Assembly: GCF_012912135.1 (NCBI RefSeq)
Contig: NZ_QMEB01000008.1
Coordinates: forward strand, 1-52,622
Length of the DNA stretch: 52,622 nt
DNA from: Brasilonema bromeliae SPC951
Lineage (GTDB): Bacteria; Cyanobacteriota; Cyanobacteriia; Cyanobacteriales; Nostocaceae
Direction of reading: 5' to 3'
A program made the translations under genes and the position numbers. Each line of letters opens with the position of its first letter. Position 1 is the first letter of the stretch. The notes beneath the pieces were generated by a model, which made no database searches, was not told where the DNA came from, and saw nothing but the letters and a program-made list of their open reading frames with translations. This document shows positions 1 to 52,622 of this stretch, piece after piece.

Positions 1-1636
1 AACTACCAGAAGCTAGAGTCTTACCATCCGGGCTGAACACGACACTTGTGACATAACTGCTATGCCCCTTCAGGGTATGCTGTAACTGCCCGTTGAGATT
101 CCACAATTTGACTGTGTTGTCCCTACTACCAGAAGCTAGAGTCTTACCATCCGGGCTGAACACGACACTTGTGACATAACTGCTATGCCCTTCTAATCGG
201 TTGCGTTCTTTCAATCCGTAAACAACTTCTCGCAGAGCAAGAATCGCTTTTGTGCGGTTATCTGAATCTACAGCATCACCATATTGTTTCAAATTTTTCC
301 CTGCTTTCAAGCCTTCTAATAAAGCTTCTAGTTCATAACCTGAGGTAAAAAGATTTTCTGTTGTCAGACTTTGAACTAAAACCTGTGAATTTTTGAGGGC
401 TTTTTCAGTATGTAAACGTTGTGCTTCAGCATCTAAACGTTGTGTGTTAGCATAAAACGCCATCCCTCCCATAAAAATTGAAAATATCAATAATATCGCA
501 ACATAAGGAAGTGCTGGCTTATAACGCTGCCAGAAATCCCGTAAATTCAACGGCAAATGTTGATTCACCCACTTTAAATCAAACACTCGTTGATAAATGG
601 GATTTCGCACCTTCAACACCCCATTCTTCCTTTTAACCACACCCGATAATTTCAGGTGAGATTTAGTAATTGACTGTTCTTCATCAGCAACAGCGCGTTT
701 TCCGCGCCGAATTTCACGATAAATGCTTAAAACAGCAGCTTTGTCTGGTGCGCGTTTGGTCAGCATATCACGGACAAACTGCAAGTTGTTATCCTCCTCA
801 CTCCTTGCACCGAAAAAGTTTCTACTCACGATACGGTCAATATCAGCTTTTGACCAATTTTTCTTGTCCTGCTGGCTAAGAATACTACAAATACGCTGCG
901 ATAAATATGGATGTCCTCCTGTCCAATCAAGTACCCAGTGCAACACTTGCTGTGCTTTAGGAGTTGGCAACCCCAATCCCTTTGCCAGCGGTTCTGCTTC
1001 AGTTAAGGTAAAATCAGTCAGGTCAACTCGCTGACCAACATTAAACGGTGTCCGTTTTGGATCTCGTATCAAGTCACCGGGAGTTGCGACACCAAATAAG
1101 ACAAACGAAAGCCGTTCAAACTCTGATGATAGAGAAGCACGGGAAACGTAGAGATAGCGAATAGCTGCATAAAAATCGTCTGTAAAATCTAGGCGAAGAG
1201 TGGTATCAATTTCATCAATAAAGATGACCACTGATGCCGTGATTTCAACCAACAACACCCGCTGAAAAAATTCTGTTAACCGTTGTGTGAAACCGAGATG
1301 CGCGTGTGCTTGCCACCACGAATATACATCAGTATCCAGCATCAGTTGTGCTTCTATCTGAATCAGTAAACCCAGATACCACTGTTCTGGGTTTGTGACT
1401 TGCGTACCTATCCCCGTCAAGTCAATCATCACTGACTCAATCCCTTCGGTTCTCAATTGACGGGCAGTCCGTACCATTAAACTGGATTTACCCATTTGAC
1501 GCGGCGTCAGAACATAAGCAAACTTTCCGTCTCGACACAGTGCTAACAATTCCTCATCTGCTTGTCGGGAAATATAAACCCCACTCCGGTTCGTCTGTAC
1601 TGTTCCACCAACAGTGTAAATGCTTGCATCAGCCAT
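1..1636 (-). CDS. AAA-like ATPase / membrane segment / WD40-repeat protein (partial, C-terminus outside window)
   Basis: About 545 codons are visible; the gene runs off the low-coordinate edge. The start ATG (1634-1636) is followed by MADASIYTVGG and a P-loop ATPase domain with Walker A TPRQMGKSS (about residues 44-52) and Walker B VVIFIDEID. A hydrophobic helix (LPYVAILLIFSIFMGGMAF, about 370-395) comes next, then a coiled linker, and WD40 repeats from about residue 485 (motif SPDGKTLASGS). The ATG lies in the 3' end of an upstream reading frame (ATGGCTGA overlap), and the purine-rich CGGGAGAAT before it can act as ribosome binding site. The architecture is that of cyanobacterial NLR/STAND-like proteins, in which the WD40 part senses and the ATPase switches. 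That role is inference; the domains are read directly. Confidence 0.85.
   Translation of the reverse strand, partial: MADASIYTVGGTVQTNRSGVYISRQADEELLALCRDGKFAYVLTPRQMGKSSLMVRTARQLRTEGIESVMIDLTGIGTQVTNPEQWYLGLLIQIEAQLMLDTDVYSWWQAHAHLGFTQRLTEFFQRVLLVEITASVVIFIDEIDTTLRLDFTDDFYAAIRYLYVSRASLSSEFERLSFVLFGVATPGDLIRDPKRTPFNVGQRVDLTDFTLTEAEPLAKGLGLPTPKAQQVLHWVLDWTGGHPYLSQRICSILSQQDKKNWSKADIDRIVSRNFFGARSEEDNNLQFVRDMLTKRAPDKAAVLSIYREIRRGKRAVADEEQSITKSHLKLSGVVKRKNGVLKVRNPIYQRVFDLKWVNQHLPLNLRDFWQRYKPALPYVAILLIFSIFMGGMAFYANTQRLDAEAQRLHTEKALKNSQVLVQSLTTENLFTSGYELEALLEGLKAGKNLKQYGDAVDSDNRTKAILALREVVYGLKERNRLEGHSSYVTSVVFSPDGKTLASGSRDNTVKLWNLNGQLQHTLKGHSSYVTSVVFSPDGKTLASGS
2..190. repeat. Near-identical WD40 DNA repeats, 123-bp period
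   Basis: Bases 2-67 and 125-190 are identical (66 bp). The period is 123 bp, or 41 codons, the usual length of one WD40 blade. The identity at DNA level points to recent duplication or gene conversion within the sensor domain. Confidence 0.9.
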
Positions 1637-1742
1637 GTAGATTCTCCCGGAAATATTCAGCATAGCTGCCTTCGTACTTCTGCCTTCTCATACTGCCAAA
1701 AGCCAGGATAGCTAAGGGGAAAATCACAGACGCTTTTTTCAT
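1629..1742 (-). pseudogene. Remnant tail of an upstream AAA-type gene, overlapping the WD40 ATPase start
   Basis: A 37-codon frame ends in SYAEYFRENLHG and stops inside the next gene's start. The end AEYFRENLHG is the same as the C-terminus of the CHAT-TIR-AAA protein at 2831-4936, but the preceding 25 residues are unrelated. It is most simply what remains of an upstream partner gene. It may persist because it carries the ribosome binding site of the WD40 gene. It could also be translated as a leader peptide. Confidence 0.55.
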
Positions 1743-1780
1743 CTTATACCGTTTCTCCATGAAGGTGCGCTAAATAATTT

Positions 1781-1815
1781 CTTAGCCCCCCTTTTTAAGG
1801 GGGGTTGGGGGGATC
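1781..1815. repeat. GC-rich inverted repeat, possible terminator after vapBC
   Basis: A run of C followed by TTTTTAA and a run of G forms a strong hairpin (about 1786-1804), followed by further G-rich sequence. This sequence type is a common dispersed repeat in cyanobacteria. It sits 95 bases downstream of the minus-strand toxin gene and could end its transcript. Confidence 0.5.
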
Positions 1816-1909
1816 TGATTTGTTGCATCTTCATATAGAACTCGTATTAGAAGAAGTTGATAGGTTTTTTGTTTCATGGTGTTTTCTGGAACGAAGAAAT
1901 CAGAACTTG

Positions 1910-2329
1910 TTAGCTTTTTTCATCAGGTATGAGCCAGTTTTCTACTTTTAAATTAGAAACACGGGAAAATTCACGAACATTGGCGGTAACGAGAGTTAGA
2001 CCAAGGCTTAAAGAATGGGCAGCAATTAATAAGTCATTACCTCCAATCGGTTTACCTTGCTGTTCTAAATCTGTGCGGATTTCTGCGTAATATTGCTCTA
2101 CGGGATGAGTTAGGGGTAGTATTTCAATACTATTCAAGATGATTTCAAGTTTTTCTATGAGCTTCTGAGAGTTCTTTTTTTTTGCTCCAAATCTTGATTC
2201 ACAAGCTACGATAATACTTGTACAAATTTTGTCTTCTCCGACATCTTGAATTTTGGAAAATATCACGCCTCTGGGATTTTTAATGAGTTCGGAAATGATG
2301 TTTGTATCTAACAAGTACAAATAACTCAT
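1910..2329 (-). CDS. PIN-domain toxin (VapC/FitB type)
   Basis: A 139-residue PIN-domain protein of normal length. The N-terminal LLDTNIISEL carries the first acidic metal ligand (Asp), the centre has an Asp/Glu-rich segment, and GGNDLLIAAHSLSLG and TANVREFSRV are the typical late motifs. PIN toxins are Mg2+-dependent ribonucleases that cleave tRNA, rRNA or mRNA. The gene follows its antitoxin by 2 bases, so the two form one operon, probably autoregulated by the antitoxin. It sits between the two halves of an NLR-like locus and next to an hsdS remnant, which suggests it arrived as mobile cargo. The RNA target cannot be read from the sequence. Confidence 0.88.
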   Translation of the reverse strand: MSYLYLLDTNIISELIKNPRGVIFSKIQDVGEDKICTSIIVACESRFGAKKKNSQKLIEKLEIILNSIEILPLTHPVEQYYAEIRTDLEQQGKPIGGNDLLIAAHSLSLGLTLVTANVREFSRVSNLKVENWLIPDEKS

Positions 2330-2331
2330 TT

Positions 2332-2562
2332 TTAAAGCTCAATATCATCTAAGGGTAATAATCCTTCGTCCACGTCGGGAAACTCTTCTTCCAGTGGTTC
2401 AAGAGTGGAAAGGGTTTGCAGGAGGGATTTTTTCTTAATGGGGGAAATGATGGCGAAGGGAACACCATTTTGGATGATGGTGAGGGGTTCGCCTGTTTTT
2501 TGAGTTTGGTTAATTAGGTTTTGGACAGTTTCGGGAAGTTCTGCAAGGGGAATTTGTTTCAT
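2332..2562 (-). CDS. Antitoxin of the VapBC-type pair (Phd/YefM-like fold)
   Basis: A 76-residue protein. The first half (MKQIPLAELPETVQNLINQ, then GEPLTIIQNGVPFAIISPI) matches the Phd/YefM DNA-binding fold, and the acidic tail (EPLEEEFPDVDEG) is the sort that wraps and blocks a toxin. It lies directly upstream of the PIN toxin, in the usual antitoxin-first order. It should neutralise the toxin and repress its own promoter. The gene starts 15 bases downstream of the stop of the hsdS fragment. Confidence 0.82.
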   Translation of the reverse strand: MKQIPLAELPETVQNLINQTQKTGEPLTIIQNGVPFAIISPIKKKSLLQTLSTLEPLEEEFPDVDEGLLPLDDIEL

Positions 2563-2576
2563 GGTGGTTTCTGGGG

Positions 2577-2781
2577 TTAGGGAATGGGGACTTGGCGCAC
2601 ATTTATTTTACCTGTGACGGCGTGACTGATGAGGGCGGTGCGTTTTTCGCCCTTGTTTTTCAATGAGGGCTTCTTTCTTGGCAATGAGGTCGTCTATTTG
2701 TTTAATTTTATGGTCGAGGAAGTGAGCGATCGCCTTCTGTTCATCTAGTGGGGGCTGTTCTATGCTTATTGGTGTCAACTT
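2577..2781 (-). pseudogene. hsdS fragment (type I restriction specificity subunit, C-terminal end, frameshifted)
   Basis: Reading from 2781 downwards gives LTPISIEQPPLDEQKAIAHF and then a coiled segment (HKIKQIDDLIAKKEALIEK). This is the classical central/C-terminal conserved region of HsdS. After EALIEK the frame is lost, and the neighbouring frame continues KRTALISHAVTGKINVRQ, the usual HsdS end, to a TAA at 2577. One frameshift and the loss of both target-recognition domains make it non-functional. No hsdM or hsdR is in the window. Confidence 0.8.
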
Positions 2782-2796
2782 AAAGTGAAAACTTTG

Positions 2797-2838
2797 TTAT
2801 ACTGTGCCACCAACAGTGTAAATGCTTGCATCAGCCAT
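2797..2838 (-). pseudogene. 14-codon remnant of an AAA-WD40 gene start
   Basis: The ATG at 2836-2838 overlaps the stop of the CHAT-TIR-AAA gene and reads MADASIYTVGGTV, then a stop. These 13 residues are identical to the start of the AAA-WD40 protein at 1636. It is the decapitated first codons of a downstream partner gene, cut where the hsdS/vapBC segment begins. Confidence 0.75.
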
Positions 2839-4936
2839 GCAAATTCTCCCGGAAATATTCGGCGTATAACTGACAACGGGGCAGAACAGACTGTCCGGAA
2901 GCCCGCACCAATCCCGAACCCTGCAACCGCCAGAAAATTTGTCTGTCGGGACAGATGTTTTGATTAATGACAAGCAGCAAACCTTGTATCAATTCTTGCT
3001 TATCATATAAAAGTGACAACAGCCGCCGCAGATGATCACCAAAAGGTCCAGAAGCAGCAGTAGCATTGGTAAATAACTCTGTTGGTGTGATTTGTCCGCT
3101 GGCAACTAAGTACAGCGCCTTTCGCACCAGAAAAGGGTGTCCGCCAAGTAAGCGAAGCAATTGTTGTAAGGTGTTGTTGTCAAAAGGTGAATTATGACGA
3201 CCATTGAGTTGGGCAACTTGTTCTGGTGTAAAATCTTCTAGTTCAATGATCTGCCCGACATTAAACGGAGACTGATTCAAATCATCAATTAACTGATATG
3301 GTTCAGTAGAAGTGACAAGCACTAAATCTAATGTGTCTAAAATAGGATAATACGCACGGCTGTTATGCCAGTTACGCAACATCCCAAAAAAATCATTGCG
3401 GAATTTGGTATCAAAAACTCTATCGACTTCATCCATTGCCAATACCAAGGGATGTCCCAATCCTTTTAAGATATGGCGTTGTAAATAGCGATCGCAACGC
3501 TGAATCGTCGTTAAGTTTCGAGCAAAATACTCCTCGACTTTATCTTCCAGTTCCAGCACATCGCTTATCCAAAAACAAAAGTGACGGAAGAACAGTTCCT
3601 CATCGTTAAGTACTGCAGTACTTAACTGTTGAAAATCAAGATAAGCAACTCGCTTACCAGCATTGCGAACAGCTTGAATTATCCGCATCAATAATGAACT
3701 TTTCCCAACTTGCCTAGGTCCCTTAATCGGAATCGTTACGCCTTGCTGTACAATAGTTTGCAATGCAATTGTGTCCGCGTTGCGTTCCACATAAAACGAA
3801 GATTCAGGTTTCATCGTCCCGGATGGCATTTCTAACACCACTGGCTGTGCAAATGGTGTTGGTCGCGGTAACTGCTCAGGTACACAAATCTTGAGTAAAT
3901 TAGTCTTAGCTTGTTGGTCAACTCTTAAGGAACCACCATGAATTGCTTGCCTTAACTCTTCTATGAGACGCGATGTATCCTCTGGACTTTCCCAAAATGC
4001 CCAGTTGATGTGATTCAAGTAAATGCTGAGGGGATGGGGAAACGCTTCTTGATACGCTAAACGCACTGGGAGAATAACAGGTTTTCCTCCTTGCCTTTGT
4101 GCTAATTCTACCGCAAGGGAGATTTCCCACTGCACCATCTCGCTATTAACAGACTGTTCGGAAAGGAAAACGATGAGAAAATCAGCATTTCTTAATTCTG
4201 TTTCAATGCATTCTGCCCAGCGTTTGCCTATCAATATTATTTGGTCAATAAAGACATTGTGCTGTTGTGACAATTCCTGGTAAACTTGAGTGGCGACAGA
4301 TTCATCCGGTTCAACATTGCGCTTGTAACTGATAAAGATGCGCTGTTTTGAAGTCGTGGAAGCAATCGTGTCTTGATTGCTGTTTCTAGATTTCAAGACA
4401 GGTGTTTCTGATTCGGGAATTCCTTCTAAATCAATTGAAGTGCAACCAAATTCAAAAGCATCCTCGTAGTTTCTGCCTGCACCGATCGCATCATAAAATC
4501 CAATGGCGAACTTAATGGCTGCCCTATCCCCAACAGCTCGATTCATCCCAATCACATAATCTATGTTTTGGTGAATCGCCTCAGCTTGTACCTCACTATA
4601 GCAGGCGTTGAGCAAGACACACTCTACTTTGTCTTTAAATAACTTAAATAACCTTGCTAAGGATTGAGTACTAACAAGTTGTAATTCTCCAGAGTTATTC
4701 TCCAACGCCAAGCCATCACTCCCAGAACCATGTCCCGAAAAATGCACAATTTGCGGTTCATAGTCTAATAAAGCACGTCGTAAATCATCAACCCGTACAG
4801 CCCACCTGCTAATGATTTCAAACTGTTCGCGCTTTTTGGCACGTTGTAGCCCCGCCTGAATTTCTCTAACTTCCTCATCCAGACGTAACTTGGAGGTATT
4901 GTTTGGGTTAGCTGATAAAATCAGAATTTTTTTCAC
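2831..4936 (-). CDS. CHAT protease - TIR - AAA-like ATPase fusion protein
   Basis: 701 residues in three parts. A CHAT (caspase-like) domain covers about 1-180, with its catalytic pair visible as HFSGHG (His69) and NACYS (Cys112). A TIR domain covers about 197-335, from QRIFISYKR to the ILPVRL strand; SEMVQWEISL holds the Glu (about 271) in the place of the NADase glutamate. A P-loop ATPase follows, with Walker A GPRQVGKSS (406-414) and Walker B LVLAMDEVD (497-505). TIR domains cleave NAD+ or signal by assembly, CHAT domains cleave proteins, and the ATPase is a likely oligomerisation switch. The last codons overlap a remnant start of an AAA-WD40 gene, so the two proteins were probably made together. 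A role in antiphage defence or regulated cell death is inference. Confidence 0.85.
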   Translation of the reverse strand: MKKILILSANPNNTSKLRLDEEVREIQAGLQRAKKREQFEIISRWAVRVDDLRRALLDYEPQIVHFSGHGSGSDGLALENNSGELQLVSTQSLARLFKLFKDKVECVLLNACYSEVQAEAIHQNIDYVIGMNRAVGDRAAIKFAIGFYDAIGAGRNYEDAFEFGCTSIDLEGIPESETPVLKSRNSNQDTIASTTSKQRIFISYKRNVEPDESVATQVYQELSQQHNVFIDQIILIGKRWAECIETELRNADFLIVFLSEQSVNSEMVQWEISLAVELAQRQGGKPVILPVRLAYQEAFPHPLSIYLNHINWAFWESPEDTSRLIEELRQAIHGGSLRVDQQAKTNLLKICVPEQLPRPTPFAQPVVLEMPSGTMKPESSFYVERNADTIALQTIVQQGVTIPIKGPRQVGKSSLLMRIIQAVRNAGKRVAYLDFQQLSTAVLNDEELFFRHFCFWISDVLELEDKVEEYFARNLTTIQRCDRYLQRHILKGLGHPLVLAMDEVDRVFDTKFRNDFFGMLRNWHNSRAYYPILDTLDLVLVTSTEPYQLIDDLNQSPFNVGQIIELEDFTPEQVAQLNGRHNSPFDNNTLQQLLRLLGGHPFLVRKALYLVASGQITPTELFTNATAASGPFGDHLRRLLSLLYDKQELIQGLLLVINQNICPDRQIFWRLQGSGLVRASGQSVLPRCQLYAEYFRENLHG

Positions 4937-5674
4937 TTTGGTATCAACTACTGTTGAATGGGCTGTTATTTATCAGTTATCAGTTATCAGTTACCAGTTA
5001 CCAGTTACCAGTTACCAGCTACCAGTTACCAAGACAATTACGGATTAGTTTTCTTCACTGTTCACTGCGTAGGTAGCTGTTCACTGCGGCTGGTACTGCG
5101 TAGGTAGCTGTTCACTGTTTGAACAAACTTAGGCGTTGATGAAAAATCCGATTATGTAAATCAGACTTATTTACTAAATAAGTGTAAGCAAAATCAACTT
5201 ATGCACAAGTGAGATAGAAATCGGAAATTTTTGCGATGCTCCTTTAGGAGCCTTCATGTGGCGATCGCCCTTCTTTGTCCAGAGGGGGTACAAGCCCATA
5301 TTTTTGAGCACATTTTATCAACTATACACTAAAAGAAAAATACTTTTACTACAGCTTCATTAGAACTAAATCTTAGTATATTTTTTGAAAAAAACTAGTA
5401 ATTTATACGGAAATACGAAAGTCAGCAAGTAGTGTTGAACAGGTATTAACAATTTTTGGGATAAATGCTTCTACTTACTTTGTATCAGAATACAAAGCAA
5501 TAAAAATACCTAAACACAGAGTATTAACCTTGTGTTACCAACCAAAACTCTCATGGCTAGTGAGTAGTCTAGAAAAATTGACAAATACCTAGAACTCTCT
5601 CCATCCTTTGGTTCCCTATAAATGAACGGTTAGTCATCAGATTGAAAACGTAATATTGTTTTATAAAGCACCAG
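4937..5674. other. 738-bp gene-free spacer
   Basis: It starts with heptamer arrays (4968-5120), continues with AT-rich sequence that has no convincing reading frame, and includes a short palindrome near 5236 (GCTCCTTTAGGAGC) and one HIP1-like GCGATCGC (about 5262). It must hold the divergent promoters of the CHAT-TIR-AAA gene and of the large surface-protein gene, but no clear -35/-10 pair could be assigned. Confidence 0.6.
4968..5120. repeat. Heptamer short tandem repeats (CAGTTAT/CAGTTAC and TTCACTG types)
   Basis: About eight copies of CAGTTAT/CAGTTAC (4968-5032) are followed by TTCACTG-type units and two copies of GCGTAGGTAGCTGTTCACTG. The same two unit types occur together in the atp operon spacers. 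Confidence 0.85.
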
Positions 5675-8600
5675 ATGAAGATTACAGGCATTATTTTCAT
5701 TGATCCATCTGTCAACAACTACGAAATTTTACTTAATTTAGTTGTTGCAAATATCAAGGCTATTGTTCTTGACCCAGAGCAAGATGGAGTCACACAAATT
5801 ACCCAGGTACTATCTCAACACCGTGGAGTGGAAAATGTCCACATAGTTTCCCACGGCTCTTCGGGAACCCTAACCCTTGGCAATAGCGAACTCAGCCTCA
5901 ACACCCTAGAACTTTACGCAGACCAACTCAAGAATTGGTTCTCACCAGATTCTCACCTTCGGTTCTCTCCAGTTCCCTCCCTTCTCCTCTACGGTTGCAG
6001 TGTCGCTGCAGGTGATGCTGGGGTAGAATTCATCACCAAGCTACACCAACTCACGAAAGCAAATGTTGCCGCCTCCGCCAACCTCACTGGCAATGCTATT
6101 TTGGGGGGTGATTGGAACCTAGAAGTCAACATTGGCAACGTTTCAAATCAACCACTGGCATTAAGCGCGGAGGTTATGGCAGCGTATCCATCTGTACTCA
6201 ATAATGCGCCTATCCTCAATGACACCGACGTTATCCTGAATGCCGTTAACGAAAATGCAGGCGCACCCATAGGTGCAGTTGGTACCCCAATTTTCTCCTT
6301 AGTGACCCTTGGTGGTAACGTTATTGACGAAGACCGCGACGCACTCACAGGTATTGCGATCACAAATACTGACACTACCAACGGCAATTGGTTCTACACC
6401 ATCAACAATGGCAGCAACTGGGCAGCTTTGGGGTCTGTATCCGATAACAACGCTCGTCTATTGGCAGCTGATGCAATCACCCGCGTTTACTTGCAGCCCA
6501 ACCCCAACATTAGTAGTCCTAGTCCTATTGTCAATGCTCTAACCTTCCGTGCGTGGGACCAAACCACTGGTACCAACGGCAGCACTGCAGACACCTCCGC
6601 TAACGGTGATACTACTGCCTTTAGCACTGCGACTGACACTGCAGCAATTACCGTCAATGCCGTTAATGATGCTCCTACCCTCAATAACACCAACATCACC
6701 CTAACTGCCATTAACGAAGACGCAGGTACACCCACAGGAGCAGTTGGTACCCTTATTTCCTCCTTAGTCACGGGTGATAACGTCATCGACCCAGACAGCA
6801 ATGCACTCAGGGGTATTGCGATCACAAATGCTGACACTACCAACGGCAACTTCTTTTACAGCGCTGACGATGGCAACAACTGGGCACCTTTAGAGTTGGT
6901 ATCTAATACTAACGCTCGCTTATTGGCGGCTGATGGAATTACCCGCATTTACTTCCAGCCCAAAGCCAACTTTAATGGCACCATCAACAATGCTCTAACC
7001 TTCCGTGCGTGGGACCAAACCACTGGTACGAACACAGGCATTGCGAACACCACCATTAGTGGTGGCACTACTGCTTTTAGCAGTACAACTGGCGCTGCAG
7101 GAATTACGATCAATTCCGTCAATGATGCTCCTACCCTCAGTGAAGCTAATATCACCCTAACTGCAATTAATCAAAATGTAGGCGCACCCATAGGCGCAGT
7201 TGGTACGCTTGTTTCCTCCCTAGTCCGTCTTGGTGATAACGTCATCGACCCCGACAGCAATGCACTCACAGGTATTGCGATCACAAATGCTAACACTACC
7301 AACGGCAATTGGTTCTACAGCACCAACAACGGCAGCAGCTGGATACCCGTAGGAATTTTATCCGATACCAACGCTCGCCTATTGGCGGCTAATGCAAGCA
7401 CCCGTCTTTACTTCCAGCCCAACGGCAACTTTAATGGCAGCATCGATAATGTTCTAACCTTTCGTGCATGGGACCAAACCAGTGGTACCAACGGCAGTAC
7501 TGCGGACACCAGCGTCAACGGTGCTGCTACTGCTTTTAGCACTGGGGTTAACACTAGCACAATTACCATCAACGCCGTCAATAATGCTCCTATCCTGCTT
7601 GACACCAACCTCTTCCTAAGCACAGTTGAAGATGCAGGCGCACCCACAGGACCAGTTGGTACCCTTGTTTCCTCCTTAGTCAGTCTTGGTGTTAACGTCA
7701 CCGACTCAGACAACAATATAACTACAGGTAATGCATCTACAGGTAATGCACTTACAGGCATTGCCATCACAAATGCGAACACTACCAACGGCAGTTGGTT
7801 CTACAGCACCGATGATGGCAGTAGCTGGGCAGCTTTAGGATCTGTGTCCGACACCAACGCCCGCCTATTGGCGGCTAATGGAACCACTCGCCTTTACTTC
7901 CAACCCACCGCTAACTTCAATGGCTCGATCAACAATGCCCTCACCTTCCGTGCTTGGGACCAAACCAGTGGTACCAACGGCAGCACTGCGAACACCACCC
8001 TTAACGGTGGCACTACTGCCTTTAGCATTGCGACTGACGCTGTTGCAATTACCGTTGATGCCGTCAATGATGCTCCTATCCTCCGTGACACCAACGTCAC
8101 TCTAACTGCCATTGACAAAAATGCAGGCGCACCCATAGGGGCAGTTGGTACGCTTGTTTCCTCGTTGGTGAGTGTGGGTGTCAATGGTAACGTCACCGAC
8201 CCAGACAGCAATCCACTGACAGGTATTGCGATCGCAAATGCTGACACTACCAACGGCACCTTCTTCTACAGCACCGACAATGGCAATAACTGGGCACCCT
8301 TAGGGTCTGTATCCAACACCAACGCCCGCCTATTGACAGCTGATGCCAACACCCGCATTTACTTCCAACCCAACGCCAACTTCAATGGCATCATCAGCGA
8401 TGCTTTGACCTTCCGTGCATGGGACCAAACCACTGGTACTAACGGCAGCACTGCGGACACTACCGTCAACGGTGGCGCTACTGCCTTTAGCAGTGCGACT
8501 GATACTGCTGCAATTACTATTGGTACTGTCACCAACCCTGTCACCAATCCCGTCACCAATCCCGTCACCAATCCCGTCACCAATCCCGTCACCAATCCTG

Positions 8601-9646
8601 TCAACGGTGCTGCTACCCTGAAATTAGCGTCTAACAATATTTTCCAGTTGGAAGGTGTTTCTGATGGCAACAAACCAAAACTTGAAGTCACTCTCAACAA
8701 AGCCAGTGCTAAGCAGGTGAATGAACTGGGAGTGTTTGTGGTTGACGATGACCAAGGAAGAATTAATGGTATTGCTCCTGGTACAGAAAATTATGCCCAA
8801 GCTGCACTTTCAAGAGCTAACACCATTTTCTCAGTGATTACCGATAATCCCAAGGGGTTTAATACTGACTTAACACGTCTACTTGAATTTAATTCAGGGG
8901 CACGCCTGCAATTCTTCTTAGTCAACAATAGTAGTATTGACGCTGTGCAAGCTGGTTCAACCTCTACCAAAGACCTCATCTTTTCCAACCCCTCAACGCA
9001 AAAAGTGACAGACTTAGGGAATGGCGAGTTTACATTGGCTTTGAATGATGCATCAAATAGCAACACTTCTGACTTCCGAAATCTGGTAGTGAACATTAAA
9101 GCAACAAATCAATCGTTACCTCTGGGTGCTGGTCTTCAGGGAAATCCTTTTGGAGAACTAATTGATTTGCGCTACGGTTCAACTCAGGTCAAAGCAGACT
9201 TTGTCTTAAACAGAAAAGCAACCTTTGACAATTTCGTTGGCTTTTATCAAGTGGCTGATACCAATGGTGGTATTGATATTGATGGCAACGGGACGGTAGA
9301 CTTGCGTCCTGGTGATGCAGGTTATACTCAAGCTGCGGTGCAGCGACGTGTTCCAGGAATTGACTTAACAGTGGGGAACCAAAGTACTGCTACATTCACA
9401 AGCAATCTTAGCCCTGGTTCAATCTTGGCACCATTCATTATTGCTAATGGCAGACCAGATGCAATTTTAGATGGTAATCCAAATAACGACCCCGCAGTGT
9501 ATTTTTCCTTCTTAGGAGCTAACTCAGATAAGGTTGACCATATTCGCTTGTTGGGGAATAACACCTTTGGCTTTGAAGATTTATCAGGTGGAGGTGATAA
9601 GGATTACAACGATATGACTGTCAGAGTGAATTTGGGTATTGCTTAA
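5675..9646 (+). CDS. Large DUF4347 - repeat - DUF4114 surface/secreted protein
   Basis: 1323 residues. The N-terminal DUF4347 domain (about 5-165) shows VSHGSSGTLTLG and LLLYGCSVAAGDAGVEF. Then come five modules of about 150 residues (from about residue 176), each containing GIAITNADTTNG, FYS..NG..W, ARLLAADG.TR.YFQP and ALTFRAWDQTTGTNG. A linker of six VTNP units follows (about 951-975), and the C-terminus holds a DUF4114-type domain (GFEDLSGGGDKDYNDMTV). There is no ordinary signal peptide, as is usual for cyanobacterial DUF4347 proteins, which are thought to leave through type I secretion. Acidic, Asn/Asp/Thr-rich modules suggest a Ca2+-stabilised adhesin, but no function is proven. The gene stands alone. 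Confidence 0.85.
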   Translation: MKITGIIFIDPSVNNYEILLNLVVANIKAIVLDPEQDGVTQITQVLSQHRGVENVHIVSHGSSGTLTLGNSELSLNTLELYADQLKNWFSPDSHLRFSPVPSLLLYGCSVAAGDAGVEFITKLHQLTKANVAASANLTGNAILGGDWNLEVNIGNVSNQPLALSAEVMAAYPSVLNNAPILNDTDVILNAVNENAGAPIGAVGTPIFSLVTLGGNVIDEDRDALTGIAITNTDTTNGNWFYTINNGSNWAALGSVSDNNARLLAADAITRVYLQPNPNISSPSPIVNALTFRAWDQTTGTNGSTADTSANGDTTAFSTATDTAAITVNAVNDAPTLNNTNITLTAINEDAGTPTGAVGTLISSLVTGDNVIDPDSNALRGIAITNADTTNGNFFYSADDGNNWAPLELVSNTNARLLAADGITRIYFQPKANFNGTINNALTFRAWDQTTGTNTGIANTTISGGTTAFSSTTGAAGITINSVNDAPTLSEANITLTAINQNVGAPIGAVGTLVSSLVRLGDNVIDPDSNALTGIAITNANTTNGNWFYSTNNGSSWIPVGILSDTNARLLAANASTRLYFQPNGNFNGSIDNVLTFRAWDQTSGTNGSTADTSVNGAATAFSTGVNTSTITINAVNNAPILLDTNLFLSTVEDAGAPTGPVGTLVSSLVSLGVNVTDSDNNITTGNASTGNALTGIAITNANTTNGSWFYSTDDGSSWAALGSVSDTNARLLAANGTTRLYFQPTANFNGSINNALTFRAWDQTSGTNGSTANTTLNGGTTAFSIATDAVAITVDAVNDAPILRDTNVTLTAIDKNAGAPIGAVGTLVSSLVSVGVNGNVTDPDSNPLTGIAIANADTTNGTFFYSTDNGNNWAPLGSVSNTNARLLTADANTRIYFQPNANFNGIISDALTFRAWDQTTGTNGSTADTTVNGGATAFSSATDTAAITIGTVTNPVTNPVTNPVTNPVTNPVTNPVNGAATLKLASNNIFQLEGVSDGNKPKLEVTLNKASAKQVNELGVFVVDDDQGRINGIAPGTENYAQAALSRANTIFSVITDNPKGFNTDLTRLLEFNSGARLQFFLVNNSSIDAVQAGSTSTKDLIFSNPSTQKVTDLGNGEFTLALNDASNSNTSDFRNLVVNIKATNQSLPLGAGLQGNPFGELIDLRYGSTQVKADFVLNRKATFDNFVGFYQVADTNGGIDIDGNGTVDLRPGDAGYTQAAVQRRVPGIDLTVGNQSTATFTSNLSPGSILAPFIIANGRPDAILDGNPNNDPAVYFSFLGANSDKVDHIRLLGNNTFGFEDLSGGGDKDYNDMTVRVNLGIA
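8528..8599 (+). repeat. Six tandem 12-bp units coding VTNP
   Basis: GTCACCAATCCC-type units in a row, in frame within the large surface-protein gene, joining the module array to the C-terminal domain. Such arrays change length easily by slippage. Confidence 0.9.
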
Positions 9647-9939
9647 CCCACTCACAAAGAGTGTGTTTCTTATAGCAGGGAACAGGGAACAGGGAACAGG
9701 GAACAGGGAACAGGGAACTCTTAACGCTTAACTCTTAACAGCCGTGTGAAAGTCTGGTGGTGTCCGTATTTTCTCATTAGTTCATGTCTTAATCTACCTG
9801 GCAACTGCTATAACTCTCAAGAAATACACTCTTTGTGAGGGAGTCAGACAGCTAAAAGCCGTGGGACGGACAGATACCTACGGCATTTTACGGGAATGAG
9901 CGCAAAGCGCGCGAAGCAAGTGCTGTGGGAGGAGTGAAT
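9647..9939. repeat. Spacer with CAGGGAA heptamer array (9676-9718)
   Basis: Six near-perfect CAGGGAA units follow the surface-protein gene. The rest of the spacer between the two convergent genes shows no gene. A GAGTGTGTTTCTTATAG...CTATAACTCTCAAGAAATACACTC inverted arrangement (about 9658-9833) encloses the array. Confidence 0.7.
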
Positions 9940-11031
9940 TCATTTCGGAAAAGATGTGCGAGAGTGACGACGCAAAATCACCCAACTCACAACAGGAGTC
10001 CCTATCAAAGCGGTAACAGAATTCAAAGGTAACACCATCTGACTTCCCGGTAGCTGCGATATCAAATCTGCAACTAACGCCAGAATTGCACCCATGAAAG
10101 TCACAGCAGGGACTAACACCCGATGCTCACAAGTATTGAACAGACTGCGACAAAGGTGAGGAACTGCTACACCTAAAAAGGCGATCGGTCCGCAAAAGGC
10201 GGTAACCGCACCTGCTAAGATGGAAGAGGTGATAAGAATCCAAAATCTGACTTCTTCTACACCTAAACCGAGACTGCGAGCGTAAGCTTCACCCAGAAGG
10301 AGTGCATTCAAAGGTTTGGATAGCATGAGCGAAATTAACAACGCTATCAGTACCACAGGCGCTAAAACTAGCATTTGTTGCCAGGTGACACCACCAAAAC
10401 TGCCAAAAGTCCACAGCAAGTATGATTGGATTTGCTGACTTTCACTCAAATGCAGCAAGATACTTACAATAGCACTCGTTGCATAGCCAAACAACAATCC
10501 TAAAATCAATAGCGTCATCGTGTCTTCGACGCGCTGAGAAACAAGTAACACTAACCCCAACACTGCTGCAGCACCCAGACTCGCCGCCACAACTAAACCA
10601 AAATCGCCAATCACTCCTAAATCTTTGAACAAGGTACCCGCACCGGTGACACTTGTTGTTAACACCACCAACGCGACTCCTAAAGAAGCACCTGAACTAA
10701 TTCCTAATACAAAAGGTCCGGCTAAAGGGTTTCTAAAAAGTGTTTGCATTTGCAACCCACTCACGCCTAAAGCAGCACCCGCAAGGGTTGCGGTTAAGGC
10801 TTTGGGTAAGCGAAATTTCAGAATAATATTAGTCCAAGTTGCTTTTTCTGGTTCTCCGTTTAGTAGGATTGTAATGACTTGGGTTAGGGGTATGTGGACG
10901 GAACCAAGGGCTAAGTCGAGTAAGAAGGTGAGAATTAATGTTATGAGTAGTGCGGGGAAGAAGAGTTTTTGAAAACTTGAATGTTGAAAATTTCGTAAAA
11001 TTGGTTTGAGTTTGTGTTTGAGGGATGACAT
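9940..11031 (-). CDS. btuC: FecCD/BtuC-family ABC transporter permease, probably for cobalamin
   Basis: 363 residues from the chosen ATG (11029-11031, MSSLKHKLKP). It is a FecCD-family integral membrane permease with about ten hydrophobic helices and the family signatures LPKALTATLAGAALGVSG, NPLAGPFVLGISSGASLG and CGPIAFLGVAVPHLCR. A longer in-frame start (TTG at 11103) lies inside a dispersed repeat and is unlikely. It is the last gene of the riboswitch-led operon, after the binding protein. The riboswitch upstream favours a cobalamin or other corrinoid substrate over iron-siderophore. No ATPase subunit (BtuD) gene is in this window, so it must be supplied from elsewhere. Confidence 0.8.
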   Translation of the reverse strand: MSSLKHKLKPILRNFQHSSFQKLFFPALLITLILTFLLDLALGSVHIPLTQVITILLNGEPEKATWTNIILKFRLPKALTATLAGAALGVSGLQMQTLFRNPLAGPFVLGISSGASLGVALVVLTTSVTGAGTLFKDLGVIGDFGLVVAASLGAAAVLGLVLLVSQRVEDTMTLLILGLLFGYATSAIVSILLHLSESQQIQSYLLWTFGSFGGVTWQQMLVLAPVVLIALLISLMLSKPLNALLLGEAYARSLGLGVEEVRFWILITSSILAGAVTAFCGPIAFLGVAVPHLCRSLFNTCEHRVLVPAVTFMGAILALVADLISQLPGSQMVLPLNSVTALIGTPVVSWVILRRHSRTSFPK

Positions 11032-11049
11032 TGAAAAAACGAACCGCAA

Positions 11050-11109
11050 AGACGAGCCAGTGCGTTGCGGGGGTTCCCCCCGTTGTAGCACCTGGCGTGC
11101 CAAGGACGC
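11050..11109. repeat. Dispersed 60-bp GC-rich repeat, copy 1
   Basis: It runs from AGACGAGCCAGTGCGTTGCG to TGGCGTGCCAAGGACGC and is almost identical (one difference seen) to 35813-35872. Weaker relatives lie at 13466-13513, 41463-41513 and, inverted, 44567-44609. It contains a GGGGG..CCCCC hairpin. Confidence 0.85.
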
Positions 11110-11181
11110 AAAGAAAGGAAAGAAGAGGAAAGAAGAGGAAAGAAGAAAAAAGAAAAGAAAAGAAAAAAGAGATTTGGGAGA

Positions 11182-12399
11182 TTAGCTGAGTTTTTGATAG
11201 TAAATTAATTGGTGGTTTGGTAAGATTTCTGGATGGAAAATCTTAATTAAGTCGGATAAGATGACATCAGGGTTACTAATTCCACCTTCCCAGTAATCGT
11301 TGCCACCAGTCTGATTGATACGGGCATTATTATTATAAACGTTTCCTTTTTGAACTGCTTGAAAATCAGCGTAGCGATTGTCTTCAGCCTGTAAATCTTT
11401 TAAAGTTTTCCAATATTGACTGGAATTTAGCCAGTAGTCAGCGTTGGCAGCACGTTCTAAAATAGTTTCAAATGATAGGGGAAGAGTGCCAGATGATTTC
11501 TTGTTATTCCAGAGATAGTTACTTCCGGCGTCAGCCAAAAATTTTGCGACATAACTGTTACCTCCTGGCATATACCAGATACCTTTAAAGTTGAATCCCA
11601 CAAACACAGTCGGACGATTTTTCACAGATTGTGCTTTGGCGGCTATAGCTTGATATTTTTTGACAGTTTCATCAAAGATTTTTTGGGCAACTTTCTCTTG
11701 ATTAAAAAACAAAGCCGTAAACTTGAGCCATTCACTTCTTCCTAAGGGGGAAGTTTCCATATATTCGGCATTTATCGCCACTTTTAAACCTGCTTCTTGA
11801 ATTTTAGGATAATTATCTGTTTGTTTGTCTCCTGTACCGTAAGTCATCACTAAGTTAGGATTAATTTCTAGTAATTGCTCAACATTGAGACTAGCATTAT
11901 TTCCCACTTTTGTGATTTTGCCTTGTTTCATTTTTTCTACGACTTCTGGTGTATTGACTTGTTTGCTATCACTCACACCAATAAGTTTATCTACAACTCC
12001 TAACTTTGCTAAATGTGGTAAATGAGTCGTAGAAAGAGAGACAACCGTATTTATAGGTACTGTAATGACTTGGCTTTGATTAAACCCTGTTGGTACAGGC
12101 GTCCCGCATTGCACTAAAATATATTGAAAACTGACTTGTGCATCACGCCAGGGATTTTTTACCGTCACAACCTTGTAGTTTTTATAATATTCCACCTCAA
12201 AACCCGTGGCGTAATTGACGGTTACTTTTTCCGGGAAGTAGTCGGTGTTTGGATTGTAAGTTTGAGCGCATTCTTTGATGTGTGTTGGTAAAGTGGGAGG
12301 AGTTGTGGTACTGTGACAAGCGATCGCCAAAACAGCAACCAACAGAAACTGACAGAAAAAAGCGAACAATTTAGCTTTGTGAAGTATTGTAATTCTCAT
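11182..12399 (-). CDS. btuF: Lipoprotein substrate-binding protein of the corrinoid-type ABC transporter
   Basis: 405 residues from ATG 12397-12399; the longer GTG start adds 11 residues ahead of a normal signal peptide. The N-terminus MRITILHKAKLFAFF, a hydrophobic stretch and the lipobox LAIAC make it a lipoprotein. The body has the cluster-C periplasmic binding fold of the BtuF/FecB/FhuD group (THLPHLAKLGVVDKLIGV, EQLLEINPNLVMTYG, then a conserved YMETSPLGRSEWLKF). It lies between the 2Fe-2S protein and the permease in the operon. Substrate is inferred from the riboswitch; the fold alone would equally allow ferric siderophores, so the symbol is tentative. Confidence 0.78.
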   Translation of the reverse strand: MRITILHKAKLFAFFCQFLLVAVLAIACHSTTTPPTLPTHIKECAQTYNPNTDYFPEKVTVNYATGFEVEYYKNYKVVTVKNPWRDAQVSFQYILVQCGTPVPTGFNQSQVITVPINTVVSLSTTHLPHLAKLGVVDKLIGVSDSKQVNTPEVVEKMKQGKITKVGNNASLNVEQLLEINPNLVMTYGTGDKQTDNYPKIQEAGLKVAINAEYMETSPLGRSEWLKFTALFFNQEKVAQKIFDETVKKYQAIAAKAQSVKNRPTVFVGFNFKGIWYMPGGNSYVAKFLADAGSNYLWNNKKSSGTLPLSFETILERAANADYWLNSSQYWKTLKDLQAEDNRYADFQAVQKGNVYNNNARINQTGGNDYWEGGISNPDVILSDLIKIFHPEILPNHQLIYYQKLS

Positions 12400-12472
12400 C
12401 GGAAAGTTTTCCAGAAATAACCACAAAGACACACTAATAACTTATCCGCGTCCAAAGCTTGTGCATCTGCGG

Positions 12473-13354
12473 TTACTTTTTTTCAACCGACTCTGGGGGA
12501 TAGCAATGCGCAGTCACTTTCTTACCTTCAACCAGATGTTCATTGACAATAGTTTCAACCACCTCTGGTTTGACGCGAGTATACCAAGTGCTATCCTCTG
12601 AATAAAACACAACTGGACCAAGTTTGCAAACTTCTAAACAGCCAGAAGTTCTGACTTCCACATCCAAACCAGCTTTTTCAACTGCTACTTTTAGTGCATC
12701 CAAAGTAGGTTCCCAATTTTGGGAAGGGAGACAACGAGTAGACGTGCAAACAGATATATAAGCATGTTTGAGGGGATTTTTATCAAACGGTATCGGCTTT
12801 TTACCCAACACATAAATATCCCGTAGTTCATGGTAAAGCTCTAATTTTGCTAAGTTCGGCTTACCTTCCGGTAATAAGTTTTCTCCCTCGACATAGGGAT
12901 TAGGCAAGAAGATAGTCATCAAATTTTCGCTTGCACCATTCCAGAAATCAATTCCCCAACTTCTGGGGATTCCTTCTGCATTAAATCGTCGATAAAAAGC
13001 AGCACGATTTACTTGACGTTGTTTCCTTAATTCTAATGGTGTTTTACAATGGGGACCACCTAAATTTGCTTCAATACATAAGTGAAAATGCCAACTTTCT
13101 GTGACTACGGTAAGGTAACCATCATAAAGAATACAAATTTTGGGTGCTGCAGGAAATTCTAGTTCCAACACACCACCTTGTACAATGTGTCCTACTCCTA
13201 CTTGATGCCAATTCTGCTGAAATAAGGTGTAAAGTAATGATGATAAAACGTCACAACTGCAATCGAAATATTCAGATTCGATGTATCCTCCTGTTAGGGA
13301 AGGTTCTTTGATGACATGGTTTAATGGTGTTACCCAAGGATGAAATTGATTCAT
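12473..13354 (-). CDS. Two-part protein with C-terminal thioredoxin-like [2Fe-2S] ferredoxin domain
   Basis: 293 residues. The first about 190 residues are an uncharacterised cyanobacterial domain (WHFHLCIEANLGGPHCKTP). The last about 90 form a thioredoxin-like [2Fe-2S] ferredoxin, with ligand candidates in CTSTRC and SGCLEVCKLGP, like the NuoE-type fold. It follows the TonB receptor in the operon. Related proteins recur next to TonB receptors and BtuF/BtuC-like genes in cyanobacteria (from memory). A reductive step on the imported corrinoid or metal complex is an attractive but unproven role. The spacer to the binding-protein gene is about 70 bases, consistent with co-transcription. Confidence 0.75.
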   Translation of the reverse strand: MNQFHPWVTPLNHVIKEPSLTGGYIESEYFDCSCDVLSSLLYTLFQQNWHQVGVGHIVQGGVLELEFPAAPKICILYDGYLTVVTESWHFHLCIEANLGGPHCKTPLELRKQRQVNRAAFYRRFNAEGIPRSWGIDFWNGASENLMTIFLPNPYVEGENLLPEGKPNLAKLELYHELRDIYVLGKKPIPFDKNPLKHAYISVCTSTRCLPSQNWEPTLDALKVAVEKAGLDVEVRTSGCLEVCKLGPVVFYSEDSTWYTRVKPEVVETIVNEHLVEGKKVTAHCYPPESVEKK

Positions 13355-13559
13355 AGTACTTTTGGATTGTGAGTTGTTGATTGGTGATTGTTGATGGTTA
13401 TAGCAATCCTATCTGATTTGTGAAAAAGAGTTTTATTGAACCGCAGAGGCGCAGAGGACACAGAGGAGCCAGCGCGAATGACGGCTTTCCCGACAGAGGC
13501 GACTGGCGTGAGGAGAAAAGAGAGGAAGAATTAATTCCTAAATAGTATTTTAGTAGTAT
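13355..13559. other. Intra-operon spacer with dispersed repeats
   Basis: It holds a copy of the element end TATAGCAATCCTAT...GATTTGTG (13394-13421, see the MITE at 30515) and a degenerate relative of the 60-bp dispersed repeat (13466-13513). No gene is seen. Confidence 0.6.
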
Positions 13560-15638
13560 TTAAAATGTGGCATTTAAACCTACTTGAAAAACTCTCCCTG
13601 CATCAGGATAACCAGGAAATAACTGATATCTCTGATTCAAGATATTATCTACACTACCAGTCAGTACTAAGTTATCGCTCAGAGGAATTCGCGTTTTGAA
13701 ATCAAAAGTCGTATACCCGGACAAAGATTCTGTGTTGGTATTGTTGGTAGGATATGAACCAAGGGAGTGCATGAGTATTCCCGCATAGAAGCCTTGAGGT
13801 GTTTCATAAGAAATTCCCAAATTTAAACTATCTGCACCTGCAAATCTTAATTCTTTGTCTTTTTCGCCAGAGTTGACGCTCTCTTTAATGCGTGGGTCAT
13901 TGAGTGTATAATTGGCAAAGGCATAGACATTTTTCGCCAGTTGTACATTCAATGCAGCTTCAATTCCTCTGGTGCGCACTAAGCCAATATTTTCATATGT
14001 GGCGACAGGAACAGCAAAGTTATAGGCAATTAAATCTGATATGGTATTGCTGAAAAAGGTTAAGCGCAACAAACCAAAATCCCACAGCTTTTGGTCAATT
14101 CCTATATCATAACTATCACCATTTTCTGGTTTCAAATTCGGGTTACCAACGAAGGTAGAACCTCTAGCATATAAATTGAAAAGAGTCGGTGCGCGGAAAT
14201 TCCTGATATAGTTAGCTCTGAAGTTAGTGGAGTCAGAAATTGCCCAGCGTGCGCCTACACTAGGTGATGTAAAAGAGCCATCTGTTAAAGAGCTAAAATC
14301 TTGGCGTAAGCCTAAATTGACACTTAAGCTAGGAGTAAAGTTGATTTCATATCTGGCAAAAAGCGCTCCTTGAGAGATGCTATCGTCGTAGCTGAGAGTT
14401 TGTTGCTCGGTGGAATAGTTGAAGGTGCTGTTACGTACTGAAGTGTTGCGGTAATCAAAACCGTAGACTAGGGTTTGATTTTTAGCAAATTTCCAGCTAT
14501 GTTGTGTTTGAATTCCGTAAGAGGTTTGCTCGTTATCAAATCGTCGCTGAGATGAAAGTGTCCCACTACGATTCTCAAAACGAGTGTTGAGAAAATCGCT
14601 ATAAACTCTCGCTGTTAAAAGAGAGTCATCTGCACCTCCTAGTTTTGAGTTCCAGGTTAAGTCGGTGAGAACTTGATCTGTGTATTTGCGATTGTTGTCA
14701 GTCAAGGAGTTAAAATAGCCTTGTCCAAACTGGGGTTCAGGAATAGGGACTCCTCCTGGAACTCCTTGGTTTTTGCTTAAGTATAGGCTTGAGACAGTAA
14801 GAGTATTGCGTTTTCCTAAATTCGCCTCTAACTTCACATTAAAGTTGTTGTAGAGAGTGTCATTGTTTTTTCTAGTTCCTTCAAAGTTGGCTTCTGGGAT
14901 GGAAAAAGGATAATTGTTATCTGCTTCGGTGCGGTTATATCCCACAACCCAAGAAATATTTTCTATTTTCCCGCTATTGGTGATAGTCTGTTGATTGAGT
15001 CCATATGCACCTAGAGTGACTCCCGCTTGTGTTGTCACTTTCTCTGTCGGACGACGAGTGATAATGTTAATCACTCCACCAATCGCATCGGAACCGTATA
15101 GGGTGGAACCTCCTCCTGGTAAAACTTCTACTCGTTCAATGTTGTTGGTGGTGATTTCTGAAAGGTCAAAACCACCACTTCCAAGATTATTAATTGGTCT
15201 TCCATCAAGCAAAATCAATACTTGTTCGGAGTTGGAACCCCGGATAAATTGACCGCTTAATGCGTTCACTTCTGTTCCAACTGTTCCATCAGGTAAGATT
15301 CCGGGGAGAAATCGTAGCGCTTCTCTGACGGTTCGCACTCCCTGCGCTTCCATTTCTTCGCCTGTAATGACGTAGACTGGACGGGTAGAATCTTTCACTG
15401 TCCCCTCTCGACGAAATGGAGAGAATACAGGCTGATTCAACACTTTACCTGTGACTGTAATTTCAATAGGGGGTTCTTGTTCATCTGTTGGCGTATTTGT
15501 GCTTTGGGCGATTTTTTCTGATTGTGGAATTTCTCCAGCACACACAGCATAGTTCCACAATATCAAAGTCGTCATTGCACTCACACTAGATACAACGACT
15601 TTCACCGCCCAACGGCAATTAAAAAGAATATTTAGCAT
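13560..15638 (-). CDS. btuB: TonB-dependent outer-membrane receptor, BtuB-like
   Basis: 692 residues. A signal peptide (AVKVVVSSVSAMTTLILW, cleavage near AVCAGE) is followed by a plug domain (TRPVYVITGEEMEAQGVRTV, LILLDGRPIN, NIERVEVLPGGGSTLYGSDA, GGVINIIT). A 22-strand-type beta barrel ends in the aromatic GRVFQVGLNATF that the BAM machinery recognises. The ATG has a good ribosome binding site (GAGGT, 5-base spacer). Directly upstream, on the same strand, is a cobalamin riboswitch, so the likely cargo is cobalamin or another corrinoid and expression should fall when the cofactor is plentiful. Sequence alone does not exclude other TonB cargos. Confidence 0.85.
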   Translation of the reverse strand: MLNILFNCRWAVKVVVSSVSAMTTLILWNYAVCAGEIPQSEKIAQSTNTPTDEQEPPIEITVTGKVLNQPVFSPFRREGTVKDSTRPVYVITGEEMEAQGVRTVREALRFLPGILPDGTVGTEVNALSGQFIRGSNSEQVLILLDGRPINNLGSGGFDLSEITTNNIERVEVLPGGGSTLYGSDAIGGVINIITRRPTEKVTTQAGVTLGAYGLNQQTITNSGKIENISWVVGYNRTEADNNYPFSIPEANFEGTRKNNDTLYNNFNVKLEANLGKRNTLTVSSLYLSKNQGVPGGVPIPEPQFGQGYFNSLTDNNRKYTDQVLTDLTWNSKLGGADDSLLTARVYSDFLNTRFENRSGTLSSQRRFDNEQTSYGIQTQHSWKFAKNQTLVYGFDYRNTSVRNSTFNYSTEQQTLSYDDSISQGALFARYEINFTPSLSVNLGLRQDFSSLTDGSFTSPSVGARWAISDSTNFRANYIRNFRAPTLFNLYARGSTFVGNPNLKPENGDSYDIGIDQKLWDFGLLRLTFFSNTISDLIAYNFAVPVATYENIGLVRTRGIEAALNVQLAKNVYAFANYTLNDPRIKESVNSGEKDKELRFAGADSLNLGISYETPQGFYAGILMHSLGSYPTNNTNTESLSGYTTFDFKTRIPLSDNLVLTGSVDNILNQRYQLFPGYPDAGRVFQVGLNATF

Positions 15639-15654
15639 CTGTACCTCGCAGACG

Positions 15655-15795
15655 ATTTTATGTTTTTTACCTCAGGCGGGCATTCTGACTTAGAGACAAA
15701 ATTTTGAGTCTCATCACAGCTGCGGGACAGTGTCGGATTTTCACCGTTCGCCTACGGCGTGGCGCAGGCATACTTTCCCCGTTACCTCTGATGGC
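15655..15795 (-). promoter_or_regulatory. Cobalamin (AdoCbl-type) riboswitch upstream of the TonB receptor
   Basis: On the minus strand the order is GGTAACGGGGAAAGT, a loop, GGTGAAAATCCGACACTG, TCCCGCAGCTGTGA, a hairpin (GAGACTCAAAATTTTGTCTC), then AAGTCAGAATGCCCGCC. These are the conserved core boxes of the cobalamin riboswitch in the right order. The receptor ATG follows within about 20 bases. The first loop carries a copy of the dispersed mini-repeat GCCTGCGCCACGCCGTAGGC, which forms its own hairpin. Confidence 0.88.
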
Positions 15796-16368
15796 TGAAC
15801 CCCATCAGAACCCAGGATTTGCTGTAATTTACCATGCTCAATTTCTCAATGCAAATAAGAATTATTACATTTAGCTTTGTTGTGATGTTGCAAATAGAGC
15901 GATCGCCATTTTTGGAAATGTTAACGCTCCCGTTGATTGTTTCCAACGTATAGTCTTTAGGATTTCCAGCCAGATAAACCGCGTCTTCACTGGTGGGGTC
16001 AAAATAGCGAATCAGCGCGTAATCTTGATCGCCATTACCCAAGTAGAAATCTTTTGGATTTTCTTTGGCGTTGTCGCCAAGGTAAAAAACATTCCGTCCA
16101 GGTGAACCAGTTAAAATGTCGATTTCGCCAACTCCCAAGGATTCTGTTTCTGCATTTATCAGTCGCGAACCCACTTCGGCGGTGTTCACCTTCACCCCAA
16201 TCACAGAAGATTTTTGTCCGGAAGCTTGAACCGTGTCGTTCCCATTCGTACCATTCAAGATGACACCGTTGCGTTCCACAAATTGTCCAACTTGGACAAA
16301 TTCATCGTATCCTGAAGCGTACTTTCCTTCTGCAACAGCTTTTGCAACTTCCGGATTAAGACCTCACC
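15782..16368 (-). pseudogene. C-terminal fragment of an RTX/calcium-binding-type protein
   Basis: The frame reads NPEVAKAVAEGKYASGYDEF, VQVGQFVERNGVILNGTNGN and then GDNAKENPKDFYLGNGDQDY, the usual tail of large cyanobacterial Ca2+-binding RTX-like proteins. It has no start: at about 16368 it is cut by a GC-rich repeat (CCCCGCCCTAACGGG..., to 16425) that brings an in-frame stop. Its last codons lie inside the cobalamin riboswitch, so the native C-terminus has probably also been changed. A GTG start at 16279 would give 165 residues, but nothing suggests it is used. Confidence 0.7.
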
Positions 16369-16532
16369 CCGCCCTAACGGGCACCCCTCTGGTGAATTCG
16401 CGGAGAGGGGACAGGGGTGACTTGTGACTTCCCTCAGAAATTTTTCTTAATACATAGCAGCATTGCTGCCTTTTTTTGGTAAGTCTATCAATATCATCTG
16501 TGGTTCAATTTTTAATTTCTGCATCATAATTC

Positions 16533-18161
16533 ATGTTCAAAGTCCGTCCTAAACAAACTGTATCCATGCTGACACGTGATGGTGTGCGCTTGGATGCAGA
16601 CATCTACCGCCCCGATGCTGATGGGGAATTTCCTGTGTTATTAATGCGACAACCTTATGGTAGGGCGCTCGCCTCCACTGTTGTCTACGCCCATCCTACC
16701 TGGTACGCCGCCCACGGCTACATTGTAGTTATTCAAGATGTCCGGGGACGCGGTACATCACAAGGAAACTTCAAACTTTTTACCCATGAAATTGAAGATG
16801 GTGAATATACAGTTAAATGGGCAGCAAATTTACCTGGTAGTACAGGAAAAGTGGGGATGTATGGCTTTTCCTACCAAGGAATGACTCAACTTTACGCTGC
16901 TGCTGCCAAACCAAGCGCCCTAAAAACAATTTGCCCTGCGATGATTGGTTATGATTTATATACAGATTGGGCTTATGAAGGAGGCGCATTCTGTTTACAA
17001 AGCAATCTCGCTTGGGCAATTCAATTAGCCACAGAAACTGCCCGGATCAAAAAAGATGAAAAGGCTTATCAAGCACTGTTGGCAGCTTCGCGTCATTTAC
17101 CTTTACACGATCCAATACCCACTCATCCAGAAATTTTGAAAACTTTTGCTCCAGACTCATTTTATCATGAGTGGTTGGCACATTCTCAACCCGATAAATA
17201 TTGGGAAAAACTCTCCCCCAAAACATATCTCAAAGATGTTGATTTGCCGATGTTCCACATTGGAGGATGGTTTGATACTTACCTACGCGGCACTCTAAAC
17301 TTATATAAGGATATCTCTGCTAGAAGTGCATATCGACAAGAACTGTTAATTGGACCTTGGGCACATTTACCTTGGAGTCGTAAAGTTGGTGCGGTTGACT
17401 TTGGTCCAGATGCAGCAAGTCCTGTTGACAGGATGCAGCTATGCTGGTTTGACCAGTTTCTCAAAGGTGTTGATACAGGATTACTTGATGAGTTGCCTGT
17501 TTGGCTATTTTATATGGGAAGCAATGTATGGCAAGGTTTTCCCAGCTTATCTATATCAAAAGGGCGATCGTACTTTTTGTCAACCACCGGACTTGCCAGC
17601 ATCAGGGAAGGCGAAGGTATTCTCGCCACAACTTGTCCCGAAACTTCCACTGATGATGTACTTGTTCACGACCCTTGGCGACCTGTTCCATCTAATGGTG
17701 GTCATGCTGCAATTCCGGCTGGTTGTTTTGAGAGAACGCATATCGACTACCGTTCAGATGTCTTAACTTACACAACTGAGAGTTTAGAGACAGATTTATA
17801 TTTAGCCGGTGATGTTGTAGTTGAAGTCTGGTGTATGTCTGATAAGAAGAGTTATGATTTGTGTGCGGTGCTGTCAGAGATTTTCCCTAACGGGAGAGTG
17901 TACAATTTGACTCAAGGTTATTTACGTTGCCAAGATGGAAACCATCGCGTGAGAAGAACAATTCATCTACAAGCAACTTGTGCGAAAATTTTTAGAAATC
18001 ATGCTTTACGTTTGAGTTTGAGTGCTTCGTGTTTCCCAGCCTATACAATGAATCCTGGTAATAATTCAGCCTCAAGTATAGATGCTGAAATTATCACATT
18101 GATGGTGAGTTGCGGGGGTGAGAGTTTATCGCAAATTATATTGCCTGTCGTGACACCATAA
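16533..18161 (+). CDS. CocE/NonD-family hydrolase (X-Pro dipeptidyl-peptidase S15 type)
   Basis: 542 residues, full length for the family. The alpha/beta-hydrolase part holds LTRDGVRLDADIYRPD, VVIQDVRGRGTSQG and the nucleophile elbow GFSYQG (Ser113). The C-terminal jelly-roll is recognised from TTESLETDLYLAGDVVVEVW and VYNLTQGYLR. Members hydrolyse esters, amides or X-Pro peptides in the cytoplasm; substrate cannot be told. It stands alone, followed by the Uma2 gene 80 bases later on the same strand. Confidence 0.88.
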   Translation: MFKVRPKQTVSMLTRDGVRLDADIYRPDADGEFPVLLMRQPYGRALASTVVYAHPTWYAAHGYIVVIQDVRGRGTSQGNFKLFTHEIEDGEYTVKWAANLPGSTGKVGMYGFSYQGMTQLYAAAAKPSALKTICPAMIGYDLYTDWAYEGGAFCLQSNLAWAIQLATETARIKKDEKAYQALLAASRHLPLHDPIPTHPEILKTFAPDSFYHEWLAHSQPDKYWEKLSPKTYLKDVDLPMFHIGGWFDTYLRGTLNLYKDISARSAYRQELLIGPWAHLPWSRKVGAVDFGPDAASPVDRMQLCWFDQFLKGVDTGLLDELPVWLFYMGSNVWQGFPSLSISKGRSYFLSTTGLASIREGEGILATTCPETSTDDVLVHDPWRPVPSNGGHAAIPAGCFERTHIDYRSDVLTYTTESLETDLYLAGDVVVEVWCMSDKKSYDLCAVLSEIFPNGRVYNLTQGYLRCQDGNHRVRRTIHLQATCAKIFRNHALRLSLSASCFPAYTMNPGNNSASSIDAEIITLMVSCGGESLSQIILPVVTP

Positions 18162-18242
18162 ATATAGCGGCACATCGCACTCCATCCCTGCAATCGATTA
18201 ACATAAAATAGTCCGCAATGGCTACGCACCAGGTGAAAAGCT

Positions 18243-19070
18243 ATGTCAGAAACTACCCTAGCTGCACCATACGTCACACTACCGCCAACCCAGGCAGAAC
18301 TTCCCTGCGATGATGGTATCCCAATGGAAACTCAACGCCACAAATACCAGATGGACTTGCTGATTGAAACCCTAGAGTTCTGGTTAGCACAACGCGAGGA
18401 TGGGTTTGTCAGTGGGAATATGTTTGTCTACTACAGTATGGCGCAGGTGCGGAACAAAGATTTTAAAGGACCAGATTTTTTTGTCGTGTTGGGTGTTCCA
18501 AAGGGAGAACGCCGCAGTTGGGTTGTTTGGGAAGAGGGTAAAGCGCCAGACTTAGTTATTGAGTTACTTTCTGAGAGTACAGCCGAAGCAGACAAGAATG
18601 AGAAAAAGCTGATTTATCAAAATCAAATGCGTGTGCCAGAATATTTCTGGTTTGACCCATTTAATCCTGACGATTGGGCAGGTTTTTCTATCCAACAAGG
18701 AGTTTACCAGCCCTTGGTTCCGAATGAACGAAATCAGTTGGTGAGTCAGTCATTAGGGTTAGGATTACAGAGATGGCAAGGTAAGTATAGAGGAGTGGAT
18801 ACTGTTTGGTTACGCTGGGCGACAATGGAAGGAGAAGTGCTACCGACTGGTATGGAAATTGCACAGCAAGAACATCAACTGGCGGAACAAGAACGCCAAC
18901 GCGCTGAACAGGAATACCAACGCGCGGAACAAGAACGTCAACGTACTGAACAAGTGCGATCGCAGTTACAGCAAACAGTACGAAATTTACTTCAAGCGGG
19001 GATGACGGTGGAACAGGTTGCTAAGTTAACGGGTTTAGATGTTTCTCAAGTACAGGAATTAGGGAATTAA
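18243..19070 (+). CDS. Uma2-family (DUF820) restriction-fold protein with C-terminal coiled coil
   Basis: 275 residues. The Uma2/DUF820 PD-(D/E)XK fold is seen in GPDFFVVLGV (Asp), APDLVIELLSEST (E) and KKLIYQNQMRVPEYFWFDP. A charged heptad stretch (EQERQRAEQEYQRAEQ) and a short helix pair (TVEQVAKLTGLDVSQV) end the protein. These proteins are abundant in cyanobacteria. A nuclease role is predicted from fold only. Its last 4 bases overlap the end of the convergent mutY gene. Confidence 0.85.
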   Translation: MSETTLAAPYVTLPPTQAELPCDDGIPMETQRHKYQMDLLIETLEFWLAQREDGFVSGNMFVYYSMAQVRNKDFKGPDFFVVLGVPKGERRSWVVWEEGKAPDLVIELLSESTAEADKNEKKLIYQNQMRVPEYFWFDPFNPDDWAGFSIQQGVYQPLVPNERNQLVSQSLGLGLQRWQGKYRGVDTVWLRWATMEGEVLPTGMEIAQQEHQLAEQERQRAEQEYQRAEQERQRTEQVRSQLQQTVRNLLQAGMTVEQVAKLTGLDVSQVQELGN

Positions 19071-20224
19071 CCTAATATATAGTTCTCAAAAAGCTTAAAA
19101 ACTTTGTTGTCCAATGCAGTGGAGAGTTTAGAAGCAAGAACACTTCTTGGAATCCAGTCAAAAGATTTTGGCAAACCAAGTTTTTCCCAAATAACACTCT
19201 CTGTAGTGATGCTTGGGTTTTCCAACTCTTGCGCGATGAAAACTCTTCCAGAAATACGATGATGGGTGATACTGTGTGAAAACTTGCTAGACAGTTCCAA
19301 AAATTGAAGATGTTCTAGAGATTGAAGAACCTTCTTGACTTCTGAGGCTTCAGTTGCGGTAACTAATGGAAAGCCGACAGTGTTTGAGAGAAATCCTTTT
19401 GTTCTGTGGGCGTTCTGCTGAAAGCAGCAGCGCTTCGCTATCGCCACCGTATCTGTCGCCTTCCTCCAAAACACCAAAGCAAATAACTCCACATCCACCG
19501 TATCACGTCGTGGTTTTTTGGGAGGACAAATTTCAACGCAATTGTGTGCAAAAGCCAAACATTGTTCCCGTATTGGGCACAAAAGGCACAGAGGTTTCGA
19601 TTTCCGACAAACAGTCGCTCCCAACTCCATTATTGCCTGGTTAAAGTCACCAGGACGTTCCTCAGGAATCATCTGATCAACATGAGTTTGAATCGCTGAT
19701 TTTCCAGAAGAACTCCACACATCCTCAGATAAAGCAAGCAAACGACTCACTACTCGTACAACATTACCATCAACACAGGCAACTTTTTCGTTGAAGCAAA
19801 TACTTGCAATCACAGACGCCGTGTAAGGTCCACAACCAGGAATTTTCAACCACTCATAATATGATTGCGGAAAATGACCTTCAAGCTGCTCAACAATAAA
19901 CTTTGCACCTTTCTTTAAGTTACGGGCACGAGCATAATAGCCTAATCCTGACCAAAGTTGACGCAATATCTCTTCATCACAAGTAGCAAGGTCATCAACA
20001 GTGGGAAGGTGCTTAACAAATTCTGAGAATTTTGGCACAACCACAGCGAGAGTTGTTTGTTGACTCATCACCTCACACACCCAGGTGTGATAGATGTTGA
20101 TTTTCTGACGCCAAGGCAATGGTCTGTAGTGATGATCGTACCACGCAAGGAGTTTCTCAGCACATTGATTCACTATCCAACCTTTGTTCACTCCAAGATA
20201 AATCCTAGCAATGTCAAAACCCAT
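19067..20224 (-). CDS. mutY: A/G-specific adenine glycosylase MutY
   Basis: 385 residues. The helix-hairpin-helix-GPD region reads LKIPGCGPYTASVIASICF with the catalytic Asp in VACVDGNVVRV. The 4Fe-4S cysteines are in CRKSKPLCLLCPIREQC, and the C-terminal NUDIX-like domain senses 8-oxoG (NTVGFPLVTA). It removes adenine paired with 8-oxoguanine. A GTG 17 codons downstream has a better ribosome binding site (AAAGG) and would give the usual short N-terminus. Residues near AIAKRCCFQQNAHRTK correspond to a GC-rich mini-repeat (19408-19444) inserted in frame into the C-terminal domain; whether this harms activity is unknown. Confidence 0.88.
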   Translation of the reverse strand: MGFDIARIYLGVNKGWIVNQCAEKLLAWYDHHYRPLPWRQKINIYHTWVCEVMSQQTTLAVVVPKFSEFVKHLPTVDDLATCDEEILRQLWSGLGYYARARNLKKGAKFIVEQLEGHFPQSYYEWLKIPGCGPYTASVIASICFNEKVACVDGNVVRVVSRLLALSEDVWSSSGKSAIQTHVDQMIPEERPGDFNQAIMELGATVCRKSKPLCLLCPIREQCLAFAHNCVEICPPKKPRRDTVDVELFALVFWRKATDTVAIAKRCCFQQNAHRTKGFLSNTVGFPLVTATEASEVKKVLQSLEHLQFLELSSKFSHSITHHRISGRVFIAQELENPSITTESVIWEKLGLPKSFDWIPRSVLASKLSTALDNKVFKLFENYILG

Positions 20225-20280
20225 CTCAGAATTGAAATGGGTTTTGTAAAGTTATTCTGCTAAAAATGAGAGTTGTCGCT

Positions 20281-20385
20281 TTAGAAAAAATTCATGATAG
20301 TGATGACACCAGCGCTGGTCAGCATGACCAAAGCTCCCATAACTAAAGACTGGCTCAGTGGGTTTGGAGTTTTGGAATCGTTCAT
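20281..20385 (-). CDS. Small single-helix membrane protein, 34 residues, unknown
   Basis: ATG at 20383-20385 with AAGGA 9 bases upstream, reading MNDSKTPNPLSQSLVMGALV, then MLTSAGVITIMNFF and TAA. A short polar N-terminus followed by one hydrophobic helix resembles small thylakoid proteins in size and layout, but I do not recognise it as any named Psb, Psa or Pet subunit. It lies about 56 bases beyond mutY's start, on the same strand upstream of it. Confidence 0.55.
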   Translation of the reverse strand: MNDSKTPNPLSQSLVMGALVMLTSAGVITIMNFF

Positions 20386-20930
20386 CTGTAGAATCCTTTA
20401 ATCTAATCTTAAAGATTCTATTAACAATATCAGTATTGCCACATATATAAATGGAAACATAGTAAAACTTAAATTAGCTTAATTTATCTTAGTAAACACG
20501 GTAGTTGTCACTCAACTCAAGATGCATACTTGTGCAAAACTTTCTGAAACATGAATTTTTGTAAAAGTCTTGAGTACTGAGTGCTTAAGAAGAACGCAGA
20601 ACACAGAATATCTCCACAAATAAGATGATACTGTTGGTCAATTCACCAGGGGTGTTACGCCGCAGTCACTCTCGTTCCCAGGCTCCAGCCTGGGAATGCA
20701 ATTCGCTGTGGGCTGCTCTGCCTTCAGTGGCTCAAGAGGCGGAGCCTAAGCGTGCTGCATTCCTTGCCAGAGACAAGGAACGAGACATATTTTGAGTTAC
20801 TTAGACCCACTGCCTCTTGGCAAAGGTTACCGAATATGATATGTACTTAATTCCGACCGATATATGTGCCTTTGTAGTGTAAAATTAAATTTAACTAAGC
20901 AAAAAAAATCATTGGACTGGAGAAGAATTA
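20386..20930. other. Spacer upstream of cysH
   Basis: Apart from the inverted-repeat element at 20670-20785, no gene is seen. The cysH ATG is preceded by GGAGAAG, a strong ribosome binding site. AT-rich sequence at about 20830-20890 probably carries the cysH promoter. Confidence 0.5.
20670..20785. repeat. 116-bp inverted-repeat element (TCTCGTTCC...GGAACGAGA)
   Basis: The outer arms TCTCGTTCC (20670-20678) and GGAACGAGA (20777-20785) are perfect inverse complements. Inside, CCCAGGCTCCAGCCTGGG forms a second hairpin. It is a non-coding, MITE-like dispersed element. Confidence 0.7.
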
Positions 20931-21656
20931 ATGACTGTTTCGCCAGCGACTACATCCCAAACCGCCGCTTTTGACCTAGACCAACTCAATCAGAAATTTG
21001 AAACCGCTCATCCAAGAGATATACTGGCGTGGTCTATAGAAAATATTTCAACTGGACTCGTGCAAACCAGCGCCTTTAACGTAGATGACATCATCATCAC
21101 GCATATTCTCTACGTTGACCTCAAGCACCCAGTCCCAGTGATCTTCCTCGACACGCTGTACCACTTCCGCGAAACTCTAGAACTGGTTGCGAAAGTCAAA
21201 GACACTTACAATTTAGACTTGAAAGTTTACAAAACCCCAGATGTAGACACTCGCGAAGCCTTTGAAGCAAAATATGGCGAAGCACTTTGGGATACAGATA
21301 TTGCTAAATTCCACGAAGTCACCAAAATAGAACCATTGCAACGAGGTATAGCCGAACTCAATACCGTCGCTTGGATTACCGGACGTCGTCGCGATCAAGC
21401 TGTCACCCGTGCGAATATGCCCATATTTGAACTTGACAGCAACAACCGCCTAAAAATCAATCCTCTCGCAAACTGGACACGTAAACAAAGCTGGGAGTAT
21501 GTCGCTGAACATGGCGTCATCTACAACCCCCTACACGACCAAGGTTATCCCAGCATTGGCGATGAACCCATCACAACCCGAGTCGGTGAAGGCGAAGATG
21601 AACGCGCTGGACGTTGGCGGGGAACTGGTAAGACTGAGTGTGGAATTCATATCTAA
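20931..21656 (+). CDS. cysH: Phosphoadenosine phosphosulfate (PAPS) reductase
   Basis: 241 residues, family length. It has WSIENISTGLVQTSAF, the substrate-binding TGRRRDQAVTRAN, NPLANWTRKQSWEYV and the C-terminal ECGIHI with the single catalytic Cys. It lacks the CC...CXXC cluster ligands of APS reductases, so it should be the thioredoxin-dependent PAPS type. It reduces PAPS to sulfite in assimilatory sulfate reduction. A GGAGAAG ribosome binding site precedes the ATG. It stands alone. Confidence 0.93.
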   Translation: MTVSPATTSQTAAFDLDQLNQKFETAHPRDILAWSIENISTGLVQTSAFNVDDIIITHILYVDLKHPVPVIFLDTLYHFRETLELVAKVKDTYNLDLKVYKTPDVDTREAFEAKYGEALWDTDIAKFHEVTKIEPLQRGIAELNTVAWITGRRRDQAVTRANMPIFELDSNNRLKINPLANWTRKQSWEYVAEHGVIYNPLHDQGYPSIGDEPITTRVGEGEDERAGRWRGTGKTECGIHI

Positions 21657-21738
21657 CAAGATGGGAAGATGAGGTGATGGGGAAAAGAAGAATTTCCCCT
21701 AACTCTTCCTCCTCGCCCTCTGTTTTGCTACGAGAACC

Positions 21739-21882
21739 CTATCTTGTTATTTCGACATAACCGCAAGGTTTTAAGCCACCGAGAATATGCACAATGGTTC
21801 CTGTTTGTGTATCGTTATCGTACAACAAACCTTTATCGCTCAGAGTTTCTACGGCTGTTTTTGGCTCGAAATATTTTAATAT
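21739..21882 (-). pseudogene. C-terminal fragment of an ATP-grasp (PGM1-like peptide ligase) gene
   Basis: An open frame of about 45 codons reads TLSDKGLLYDNDTQTGTIVH, then ILGGLKPCGYVEITR and a stop. The pattern (GL.YD..TQTG.V.H.LG.L...G) resembles the C-terminal domain of PGM1-like ATP-grasp ligases. Its upstream part ends where an IS630-type terminal repeat begins (21883). The family name is from memory of the motif and is uncertain. Confidence 0.45.
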
Positions 21883-21929
21883 CCGTATTTATCTTTACAT
21901 AGTTTGTTTTTTTCACCCTGACTTACTTA
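21883..21929. mobile_element. Solo IS630-type terminal end (about 47 bp)
   Basis: CCGTATTTATCTTTACATAG and the following TTTGT...CACCCTGACTTACTTA match the right end of the IS630 element at 35294-35343 with few differences and the same TA boundary. No second end or transposase is nearby, so it is a leftover after deletion. Confidence 0.75.
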
Positions 21930-21951
21930 ACTTAATCCTAGTGTTCCATCG

Positions 21952-23277
21952 CTAAATATCAAGCACCACCACTAAACTCCCCGGTTGAGAAATACAAATC
22001 AATACTGAACCTTGATCAATTGCAGCGGTTGGTTCTTCCTGATAAGCAACCTCACCTGCGTTAATTTTACACATACAAGTCCCACAAATACCCGCACGAC
22101 AACTGAAGGGAGGATTAATATCATTCGCTTCCGCAAATTCGAGAATGCTGCCATCTCCCTGCTTCCAATTCAGGGTTTTGCCAGATTTTGCAAAGACAAT
22201 CTCTGCCTCTTGCACTTCCTCACCTATAGTTGCAGCAGGGGGTTGGGTTTCGGACGCAACTTTCATCGGTTTACCGAAAGATTCAAAGAAGACTCTACTG
22301 TCAGGTACTCCCGATTCCTTGAGTCCTTGCATAATAGACTGCATAAAGGATGGAGAACCACACAGGAAATACTCTGCCTGTTGCCCAACTAACTGTTTAA
22401 TGAGGGCAGCATCGACATAACCAACACTGTGGTAGTGTCCCTCATCTTCAGGAGTGGGACGGCTGTAGCGAAAATGCACATGCAAGTTAGGATTTTGTTG
22501 CGCTAAACCCGTAACCTCTTCTCGGAAGGCGTGAAATCTACCATCTCTGGCACCATGTACAAACCAAATCGGACGGTTAGGGTTGAGACGAGTTGCAGCT
22601 TTCGCCATACTCATCATGGGAGTAATACCAACGCCATTGCTAATCAGCACTGCGGGGATGGACTTTTTAACATCTAAAACAAATTTGCCGTTTGGTGGTT
22701 TCGCCGGAATGATCGAACCAGAGTGAATGCGATCGTGCATAAAGTTAGACGCTACACCAGGCGGTACATCTAAACCTTTGGGAGTAGGTTCACGCTTAAT
22801 AGATAGACGATAATATTCACTTAAGTCAGAGTAATCAGAAAGCGAGTAGGTGCGAATCACAGGTTTATTCTGTCCGGGAATGTCCAGCTTGATTGTTAAG
22901 AATTGCCCCGGTTGAAAGTTAGGAATTTCGCCCTTATCCTCTGGTTGCAAGTAGAAAGAAGTAATTTCCTCGCTCTCTTTCACTTTACGAACAACTACAA
23001 AATTTCGCCAATCTTTCCAAATCTTGCTGCTGGGTTTTACTTCTGTAGATACTGATGTTTCCTGACTTGCCTGACTCGTCATGAATAAGCCAAAGATAGC
23101 ACCGCAACCTGTTCCCAAGAGTGAGGAATAAACTCCAACACCAAAAGCAGATTTATCTTTGGAATTAGTTAGCCCAATAGCCACACCAGAAACGATGGTA
23201 ACTACTGAAAATGCAATACTTGCAGCCGTCGCACTTCTGAGAATGGGATTTTTAATTCGTCGAATATTTTCTAACAT
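21952..23277 (-). CDS. Membrane-anchored FAD/NAD(P)H reductase with [2Fe-2S] plant-type ferredoxin domain
   Basis: 441 residues from the ATG at 23275-23277, which has AGGAG 7 bases upstream; an ATG six codons earlier lies ahead of that site. Two N-terminal hydrophobic helices (about 10-65) anchor it. A ferredoxin-reductase FAD domain (RTYSLSDYSD) and NAD(P) domain (SNGVGITPMMSMA, FLCGSPSFMQ) follow, then a C-terminal plant-type ferredoxin with CRAGICGTCMC and the fourth Cys in VLICIS. This is the layout of flavohaemoglobin-reductase/phthalate-dioxygenase-reductase type electron carriers. The partner is unknown. Confidence 0.85.
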   Translation of the reverse strand: MLENIRRIKNPILRSATAASIAFSVVTIVSGVAIGLTNSKDKSAFGVGVYSSLLGTGCGAIFGLFMTSQASQETSVSTEVKPSSKIWKDWRNFVVVRKVKESEEITSFYLQPEDKGEIPNFQPGQFLTIKLDIPGQNKPVIRTYSLSDYSDLSEYYRLSIKREPTPKGLDVPPGVASNFMHDRIHSGSIIPAKPPNGKFVLDVKKSIPAVLISNGVGITPMMSMAKAATRLNPNRPIWFVHGARDGRFHAFREEVTGLAQQNPNLHVHFRYSRPTPEDEGHYHSVGYVDAALIKQLVGQQAEYFLCGSPSFMQSIMQGLKESGVPDSRVFFESFGKPMKVASETQPPAATIGEEVQEAEIVFAKSGKTLNWKQGDGSILEFAEANDINPPFSCRAGICGTCMCKINAGEVAYQEEPTAAIDQGSVLICISQPGSLVVVLDI

Positions 23278-23674
23278 TCCCTGTCTCCTGTTCATCTGTA
23301 GACATTAACTAATACGTAACAGTTGAAATAAAGCAATCATGTAAAATAGACAAAAAGCTGGCTGGTCAGATTTTGCTAACTGAACGATACAAAATGAGTT
23401 TCAGCAGACAGGACTTCTCTTGCACAGCTAATTATTACCAGAGATGTTTGACTTGGTAGTAAAAATATTTAAATTTCATGATGATAAATTTCTCGATGCA
23501 ACATCAATTAGCGGTGATACTTTTGACTTGAACTTTAAATTGATTGTTGCTTGAAGAATTAGTCTACAGATTATGATTATCTAAGGATTTCCGTGTATAA
23601 ACCTTAGATTGTATCTAGAAAGCTCTTATGACTTTCTCAGTTAATTCTAACTTTTCATTTGCTATGTATAAAAT
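23278..23674. other. Spacer of about 400 bp
   Basis: AT-rich. A 36-codon open frame (ATG near 23443, MFDLVVKIFKFHDDKFLDAT...) has only a weak ribosome binding site and no family I recognise, so I do not call it. Otherwise nothing is seen before the sbcD fragment. Confidence 0.5.
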
Positions 23675-23733
23675 AATGCTTTTCCCGATGCAACACCGCC
23701 GCCGTATTTACAAGAAGCCTTTGCTGGTCAATG
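23675..23733 (+). pseudogene. Fragment of a second sbcD-like gene
   Basis: The plus strand reads NAFPDATPPPYLQEAFAGQ. This is nearly the same as GDAFPDATPAPYVQEAFAGQ of the intact nuclease gene (about 24972-25033), with high identity at base level too. Only about 19 codons remain. The stop of the opposite HEAT gene lies in it. Confidence 0.75.
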
Positions 23734-24564
23734 TTTGGGTTGACAGCTAGTTATCGCCTCTTGCAATAACTCACTGTCCACATCCCACCATTGTTGTAAC
23801 TCAATCAAAACTGGATAAAGTCTTGTATCTTCTATTTCTTTTGCTGCTTCAACAGATAATCTGCCCACACAGCCACAGGAGAGTTCTGCTATTAATGGAT
23901 TAATGACTCTCTCATCTTTTCTAATCGCTAAACCCAACAATGCTTCTCCACGGATTTCAGCGATGGTGTCTTCTTCCCCTATCTCTAGAATCACACGTTG
24001 AAATAAAGCATCTCGAATGGCTTGCGTATTAGTTTCTATTTGATAACCCAAACTAAAAGTTGCCCAATTCCTGATATCTTCATCCTCATCACAAGATAAA
24101 TCAATCAGTGCCTGAATTGCCAATTCCTCTTCTTGACACAGCAAGCCAAAAACAACGCCCATACGGACATCTGCATCTCTGTGGCTTTTTAACTTGACCA
24201 ATGGTACAACACCTCTCGAATCCCCTAAATGTCCGAAAGCATATCCAATAGAAGAAAGAACATTTGGGTTTTCTTCACTCTTACATAAATTTAAAAGAAT
24301 TTCCCCACATTCTTTTGGATAACTTCTTTCTGGTATTCCTAAATATCCTAATATATCAACTCCTAAACTTCTTTCTTTTGGATTTTGACTTTCACACAAT
24401 CGTGATGCAGCTTCAAATTCCTCATCACTCCCACGCGCTCGCAAAATCCACACTAAATCCCAATAAGTCTCATTATCTTCTTCAGTGAGTGCTAATTTGA
24501 CTAACTCTTTTGTACTTCGTGGATCATTTCTTAAGTTTTCAAAATAATTATTATTTACGCTCAT
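23728..24564 (-). CDS. HEAT-repeat protein
   Basis: 278 residues from ATG 24562-24564, which has AGGGGAA upstream; the longer start adds nine residues without a good site. The protein is built of HEAT/PBS-lyase-like helical repeats (VLSSIGYAFGHLGDSRGVVP, ADVRMGVVFGLL, DIRNWATFSLGYQ, EIRGEALLGLAIRKDERVI). These are protein-binding scaffolds, and no enzyme motif is seen. The last residues (CQPKH) are encoded at the edge of an sbcD relic, so the C-terminus may have been altered by rearrangement. It lies back-to-back with sbcD, separated by a MITE-like repeat. Confidence 0.8.
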   Translation of the reverse strand: MSVNNNYFENLRNDPRSTKELVKLALTEEDNETYWDLVWILRARGSDEEFEAASRLCESQNPKERSLGVDILGYLGIPERSYPKECGEILLNLCKSEENPNVLSSIGYAFGHLGDSRGVVPLVKLKSHRDADVRMGVVFGLLCQEEELAIQALIDLSCDEDEDIRNWATFSLGYQIETNTQAIRDALFQRVILEIGEEDTIAEIRGEALLGLAIRKDERVINPLIAELSCGCVGRLSVEAAKEIEDTRLYPVLIELQQWWDVDSELLQEAITSCQPKH

Positions 24565-24662
24565 ATCAGATTTTATTCCCCTAGATATCATCAGTACTTA
24601 TCGGCTTAAAGGTAAACTGTTCGGTAAGCGTTCTAATTTGATAGGCAGATTGGTTATCATTA

Positions 24663-24748
24663 GGACTTACGCACAAGTTACGAAAGAACAAGACTGTAGT
24701 TACGACTTACGTCGCAATGACGCAACCACGTTATTTTTACGTAAGTCC
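24663..24748. repeat. 86-bp inverted-repeat element (GGACTTACG...CGTAAGTCC)
   Basis: Perfect 9-bp arms at 24663-24671 and 24740-24748. The inner copy (TTACGACTTACGTCGCAATG) is also partly palindromic. It is MITE-like, between the divergent HEAT and sbcD genes. A possible relative arm, ACGCAAGTCC, is at about 30697. Confidence 0.65.
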
Positions 24749-24802
24749 AGATCATTTTTCAATAATAAAGTATTAGACAAATCACCATAGCAAAGGACAA
24801 CT

Positions 24803-26056
24803 ATGATTAAAATCCTCCACCTCTCCGACATCCACATGGGAAGCGGCTTTTCCCACGGACGAATTAATCCTGAAACAGGAATTAACACACGTTTGAGTGA
24901 TTTTGTCAATAGCCTATCTCGATGTATTGACCGAGCGTTAGCAGAACCAGTGGATTTGGTTGTATTTGGCGGTGATGCTTTCCCCGATGCGACACCAGCG
25001 CCCTATGTACAAGAAGCCTTTGCTGGTCAGTTTCGCCGCCTTGTCGATGCAAACATCCCTACTGTACTGTTGGTGGGAAACCACGACCAACACACCCAAG
25101 GACAAGGAGGAGCAAGTCTATGTATTTACCGTGCTTTAGGAGTCCCAGGAGTTGTCGTAGGTGATACCTTAAAAACTCATCGCATCCAAACCCGCAATGG
25201 AAGTGTGCAGGTTATTACCCTTCCTTGGCTAACCCGTTCCACGCTGATGACTCGCCAGGAAACCGAAGGTGCATCTGTGGCGGAAGTCAACCAACTGCTG
25301 ACTGAACGTCTGCGGGTTGTTCTAGAAGGAGAAACTCGTCGCCTTGACCCCAATGTGCCAACTGTTCTTTTGGGTCACTTGATGATGGATAATGCAAATT
25401 TGGGAGCTGAGCGTTTTCTAGCAGTTGGTAAAGGCTTTACACTTCCCTTATCTTTGCTGACGCGACCTTGTTTTGATTACGTAGCGCTAGGACACGTCCA
25501 TCGCCATCAAAACCTGAATAAATCTAATAATCCTCCCGTGATTTATCCAGGGAGTATTGAGCGGGTAGATTTTAGCGAAGAAAAGGAGGACAAGGGCTAC
25601 GTTATGGTAGAACTGGAGAAAGGTCGTGTTCAATGGGAATTTTGTCCTTTGCCAGTTCGGGCTTTCCACACAATTGAGGTAGATCTCTCTAAAGCTGAAG
25701 ATCCGCAGGCGGCGATCATGAAAGCCTTAGCCAAGCGTGATATCCAAGATGCTGTTGTGCGGCTCATTTACAAACTTCGCTCAGAGCAGTTGGATTTAAT
25801 TGATAGCGCCTCGCTGCATACTGCTTTAAGTTCAGCGCATACTTATACCATTCAACCAGAATTGGCTAGTCAGTTAGCTCGACCCCGTGTTCCAGAATTA
25901 AGTGCGAGTAATAGCATCGACCCGATAGAAGCGCTAAGAACTTATTTGAATAACCGGGACGACCTCAAAGACATAGCAGCATCAATGCTGGAAGCGGCGC
26001 ACAATTTACTAGCAGATGATGTGGAAATATGTCTAGAATCAGCAACTCAGGAATAA
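24803..26056 (+). CDS. sbcD: SbcD/Mre11-type DNA repair exonuclease
   Basis: 417 residues. The calcineurin-like phosphoesterase motifs occur in order: LHLSDIHMGSG, VVFGGDAFPD, LLVGNHDQH, VLLGHLMMD and ALGHVHRHQ, which supply the two-metal site. The C-terminal capping region follows (YPGSIERVDFSEE). It should act with the SbcC/Rad50 ATPase on hairpins and double-strand ends, but no sbcC gene lies next to it. The gene stands alone, and a relic of a second copy lies 1.1 kb upstream. Confidence 0.88.
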   Translation: MIKILHLSDIHMGSGFSHGRINPETGINTRLSDFVNSLSRCIDRALAEPVDLVVFGGDAFPDATPAPYVQEAFAGQFRRLVDANIPTVLLVGNHDQHTQGQGGASLCIYRALGVPGVVVGDTLKTHRIQTRNGSVQVITLPWLTRSTLMTRQETEGASVAEVNQLLTERLRVVLEGETRRLDPNVPTVLLGHLMMDNANLGAERFLAVGKGFTLPLSLLTRPCFDYVALGHVHRHQNLNKSNNPPVIYPGSIERVDFSEEKEDKGYVMVELEKGRVQWEFCPLPVRAFHTIEVDLSKAEDPQAAIMKALAKRDIQDAVVRLIYKLRSEQLDLIDSASLHTALSSAHTYTIQPELASQLARPRVPELSASNSIDPIEALRTYLNNRDDLKDIAASMLEAAHNLLADDVEICLESATQE

Positions 26057-26229
26057 GAATGTCAAAATGATCTGTCGGTAGAAGGTAGAGATGCTCAGCT
26101 ACGTCTCCTGTAAAATTTAAGGTTAATTGCTAATTAATCTGGCAAAATTGCAATATTCTCAACTTTGTGGTGAATTTTTCTTACCACAGAGTGGTGACAC
26201 AAAAAAAATAGTTGCCAGGTGGACCCTAT

Positions 26230-28065
26230 ATGTCCTTCTACCCTCAGATAAAACAGTTTCTACTCGGTAAAACATTACCTACAAGCGCTCACGCTGAAGA
26301 ACGATTGAGTAATGCAGCGGCTTTAGCAGTGCTTTCATCGGATGCGCTTTCCTCGGTTGCTTACGCCACAGAAGAAATTCTGCTGGTTTTAGTGGTAGCG
26401 GGAAGTAGCGCTCTTGGTTTGTCTTTGTTTATTGCTATAGCAATTATCATCCTACTAGCAATAGTCGTGCTTTCTTATCGACAAACTATTCGAGCTTATC
26501 CCCAAGGCGGTGGTTCCTATATTGTTGCTAGGGAAAACTTGGGTCTATACCCAGGACTGGTGGCAGGAGGTTCTCTGATGATTGACTATATTCTAACAGT
26601 CACCGTCAGTATATCTGCGGGTACAGCCGCCCTTACCTCAGCATTTCCAGTCCTACAACCCTTCACAGTCAGCCTTTGCTTGATTTTTATTGTCTTGTTG
26701 ACGCTGGCAAATCTTCGAGGTGTGAAGGAATCAGGTAATATATTCATGATTCCTACTTATGCCTTTATTGCTAGCATTTTTGTACTCATTGTCCTTGGTT
26801 TGTTTAAACAAGCGACAGGACAAGTACCGACAGAATATCCCAACATACCTGTCAAAGAAGGACTGAGTTTATTCTTCATTTTGAGAGCTTTTTCTGCTGG
26901 TTGTACTGCACTCACAGGAGTGGAAGCAATATCTGATGGTGTTCTGGCTTTTAAGCAACCAGAGTGGAAAAATGCCCGCCTCACGTTGCTCTACTTGGGC
27001 ATTATTCTAGGTTTTATGTTTGTAGGAATTACCTACTTATCCAATGTATATCATATTGTTCCTGAAGAGGGGCAAACAGTGGTTTCTCAGTTAGGTAGGC
27101 TCATTGTTGGAACAGGACCATTTTATTTCTTTGTCCAAGTTGTCACGCTGTTAATTTTACTTTTAGCAGCAAATACCAGCTTTGCTGATTTTCCCAGACT
27201 TTGTTACTTTTTGGCACGGGACGGATTTTTGCCGAGACAATTGTCGCTGTTGGGCGATCGCCTAGTCTACTCCAATGGCATTATTCTCCTCAGCGTCTGT
27301 GCGGCTATCTTAGTGATTATCTTCAAAGGAAGTGTAAATGCTGTTATTCCCCTGTACGCGGTGGGGGTATTCACTTCATTTACCCTATCACAAGCTGGAA
27401 TGGTACGCCGCTGGTTCCATGAACGCACACCAGGTTGGCAAGCTAGTGCTTTAATGAATGGTTTGGGAGCTATTGCGACAGTTGTAGTTCTAGGGGTGAT
27501 CATATCAACGAAGTTCCTGGGTGGAGCGTGGTTAGTAGTGGTAGCAATTCCTGTGGTTGTCAGTATATTTCTAGCCATTCACCGCCACTATCAATACGTC
27601 GCCCAACGTCTCAGTATTGAAGGATTACCACCTCGCAGTTATACTCCTAGAGTCAAGCCGGAAGTTATCACTCATCCTGCTGTGGTTGTAGTAGGACAAC
27701 TCAATCGGGGAACTGTAGAGGCTTTGGACTACGCACGCACGATTGCTGATGAAATTGTTGCAATTCACGTAGATCTTAGTTCTACCGAGGGAGAAAAGCT
27801 GCAAGAACAATGGCGACAATTAGAGTCAGATATTCCTTTGGTGATTATCGAGTCACCCTACCGTTCTGTGATATCTCCTATTGTCGAATTTGTTGGTGAG
27901 TTTGAAGACCGTTATCACGACACTTACACAACTGTTATTATTCCTGCTTTTGTGACTCGTAATTGGTGGGAAGGTCTTTTGCACAACCAAACAACTTTGT
28001 TTTTAAAAACGGCTTTACGTGCTCAAAAGAGTCGAGTTATCACAACTGTTAGGTATTACTTGTAA
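26230..28065 (+). CDS. APC-superfamily permease, KimA-like potassium transporter
   Basis: 611 residues from ATG 26230, with AGGTGGA 6 bases upstream; the TTG start 18 bases earlier includes that site and is rejected. About twelve membrane helices show APC motifs (SSDALSSVAYATEEILLVL, YPQGGGSYIVARENLG, ALTGVEAISDGV). A cytoplasmic C-terminal domain of about 140 residues ends NQTTLFLKTALRAQKSRVIT and TVRYYL, much like Bacillus KimA (YdaO). KimA is a high-affinity K+ importer inhibited by c-di-AMP. Potassium as substrate here is inferred from that likeness. No ydaO riboswitch was seen upstream. Confidence 0.8.
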   Translation: MSFYPQIKQFLLGKTLPTSAHAEERLSNAAALAVLSSDALSSVAYATEEILLVLVVAGSSALGLSLFIAIAIIILLAIVVLSYRQTIRAYPQGGGSYIVARENLGLYPGLVAGGSLMIDYILTVTVSISAGTAALTSAFPVLQPFTVSLCLIFIVLLTLANLRGVKESGNIFMIPTYAFIASIFVLIVLGLFKQATGQVPTEYPNIPVKEGLSLFFILRAFSAGCTALTGVEAISDGVLAFKQPEWKNARLTLLYLGIILGFMFVGITYLSNVYHIVPEEGQTVVSQLGRLIVGTGPFYFFVQVVTLLILLLAANTSFADFPRLCYFLARDGFLPRQLSLLGDRLVYSNGIILLSVCAAILVIIFKGSVNAVIPLYAVGVFTSFTLSQAGMVRRWFHERTPGWQASALMNGLGAIATVVVLGVIISTKFLGGAWLVVVAIPVVVSIFLAIHRHYQYVAQRLSIEGLPPRSYTPRVKPEVITHPAVVVVGQLNRGTVEALDYARTIADEIVAIHVDLSSTEGEKLQEQWRQLESDIPLVIIESPYRSVISPIVEFVGEFEDRYHDTYTTVIIPAFVTRNWWEGLLHNQTTLFLKTALRAQKSRVITTVRYYL

Positions 28066-28094
28066 TAGTTCCGTTTTACGGTAAATTTACCCCG

Positions 28095-28128
28095 AAGCCC
28101 GGTTTTTCCAAAAGCCGGGTTTTGACAT
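28095..28128 (+). terminator. Rho-independent terminator after the KimA-like gene
   Basis: AGCCCGG, a loop of TTTTTCCAAAA type, then CCGGGTTTTG: a short GC stem followed by T. It lies 30 bases after the stop codon. Confidence 0.7.
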
Positions 28129-28341
28129 TTTTAGGTTTACGCAAGAGTTTCACTCCCCTGAGGTAAGCCCAGAGGGTATGCCTACCGCACGCTGCATCGG
28201 CGCAACCCTCGCCATCTTCCTTAAACTTATCCTTAAATTTAAAGTTTTAATGAGACTTTATTTCATTAATTTTGATTTTAGTGTAAGCTCTTTTCTACAG
28301 TTGTTAAATAAAATTCTCAACAAACTTCAGACAGGCGTAAA

Positions 28342-28548
28342 ATGACAACTTCTACACATCCGTTGTTGGTGCAGCAAGACTTGACCAACTCACCTTGGTG
28401 GGCTGGTAACTTTCGTCTCACCAATCTATCAGGTAAATTACTGGGCGCTCATGTTGCCCATGCTGGATTGATTTTGTTATGGGCTAAGGAAATGACGCTG
28501 TTTGAGGTGTCTCACTTCAATCCTCATCAGCCAATGTATGAGCAATAG
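28342..28548 (+). pseudogene. Truncated IsiA/Pcb (CP43'-type) chlorophyll-binding protein, N-terminal 68 residues
   Basis: The frame reads [40 protein letters not shown] and [10 protein letters not shown], then TAG. This is the N-terminus and first membrane helix of the IsiA/Pcb antenna family (WWAGN...[13 protein letters not shown]). Full-length members have about 330 residues and six helices and continue GLILLPHLA after this point. The other five helices are gone. The gene is followed 92 bases later by an isiC-type hydrolase, as in iron-stress isi operons. It could be a deletion product or, less likely, a stable one-helix protein. Confidence 0.75.
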
Positions 28549-28640
28549 CGAACAGTTAATTGCTAACTTCTTTTATTACTGTTAGCTATTCACAAGCTTC
28601 ACGGGAAATTGAGAACTCTAATTACTTACAGGATAAATGA

Positions 28641-29372
28641 ATGTCTAAACAACCAGATGCCATTTGGTTGAACACAAGCCCTAGTTTGTTATGCTTTGCT
28701 CAACCATTGTTGCGTGAATTGTCACGTTCTGTAACTATTGCCCAGTGGGAATATACTCAAACTCAGGATGAGGCGAGTTCTTTGGATGTTGCAACACTGC
28801 TGGTAGATGATTATCTTCAATCAATCAAGCAACCAGTGCATTTGATTGGTCATAGCACGGGAGGATTACTAGCACTGCTATATACACGTCGATATCCAGA
28901 AAAAGTTAAATCTTTAACCCTGTTAGCTGTGGGTGCTGATGCAGCCCTTGACTGGCAAGCTCATTACTATAACCATCGCGTATCCTTGACTCGGGAAAAA
29001 ATTCTCAATGCAATGGTGTATAACCTATTTGGCTATCAGAATGAACACGCTGTCAAGCGTCTGGAGAATCTTTTGGAACGAGATTTAGATTGCTCGCTTT
29101 CACCTCACTCCCTGTTTAAACGACTAAGCATGGTTCCCAGTCCAGTCCCTGCGCCTTTAATGGTTTGTGGTAGCACTAACGATATCATTGTAGAACCTGA
29201 CGCTCTGGAAGGATGGCGACCGTTTTTGATGGAGGGCGATCGCTATTGGGAATGTCAAAAAGGACGGCATTTCTTTCACTTCTTCCAGCCGACTCTCGTA
29301 GCAGAACAGATTCTCGACTTCTGGCAATCTCTATACCAAATCTCTAAAAAACCACTACAGATCAGAAAATAA
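28641..29372 (+). CDS. isiC: Alpha/beta hydrolase, IsiC-like
   Basis: 243 residues. The nucleophile elbow is LIGHSTGG (Ser72), the acid is in STNDIIVEPD and the His in KGRHFFHFFQP, giving a full catalytic triad. In Synechocystis a hydrolase gene (isiC) follows isiA-isiB in the iron-stress operon. Here it follows the isiA/Pcb remnant directly, and isiB (flavodoxin) is missing. Substrate is unknown; a chlorophyll or lipid ester role has only been guessed at. The symbol rests on context and general likeness. Confidence 0.7.
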   Translation: MSKQPDAIWLNTSPSLLCFAQPLLRELSRSVTIAQWEYTQTQDEASSLDVATLLVDDYLQSIKQPVHLIGHSTGGLLALLYTRRYPEKVKSLTLLAVGADAALDWQAHYYNHRVSLTREKILNAMVYNLFGYQNEHAVKRLENLLERDLDCSLSPHSLFKRLSMVPSPVPAPLMVCGSTNDIIVEPDALEGWRPFLMEGDRYWECQKGRHFFHFFQPTLVAEQILDFWQSLYQISKKPLQIRK

Positions 29373-29457
29373 CTCTAGAGGTGTCCATAAAGACGCTCAC
29401 GTTGCACCAAAGTTATCCTGTAGCCAAGCGATCCGCAGTTTGCGCGATTGGGCAAAA

Positions 29458-29495
29458 CCCTAAGTTCAGCCGCAAGGCAACTTAGGGTAGTTTAT
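29458..29495. terminator. Hairpin, likely terminator after isiC-like gene
   Basis: CCCTAAGTT (29458-29466) pairs with AACTTAGGG (29479-29487), followed by TAGTTTATT. It lies 85 bases after the stop codon. Confidence 0.65.
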
Positions 29496-29660
29496 TAAGA
29501 ATTGTCTCTGTCTATGATATTGGTAAGTTACACTCTTTTCAGATGTTGGCATAGAGCTTGATCAATATTTCATATCTATTACAATGAGCAGTTTCTGTAA
29601 AGCTTGTCATTTAAGGTAGGAAAGATTGATAGTTCAGAGAATTTCAGGTGGACATCGTGT

Positions 29661-30470
29661 ATGAGAGTCAAATACCAAGATCAACGAAAACAAACAGCTC
29701 TAATTACAGGCGCAGCGAGTGGTATTGGTTACGAATTAGCACACCTTTTTGCCCGTGATACTTACAATCTTGTCTTAGTAGATAAAAATGGACAAAAACT
29801 CTCCGAAATGGCGGAGACATTTCCACAAAAGTTCGGCATTTATGTGACAAAAATTGTTAAGGATTTATCTATTTCAACCGCTCCTGAAGAAATTTTTACA
29901 GACGTGCAACAAGCATCTATAAAGGTTGATGTGCTGGTGAATAATGCTGGATTTGGTAACTATGGCTTATTTCACGAAACCAACCTCACTGCAGAACTGG
30001 ATATGCTACAGGTCAATTTGGTATCTCTGACCCATTTAACGAAACTATTCCTAAAGGATATGGTCAATCAAGGCAACGGAACAATCTTAAATGTTGCCTC
30101 AACAGCTGCATTTCAACCAGGACCTTTAATGGCAGTTTATTCCGCTACTAAAAGTTATATTTTATTCTTTTCAGAAGCGCTAGCTAATGAGTTAAAGGAT
30201 ACAGGTGTCACTGTGACTGTTCTTTGTCCAGGACCGACAGAATCTGCTTTTCATAAAATAACCGGGATGGCTGACTCTGAACTGCTCAAAAACAAGAAGA
30301 TGATGAGTGCAGAAACTGTAGCCAAAATTGGCTATAGTGGTTTATTGGCGAAGGCAACTGTTGTGATTCCGGGTGTGAAAAATAAGATACTGGCTGAATT
30401 AGTAAGATTTGCTCCCAGAAAGCTAGTGACAAAAGTAGTAAGAAGTATGCATGAGGGAAAAATTAAGTAA
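29661..30470 (+). CDS. Short-chain dehydrogenase/reductase (SDR)
   Basis: 269 residues from ATG 29661, which has AGGTGG upstream; the TTG start 19 codons earlier is unlikely. The classical SDR marks are all there: cofactor loop TGAASGIG, NNAG (VLVNNAGFGNYG), catalytic Ser in LNVASTAAF and YSATK (Tyr-X3-Lys). The end (CPGPTESAFHKITG) resembles the DltE/YqjQ-like group. NAD(P)-dependent oxidoreductase of unknown substrate. No operon partner. Confidence 0.88.
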   Translation: MRVKYQDQRKQTALITGAASGIGYELAHLFARDTYNLVLVDKNGQKLSEMAETFPQKFGIYVTKIVKDLSISTAPEEIFTDVQQASIKVDVLVNNAGFGNYGLFHETNLTAELDMLQVNLVSLTHLTKLFLKDMVNQGNGTILNVASTAAFQPGPLMAVYSATKSYILFFSEALANELKDTGVTVTVLCPGPTESAFHKITGMADSELLKNKKMMSAETVAKIGYSGLLAKATVVIPGVKNKILAELVRFAPRKLVTKVVRSMHEGKIK

Positions 30471-30514
30471 TCTAATTTAAATCTTATTTTTCTTCAAAAA
30501 GATATTTGTGGTAC

Positions 30515-30639
30515 TATAGCAGTCCTAAATTTGTGAACAACAAGATTCCCGATTTCTAAAACAAGTCGGGAATCTGAGCATGCGCGACTTATGCGCTACG
30601 CGCAGGCTATGCCAACACAAATCAAATAGGATTGCTATT
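30515..30639. repeat. 125-bp MITE-like inverted-repeat element
   Basis: The ends TATAGCAGTCCTAAATTTGTG and CACAAATCAAATAGGATTGCTAT are imperfect inverse complements. An internal hairpin GATTCCCGATTT/AAGTCGGGAATC and a GC mini-repeat (GCGCTACGCGCAGGC) lie inside. One more end copy is at 13394-13421. Confidence 0.75.
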
Positions 30640-30725
30640 TAAAACGTGGGGATAGGATGTCACTGTAGTTACTTGCTAACTGGTACTTTATTTTCACGCA
30701 AGTCCCTGACTCGACAAATGTGCTG

Positions 30726-31880
30726 TTAACCAAGCCTTACTCGATAGTCTTCATAAGAAAACTGCCGCAAGATCTCGAATGTGCCGTTTTTCTTAAGTAT
30801 ACCGATTGATGGATGAATCACTCCGTTGAACATTGTCGTTTTTACCATCGTATAGTGCATCATATCCTCAAAAATGATGCGATCGCTAACTGACAAGTCG
30901 TAACAGAAGGCATAATCACCAAGAAAATCTCCTGCTAAACAACTTGAGCCACCCATGCGGTACGCTTTCTCTCCCTTCTGTGGTTCATGGGCTCCCCGAA
31001 TAACAGGCTTATAAGGCATTTCTAAACAATCAGGCATATGAGCGGTAAACGATATATCCAAAATGACATTCGTGATATCAGTGGTGGGAATTATATCTCG
31101 CACAGTACTTAGCAAAAACCCCGTTTCCCAAGCAACTGCAGAACCTGGTTCCAGAATCAGTTCAATATGAGGGTAACGATTGTGAAACGCCTTGAGAACT
31201 TTAATCGCATGTGCAATATCATACCCTTGACGAGTCATCAAGTGACCACCTCCAAGATTAAGCCATTTTAGCTGCGGTAGAAAATGCCCGAAAAATTGTT
31301 CTATGTGTATGAGGGTTTTTTCCAACTCATGGGAATCGCTCTCACATAAGTTGTGAGATAAAAAACCGTCTATTCCCTGCGGTAACAAAGTACCAAGATG
31401 TTCTGGAGAAACACCAAGACGTGTAAATGGTTGACAAGGATTATAAAGCGCAGTCTTAACAGGTGAGTACTGGGGGTTAATCCGAAGCCCTATTGATGGT
31501 GGAGAAGGCGATCGTTCAATGAGTGGTCTAAATCGTTCCCATTGACTCAGAGAGTTAAATGTTATGTGAGAAGCATATGTCATAATTGCAGACATATCCT
31601 CATCACGATAGGCAGGAGAATATACATGAAGCTCCCCTCCAAATTCTTCCGCAGCTAGTTGCGCTTCCCAAAGCGAGCTTGCAGATGCCCCGTGAAGTGT
31701 CTTTCGTATCAGCGGAAAGCAATGAAATAGGGAGAAAGCTTTGAGAGCGAGAAGGACTCGTACAGGTGTTTCTTGTTGCACTCGTTCAAAAACTGCGAGG
31801 TTTTGCTCAAGACGTGCTTCTTCCAGTACGAAACAAGGTGATGGGATCGTTGCCAAAACTGAGTTTCTAGTGTCCGTCAT
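30726..31880 (-). CDS. nspC: Carboxynorspermidine/carboxyspermidine decarboxylase
   Basis: 384 residues. A PLP-dependent fold-III decarboxylase: Lys47 in LLALKAFSLF binds PLP, WLNLGGGHLMT and LILEPGSAVAWETG are the phosphate-binding loops, and GGSSCLAGDFLGDY supplies the substrate Cys/Asp. It removes the carboxyl group from carboxynorspermidine or carboxyspermidine to make the triamine. The ATG follows the stop of the synthase gene by 2 bases, so the two form one operon that completes an aspartate-semialdehyde-based polyamine route. Confidence 0.9.
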   Translation of the reverse strand: MTDTRNSVLATIPSPCFVLEEARLEQNLAVFERVQQETPVRVLLALKAFSLFHCFPLIRKTLHGASASSLWEAQLAAEEFGGELHVYSPAYRDEDMSAIMTYASHITFNSLSQWERFRPLIERSPSPPSIGLRINPQYSPVKTALYNPCQPFTRLGVSPEHLGTLLPQGIDGFLSHNLCESDSHELEKTLIHIEQFFGHFLPQLKWLNLGGGHLMTRQGYDIAHAIKVLKAFHNRYPHIELILEPGSAVAWETGFLLSTVRDIIPTTDITNVILDISFTAHMPDCLEMPYKPVIRGAHEPQKGEKAYRMGGSSCLAGDFLGDYAFCYDLSVSDRIIFEDMMHYTMVKTTMFNGVIHPSIGILKKNGTFEILRQFSYEDYRVRLG

Positions 31881-31882
31881 CC

Positions 31883-33082
31883 TTAGTTATCCTCGAATGG
31901 AGATGGCTGATCAATCACTTCATGCCAGGGAAGACCAAGAGGTCCTAACAGTTCCATAAAAGGGTTAGGATCATACTGCTCGACATTAAACACTCCCGGC
32001 TGTTTCCAGAGTCCATTAACCACCATTAATGAACCGATCACCGCTGGAACACCTGTGGTGTAAGAGATTGCCTGTGCATTAACCTCTTGATATGCCTGAG
32101 TGTGCTCACAGTTATTGTATATATAGTAGCTGCGCTCTTTTCCATTTTTAACCCCACGAATATGACAACCAATGGATGTTTGTCCTGTATAATTCTCTGC
32201 TAAGGATGAAGGCTCCGGAAGGAGAGCTTTGAGAAACTTCAACGGCACAATTTTAGTTCCCTCATAATCAATTGGATCAATACGTGTCAACCCAAGATTT
32301 TGAAGTACTTGAAGATGGTTTATGTAGCTTTGTGAAAACGTCATCCAAAAACGTGCTCTCTTAATAGTTGGAATATGCTTGACTAGAGATTCAAGCTCTT
32401 CGTGATAAAGAAGATATGACTCTTTTATACCAATTTCTGGATAAGAGATTGGACGATGAATCGAAAGAGAAGGGACTTCTATCCATGTGCCATTCTCATA
32501 ATACTTGCCAGGTTGCGTTATTTCACGGATGTTGATCTCTGGGTTAAAGTTTGTAGCAAATACCTGTCCATGATTTCCAGCGTTGCAATCAACAATATCC
32601 AGATAGTGAATTTCATCAAAATAATGTTTGAGCGCATAGGCTGTAAAAATTCCCGTCACTCCAGGATCAAACCCACATCCGAGAATAGCGGTTATTCCCG
32701 CGTTTTTGTAACGCTCGTGATATTTCCACTGCCAACTGTATTCAAATTTTGCCTCGTCAGGAGGTTCGTAGTTTGCGGTATCGAGATAGTGAACTCCTAC
32801 TTCAAGACACGCATCCATTAGTGCTAAATCCTGATAAGGAAGTGCCACATTAATGAGAATATCAGGACGAAACTCTTTAAGAAGCTTGACTGTATCATTA
32901 ACATTATCTGCATCAAGTTCAGCTATCTTGACTTTTGGTGACGAGACACTTTCAGCAATACGATGGCACTTGTCAATTGTCCGACTTGCTAGAAGAATGT
33001 GTGAAAACTCTTCTCGTGCAGCACATTTGTGTACAACAACATTCCCTACCCCACCTGCTCCAACTATCATCACTCGTGCCAT
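31883..33082 (-). CDS. Carboxynorspermidine/carboxyspermidine dehydrogenase (saccharopine-dehydrogenase family)
   Basis: 399 residues. The Rossmann start MIVGAGGVGNVVVHKCA binds NADPH. ILGCGFDPGVTGIFTAYAL and the C-terminal VNAQAISYTTGVPAVIGSLM are typical of this family. It couples aspartate semialdehyde with putrescine or diaminopropane to give the carboxy-triamine that the next gene's product decarboxylates. AAGGAG precedes the ATG. The exact diamine cannot be read from the sequence. Confidence 0.88.
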   Translation of the reverse strand: MARVMIVGAGGVGNVVVHKCAAREEFSHILLASRTIDKCHRIAESVSSPKVKIAELDADNVNDTVKLLKEFRPDILINVALPYQDLALMDACLEVGVHYLDTANYEPPDEAKFEYSWQWKYHERYKNAGITAILGCGFDPGVTGIFTAYALKHYFDEIHYLDIVDCNAGNHGQVFATNFNPEINIREITQPGKYYENGTWIEVPSLSIHRPISYPEIGIKESYLLYHEELESLVKHIPTIKRARFWMTFSQSYINHLQVLQNLGLTRIDPIDYEGTKIVPLKFLKALLPEPSSLAENYTGQTSIGCHIRGVKNGKERSYYIYNNCEHTQAYQEVNAQAISYTTGVPAVIGSLMVVNGLWKQPGVFNVEQYDPNPFMELLGPLGLPWHEVIDQPSPFEDN

Positions 33083-33419
33083 ACTGCTGCTCCTTGTCTA
33101 ACTGTGTCTATTGCTTTATATCTTATTAACACTTCTGACTTCTAAATTTTTCAAATCTAATCGGATCACCTATTTTATTTTCCGGTCTGATGATATAGGA
33201 TTCCTTTTTGATTTTTGTTCAGCTAGGTACAGTTTATATTCCCTGTTCCCTGTTAAGCGTTCCCTGTTAAGCGTTCCCTGTTAAGCGTTCCCTACCTTAA
33301 CTAGTACATTCATAAACAAAACCGGATTCCTATATCTCCTCATTAATTTCGGGTAGGTAATGATTTTAGCTGCTCTCTGGAGTAATAATCAAGTTGTAAA
33401 AAATCAAGATTTGAGCTTT
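33083..33419. repeat. Spacer with tandem repeats GTTAAGCGTTCCCT (33241-33295)
   Basis: Three to four units of a 14-bp repeat, a doubled heptamer type, lie upstream of the polyamine operon. Otherwise no gene is seen. Confidence 0.75.
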
Positions 33420-34094
33420 TTAGAGGTTAAAAATCTCGTTTTCTGGGTAGTCAACAAACTTCTTAATGATTTCCTGGAAGTAGCAAAATAGATCCTCGAT
33501 GGTCTCTGTTTTGAACGAATCGGTACTACAATACCCTGCAATTTGGATTAATTTAGAATCTGCACCATATGAAGAAACATGAAATTCTAGAAGATCATCC
33601 TCATTCCATAGTTCATTTTCACACGGCACTGATAAAATTTCTAGTTGAGGGACTCACTAGAACAAGGTCTTGTATGCCTAATTATGGAAGGAACCATCGC
33701 AATAGAGGCAGTAGGTCTACCTTTGAGTATTTTATTGAATTCCACCAACGGCAGTTGCTGATTATTGTTGGCTTCACTAACTGTTTGATTGACTTGTTTT
33801 AAAAGGGTAATTCCTGTCTGATGACCATCCAGTTGAGTTCGTAAAAATACCTCATTCATAAAGCATCCAAGTATTTTTTATATGGTTGGTGTATTTCTGT
33901 TAGCAACTGTAGTCAAAACTAGAATGTAGGATTGTCCACTCCATTTGAATAAGAGTATTTTAAAAGCAGTCAAAATGATCGTGAAGATACTAACTCCTTG
34001 GAAACTATCGAGAGTTTTTAATTTCTGTTGTTATATCTGAATCTTGATTAAAAACATTGATCTGATGGTGTGAATCTAAGGGTGCTTTGTTCAT
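33420..34094 (-). pseudogene. Decayed NRPS condensation domain
   Basis: Joined pieces read: MNKAPLDSHHQINVF..., (frameshift in an A run) DSFQGVSIFTIILTAFKILL, FKWSGQSYILVLTTVANRN, (in-frame TAA) KILGCFMNEVFLRTQLDGHQ, VNQTVSEANNNQQLPLVEF, (frameshift near 33645) then LLEFHVSSYGADSKLIQIAG and a proper stop. This is the C-terminal half of an NRPS condensation domain. At least two frameshifts and one stop make it inactive, and the N-terminal half with the HHxxxDG motif is missing. It ends 50 bases from the IS630 element. No other NRPS module is in the window. Confidence 0.75.
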
Positions 34095-34144
34095 ATTAAC
34101 TGCTAGAAAATGACGGTAATAACGATTTAAAAATAGGTATAATA

Positions 34145-35341
34145 AGTAAGTCGGCGGGAAAATTTATAAGTATGTAACGAAAATTTAACTAGAAGAATTA
34201 GAGTTAAATTTCATACGTTGTATCCTGTAGTTTCCTTTTTCTCCTCTAGCTTGAACACCATCAATTACCGCGTAGGCAAGGTCTAACTCATCATCAAACA
34301 TTCGTCCTGCTAGTTCATCCTTTTTAAGGTGTTGCCACTCTAATTCAATTGGGTTCATTTCAGAACAATATTTGGGCAAAAAGAAGATATATAAACCCAT
34401 CTGTTCCCACTTTGACCACATCTGTTGGACTTCTTTGCACCGATGTATTGCGCCATTGTCTTGGACGATTACCCTAATGCGTCCGACATCAGAGGCTTCA
34501 CGGGCTTCTTTCTCCATCATCTGGATATAAGACTTGCGATCAACACCCCCAATCACCAAACCGTAAACAAAACTGATTAGAGGTTGAAAAAACCCGATAA
34601 TGCTTAGTCTTCGACCCCGACGCTTTGTCTGTTCTAAGCGTTTTTGCTCACCCCGTTGGTAATAGCTGTAACTTGGCTCACTCCATGCACAAAACCCTGA
34701 TTCATCTAAATACTTGAGGTCTATTTCTCCTGTAGCAGCAGCTAATTCCAACATCTCTAGGTCAGCTTGCTTCTGTTCTCGTACTACAGGGTCTTGTTTT
34801 CCTTTATGACTCTTTCTAACTCGCTTCCATATGACCCCCTTTTTTTTAGCACCCGTCTTAACCTGTCGGGACTTAATTTAATAGAGCGTTAAGCGTAGCT
34901 CTGCCGTAGGCAATCGCTTTGTAATTTTTGAGCTAATTGAACACTGTTGTATGTACGTGGTTCCTTTTTCAGGCATTGTTCCAAAAAAACTATGTCTGAC
35001 TCCTTGCACTTGGGTTTTCCCCCTCGACCTGGTAACTCCCAAAGGCTCTCTAGACCTAACTTTTGCCATTTATGTAAAACCTCTCTTACTGTTTGAGGAG
35101 TCCAATTAAAATGGGCAGCTATTTTTTCAACGTACCAACCATGTGCATTTAGCCTAACGACCTCTGCTCGGTCTTTAACTTTCTGTGGTACATCCGCAGA
35201 TCTTAGATTGAACAGGGTTTTGTCTTGTTCACGGGTTAGGAATACCCTGATACGAGCACCCATATCTTACTTACCTCAGTAGATACATTCTCCGTATTTA
35301 TTTATCTTTACATAGTTTGGTTTTTTCACGCCGTTTTACTT
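34145..35341. mobile_element. IS630-family insertion sequence (about 1.2 kb), degenerate
   Basis: The left end AGTAAGTCGGCGGGAAAA (34145) and right end (inverse of 35324-35341: AGTAAAACGGCGTGAAAA) match at 15 of 18 positions, and similarity extends to TATGTAA inside. TA dinucleotides flank both ends (34143-34144, 35342-35343), as expected for IS630. It contains one transposase gene in two frames. Confidence 0.82.
34185..35263 (-). pseudogene. IS630-family transposase, disrupted
   Basis: The first frame (34889-35263) has the helix-turn-helix region (NAHGWYVEKIAAHFNWTPQT). The second (34185-34754) has the DDE catalytic parts: LDESGFCAW, VQDNGAIHRC, YCSEMNPIELEWQHLK. The intermediate reads KLSPDRLRRVLKK at an A8-G5 run where a -1 slip (usual for this family) would join the frames to GVIWKRVRKSHKGKQDP. 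Ahead of that, a GC mini-repeat (about 34893-34925) has inserted a stop codon after YNSVQLAQKLQ. So frameshifting alone cannot restore the protein. Confidence 0.8.
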
Positions 35342-35518
35342 ACAGCACTTAATAACTTAACCATCTATAGCTGTTCTCGATTAAGTGAATGCCAGATGAT
35401 AAAGTATGAACAGTTAGTTAAAGATGTATTGAAATCATACTGAATTTTTGCTAATTCTCTGCCTGATTGCTCTCAAAGGCTGTAAAAATATATTGGTCAC
35501 ACTATTAAATAAATTTAA

Positions 35519-35679
35519 TTATTCATTTTGTAAACCAAAGGTCAGTTTTTCATAGTTGCTTGGCACGTATAAAAAACCAAACATCCAGTCCCAAAATGCG
35601 AAAATATAACCAAAGTTTTTCTCATAATGTTTGGGGTCTACACTATTTAAAACATCCTTTGAAACACTAATTTACCCAT
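35519..35679 (-). pseudogene. C-terminal relic of a sterol desaturase/fatty acid hydroxylase gene
   Basis: The frame reads VDPKHYEKNFGYIFAFWDWM, then FGFLYVPSNYEKLTFGLQNE and TAA. The pattern PKHYEKNFG...WD.MFG.LYVP is the typical end of the sterol desaturase family. An in-frame stop lies just upstream (about 35680), and the His-cluster catalytic part is missing. Confidence 0.7.
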
Positions 35680-35812
35680 AATAAGACTCTTTTTTGTAGC
35701 AAATAATCCTGTTTTCTGTGGTCGTTAGTATAGTAATACGACCATAATTAAGTTTGCAAGGACAGTTACTCCCTTCCCGCCAGAAGAATACCTAATTTAA
35801 CGATTAGCAATA

Positions 35813-35872
35813 AGACGAGCCAGTGCGTTGCGGGGGTTTCCCCCGTTGTAGCACCTGGCGTGCCAAGGACGC
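35813..35872. repeat. Dispersed 60-bp GC-rich repeat, copy 2
   Basis: Nearly identical to 11050-11109 and in the same orientation. Here it lies in the recJ upstream spacer. Confidence 0.85.
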
Positions 35873-36031
35873 CAAGAAAACCAAAAAGAAGATAGGTAAT
35901 CTTGCACCGCGAAGGGAGTAAGACAAGTTTTGGATGCCTGGCTGAAAACTCACCGAGCAATAGGCACACGGTACTCCATACCTGCCTGAGTACAGGTACA
36001 GTGTAGGTAGTTCAAATTCCTCATCTCTATA

Positions 36032-38212
36032 GTGTTAGACCAATTCACACCTGAATTTTCCCGTCCTCATCGGCGACTACCTAACCAAAGGTGGCAAATT
36101 TATCCTCAAAAAACAGAATTAGCGCAACAGATGGCGCAAACAACGAGTTTATCGCCCTTAATCAACCAATTGTTGATAAATCGGGGTATTGAAACGCCAG
36201 AACAAGCACAAGTTTTTTTAAATTCAGGAAACCTGATATTACCTTCGCCTTTGGAAGACTTTCCTGATTTGGGAATGAGTCTGGAGTTATTGCACAATGC
36301 GATCGCCCCTTGGGCGGGTCCCCTTGGGACCATCGCGCCAAGCGCAGCGCCAGAGGCGATCGCCTCTCAAGAGAAAATCGCCATCTGCGGTGACTACGAT
36401 GCTGACGGAATGACAAGCACTGCTTTACTTTTGCGTAGTCTCCGCTGGCTGGGTGCTCAAGTCGATTATGCTATCCCCAGTCGAATGCATGAAGGCTACG
36501 GTATCAATAAACGCATTGTTGAAGAATTCCATAGCGAAGGTGTAGGATTAATTCTGACTGTAGACAATGGCATCTCAGCTTTTGAACCAATTGAGCGAGC
36601 CAGAGAACTTGGTCTAAAAGTTATTATCACCGACCATCATGATATCCCTCAACAATTACCTCCAGCACACGCCATTCTCAATCCCAAACTGATACGAGAA
36701 TCTTCTCCTTACCGAGGTATTGCTGGTGTTGGTGTCGCCTACATTTTGGCTGTGTCCCTTGCTCAAAAATTGGGACAAGCTAATGATGACATCTTAACTT
36801 CGATGCTGGAACTTTTTACACTGGGAACGATTGCAGATTTAGCTCCCTTGACTGGCGTAAACCGCCACTGGGTAAAAAGTGGTTTGCAGCACTTACCCAA
36901 ATCCAAGCTACCTGGAGTGCGAGCGCTTATTCAGATGTCTGGGGTGCACTTGAGTGGAGGACAAGGGGACGAATCAATTCAAAATTCAAAATCGCGTAGC
37001 GTTGATCGCGAAGCGACGCAATCTCAAAATTCAAAATCGTTAAAGCCGGAAGATATTGGCTTTCGCTTGGGACCGCGAATTAATGCAATTGGTCGGATTG
37101 CTGATCCGCAGATTGTGATCGAATTGCTGACGACTGACGATATGGGGATAGCGCTGGAAAAGGCGATGCAGTGCGAAGCAATTAACCGTCAGCGTCAGGA
37201 AATGTGCGAGCAAATTGAGAATGAGGCAAGAGAAATTGTAGAAATAGAATATCTCCCCTCTCTACAGGAAGACCGCGTGTTGGTTATTGTACAACCTGAC
37301 TGGCACCACGGTGTGATTGGTATTGTTGCTTCTCGCTTGGTGGAACGCTACGGTGTCCCGGTCTTTATTGGCACATATGAGGATGAGGGGCAGATTCGCG
37401 GTTCAGCGCGTGGAATTCCAGAGTTCCATGTGTTTGACGCTTTAGAATATTCTCAGGATTTGCTTGGAAAATTTGGCGGACACAAAGCTGCTGGGGGCTT
37501 TTCTTTACCATCAGAGAATTTAGAAGCATTGCGATCGCGTCTGAGTGAGTTTGCAAATCAGTGTCTAGAACCTCAGCACCTAAAACCACTTTTGAAGATT
37601 GACACATCGGCTTTACTCAATCAAATTCATCATCAGTTTTATCAACAGCTTAATGTATTAGAGCCGTGCGGAATCGACAACCCAGATCCCGTATTTTGGA
37701 CATCTAATGTTCGAGTCATTGAGCAACAAATAGTGGGCAAGGGTCATATCAAGCTGACCATAACACAAACTATTGATGATTCGGAATACAAAATTAAAGC
37801 GATCGCCTGGCGCTGGCGTGAGTACTTTCCTCTACCGCCGCGACTGGATATCGCTTACAAACTACGAGAAAACCACTTTAATGGCAACACTACTATCGAG
37901 TTGGAGTTACTTGGTGTTAGGCTTCCAACCCAGTCTCACATTTTTTTCGCTGCACACTCAGCGCCTTTAAGAACCACTTTTGAGTACAATCAATGCCACT
38001 ACACGTGTGGGATTTATAAAAACGGTTCTGTACCAGAATTGAGAATCGGAAATCCTGACGGCAAAATTCTAGCCGTTCCGCTAGGACACAGCATCGGTTT
38101 ACTGGGAAGCAGTCGTCAACAGGCTATACAAGTTGATGTTTCTCAACCCCAATACAACCAGATTCTTCAAACTGCTCTTCAAGCTTTATCAATGCTGAGC
38201 AATCAGTACTAA
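36032..38212 (+). CDS. recJ: Single-stranded-DNA-specific exonuclease RecJ
   Basis: 726 residues from GTG 36032, longer than usual. The DHH motifs are present: CGDYDADGMTSTALL, LTVDNGISAFEPI, ITDHHDIPQQLPPAHAILNP, LFTLGTIADLAPL, then DHHA1 (HGVIGIVASRLVERYG, GSARGI, GGHKAAGGFS) and the OB domain (LEPCGIDNPDPVF). Two stretches are not RecJ: AGPLGTIAPSAAPEAIAS (36313-36367), just before the first motif, and NSKSRSVDREATQSQNSKS (about 36980-37039), both encoded by GC mini-repeats inserted in frame. The second is flanked by 15-bp direct repeats. It digests ssDNA 5'-3' in repair and recombination. Whether the inserts affect activity is unknown. Confidence 0.92.
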   Translation: MLDQFTPEFSRPHRRLPNQRWQIYPQKTELAQQMAQTTSLSPLINQLLINRGIETPEQAQVFLNSGNLILPSPLEDFPDLGMSLELLHNAIAPWAGPLGTIAPSAAPEAIASQEKIAICGDYDADGMTSTALLLRSLRWLGAQVDYAIPSRMHEGYGINKRIVEEFHSEGVGLILTVDNGISAFEPIERARELGLKVIITDHHDIPQQLPPAHAILNPKLIRESSPYRGIAGVGVAYILAVSLAQKLGQANDDILTSMLELFTLGTIADLAPLTGVNRHWVKSGLQHLPKSKLPGVRALIQMSGVHLSGGQGDESIQNSKSRSVDREATQSQNSKSLKPEDIGFRLGPRINAIGRIADPQIVIELLTTDDMGIALEKAMQCEAINRQRQEMCEQIENEAREIVEIEYLPSLQEDRVLVIVQPDWHHGVIGIVASRLVERYGVPVFIGTYEDEGQIRGSARGIPEFHVFDALEYSQDLLGKFGGHKAAGGFSLPSENLEALRSRLSEFANQCLEPQHLKPLLKIDTSALLNQIHHQFYQQLNVLEPCGIDNPDPVFWTSNVRVIEQQIVGKGHIKLTITQTIDDSEYKIKAIAWRWREYFPLPPRLDIAYKLRENHFNGNTTIELELLGVRLPTQSHIFFAAHSAPLRTTFEYNQCHYTCGIYKNGSVPELRIGNPDGKILAVPLGHSIGLLGSSRQQAIQVDVSQPQYNQILQTALQALSMLSNQY

Positions 38213-38263
38213 GTACTGAGGCATTTCCACTTCACTCCTGGTACTCTGTTCTCAACACTCGGA

Positions 38264-38404
38264 TTATAGGTCGCCGTTGCGAAATGCCAGTACAAAAATG
38301 ACTGCAGGGCCAGCTAACATAATGAGTGCAACAAAAAGTAGTTGAAAAATGACTTCCCAATGAATATTGCCTAAACCACTGAATATATTGAATATAGCGT
38401 CCAT
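38264..38404 (-). CDS. psb30: Photosystem II subunit Psb30 (Ycf12)
   Basis: 46 residues: start [19 protein letters not shown], then one membrane helix ending [16 protein letters not shown]. The NI.WEVI.QL start of the helix and AGP..IF.LA.R.G.L end are those of Ycf12/Psb30. The ribosome binding site AGGAGG lies 5 bases before the ATG. It is a small PSII core subunit in the thylakoid membrane. It lies convergent to recJ, 51 bases from its end. Confidence 0.88.
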
Positions 38405-38552
38405 TTGTCCTCCTTTAAAATAGCTATGTCATTATCAAACCCGCAATAGATCATATCCGGCGATCGCCCATCGCCTTTAATTTACTTAACAAAAGTATAA
38501 AAAAAACTATAAAGACTGAAAACAATAGCACGTTCACAATAGGTTTTTCGTC

Positions 38553-38903
38553 ATGGCAACTTGGCAATGTGTTAAGCAATGTGGAGCCTGCTGTCATCTT
38601 GATCCAGCAGATCGTCCTGACTTACATGAGTATTTATTACCAGAAGAACTAGAACTGTATCTGAGCATGGTTGGTGAAGGAGGATGGTGCATAAATTTCG
38701 ACAAAGACTCGCGAGAATGTCGCATTTACCCAGATCGTCCGCGATTTTGCCGTGTAGAATCAGAAATCTTTCAGGATATGTACGGTATTGAGCCGGAGGA
38801 ATTAGACGATTTTGCGATTGACTGTTGTCGTCAGCAGATAGAGGGGGTATATGGGGACAGAAGCTTGGAGATGTTGCGCTTTGATCAAGCAGTAGGTATT
38901 TGA
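38553..38903 (+). CDS. YkgJ-family cysteine cluster protein
   Basis: 116 residues. Cysteines occur as CVKQCGACC at the start, then C in GGWCINFD, CRIYPDRPRFCR and DCCRQQ. This is the CxxCGxCC...C...RPxxCR pattern of the YkgJ/UPF0153 family, thought to bind a metal or Fe-S cluster. The function is not known. Confidence 0.85.
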   Translation: MATWQCVKQCGACCHLDPADRPDLHEYLLPEELELYLSMVGEGGWCINFDKDSRECRIYPDRPRFCRVESEIFQDMYGIEPEELDDFAIDCCRQQIEGVYGDRSLEMLRFDQAVGI

Positions 38904-38929
38904 CGAAATTGGGAAAAATCTTTCTCTCT

Positions 38930-39036
38930 CAAGAAATACAGGGAACAGGGAATAGGGAACAGGGAACAGCTCGTAGGGTGGGTATTGCGAACAAAAGCCT
39001 ATGTGATAGACGAGATATTAGTTCGCAATGCCCACC
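38930..39036. repeat. Heptamer array plus inverted repeat GGTGGGTATTGCGAAC
   Basis: CAGGGAA-type units at 38938-38968 are followed by GGGTGGGTATTGCGAAC (38976-38992), which pairs with GTTCGCAATGCCCACC (39021-39036) across about 28 bases. It could also end the upstream transcript. Confidence 0.7.
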
Positions 39037-39184
39037 AGATCTCAAAACCGGTGTAAACGCCTCCCGTACCGGGTAGGTGTAAGGTTTCTTGCGGAATTAG
39101 CTAAATTCTGGGTTGCTATTTGTAAAAAATCTTGAGAAAATGATAAGAAAATGAAAACAACTGACGAGCAAAACAATACTACCT

Positions 39185-39613
39185 GTGAAACTTGACTCCA
39201 AGCCCTTGAACCTTGCTACATCTGGGACCCAAAGCCAGCTAGAGCAAAAAGATGAACTAGACTGCAATTGTGCAACTACGTTAGTTGAGGTGTCGTCACC
39301 TTTGGTTTGTGATAAACCGACTAAGCCACAAACCCCAGTAGTTATCTTCGCAACTACATTTTTGACCATCTTTCTGGCGGAAATTGGTGACAAGACACAG
39401 CTATCCACTCTGTTAATGAGTGCGCAATCACAATCTCCCTGGATTGTGTTTTTGGGATCTGGGACAGCGCTAGTCATGACGAGTCTATTGGGTGTCGTGT
39501 TAGGCAGTTGGATGGCTAGCAGACTCTCCCCAAAAACTATAGAAAAAGCAGCAGGTATAACGCTGCTGCTAATTTCCCTAATGTTATTTTGGGATTTGGG
39601 ATTTGGTAATTAA
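39185..39613 (+). CDS. UPF0016/GDT1-family half-transporter, first of a pair
   Basis: 142 residues from GTG 39185; an ATG upstream at 39151 runs into a stop. After a polar lead of about 50 residues come three helices with the family motif FLAEIGDKTQLSTLL (E-x-G-D-K-T). The usual protein has two such halves in one chain; here each half is its own gene, with 50 bases between them. UPF0016 members export Mn2+ or Ca2+, and the cyanobacterial Mnx is a thylakoid Mn2+ exporter. A heterodimer of the two products is likely. Confidence 0.85.
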   Translation: MKLDSKPLNLATSGTQSQLEQKDELDCNCATTLVEVSSPLVCDKPTKPQTPVVIFATTFLTIFLAEIGDKTQLSTLLMSAQSQSPWIVFLGSGTALVMTSLLGVVLGSWMASRLSPKTIEKAAGITLLLISLMLFWDLGFGN

Positions 39614-39663
39614 TAATTCTCAGTCACTAATAAGCACTCTTAACTCTTGACTCTTGACTAACT

Positions 39664-39942
39664 ATGGATTGGCATCTTTTAGGATTAAGCTTTATTACGG
39701 TTTTTTTGTCAGAATTGGGTGACAAAAGCCAGTTAGCGGCAATTGCGCTTTCAGGTCGTAGTCAATCTCCACGTGCGGTGTTTTTTGGTACAGCTGGCGC
39801 ACTGGTTTTGACTAGCTTTTTGGGAGCGTTAGCGGGGGGAGCGGTGTCAGAGTTATTACCCACAAGGTTGTTGAAAGCGATCGCCGCCGTGGGATTTGCC
39901 ATACTCGCAATACGCCTATTATTTTTTAACAACGAGGAATGA
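39664..39942 (+). CDS. UPF0016/GDT1-family half-transporter, second of a pair
   Basis: 92 residues, three helices, motif FLSELGDKSQLAAIALS (E-x-G-D-K-S-Q) and C-terminal GFAILAIRLLFF. It is nearly all membrane. It follows the first half-gene on the same strand and should dimerise with its product in inverted orientation to make one Mn2+/Ca2+ transport path. Similar pairs are known in other cyanobacteria (family knowledge). Confidence 0.87.
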   Translation: MDWHLLGLSFITVFLSELGDKSQLAAIALSGRSQSPRAVFFGTAGALVLTSFLGALAGGAVSELLPTRLLKAIAAVGFAILAIRLLFFNNEE

Positions 39943-39980
39943 AGTGTTTTATGATTGATAATTCATCATTCCTCATCCTG

Positions 39981-40466
39981 TTATCGTCGCCAACACCAGC
40001 TCAAAAGTGTGCCACCTACCAATAGTTTTACTGCTTCCAAAATCCAGTAACCACCATGCAGTATATTCATACTTGCTGGAATTTCAGCAGTTGTTTCAAA
40101 TAGGTTCAGTTCGATTCCGATGGCAGACATTTGCGGAGTTAACAAGTAGGTGTCAGCCAAAGCTATGGCGAGCAATACCACGGACAAAATAATTGCACCG
40201 CGACGCCACTGAGATTGGCTGTTGCACAAAGCTAACACGCTGGTTAACACTAAGCCAGCAGACAGTAATTCGATACGATTAAAATTCCAGAAAAGCACAT
40301 AGCCCGCTGAAGCAAAATTGGCTTGAGTCATCATGCCAGAAACGTAAAGGCTAGGCATAATTACCCAATCCAAAAACATGCTGGCACTGAGCCAAAAGCC
40401 TAAAGTTAATATGGCAAGACTTTGCCAAATCGGTCGCTTAAGTTCGAGGTTACTAACTGCATTCAT
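39981..40466 (-). CDS. Four-helix membrane protein, DUF4149-like
   Basis: 161 residues with four hydrophobic helices: LTLGFWLSASMFLDWVIMPS, then IELLSAGLVLTSVLALC, AIILSVVLLAIALADTYLL and ILEAVKLLVGGTLLSW. The spacing and the short loops fit the DUF4149-type family seen in cyanobacteria. No enzyme motif. It faces the UPF0016 pair convergently. Confidence 0.6.
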   Translation of the reverse strand: MNAVSNLELKRPIWQSLAILTLGFWLSASMFLDWVIMPSLYVSGMMTQANFASAGYVLFWNFNRIELLSAGLVLTSVLALCNSQSQWRRGAIILSVVLLAIALADTYLLTPQMSAIGIELNLFETTAEIPASMNILHGGYWILEAVKLLVGGTLLSWCWRR

Positions 40467-40875
40467 AATTGTGAATAATTGCGTGTGTTTATATCTCTAG
40501 TTTCTAACTTAACAAAGCACTATGACAACAGATGTCAATTTTCTTTTACAAATTTGTTATAACTTTGCAAAGTTATTTAGGTATTTTTTACTTCAGTAGA
40601 CCGTCACAATTATTTGTAGGATGGGTAGAGCGTAAGCGTTACCCATCAAAACGAATGTAAATGTTGGGTTTCGTCCCTCAATCCAACCTATATTTAAGTT
40701 TTACATTTAATTCTGTCTACCTATTTAGTTGCGGTTAATTATTAAAAGTTATGAAGTAGTTTTAAGATAAATAAAGAAAAAGTTTGAGAAAAACATAGAA
40801 CACAGAAAAGTAAATCGTAAAATCAAGTTATGGGGCAAGTTTGTCACCCGTTATAGATCCACCGGATGCAAAACA
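40467..40875. other. 409-bp spacer
   Basis: AT-rich, with one GC repeat of the GGATGGGTAGAGCGTAAGCG...TTACCCATC type (about 40619-40649) that forms a hairpin. No gene seen. The divergent DUF4149-like and DUF2808 genes must have their promoters here. Confidence 0.55.
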
Positions 40876-41433
40876 ATGCGTATAGCATTTTTATTCAGTA
40901 CAGCAATTGCTTGTACAGCAGTCATAGGCGGATACACTGCGGACTTGAGTCAAGCGGTTCAGTTACGAGATGGTAAAGTCTATTTTGTCCAACCGCCGAG
41001 CCTGCTGAGTGCAGTGACGACCTACAAGGATACTTATGTATGGGGCGCAACATACTACTTTACCATTAGCCTGCCAGAAAATGCTGGAGAACCGCTGCAA
41101 AGAATTACAATTAACCAGCGTGAAGGAGTAGATAGTGTGCGCTTTGACTTGCGAGACACTTCTGCTTTTGAAGGAACGCCTTCCAAGGAACGTCAAAAGC
41201 TTGCTTTGAAAGATGTGACAAGGGACAACAAAACCAAAACACTATCGCTCACATTTGACCCGCCAGTACCTCCAGGTAGAACTATTACACTAGCTCTCAA
41301 GCCAGTTCAGAATCCGACGGTTGCTGGTGTCTACCTATTTGGAGTCACGGCGTTTCCGCCGGGAGAGCAACCTCATGGTCAATTTCTTGGTTATGGAAGG
41401 TTGCAATTTTACAATTTTGGTTTTCGGTTTTGA
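40876..41433 (+). CDS. DUF2808 secreted/envelope protein
   Basis: 185 residues with a signal peptide (MRIAFLFSTAIACTAVIGGY). The mature part has VQPPSLLSAVTTY, then FTISLPENAGEPLQRI, a central LSLTFDPPVPPGRTITLALK and YLFGVTAFPPGEQ, the typical DUF2808 pattern. The family is common in cyanobacteria and has no known function; it is probably periplasmic. The stop lies within an inverted repeat shared with the facing cbiD gene. Confidence 0.85.
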   Translation: MRIAFLFSTAIACTAVIGGYTADLSQAVQLRDGKVYFVQPPSLLSAVTTYKDTYVWGATYYFTISLPENAGEPLQRITINQREGVDSVRFDLRDTSAFEGTPSKERQKLALKDVTRDNKTKTLSLTFDPPVPPGRTITLALKPVQNPTVAGVYLFGVTAFPPGEQPHGQFLGYGRLQFYNFGFRF

Positions 41434-41700
41434 CCAAAGCTAAGGGTGTAAGGGTGTAAGGGGAGCCAGTGCGTTGGGCGGGTTTCCCGACTTGAAGCAC
41501 CTGGCGTTGTAGGGGTGTAGGAGTGTAGGGAATAAATAAGTGGAGGCTTGTAGCCCCACTTATTTTAGACCACCAAAATCGTAGATTTGGTGAGGGCTTG
41601 TACCCTTATTGGTTCCGGGGCAGGGTGTACAAAAATATCGTTTTTTCTTTCCCCCTACACCCTTACACCCCCATTCCCCTACACCCTTAGTTTTGGTCAA
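41430..41700. repeat. 271-bp inverted-repeat-bounded element between convergent genes
   Basis: TTGACCAAAGCTAAGGGTGTA (41430-) and its inverse, ending TTAGTTTTGGTCAA at 41700, bound the spacer, each extended by AGGGTGTA-type repeats. Inside are a relative of the 60-bp dispersed repeat (41463-41513) and hairpin AATAAGTGG...CCACTTATT (41532-41562). The arms carry the stop codons of both flanking genes. It probably terminates transcripts from both sides. Confidence 0.75.
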
Positions 41701-42769
41701 GACTCAAGAGTTCTTTTGCGTGCAAGTCTTGGCTGATAATTTCGCCTTTTCGGTCAAACAATACAGTACCAACTTTCAGGGCAACATTAGCATATTTTTG
41801 CACGTAAGCAGTAGCTCTCTGACTAATTTTTTCAGCTAGTATCCCAAATACTGATTCTGCCAGTCCTAGTTCGATTAATTTTTTGTGTGCTGCATCTGCA
41901 GTCTTAGCATCTAAAATTGCCCGTACTGCTTGTATATCACCACCAACAGCAACAACTGCTGCACTTATAATTTCTAATTTGGCATCTGCTAAATGACTAG
42001 ACGTATTGAAAATGCCACCAGCTAGCTTAATTAGTTTGCCATGATATCCCAGCAGCAAAACAGAAGTTGCTTGATATAGTCCAGCTTCTACAAGCATTGC
42101 ACCAATCCAATTGCCAGTTTGCACAACTGCTGACTCTGGTATGCCTAAACGTTGTGCAACTTGCATACCATTACTACCAATACAAAACACCAAACCAGGA
42201 CAAACTTTGACCTTAGCCTGCAACGACAAACGAAATTCTTCTAAATAGTCAGCCGCTGACAAGGGTTGAGAAATTCCACTGGTTCCCAACAAAGCTAATC
42301 CTTCTAAAATCCCAAAGGCTTCATTAGAGGTACGTTGCGCTAATTGACGACCTTCTGGAAGAATAATTGATACAGTTGCGGTTTGGTCTGGGGGAATTAG
42401 AGGTAGTAAATTGGTATCAAACAAGCGACGAGCATAACTGTAAATCGCTGGTTCTCCAGAGGTTGTTTTTCCTAAACCCTCTCCCGCTTCTAAAATCAAA
42501 GCTTGGGATTGCCTTTGTGACAACTTTACCCAAGCCCAAATAGGCGTGTTTTTTGTTAAATCTAAGTTATCACCTGGATCGCTGAGTGTCACAGCCAAAG
42601 CACTCTGGGAGTCTAAAGCTGCAACTTGAGAAATCGAAATTTCTGCTGTTTCAGAAAGCAAATCAATCTCAACTGAGAGTTGAGAATCTATTTTTTCACG
42701 CAGATGCATAAGAGCAGCCTTAGCAGCGGCTACTGCAAACACTGGCAGGGTGTAACCTGTACGAGCCAT
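41687..42769 (-). CDS. cbiD: Cobalt-precorrin-5B (C1)-methyltransferase CbiD
   Basis: 360 residues from ATG 42767-42769 (MARTGYTLPVFAVAAAKAAL), where the family starts. The frame extends 30 codons further to ATG 42859 but that part is unlike CbiD. Motifs: VTLSDPGDNLDLTKN, LILEAGEGLGKTTSG, LALLGTSGISQPLSAADYL, VLLLGYHGKLIKLAGGIFNT and SHLADAKLEII. It methylates C1 of the corrin ring in anaerobic-type B12 (pseudocobalamin) synthesis. The last residues (LDQN) are encoded by an inverted-repeat arm. No other cob/cbi gene is adjacent. A possible tie with the cobalamin uptake operon is only functional. Confidence 0.88.
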   Translation of the reverse strand: MARTGYTLPVFAVAAAKAALMHLREKIDSQLSVEIDLLSETAEISISQVAALDSQSALAVTLSDPGDNLDLTKNTPIWAWVKLSQRQSQALILEAGEGLGKTTSGEPAIYSYARRLFDTNLLPLIPPDQTATVSIILPEGRQLAQRTSNEAFGILEGLALLGTSGISQPLSAADYLEEFRLSLQAKVKVCPGLVFCIGSNGMQVAQRLGIPESAVVQTGNWIGAMLVEAGLYQATSVLLLGYHGKLIKLAGGIFNTSSHLADAKLEIISAAVVAVGGDIQAVRAILDAKTADAAHKKLIELGLAESVFGILAEKISQRATAYVQKYANVALKVGTVLFDRKGEIISQDLHAKELLSLDQN

Positions 42770-42984
42770 ATGATTGTTAAATAAGTTTTTAAAAACATCT
42801 TCGCCTCTACTACAGGGAGAATTAAGCAAAGACAATCGACCTTCGTTACTTAGTTGCAATTATATCACTCGGATGCTACCGGATTTGATATCACGAATGC
42901 TCCCAAACTACTTTTAAAGGGCCCAGAAAAAACGAAATCCGCCATCACATAAAATTGTCAGGCGGATTCGCAGATATTTTTTAG

Positions 42985-43370
42985 TGGATCCGAGCAGAGT
43001 CGAACTGCTGTCCAGACTGGGTATTGACCCCCCGCTCGTTCACAGGCTTAGCCTTTTTTACCCTCAAGGCGGGGAACGTTCATTATCCCGAACGCTAGGA
43101 TGCTCTGGTTAAGTCTTAGCTAACAAGCGAACCAGAGACACTTGTTAGAGCATCCGTTGGGGGTTGGTCTCTAATCCTTAACGGAGTCAAACTAGAGACG
43201 CTCGAACCGAAAAGAGGTTATTAGGCAGCTACTACAGCTTGCTTACGAGCAAAAGGTACAATGTTGTTTGCATTTACTTTATGTTGAGCCTTGGATTTTC
43301 GAGAGACGACTCACTCTCGACCTGTTTCACAAAGTAGCTTTCGCCAACCTGTCGAAACCGTTACGGACCC
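42985..43370 (-). ncRNA. ssrA: Transfer-messenger RNA (tmRNA)
   Basis: The 5' end GGGTCCGTAACGGTTTCGAC and 3' end CAGTTCGACTCTGCTCGGATCC+A form the tRNA-like acceptor stem (GGGTCCG/CGGATCC); CCA is not encoded (CTA follows). The tag frame (43221-43271) reads ANNIVPFARKQAVVAA then TAA, close to known cyanobacterial tags. Pseudoknot-forming GC segments follow. It is a one-piece tmRNA and rescues stalled ribosomes with SmpB. It lies between cbiD and the atp operon, all on the same strand. Confidence 0.95.
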
Positions 43371-43544
43371 ATGTGTTTTACCTATACTACGATTATAGTA
43401 CGCCCCACTTGAAATGTGTTACTTTATAGAAAAAAATATAGAAAAAATTTGTGAATTTTTATAGGGGAGATAGCGGGAGTCAGAGAGTGAGAGCGAGGAA
43501 AAATTCTCCTTCTCTCCCTCCCTCTCTCCTATTGTCCCGTTTTC

Positions 43545-44492
43545 CTAACCTAGCGCCTCAGCACCGCTGACAACTTCTAGGATTTGATTGGTAATTGCAG
43601 CTTGCCGCGCTTTGTTGTAAGACAAAGTGAGGGCATTCATCAGTGCCTTGGCGTTGTCACTAGCATTGCTCATTGCTGTCATCCGCGCCGCAAGTTCGCT
43701 TGCAGCGGATTCTTGCAGCGCCCGTAAGAGCTGGTTACTCAGGTACAGAGGTAATAAAGAATCGAGAATCTGTACTGGATCCTGCTCGAAAATCATGTCA
43801 CGGGAGAAAGTACGGGTTTGAGCGGTCACTTTCTCTCGTGTGACTTCAAATTCACCACCACGGGTTGTTAAGCGGAAAATTTCGTCATCCTGTGCTTCCA
43901 AACCTTGAGCGTCAAGAGGAAGCAGGGTTTGCACCACAGGACGAGAACTCACCAAGGAGACGAACTTGGTGTAGACAAGCTCAACACGATCTACGCTTTC
44001 TGACAAGAACAGAGAAAGCAATTGATCAGCAATTTTGTTGGCTTCAGCAGCGGTAGGGATTTGCTCTAAACCAGTATAGGTAGCGTCTATTGGCTGTTCG
44101 CGACGTTGGAAATACTGGGTTGCTTTGCGTCCTACGATGACAAATTTGTAGTCTACGCCTTCTGCTTTGAGTTCTTTGGCGCGATTTTCAGCACGTTTGA
44201 TGACGTTGGTGTTGTAGCCGCCGCACAAACCGCGATCGCCTGAAATCACTAACAGCCCTACTGACTTAACTTCCCGTTTTTTCAACAGTGGTAAGTTTGC
44301 TTCTTCAAAACGCAGACGGGTTTGTAGACCGTACAGAACTTGCGCCAAGCGGTCGGCGAAAGGACGGGTGGATAGCACCTGTTCTTGAGCGCGACGCACC
44401 CGCGCTGCAGCCACCAGCCGCATGGCTTCTGTAATTTTTTTGGTATTTTTGACTGATTGAATGCGATCGCGTATTGCTTTGAGATTTGGCAT
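43545..44492 (-). CDS. atpC: ATP synthase gamma subunit
   Basis: 315 residues (also called atpG). N-terminal [18 protein letters not shown] and C-terminal [20 protein letters not shown] form the central coiled-coil stalk; [17 protein letters not shown] is the family signature. The length includes the insert of about 35 residues found in cyanobacteria and plastids, without the plant redox cysteine pair. It rotates in F1 and couples proton flow to catalysis. Last gene of the atp operon in this window. Confidence 0.96.
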
Positions 44493-44634
44493 AAATTTTG
44501 TCCTTAATCGTTAGTCCTTAGTCGTTAGTCAAGAGTCAATAGCCATTAAGCTCTTTACTAATGAACGGCAGGTCGCACCGTCGGGGGAACCCCCGCAACG
44601 CACTGCCTCCTAATGACTAATGACTGTTGACTAA
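44493..44634. repeat. atpA-atpC spacer with TTAGTC repeats and an inverted copy of the dispersed GC repeat
   Basis: GGCAGGTCGCACCGTCGGGG...CCCCCGCAACGCACTGCC (44567-44609) is a hairpin related to the 60-bp repeat in inverse orientation, set between repeated TTAGTC/TAATGACT motifs. Confidence 0.75.
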
Positions 44635-46170
<1,536 letters not shown>

Positions 46171-46194
46171 TTATTGCGAGACGGAACGATTTTA

Positions 46195-46271
46195 CACTCA
46201 GCAGTTAATCAGTTATCAGTTATCAGTTATCAGTTATCACTGTTCACTGTTTACTGTTTACTGTTCACTGA
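46195..46271. repeat. Heptamer arrays in the delta-alpha spacer
   Basis: CAGTTAT units (46208-46238) are followed directly by CACTGTT/TTTACTG units (46239-46270). It is the same pair of unit types as at 4968-5120, 48070-48170 and 48608-48684. Confidence 0.85.
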
Positions 46272-46272
46272 T

Positions 46273-46827
46273 TTAAGAGCCACTTAAACGCAAGGAGATA
46301 CGGCGCAGCTGACCCCGTAAGCTGGCGTCAATGACTTGAGAGCCTACCTTAATAATCACACCACCAATTAACTCGGGGTCAATTTTTGTATCTAATTCGA
46401 CCTCGCGAGCCTTAGTCAGTGCGATGACTTTATCTCTGACTGCTTGTTGCTGCTCCTCTGTCAGGGGAACTGCAGAAATCACTTCCGCCAGAGCAATTTG
46501 TTTCAATTGCCGCAACAGCGTCAAATATTGCTGTAAAACTGGTTCCAGCAATGAAATGCGCCGTCTATCTACCAGCAGCAATAAAAAATTGCGGAAGTAT
46601 GCATTAGCGCCGTCACCAAGGATACGGTTGATGACTGCCTTTTTGTCATCTAGCCCCACAAATGGGTTCTCAAGAAAATTTCTCAGTTGCTCACTTTCAG
46701 AAAGCAAGCTTAGCAAGGAACGCACATCTTCCCCGAACTGATCTGTTAAATTTTTGGATTGTGCGACTGACATCAACGCCTCTGCGTAAGGCTGGGATAT
46801 TTCCGCCATTGCGATATTACTTTTCAT
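46273..46827 (-). CDS. atpH: ATP synthase delta subunit
   Basis: 184 residues (atpD in cyanobacterial naming). N-terminal ISQPYAEALMSVAQSKNLTD and C-terminal DTKIDPELIGGVIIKVGSQV, IDASLRGQLRRI are the OSCP/delta signatures. It joins the F1 head to the b/b' stalk. The ATG follows the atpF stop by 2 bases and uses GGAGG in the end of atpF, so translation is probably coupled. Confidence 0.95.
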   Translation of the reverse strand: MKSNIAMAEISQPYAEALMSVAQSKNLTDQFGEDVRSLLSLLSESEQLRNFLENPFVGLDDKKAVINRILGDGANAYFRNFLLLLVDRRRISLLEPVLQQYLTLLRQLKQIALAEVISAVPLTEEQQQAVRDKVIALTKAREVELDTKIDPELIGGVIIKVGSQVIDASLRGQLRRISLRLSGS

Positions 46828-46829
46828 CC

Positions 46830-47378
46830 CTAACCTCCCAATAGCGCTATACTGCGGTCAATTAATTGCTGTTGAGCGTCGTCAGCAATTCCTGTCTGCA
46901 GTTCAGACTCGACTTTTTGCAATGCCTTAGACACTAAATATTGTTGCAGTTCGCCGATCGCCCGCTCTCTTTGTGTGTCTAAATCCCTAGCAGCTGTTTC
47001 TTTCAAACGTTCCACATCTTCTGCTGCTCGTGTCAAAATTGCTTCACGAGTTGCCTGTGCGTTTTCTTCAGCTGCTTTACGGATGCGTTGCGCTTCTGCT
47101 TGAGCCTGCGTCAACTGTTCCTGTGCCTTAGACAAAGCAACAGCTGCGTCCTTTGCCTGCGCTTCTGCTTCTTTGATTACCGTTTCAATATTTGAGCGTC
47201 GTTCGCTGAGGATATTGCTAAGAACTTTACGCCCAAAGTAAAATAATATGCCAACCAGAATCGCCAGGTTAATCAGATTGGTTTCAAAAATGTCTATGTT
47301 TAGACCGAAACCACCTTCTGAATGACCATTCGCTACCGCTTCTGTGGCAAGTAAAAAACTACTTCCAATGATACCCAT
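46830..47378 (-). CDS. atpF: ATP synthase b subunit
   Basis: 182 residues. A short lead (MGIIGSSFLLATEAVA), one helix LAILVGILFYFGRKVL, then a long charged coiled coil rich in Ala, Glu and Gln. It forms the outer stalk with b'. It lies about 150 bases downstream of the b' gene and directly before delta. Confidence 0.95.
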   Translation of the reverse strand: MGIIGSSFLLATEAVANGHSEGGFGLNIDIFETNLINLAILVGILFYFGRKVLSNILSERRSNIETVIKEAEAQAKDAAVALSKAQEQLTQAQAEAQRIRKAAEENAQATREAILTRAAEDVERLKETAARDLDTQRERAIGELQQYLVSKALQKVESELQTGIADDAQQQLIDRSIALLGG

Positions 47379-47530
47379 CTACAACTGCGCTGCTCCCTTG
47401 CTTAGTAGGTTGAAAATTCCCTAAGGGAAAAAAGTGCCACTTTTGACACTTATTTAACCGTTGTGGGACGACATGCGCCCCGCTACGTATATACTTATCG
47501 AATTGTTGTGAGATCGCGCATTGAGCCGCT

Positions 47531-47962
47531 CTATTTAGCCAAAACAGGTCCCAATAGTTTTTCTAGTATCTGCCTGCTCAGAGCATCTACCTGTTGATCT
47601 AAGGAACGTAAAGCTTCCTGCTTTTGCTGTTCTATTTCAAGAGCCGCTTGTTCTCGTTGAGCTTGAGCTTCCTTTTGCGCCTCAGCTATTTTCTGAGCAG
47701 TCGTTTTTTGAGCTTCTGCTTGAGCTGCAGCGACAGTCGCTTGTGACTGTCTACGAGCTTCTGCTAATTGTTGCTCATATTCTTTAGTTAATCGCTCAGC
47801 TTTAGCCAAGCGTTCACGAGCTTCAAGGTTATTCGTTCGGATATAGTTATCGCGATCGTCTAATGCCTTGGTCAGTGGCTTATAGAAAATAACATTCAAT
47901 AGAGCTGCCAATAGCAGGAACTGCACTGCCATCAAGGGCAAGGTTGCATCGAAATCAAACAT
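47531..47962 (-). CDS. atpG: ATP synthase b' subunit
   Basis: 143 residues. One N-terminal helix ([20 protein letters not shown]) and [18 protein letters not shown], then a coiled coil ([20 protein letters not shown]). Phototrophs carry this second, diverged b gene, and the stalk is a b-b' heterodimer. This is a good marker of a cyanobacterial or plastid-like operon. Confidence 0.95.
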
Positions 47963-48069
47963 TTCTCTCCTCTTTGGCTACAACAGCAGTTTTCACGGGC
48001 GAAAAATCATCTTACTTTTCATCATCGTCGAGACCCCATAGCCATCAAGGGTCAACTTTTTTTCACAGT

Positions 48070-48170
48070 TATCAAGTACCAGCCGCAGTTATCAGTTATC
48101 AGTTACCAGTTATCAATCTTCACTGTTTACTGTTTACTGTTCACTGTTCACTGTTCACTGTTCACTGATT
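48070..48170. repeat. Heptamer arrays in the c-b' spacer
   Basis: CAGTTAT/CAGTTAC units (about 48085-48112) followed by TTCACTG/TTTACTG units (48117-48168), with a short AGTACCAGCCG stretch before them. The spacer is otherwise empty. Confidence 0.85.
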
Positions 48171-48229
48171 AACTCAGCTATAGAGACGTGAACATTCACG
48201 TCTCCAAAACTAAGGAAAAGTTTTAGGTT

Positions 48230-48574
<345 letters not shown>

Positions 48575-48607
48575 CTAACTTGACATCAACTGAGGGTTCT
48601 AAGCAGT

Positions 48608-48684
48608 GATCAAGTACCAGCCGCAGTTATCAGTTATAACTCTTTATTGATCACTGTTCACTGTTCACTGTTCACTGTTCACTG
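48608..48684. repeat. Heptamer arrays in the a-c spacer
   Basis: AAGTACCAGCCGCAGTTATC starts the array, like 48075; it is followed by CAGTTAT units and then four to five TTCACTG units ending 48684, three bases before the stop of the a-subunit gene. Confidence 0.85.
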
Positions 48685-48687
48685 ATT

Positions 48688-49446
48688 TTAATGTGCTTCC
48701 TCATGCTCTTCGCCACCATGTCCCTCCATCGCCTCATGAATGTATGCCGCTGCTAAGGTGGCAAAAACCAAGGCTTGAATGGCACTGGTAAACAAACCTA
48801 AAGCCATCACTGGCAGAGGTACAAACAGAGGAACCAAAAGAACCAGCACTCCTACGACTAATTCATCCGCCAAAATGTTACCAAATAGACGGAAGCTTAG
48901 GGAGAGGGGCTTGGTGAAATCTTCTAGAATCGCGATCGGTAATAGAACCGGCGTCGGCTCTATATACTTTTTGAAGTACCCCAAACCACGCTTGCTAAAA
49001 CCTGCGTAAAAGTAAGCTAAAGAAGTCAACAACGCCAGTGCTACTGTCGTATTAATATCATTGGTTGGAGCAGCCAACTCTCCCGATGGAAGTTTGATGA
49101 GCTTCCAGGGAATCAAAGCACCCGACCAGTTCGATATGAAGATAAACAAGAATAGTGTGCCAATAAACGGCACCCAAGGACGGTATTCTTTCTCTCCAAT
49201 CTGGTTTTTTGTGAGGTCCCGAATAAATTCCAGAGCATATTCCATTAGGTTTTGGATACCGCTGGGAATTTTTTGGATGTTTTTAGTAGCAGCTAGTGAA
49301 GCTACGACCAGGATACCAATCACAAACCAAGACGTGAGAAAGACCTGTCCATGCAGCTTTAAATTGCCTAACTGCCAGTAGAAATGATGACCTACCTCTA
49401 GTTCTCCAAGGGGAACAGAAGTTAGGGCATTCAGAAAATTCACCAT
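48688..49446 (-). CDS. atpB: ATP synthase a subunit
   Basis: 252 residues (atpI in cyanobacterial naming). Five to six helices; the essential Arg lies in [17 protein letters not shown], and the C-terminal [19 protein letters not shown] completes the proton half-channels. A His/Glu tail ([10 protein letters not shown]) ends it. TAGGAAA precedes the ATG. It has the normal length. Confidence 0.97.
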
Positions 49447-49566
49447 TTTCCTAACCTAATCTATCATTTCTCCAATCTTACCTGGAGAAGTGGAGCGGGT
49501 TCGCGGGGTGGATTTTCCTCTTGGAAAAGTTCTGTCCTCCCGCACAGTTTGAGCGTTGCTGTATGG

Positions 49567-50058
49567 TTACCGGAACTTTGACAAGTCAGAGGCAAATGCT
49601 CCTCTAACTACGTAAATGAGAAGCGTTGCTTTATAAGTAAGAAATCCCAGAAATATGGGCAAAATTTCCAGTTGATTCCATCGCGATGCTAGTAGAATCA
49701 CCCCTACTAGTAACGCAAATCGAGTTTTACTCAACTGTTTTTTTTCTCCACTCAAACGCTCAACATCTTTTGCCAACATCCTCAAGTAAACCACACCTGT
49801 ACATGCTCCAAGCAAATAATTTAGGGCAATGTTCAGGGAATAAAATATCCAAACAGAGAAAAATATAATCCCTGTCAAGACAAGAGTGATGAGCAACAAC
49901 TCTTGGTAGAGTTCATAGAACTCGCGCATCGAGTTGTCTGGTTCTGTGTCCTCAAAACCAGGTCTTGAATCTTGTCGTGTTGTTGGTGTGGGATCAGTTG
50001 ATTCGTTTGACAAGCTCACGGGACTTGAAACCAGTACAGCTAATTGTGTTGACTGCAT
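49567..50058 (-). CDS. atp1: ATP synthase-associated protein Atp1 (AtpI-like)
   Basis: 163 residues. Four helices ([70 protein letters not shown]) as in the UncI/Atp1 proteins at the head of cyanobacterial atp operons. It helps assemble the c ring. The first 43 residues are polar and could be an overlong start; [11 protein letters not shown] at 49929 is the other candidate. It leads the operon. Confidence 0.88.
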
Positions 50059-50664
50059 CTTCAGCCAGCTGAATCATATCACGATTGGGTAACAATACTT
50101 TAGAAAAAAACAATTAACTTATTGTCACCAAACAAAAGACATCAGGTAGATGCACCAAGCACAAAAAGGATAATTGACACGGAAAATATGGATGAACAGG
50201 ACAAATCTTTACCAATCCCTCTATCCTGAAATTCCGTGTTGACAGCTGTGGCGAGACGAGGAGTCGCAATCAACTTGAAAGGTAGATCTCCTCTTAATTT
50301 CTATTCTACCTTCTCCCTCGTCGCCTGCTTTGTTTGGATTTTGGCAGTTTGTTTGGTTATCTGGCAATACAGGGAACAGGGAGCAGGGAGCAGGGAGCAG
50401 AGAGCAGGGAGCAGGGAGCAGGGAAAAAAGTGTTTCTTTTATTCATAGCGGGTGGTACGCCGTTATAGTGCGCCTGCCCATATTTTGCACTCCTCCTGCC
50501 AACAACCGCCTGGGGTTTAAACCCCAGTCTGATAGTAAAAGTCGTCTTTAGACGACTGCATAAGCCTTTGAGTTTACTTTAGTAGACTTGAACTGTGAGC
50601 CTCCCAATTGATTCTGAGGCGGACGAGGTTGTGTTCTTGAAAGTGTTGCAAAATGTCAGTTTTG
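50059..50664. other. 600-bp spacer upstream of the atp operon, with repeats
   Basis: It must hold the atp operon promoter, near 50060-50200. CAGGGAG/CAGGGAA heptamers fill 50368-50425. A hairpin pair (CTGGGGTTTAAACCCCAG, about 50510-50527, and AGTCGTCTTTAGACGACT, about 50540-50557) follows. This is a common cyanobacterial dispersed element and may end the methyltransferase transcript. No gene seen. Confidence 0.6.
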
Positions 50665-51846
50665 TCAACTTGGTGTCAACAAAATCAGCTGCTGCTTCAG
50701 GAGCGTTCTCACTCCATCTAAATCCAATGATGAGCCAGCTAAAATCTCCCCTACTGTTAACAAACCATCGCAGCTTTCTAAAAACTTCAACTCTTCTGGT
50801 GATAAATTCACAATCTGGTAATCGTAGTTGAAGACACATTGACTGGGAAAACCATCCATACAAGGATTTCGCTCAGCAATTGCCGTTAATAAATCATTAT
50901 CCGCTGACCAATCAGCCTTTGGTAAAGGTGGACGACTCAGAAAAAACTCGTAGTGAGTCACTTCTGGATCTAATAACTCTATCAAACGATAACGCTCGAT
51001 CTCGCCTAACTTAGCTACTCGTTCCATTAACTCTGGCGCTTTGCCCAAAAGTCTGTCTATCTGCCAAAAACCCGGATTTGAGAAACCAACAAAATCTAAT
51101 CCGGAAGCAGAAATTAGTTCAAACAACGTCTCAATGTTATAATCTATCTCCTGCGGATGCACGTACATATCAGCAAAGCACTCATCCCGTTGATTTTCTA
51201 AAGACCAACGTTCTCGTTCTCGCTTGACAATACGGTTATTTTCTGGTAATGAAGCGAAGATTTGCCGACCAACTTGAACACCATCACGGTAATCACCGCG
51301 CTTGTCACCTTGGAGGAGTGCGATCGCCCTTTGCATAAGTTGAATTTCCCACCGTCCCAACTCCCCATACACAAAAATGTGCATCAAGCCACCTGGGGCT
51401 AACTTCTTTGCCAAAGCTTGAATACCGCGAATCGGGTCAGGTAAATGGTGCAACACACCAACGCAGTTGATAAAATCAAACTCACCCGACAACTGTTCCA
51501 CATCATACAAACTCAGGTGATGGAACTCAACACGGTTTGCACCAGAACGTTTACAGCGTTCTTGAGCAACTTCCAGCGCCCCAGCACTAAGATCAATGCC
51601 CACAACAGAAGCCGTAGGATTAAGATGGACGAGGTATTCAGTCCCCACTCCCGTACCGCAACCAGCATCTAAAATACGGATATCTTGCTTTTGGGGTTTT
51701 TGACCAGTACAGAAATTATAAGCAGCTAACCAATTCCAGCGCCAGTTGTAACCAGGAGGCGGTTCATCTAGTAAAGGTTCTGGCGGGAAGGGGTAGGTGT
51801 TGTAAAGTTTGGCAACAGCAGCGCTAATAGTTTGAGAATCGGACAT
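50665..51846 (-). CDS. Class I SAM-dependent methyltransferase
   Basis: 393 residues. A short lead (LYNTYPFPPEPLLDEPPPGY), then SAM motif I ILDAGCGTGVGTEYL, the acidic loop VVGIDLSAGALEVA, and FINCVGVLHHLPDP. The last about 150 residues form a separate domain of unknown role, ending LSPEELKFLESCDGLLTVGE, which resembles the winged part of bacterial methyltransferases of unknown substrate. The substrate cannot be told. Confidence 0.85.
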   Translation of the reverse strand: MSDSQTISAAVAKLYNTYPFPPEPLLDEPPPGYNWRWNWLAAYNFCTGQKPQKQDIRILDAGCGTGVGTEYLVHLNPTASVVGIDLSAGALEVAQERCKRSGANRVEFHHLSLYDVEQLSGEFDFINCVGVLHHLPDPIRGIQALAKKLAPGGLMHIFVYGELGRWEIQLMQRAIALLQGDKRGDYRDGVQVGRQIFASLPENNRIVKRERERWSLENQRDECFADMYVHPQEIDYNIETLFELISASGLDFVGFSNPGFWQIDRLLGKAPELMERVAKLGEIERYRLIELLDPEVTHYEFFLSRPPLPKADWSADNDLLTAIAERNPCMDGFPSQCVFNYDYQIVNLSPEELKFLESCDGLLTVGEILAGSSLDLDGVRTLLKQQLILLTPS

Positions 51847-51855
51847 ATACAGCAG

Positions 51856-51892
<37 letters not shown>

Positions 51893-51984
51893 GTAAAAAG
51901 GGTTTTCTGTCTGCCTTTTAGACCTCAGTACTGTACTTCATTTACTTGCAATGTGCAGTAGCAGTTCTCAGGTGTTATCAAAGT

Positions 51985-52260
51985 TTACAGATTTTTATAC
52001 ACCTGATTATCATTTCTCTTGCCAACTCTGAAGATATCAACAAGCAAATTTTCATCATCAATCGTATACAGAATTCTGTACTCTCCTTGATCTACGCGAT
52101 AACCACCTTCATAACCTTTGAGTGCTTTGTAGTCTTGAGGTCGAGGATTGCTCTGGAGCGAGAAAATCTTCGATACGACCTGTTTAAACTGTTTCGCAGG
52201 TAAATCAATCAAGTCTTTCTCAGCAGTTTTGGCAATTCTCAAATCATAACGCTCACTCAT
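51985..52260 (-). CDS. RelE/ParE-family toxin
   Basis: 91 residues from ATG 52258-52260, which overlaps the antitoxin stop by 8 bases; the frame extends five codons further into the antitoxin gene. MSERYDLRIAKTAEKDLIDL, YEGGYRVDQGEYRILYTI and VDIFRVGKRNDNQVY are the RelE/ParE pattern. RelE members cut mRNA on the ribosome and ParE members poison gyrase; the sequence is nearer RelE (R in YRVDQGEYRILY). Translation is coupled to the antitoxin. Confidence 0.88.
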   Translation of the reverse strand: MSERYDLRIAKTAEKDLIDLPAKQFKQVVSKIFSLQSNPRPQDYKALKGYEGGYRVDQGEYRILYTIDDENLLVDIFRVGKRNDNQVYKNL

Positions 52261-52504
52261 CCCCACGACTAGCAATAATCGCTTCTAGTGTGGTAAAGCC
52301 GTCATTTTGCTCAACAGCACGACGCAGTTCAGCAGAGTCAATAGCATCTTCTATAGCTTCCAGCAATCTTAAGTCTTCTAGACCAATAATCGCCCCAACA
52401 GCCTTGCCATGACGCTGAATGAGAATGCGCTCACCCTTATATTCAGCACGATTAATGAGTTCTTGAAAATTAGCACGAGCTTCAGTTGCACTTACAGCAG
52501 TCAT
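52253..52504 (-). CDS. Phd/YefM-family antitoxin
   Basis: 83 residues. MTAVSATEARANFQELINRA, then ERILIQRHGKAVGAIIGLED is the Phd/YefM DNA-binding fold; the acidic C-terminus (AIEDAIDSAELRRAVEQ) should cover the toxin. First gene of a two-gene operon, probably self-repressed. Confidence 0.9.
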   Translation of the reverse strand: MTAVSATEARANFQELINRAEYKGERILIQRHGKAVGAIIGLEDLRLLEAIEDAIDSAELRRAVEQNDGFTTLEAIIASRGDE

Positions 52505-52622
52505 ACCGCCTCGCTTATGTTGATTGAAGTCAATGAGAAATATTGTACATTTTTTTTAAATTAGGTAAATTGTACAATTTGTATAATTATAGCAGTTTCT
52601 AATTTTGCATTAGTTTTGGGGC
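52505..52622. promoter_or_regulatory. Upstream region of the Phd/RelE-type operon with repeated TTGTACA
   Basis: ATTGTACA occurs at about 52543 and AATTGTACAATT (palindromic) at about 52569-52580. It is a plausible operator for the antitoxin, 60-75 bases before its start. The rest is AT-rich up to the edge. Confidence 0.4.

Follow-up and report, generated by a model that had tools for sequence, protein, structure and literature searches.

In-frame dispersed repeats inside recJ of Brasilonema bromeliae SPC951

The recJ gene of B. bromeliae SPC951 contains two in-frame inserts derived from repeats that are dispersed in the same genome. Both are probably small mobile repeats that survive only when they lie in frame in a tolerant loop and that turn over there. 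The window (the whole 52,622-nucleotide stretch analyzed) had initially been annotated as carrying two in-frame mini-repeats within recJ, and the dispersed copies and the frame kept at both sites bear this out. The two are nevertheless different: although both are repeat derived, insert 1 is a HIP1-bounded, twice-nested double hairpin and insert 2 is a heptamer-flanked repeat. The parts are ordinary dispersed cyanobacterial repeats, but the whole is unusual in its repeated in-frame use of fixed loops of core enzymes. Very small dispersed repeats, of a kind also found between genes, are tied here to protein change in such loops, and their role as passengers or as raw material for proteins is directly testable by comparing the filled and empty loops of close relatives.

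The recJ host gene and its inserts

The recJ open reading frame (ORF) is intact, with a GTG start, and its product contains DHH, DHHA1, and RecJ_OB domains in a domain search. The product scores 466.5 bits against TIGR00644 (cutoff, 396.9) and is therefore a RecJ family member. Outside the inserts, dN/dS is 0.06 to 0.11 in pairwise comparisons with six relatives, which indicates that the host gene is kept by purifying selection; its earlier description as an active gene agrees with this, in that the gene looks kept. A pseudogene was set aside in view of the open frame and the same dN/dS values, and an intein was set aside on length alone, the inserts being judged too short. The features discussed below are the following.

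36032-38212, + strand: recJ, single-stranded-DNA exonuclease, 726 amino acids (aa), host gene (ORF, domains, TIGR00644, dN/dS)
36299-36306, + strand: HIP1 octamer GCGATCGC bordering insert 1 on the left (repeat search, family D1)
36302-36331, + strand: insert 1a, 30-bp repeat with two hairpins, lying within a HIP1 site between its GCG and ATCGC (alignment, copies in the SPC951 genome, hairpins, pair changes)
36332-36358, + strand: insert 1b, 27-bp HIP1-bounded unit common to the window and relatives L001 and L002 (alignment, similar stretches in relatives)
36356-36363, + strand: HIP1 octamer GCGATCGC bordering insert 1 on the right (repeat search, family D1)
36956-36982, + strand: G-rich left arm (GGAGGACAAGGGGACGAATC...) before insert 2 (likeness by eye)
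36979-36994, + strand: left flanking direct repeat TCAAAATTCAAAATCG, two heptamer units (repeat search, D4)
36983-37037, + strand: insert 2 (E2), dispersed repeat of about 55 bp, read as NSKSRSVDREATQSQNSKS (dispersed-repeat match, copies)
37024-37039, + strand: right flanking direct repeat TCAAAATTCAAAATCG (repeat search, D4)

The best 80 of 139 relatives by tblastn were aligned with the window's recJ, giving 81 RecJs, and the final count takes in all 81 (earlier, stricter patterns had found 73 and 72). Insert 1 comprises 57 bases that are extra to most relatives (36302-36358), lies between GCG (36299-36301) and ATCGCC, and keeps the frame. Among these best 80 of 139 relatives, site 1 is empty in 78 (11 aa between S.ELL and ICGDYDAD), and an intact HIP1 octamer stands there in 65 of the 78. 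Nine residues are added in L001 and L002, corresponding to the 27-bp unit, and 19 are added in the window, corresponding to both units; insert 1a occupies site 1 in the window alone among the 81 RecJs and comes from one assembly. L002 has GCGATTGCGCC where the window has GCG plus 30 bp plus ATCGCGCC, so that the 30-bp unit was added after the 27-bp unit. The HIP1-linked insertion at this site gives an exact before-and-after.

Insert 2 also keeps the frame, and the two 16-mers around it are identical and lie 45 bp apart; the flanking copies had been recorded correctly as 15-mers but are one base longer. The core of E2 is present in the recJ linker of 2 of the best 80 of 139 relatives, L001 and, as a worn copy, L006. 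Close relatives thus lack the two stretches, as had been anticipated, and conservation at one place across the order, the outcome that would have spoken against the initial annotation, is not seen in the alignment. A conserved RecJ feature was set aside on the basis of the same alignment of 81, in which the inserts are missing from most relatives. The further description of both inserts as GC-rich coding repeats is clear for insert 1 and not clearly so for insert 2. In addition, insert 2 is no island in a fixed region, as the length of its site varies over the 81 RecJs.

Two further observations concern the surroundings of recJ. A second RecJ-like gene with 35% identity to the window's RecJ is located elsewhere in the genome (G000:C74:18314-20032); such redundancy could relax constraint on either copy. 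Just upstream of recJ, two adjoining ORFs on the minus strand (34185-35263) carry DDE_3 and helix-turn-helix domains and probably represent a split transposase.

Repeat families and the RecJ linker

The sequence pattern of insert 1a has 10 exact matches in the SPC951 genome, including that in the window, and is found in 19 of 140 family genomes (11 of 56 genera); a reversed control pattern gave 0 in both searches. The left 38 bp of insert 1 recurs, partially or wholly, at ten other places in the genome (82 to 94% identity; E up to 0.0022). These recurrences and the 10 pattern matches against 0 for the control indicate that insert 1 is not a chance sequence. Stretches similar to insert 1b occur elsewhere in relatives (query positions 34 to 65; 88 to 94% identity). 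Insert 1a folds as two hairpins (fold z, -2.42). Among 46 distinct copies from the pattern list, the first free pair is CG in 19, GC in 19, AT in 1, TA in 1, TG in 3, and a misfit in 3, and the second is CG in 39, GC in 2, TA in 2, TG in 2, and a misfit in 1. The free pairs are thus mostly preserved through two-sided changes, and the hairpin is supported by compensatory changes. An SNF2-family gene contains a further in-frame step of insert 1a, identical in SPC951 and one congener and present as a variant in a second congener. The site is empty in 18 of 24 homologues, with an intact HIP1 octamer in 12 of these 18; one other genome carries a different insert, and 2 of the 24 homologues were missed by the pattern.

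E2 has 14 long copies in the SPC951 genome, that of recJ and 13 further ones, of which one is 100% identical over 55 bp and lies outside any open frame of 60 aa. DNA searches found matches in 11 of 40 genomes, SPC951 included, those outside the genus not exceeding 33 nucleotides (nt); peptide searches found E2 in a single genus of 56, with hits in 6 of 145 family genomes and in 6 of the 7 genomes sampled from the window's genus. The G-rich arm at 36956-36982 resembles, by eye, the arms of other E2 copies (L112, L114, L116 to L118, L120, and L121). E2 by itself does not fold notably (z, -0.25), a structured RNA accordingly having been tested and not supported, and inverted arms of at least 12 nt were absent from the results of the repeat search. 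Three of the six frames of its consensus are open.

The linker before RLGPRINAIGR, in which insert 2 lies, ranges from 6 to 59 aa (median, 32 aa) in the 81 RecJs (the window and the best 80 of 139), while the length outside the linker is 555 to 556 aa in 73 of 81. Broader sampling of the phylum gave linkers of 5 to 7 aa in ten more distant cyanobacteria (L155 to L164), 13 to 32 aa in eleven nearer ones (L142 to L152), and 20 aa in L153 and L154. AlphaFold models give the window's RecJ a mean pLDDT of 72.3, with values under 50 at residues 94 to 112 and 308 to 337 and six other low stretches, and give MurD, which also carries E2, a mean of 83.7, with its sole internal stretch under 50 at residues 169 to 201. 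The proposal that the inserts fall in loops therefore agrees with the models: the RecJ and MurD inserts lie in low-confidence loops, and those of RecJ are probably disordered.

Plain low-complexity drift of the linker, in which short tandem repeats (CAAAATC and GGGGAGCAG) slip and no mobile element is needed, is unlikely. The linker varies widely over the 81 RecJs, and 65 of 81 linkers hold at least two heptamers or G-rich units; of 1,620 control windows, 3 have at least two heptamers and 9 have at least two G-rich units, the motif expressions having been chosen after the linkers had been inspected. Slippage alone could lengthen the heptamer and G-rich segments in many linkers. However, neither insert 1 nor the E2 core is a tandem repeat, and both recur as units with similar ends elsewhere in the genome. 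Furthermore, 14.4% of linker 14-mers (1,022 of 7,081) recur in recJ-flanking DNA at the 81 loci, against 0.8% (1,222 of 154,978) for the rest of recJ, and the linker unit of L018 (up to one mismatch; recJ copy included) has 8 matches in its own genome and 21 in that of L027, though only 1 in that of L019. Across the 81 RecJs, the linker is mostly filled by repeats other than E2.

Selection for a function, by which the inserted peptides would tune RecJ through protein contact, localization, or regulation, is very improbable, even though most of the 81 RecJs have a long loop and the ten distant cyanobacteria a short one. The 81 linkers comprise 79 distinct sequences with no shared motif seen in their alignment, model confidence is low at the loop, and the same peptide is present in unrelated enzymes. 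An assembly artifact can be given hardly any credence: the genome is a draft of 447 contigs (89.76% complete) and the 30-bp unit at site 1 is known from that assembly, yet other assemblies, those of relatives, show E2 and the 27-bp unit at the same positions, frames are kept, and the 30-bp unit sits in the exact HIP1 context of its family.

E2 in other core genes

The distribution of E2 was analyzed in 51 copies: 14 from SPC951 and 37 congeneric, the latter being the longer matches chosen by eye, of about 41 nt or more. Twenty-four are situated well within frames of at least 150 aa, and 20 of these 24 are read in frame F0, 1 in F1, and 3 in F2. By distinct host gene, in the author's grouping, F0 is used in 15 of 19 (p = 6e-5 versus one third). 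A spanning frame of at least 150 aa was present for 28 copies; L113, L117, L202, and L204 (two F2 and two R0) were excluded from this count, since E2 falls within the first 58 codons of their stop-to-stop frames and could precede the start codon, and with them F0 accounts for 20 of 28. L203, in which E2 is at the very C terminus, was counted. Selection against the basic F1 and the hydrophobic R0 peptide may fully account for the bias toward F0.

The hosts listed are those of copies detected through DNA similarity, a selection biased to well-kept copies. Hosts above curated cutoffs are recJ, murD, priA, modB, queA, and hypF; the modB host is a ModB fused to an ABC ATPase, for which the ModC model scores below its cutoff. 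Pfam matches identify a GNAT enzyme, a C39-peptidase ABC transporter, nonribosomal peptide synthetase (NRPS)-like modules, an FTR1 permease, a DAO-ThiG fusion, a histidine kinase, a PAS protein, a UPF0182 protein, an ABC transporter, and a thiamine-pyrophosphate enzyme. Hosts L114 and L216 gave no Pfam match, and L114 also gave none in NCBIfam. In the ModB-ABC fusions of SPC951 (L121) and a congener (L219), different repeat derivatives occupy one interdomain linker in different frames. In the NRPS-like proteins L194 and L196, from two genomes, E2 lies in frame just upstream of YKTGD, between AMP-binding and AMP-binding_C.

Homologues without E2 were seen for murD, priA, and queA, the loop comparisons counting only rows found in one frame. 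The MurD loop is 46 aa with E2 in SPC951, 26 to 80 aa of other sequence in six congeners, and 10 aa in four other genomes; the solved MurD structure 3lk7 has one residue where the SPC951 protein has 37. Three congeners have a PriA loop of 21 to 41 aa without E2, and that of one distant genome is 9 aa long. QueA with an E2 derivative, in one genome, is 24 aa longer than in four congeners. The priA gene of one congener (L272, genome G061) shifts frame inside the loop insert, beside a run of five G residues, through either a real frameshift mutation or a sequencing error; unless it is the latter, not every insert is in frame. The loop insert in priA of L273 (G064) and of L274 (G063) is cut off by a contig end, probably because the repeats break assemblies at this point.

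A broader proposal can be advanced only tentatively. In heterocyst-lineage cyanobacteria, loops of housekeeping proteins (RecJ, MurD, PriA, QueA, and the ModB fusion linker) may be fixed landing sites where different families of tiny mobile repeats are gained and lost in frame over and over, and E2 may have been shaped within the genus to be safe in coding sequence, with one tolerated frame, as an independent counterpart of the Rickettsia coding palindromes.

History of the inserts and known repeat systems

In a RecJ tree built with the inserts left out, the window, L001, and the pair L002-L006 form one strongly supported, internally unresolved group of four, with support for the pair of 94/99, just under the tree's star level. 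L002 has the 27-bp unit without the E2 core, and L006 has the worn E2 core without the 27-bp unit. This mismatch with the tree calls for loss, parallel gain, or recombination. The pattern can be explained by clean loss via flanking direct repeats or by recombination, while gain alone needs parallel events.

The inserts are best explained as nonautonomous dispersed, probably mobile, repeats that would have entered recJ in cyanobacteria of what we take, from the genus names of the relatives and the biology of those genera, to be the heterocyst lineage. They would have been kept as multiples of three bases with no stop in the frame used and in surface loops. At site 1, the 27-bp unit would have entered a HIP1 octamer in an ancestor, followed by the 30-bp double-hairpin unit, which would have entered the HIP1-like border of the 27-bp unit between GCG and ATCGC. 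The 55-bp repeat may have entered, or formed in, CAAAATT/C heptamers of the linker before RLGPRINAIGR, putatively long a collector of repeats. Clean in-frame deletion could proceed through the flanking direct repeats (HIP1 and TCAAAATTCAAAATCG), which would allow the loops to turn over. No insertion event was seen for these inserts, and the repeats showed no link to a transposase or reverse transcriptase. The notion that they are a source of new protein segments holds in that they are repeat derived and in frame; as regards usefulness, the evidence fits tolerated passengers, presumably passive spacers, gained and lost in one loop. Among the titles and abstract openings covered in literature searches, none describes in-frame repeats of this kind in cyanobacterial proteins, which is no claim that they are unpublished.

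Small dispersed repeats (SDR), reportedly the subject of Elhai et al. 2008 (Genome Res), are said to be 21 to 27 nt long, in some cases to form hairpins, to nest, and to sit in heptamer arrays, their hairpins reportedly being supported by compensatory changes. Hairpins, nesting, and heptamer surroundings also occur in the recJ inserts, and compensated hairpins are found in insert 1a but not in E2. The lengths are 27 bp for insert 1b, 30 bp for insert 1a (25 bp plus the repeated ATCGC), and 55 bp for E2 with its heptamer flanks, and the recJ inserts differ from SDR in their in-frame position inside conserved protein genes. SDR5 inserts between nucleotides 3 and 4 of HIP1, according to part of PMC4390886. 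Insert 1a can be placed exactly at GCG|ATCGC, as described for SDR5, in a comparison of described insertion points rather than of sequences; this placement was found at recJ (against L002 and L003) and at the SNF2-family site, and with ATCGC repeated at both ends of insert 1a, the break point is a choice among equal placements.

Rickettsia palindromic elements (RPE), as portrayed in passages of PMC2229807 and PMC10969869, are palindromes of about 105 to 150 bp, dispersed in frame in unrelated conserved genes, to which they add a peptide, and for one RPE host the protein carrying the repeat was tested for activity (PMC2229807). E2 likewise adds a peptide in frame to several unrelated conserved genes, as seen here at the level of sequence. 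It differs, however, in being 55 bp long and nonpalindromic, with a weak fold, in belonging to a cyanobacterial genus, and in sharing its loops with other repeats; as the size test (105 to 146 bp) and the palindrome (terminal inverted repeat) test fail, E2 is not an RPE. Miniature elements of the MITE type are described in portions of the same papers (PMC10969869 and PMC2229807) as short, nonautonomous, and dispersed, with some copies in genes. E2 is also short, presumably nonautonomous, and dispersed, with some copies in genes, but it is shorter and has neither inverted arms of at least 12 nt nor a transposase link. Compared with a MITE target-site duplication, the direct heptamer repeats at both ends of E2 could be target or element.

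STRR heptamer repeats occur in heterocystous cyanobacteria, and STRR-rich genomes carry several separate heptamer tandem arrays, as does the window (4970 TTACCAG, 9676 CAGGGAA, 38938 ACAGGGA, 46202 CAGTTAT, 48119 TTCACTG, 50370 CAGGGAG, and 51859 TCAGGAG, in listed order). CAAAATT/C heptamers similarly flank E2 and fill many RecJ linkers, but those of recJ are coding, in frame, and separated by a nontandem core. STRR fingerprinting is mentioned in the abstract of PMC5088731. The window also contains a 465-bp unit in five head-to-tail copies (6198-8517), which perhaps encodes a repeat protein.
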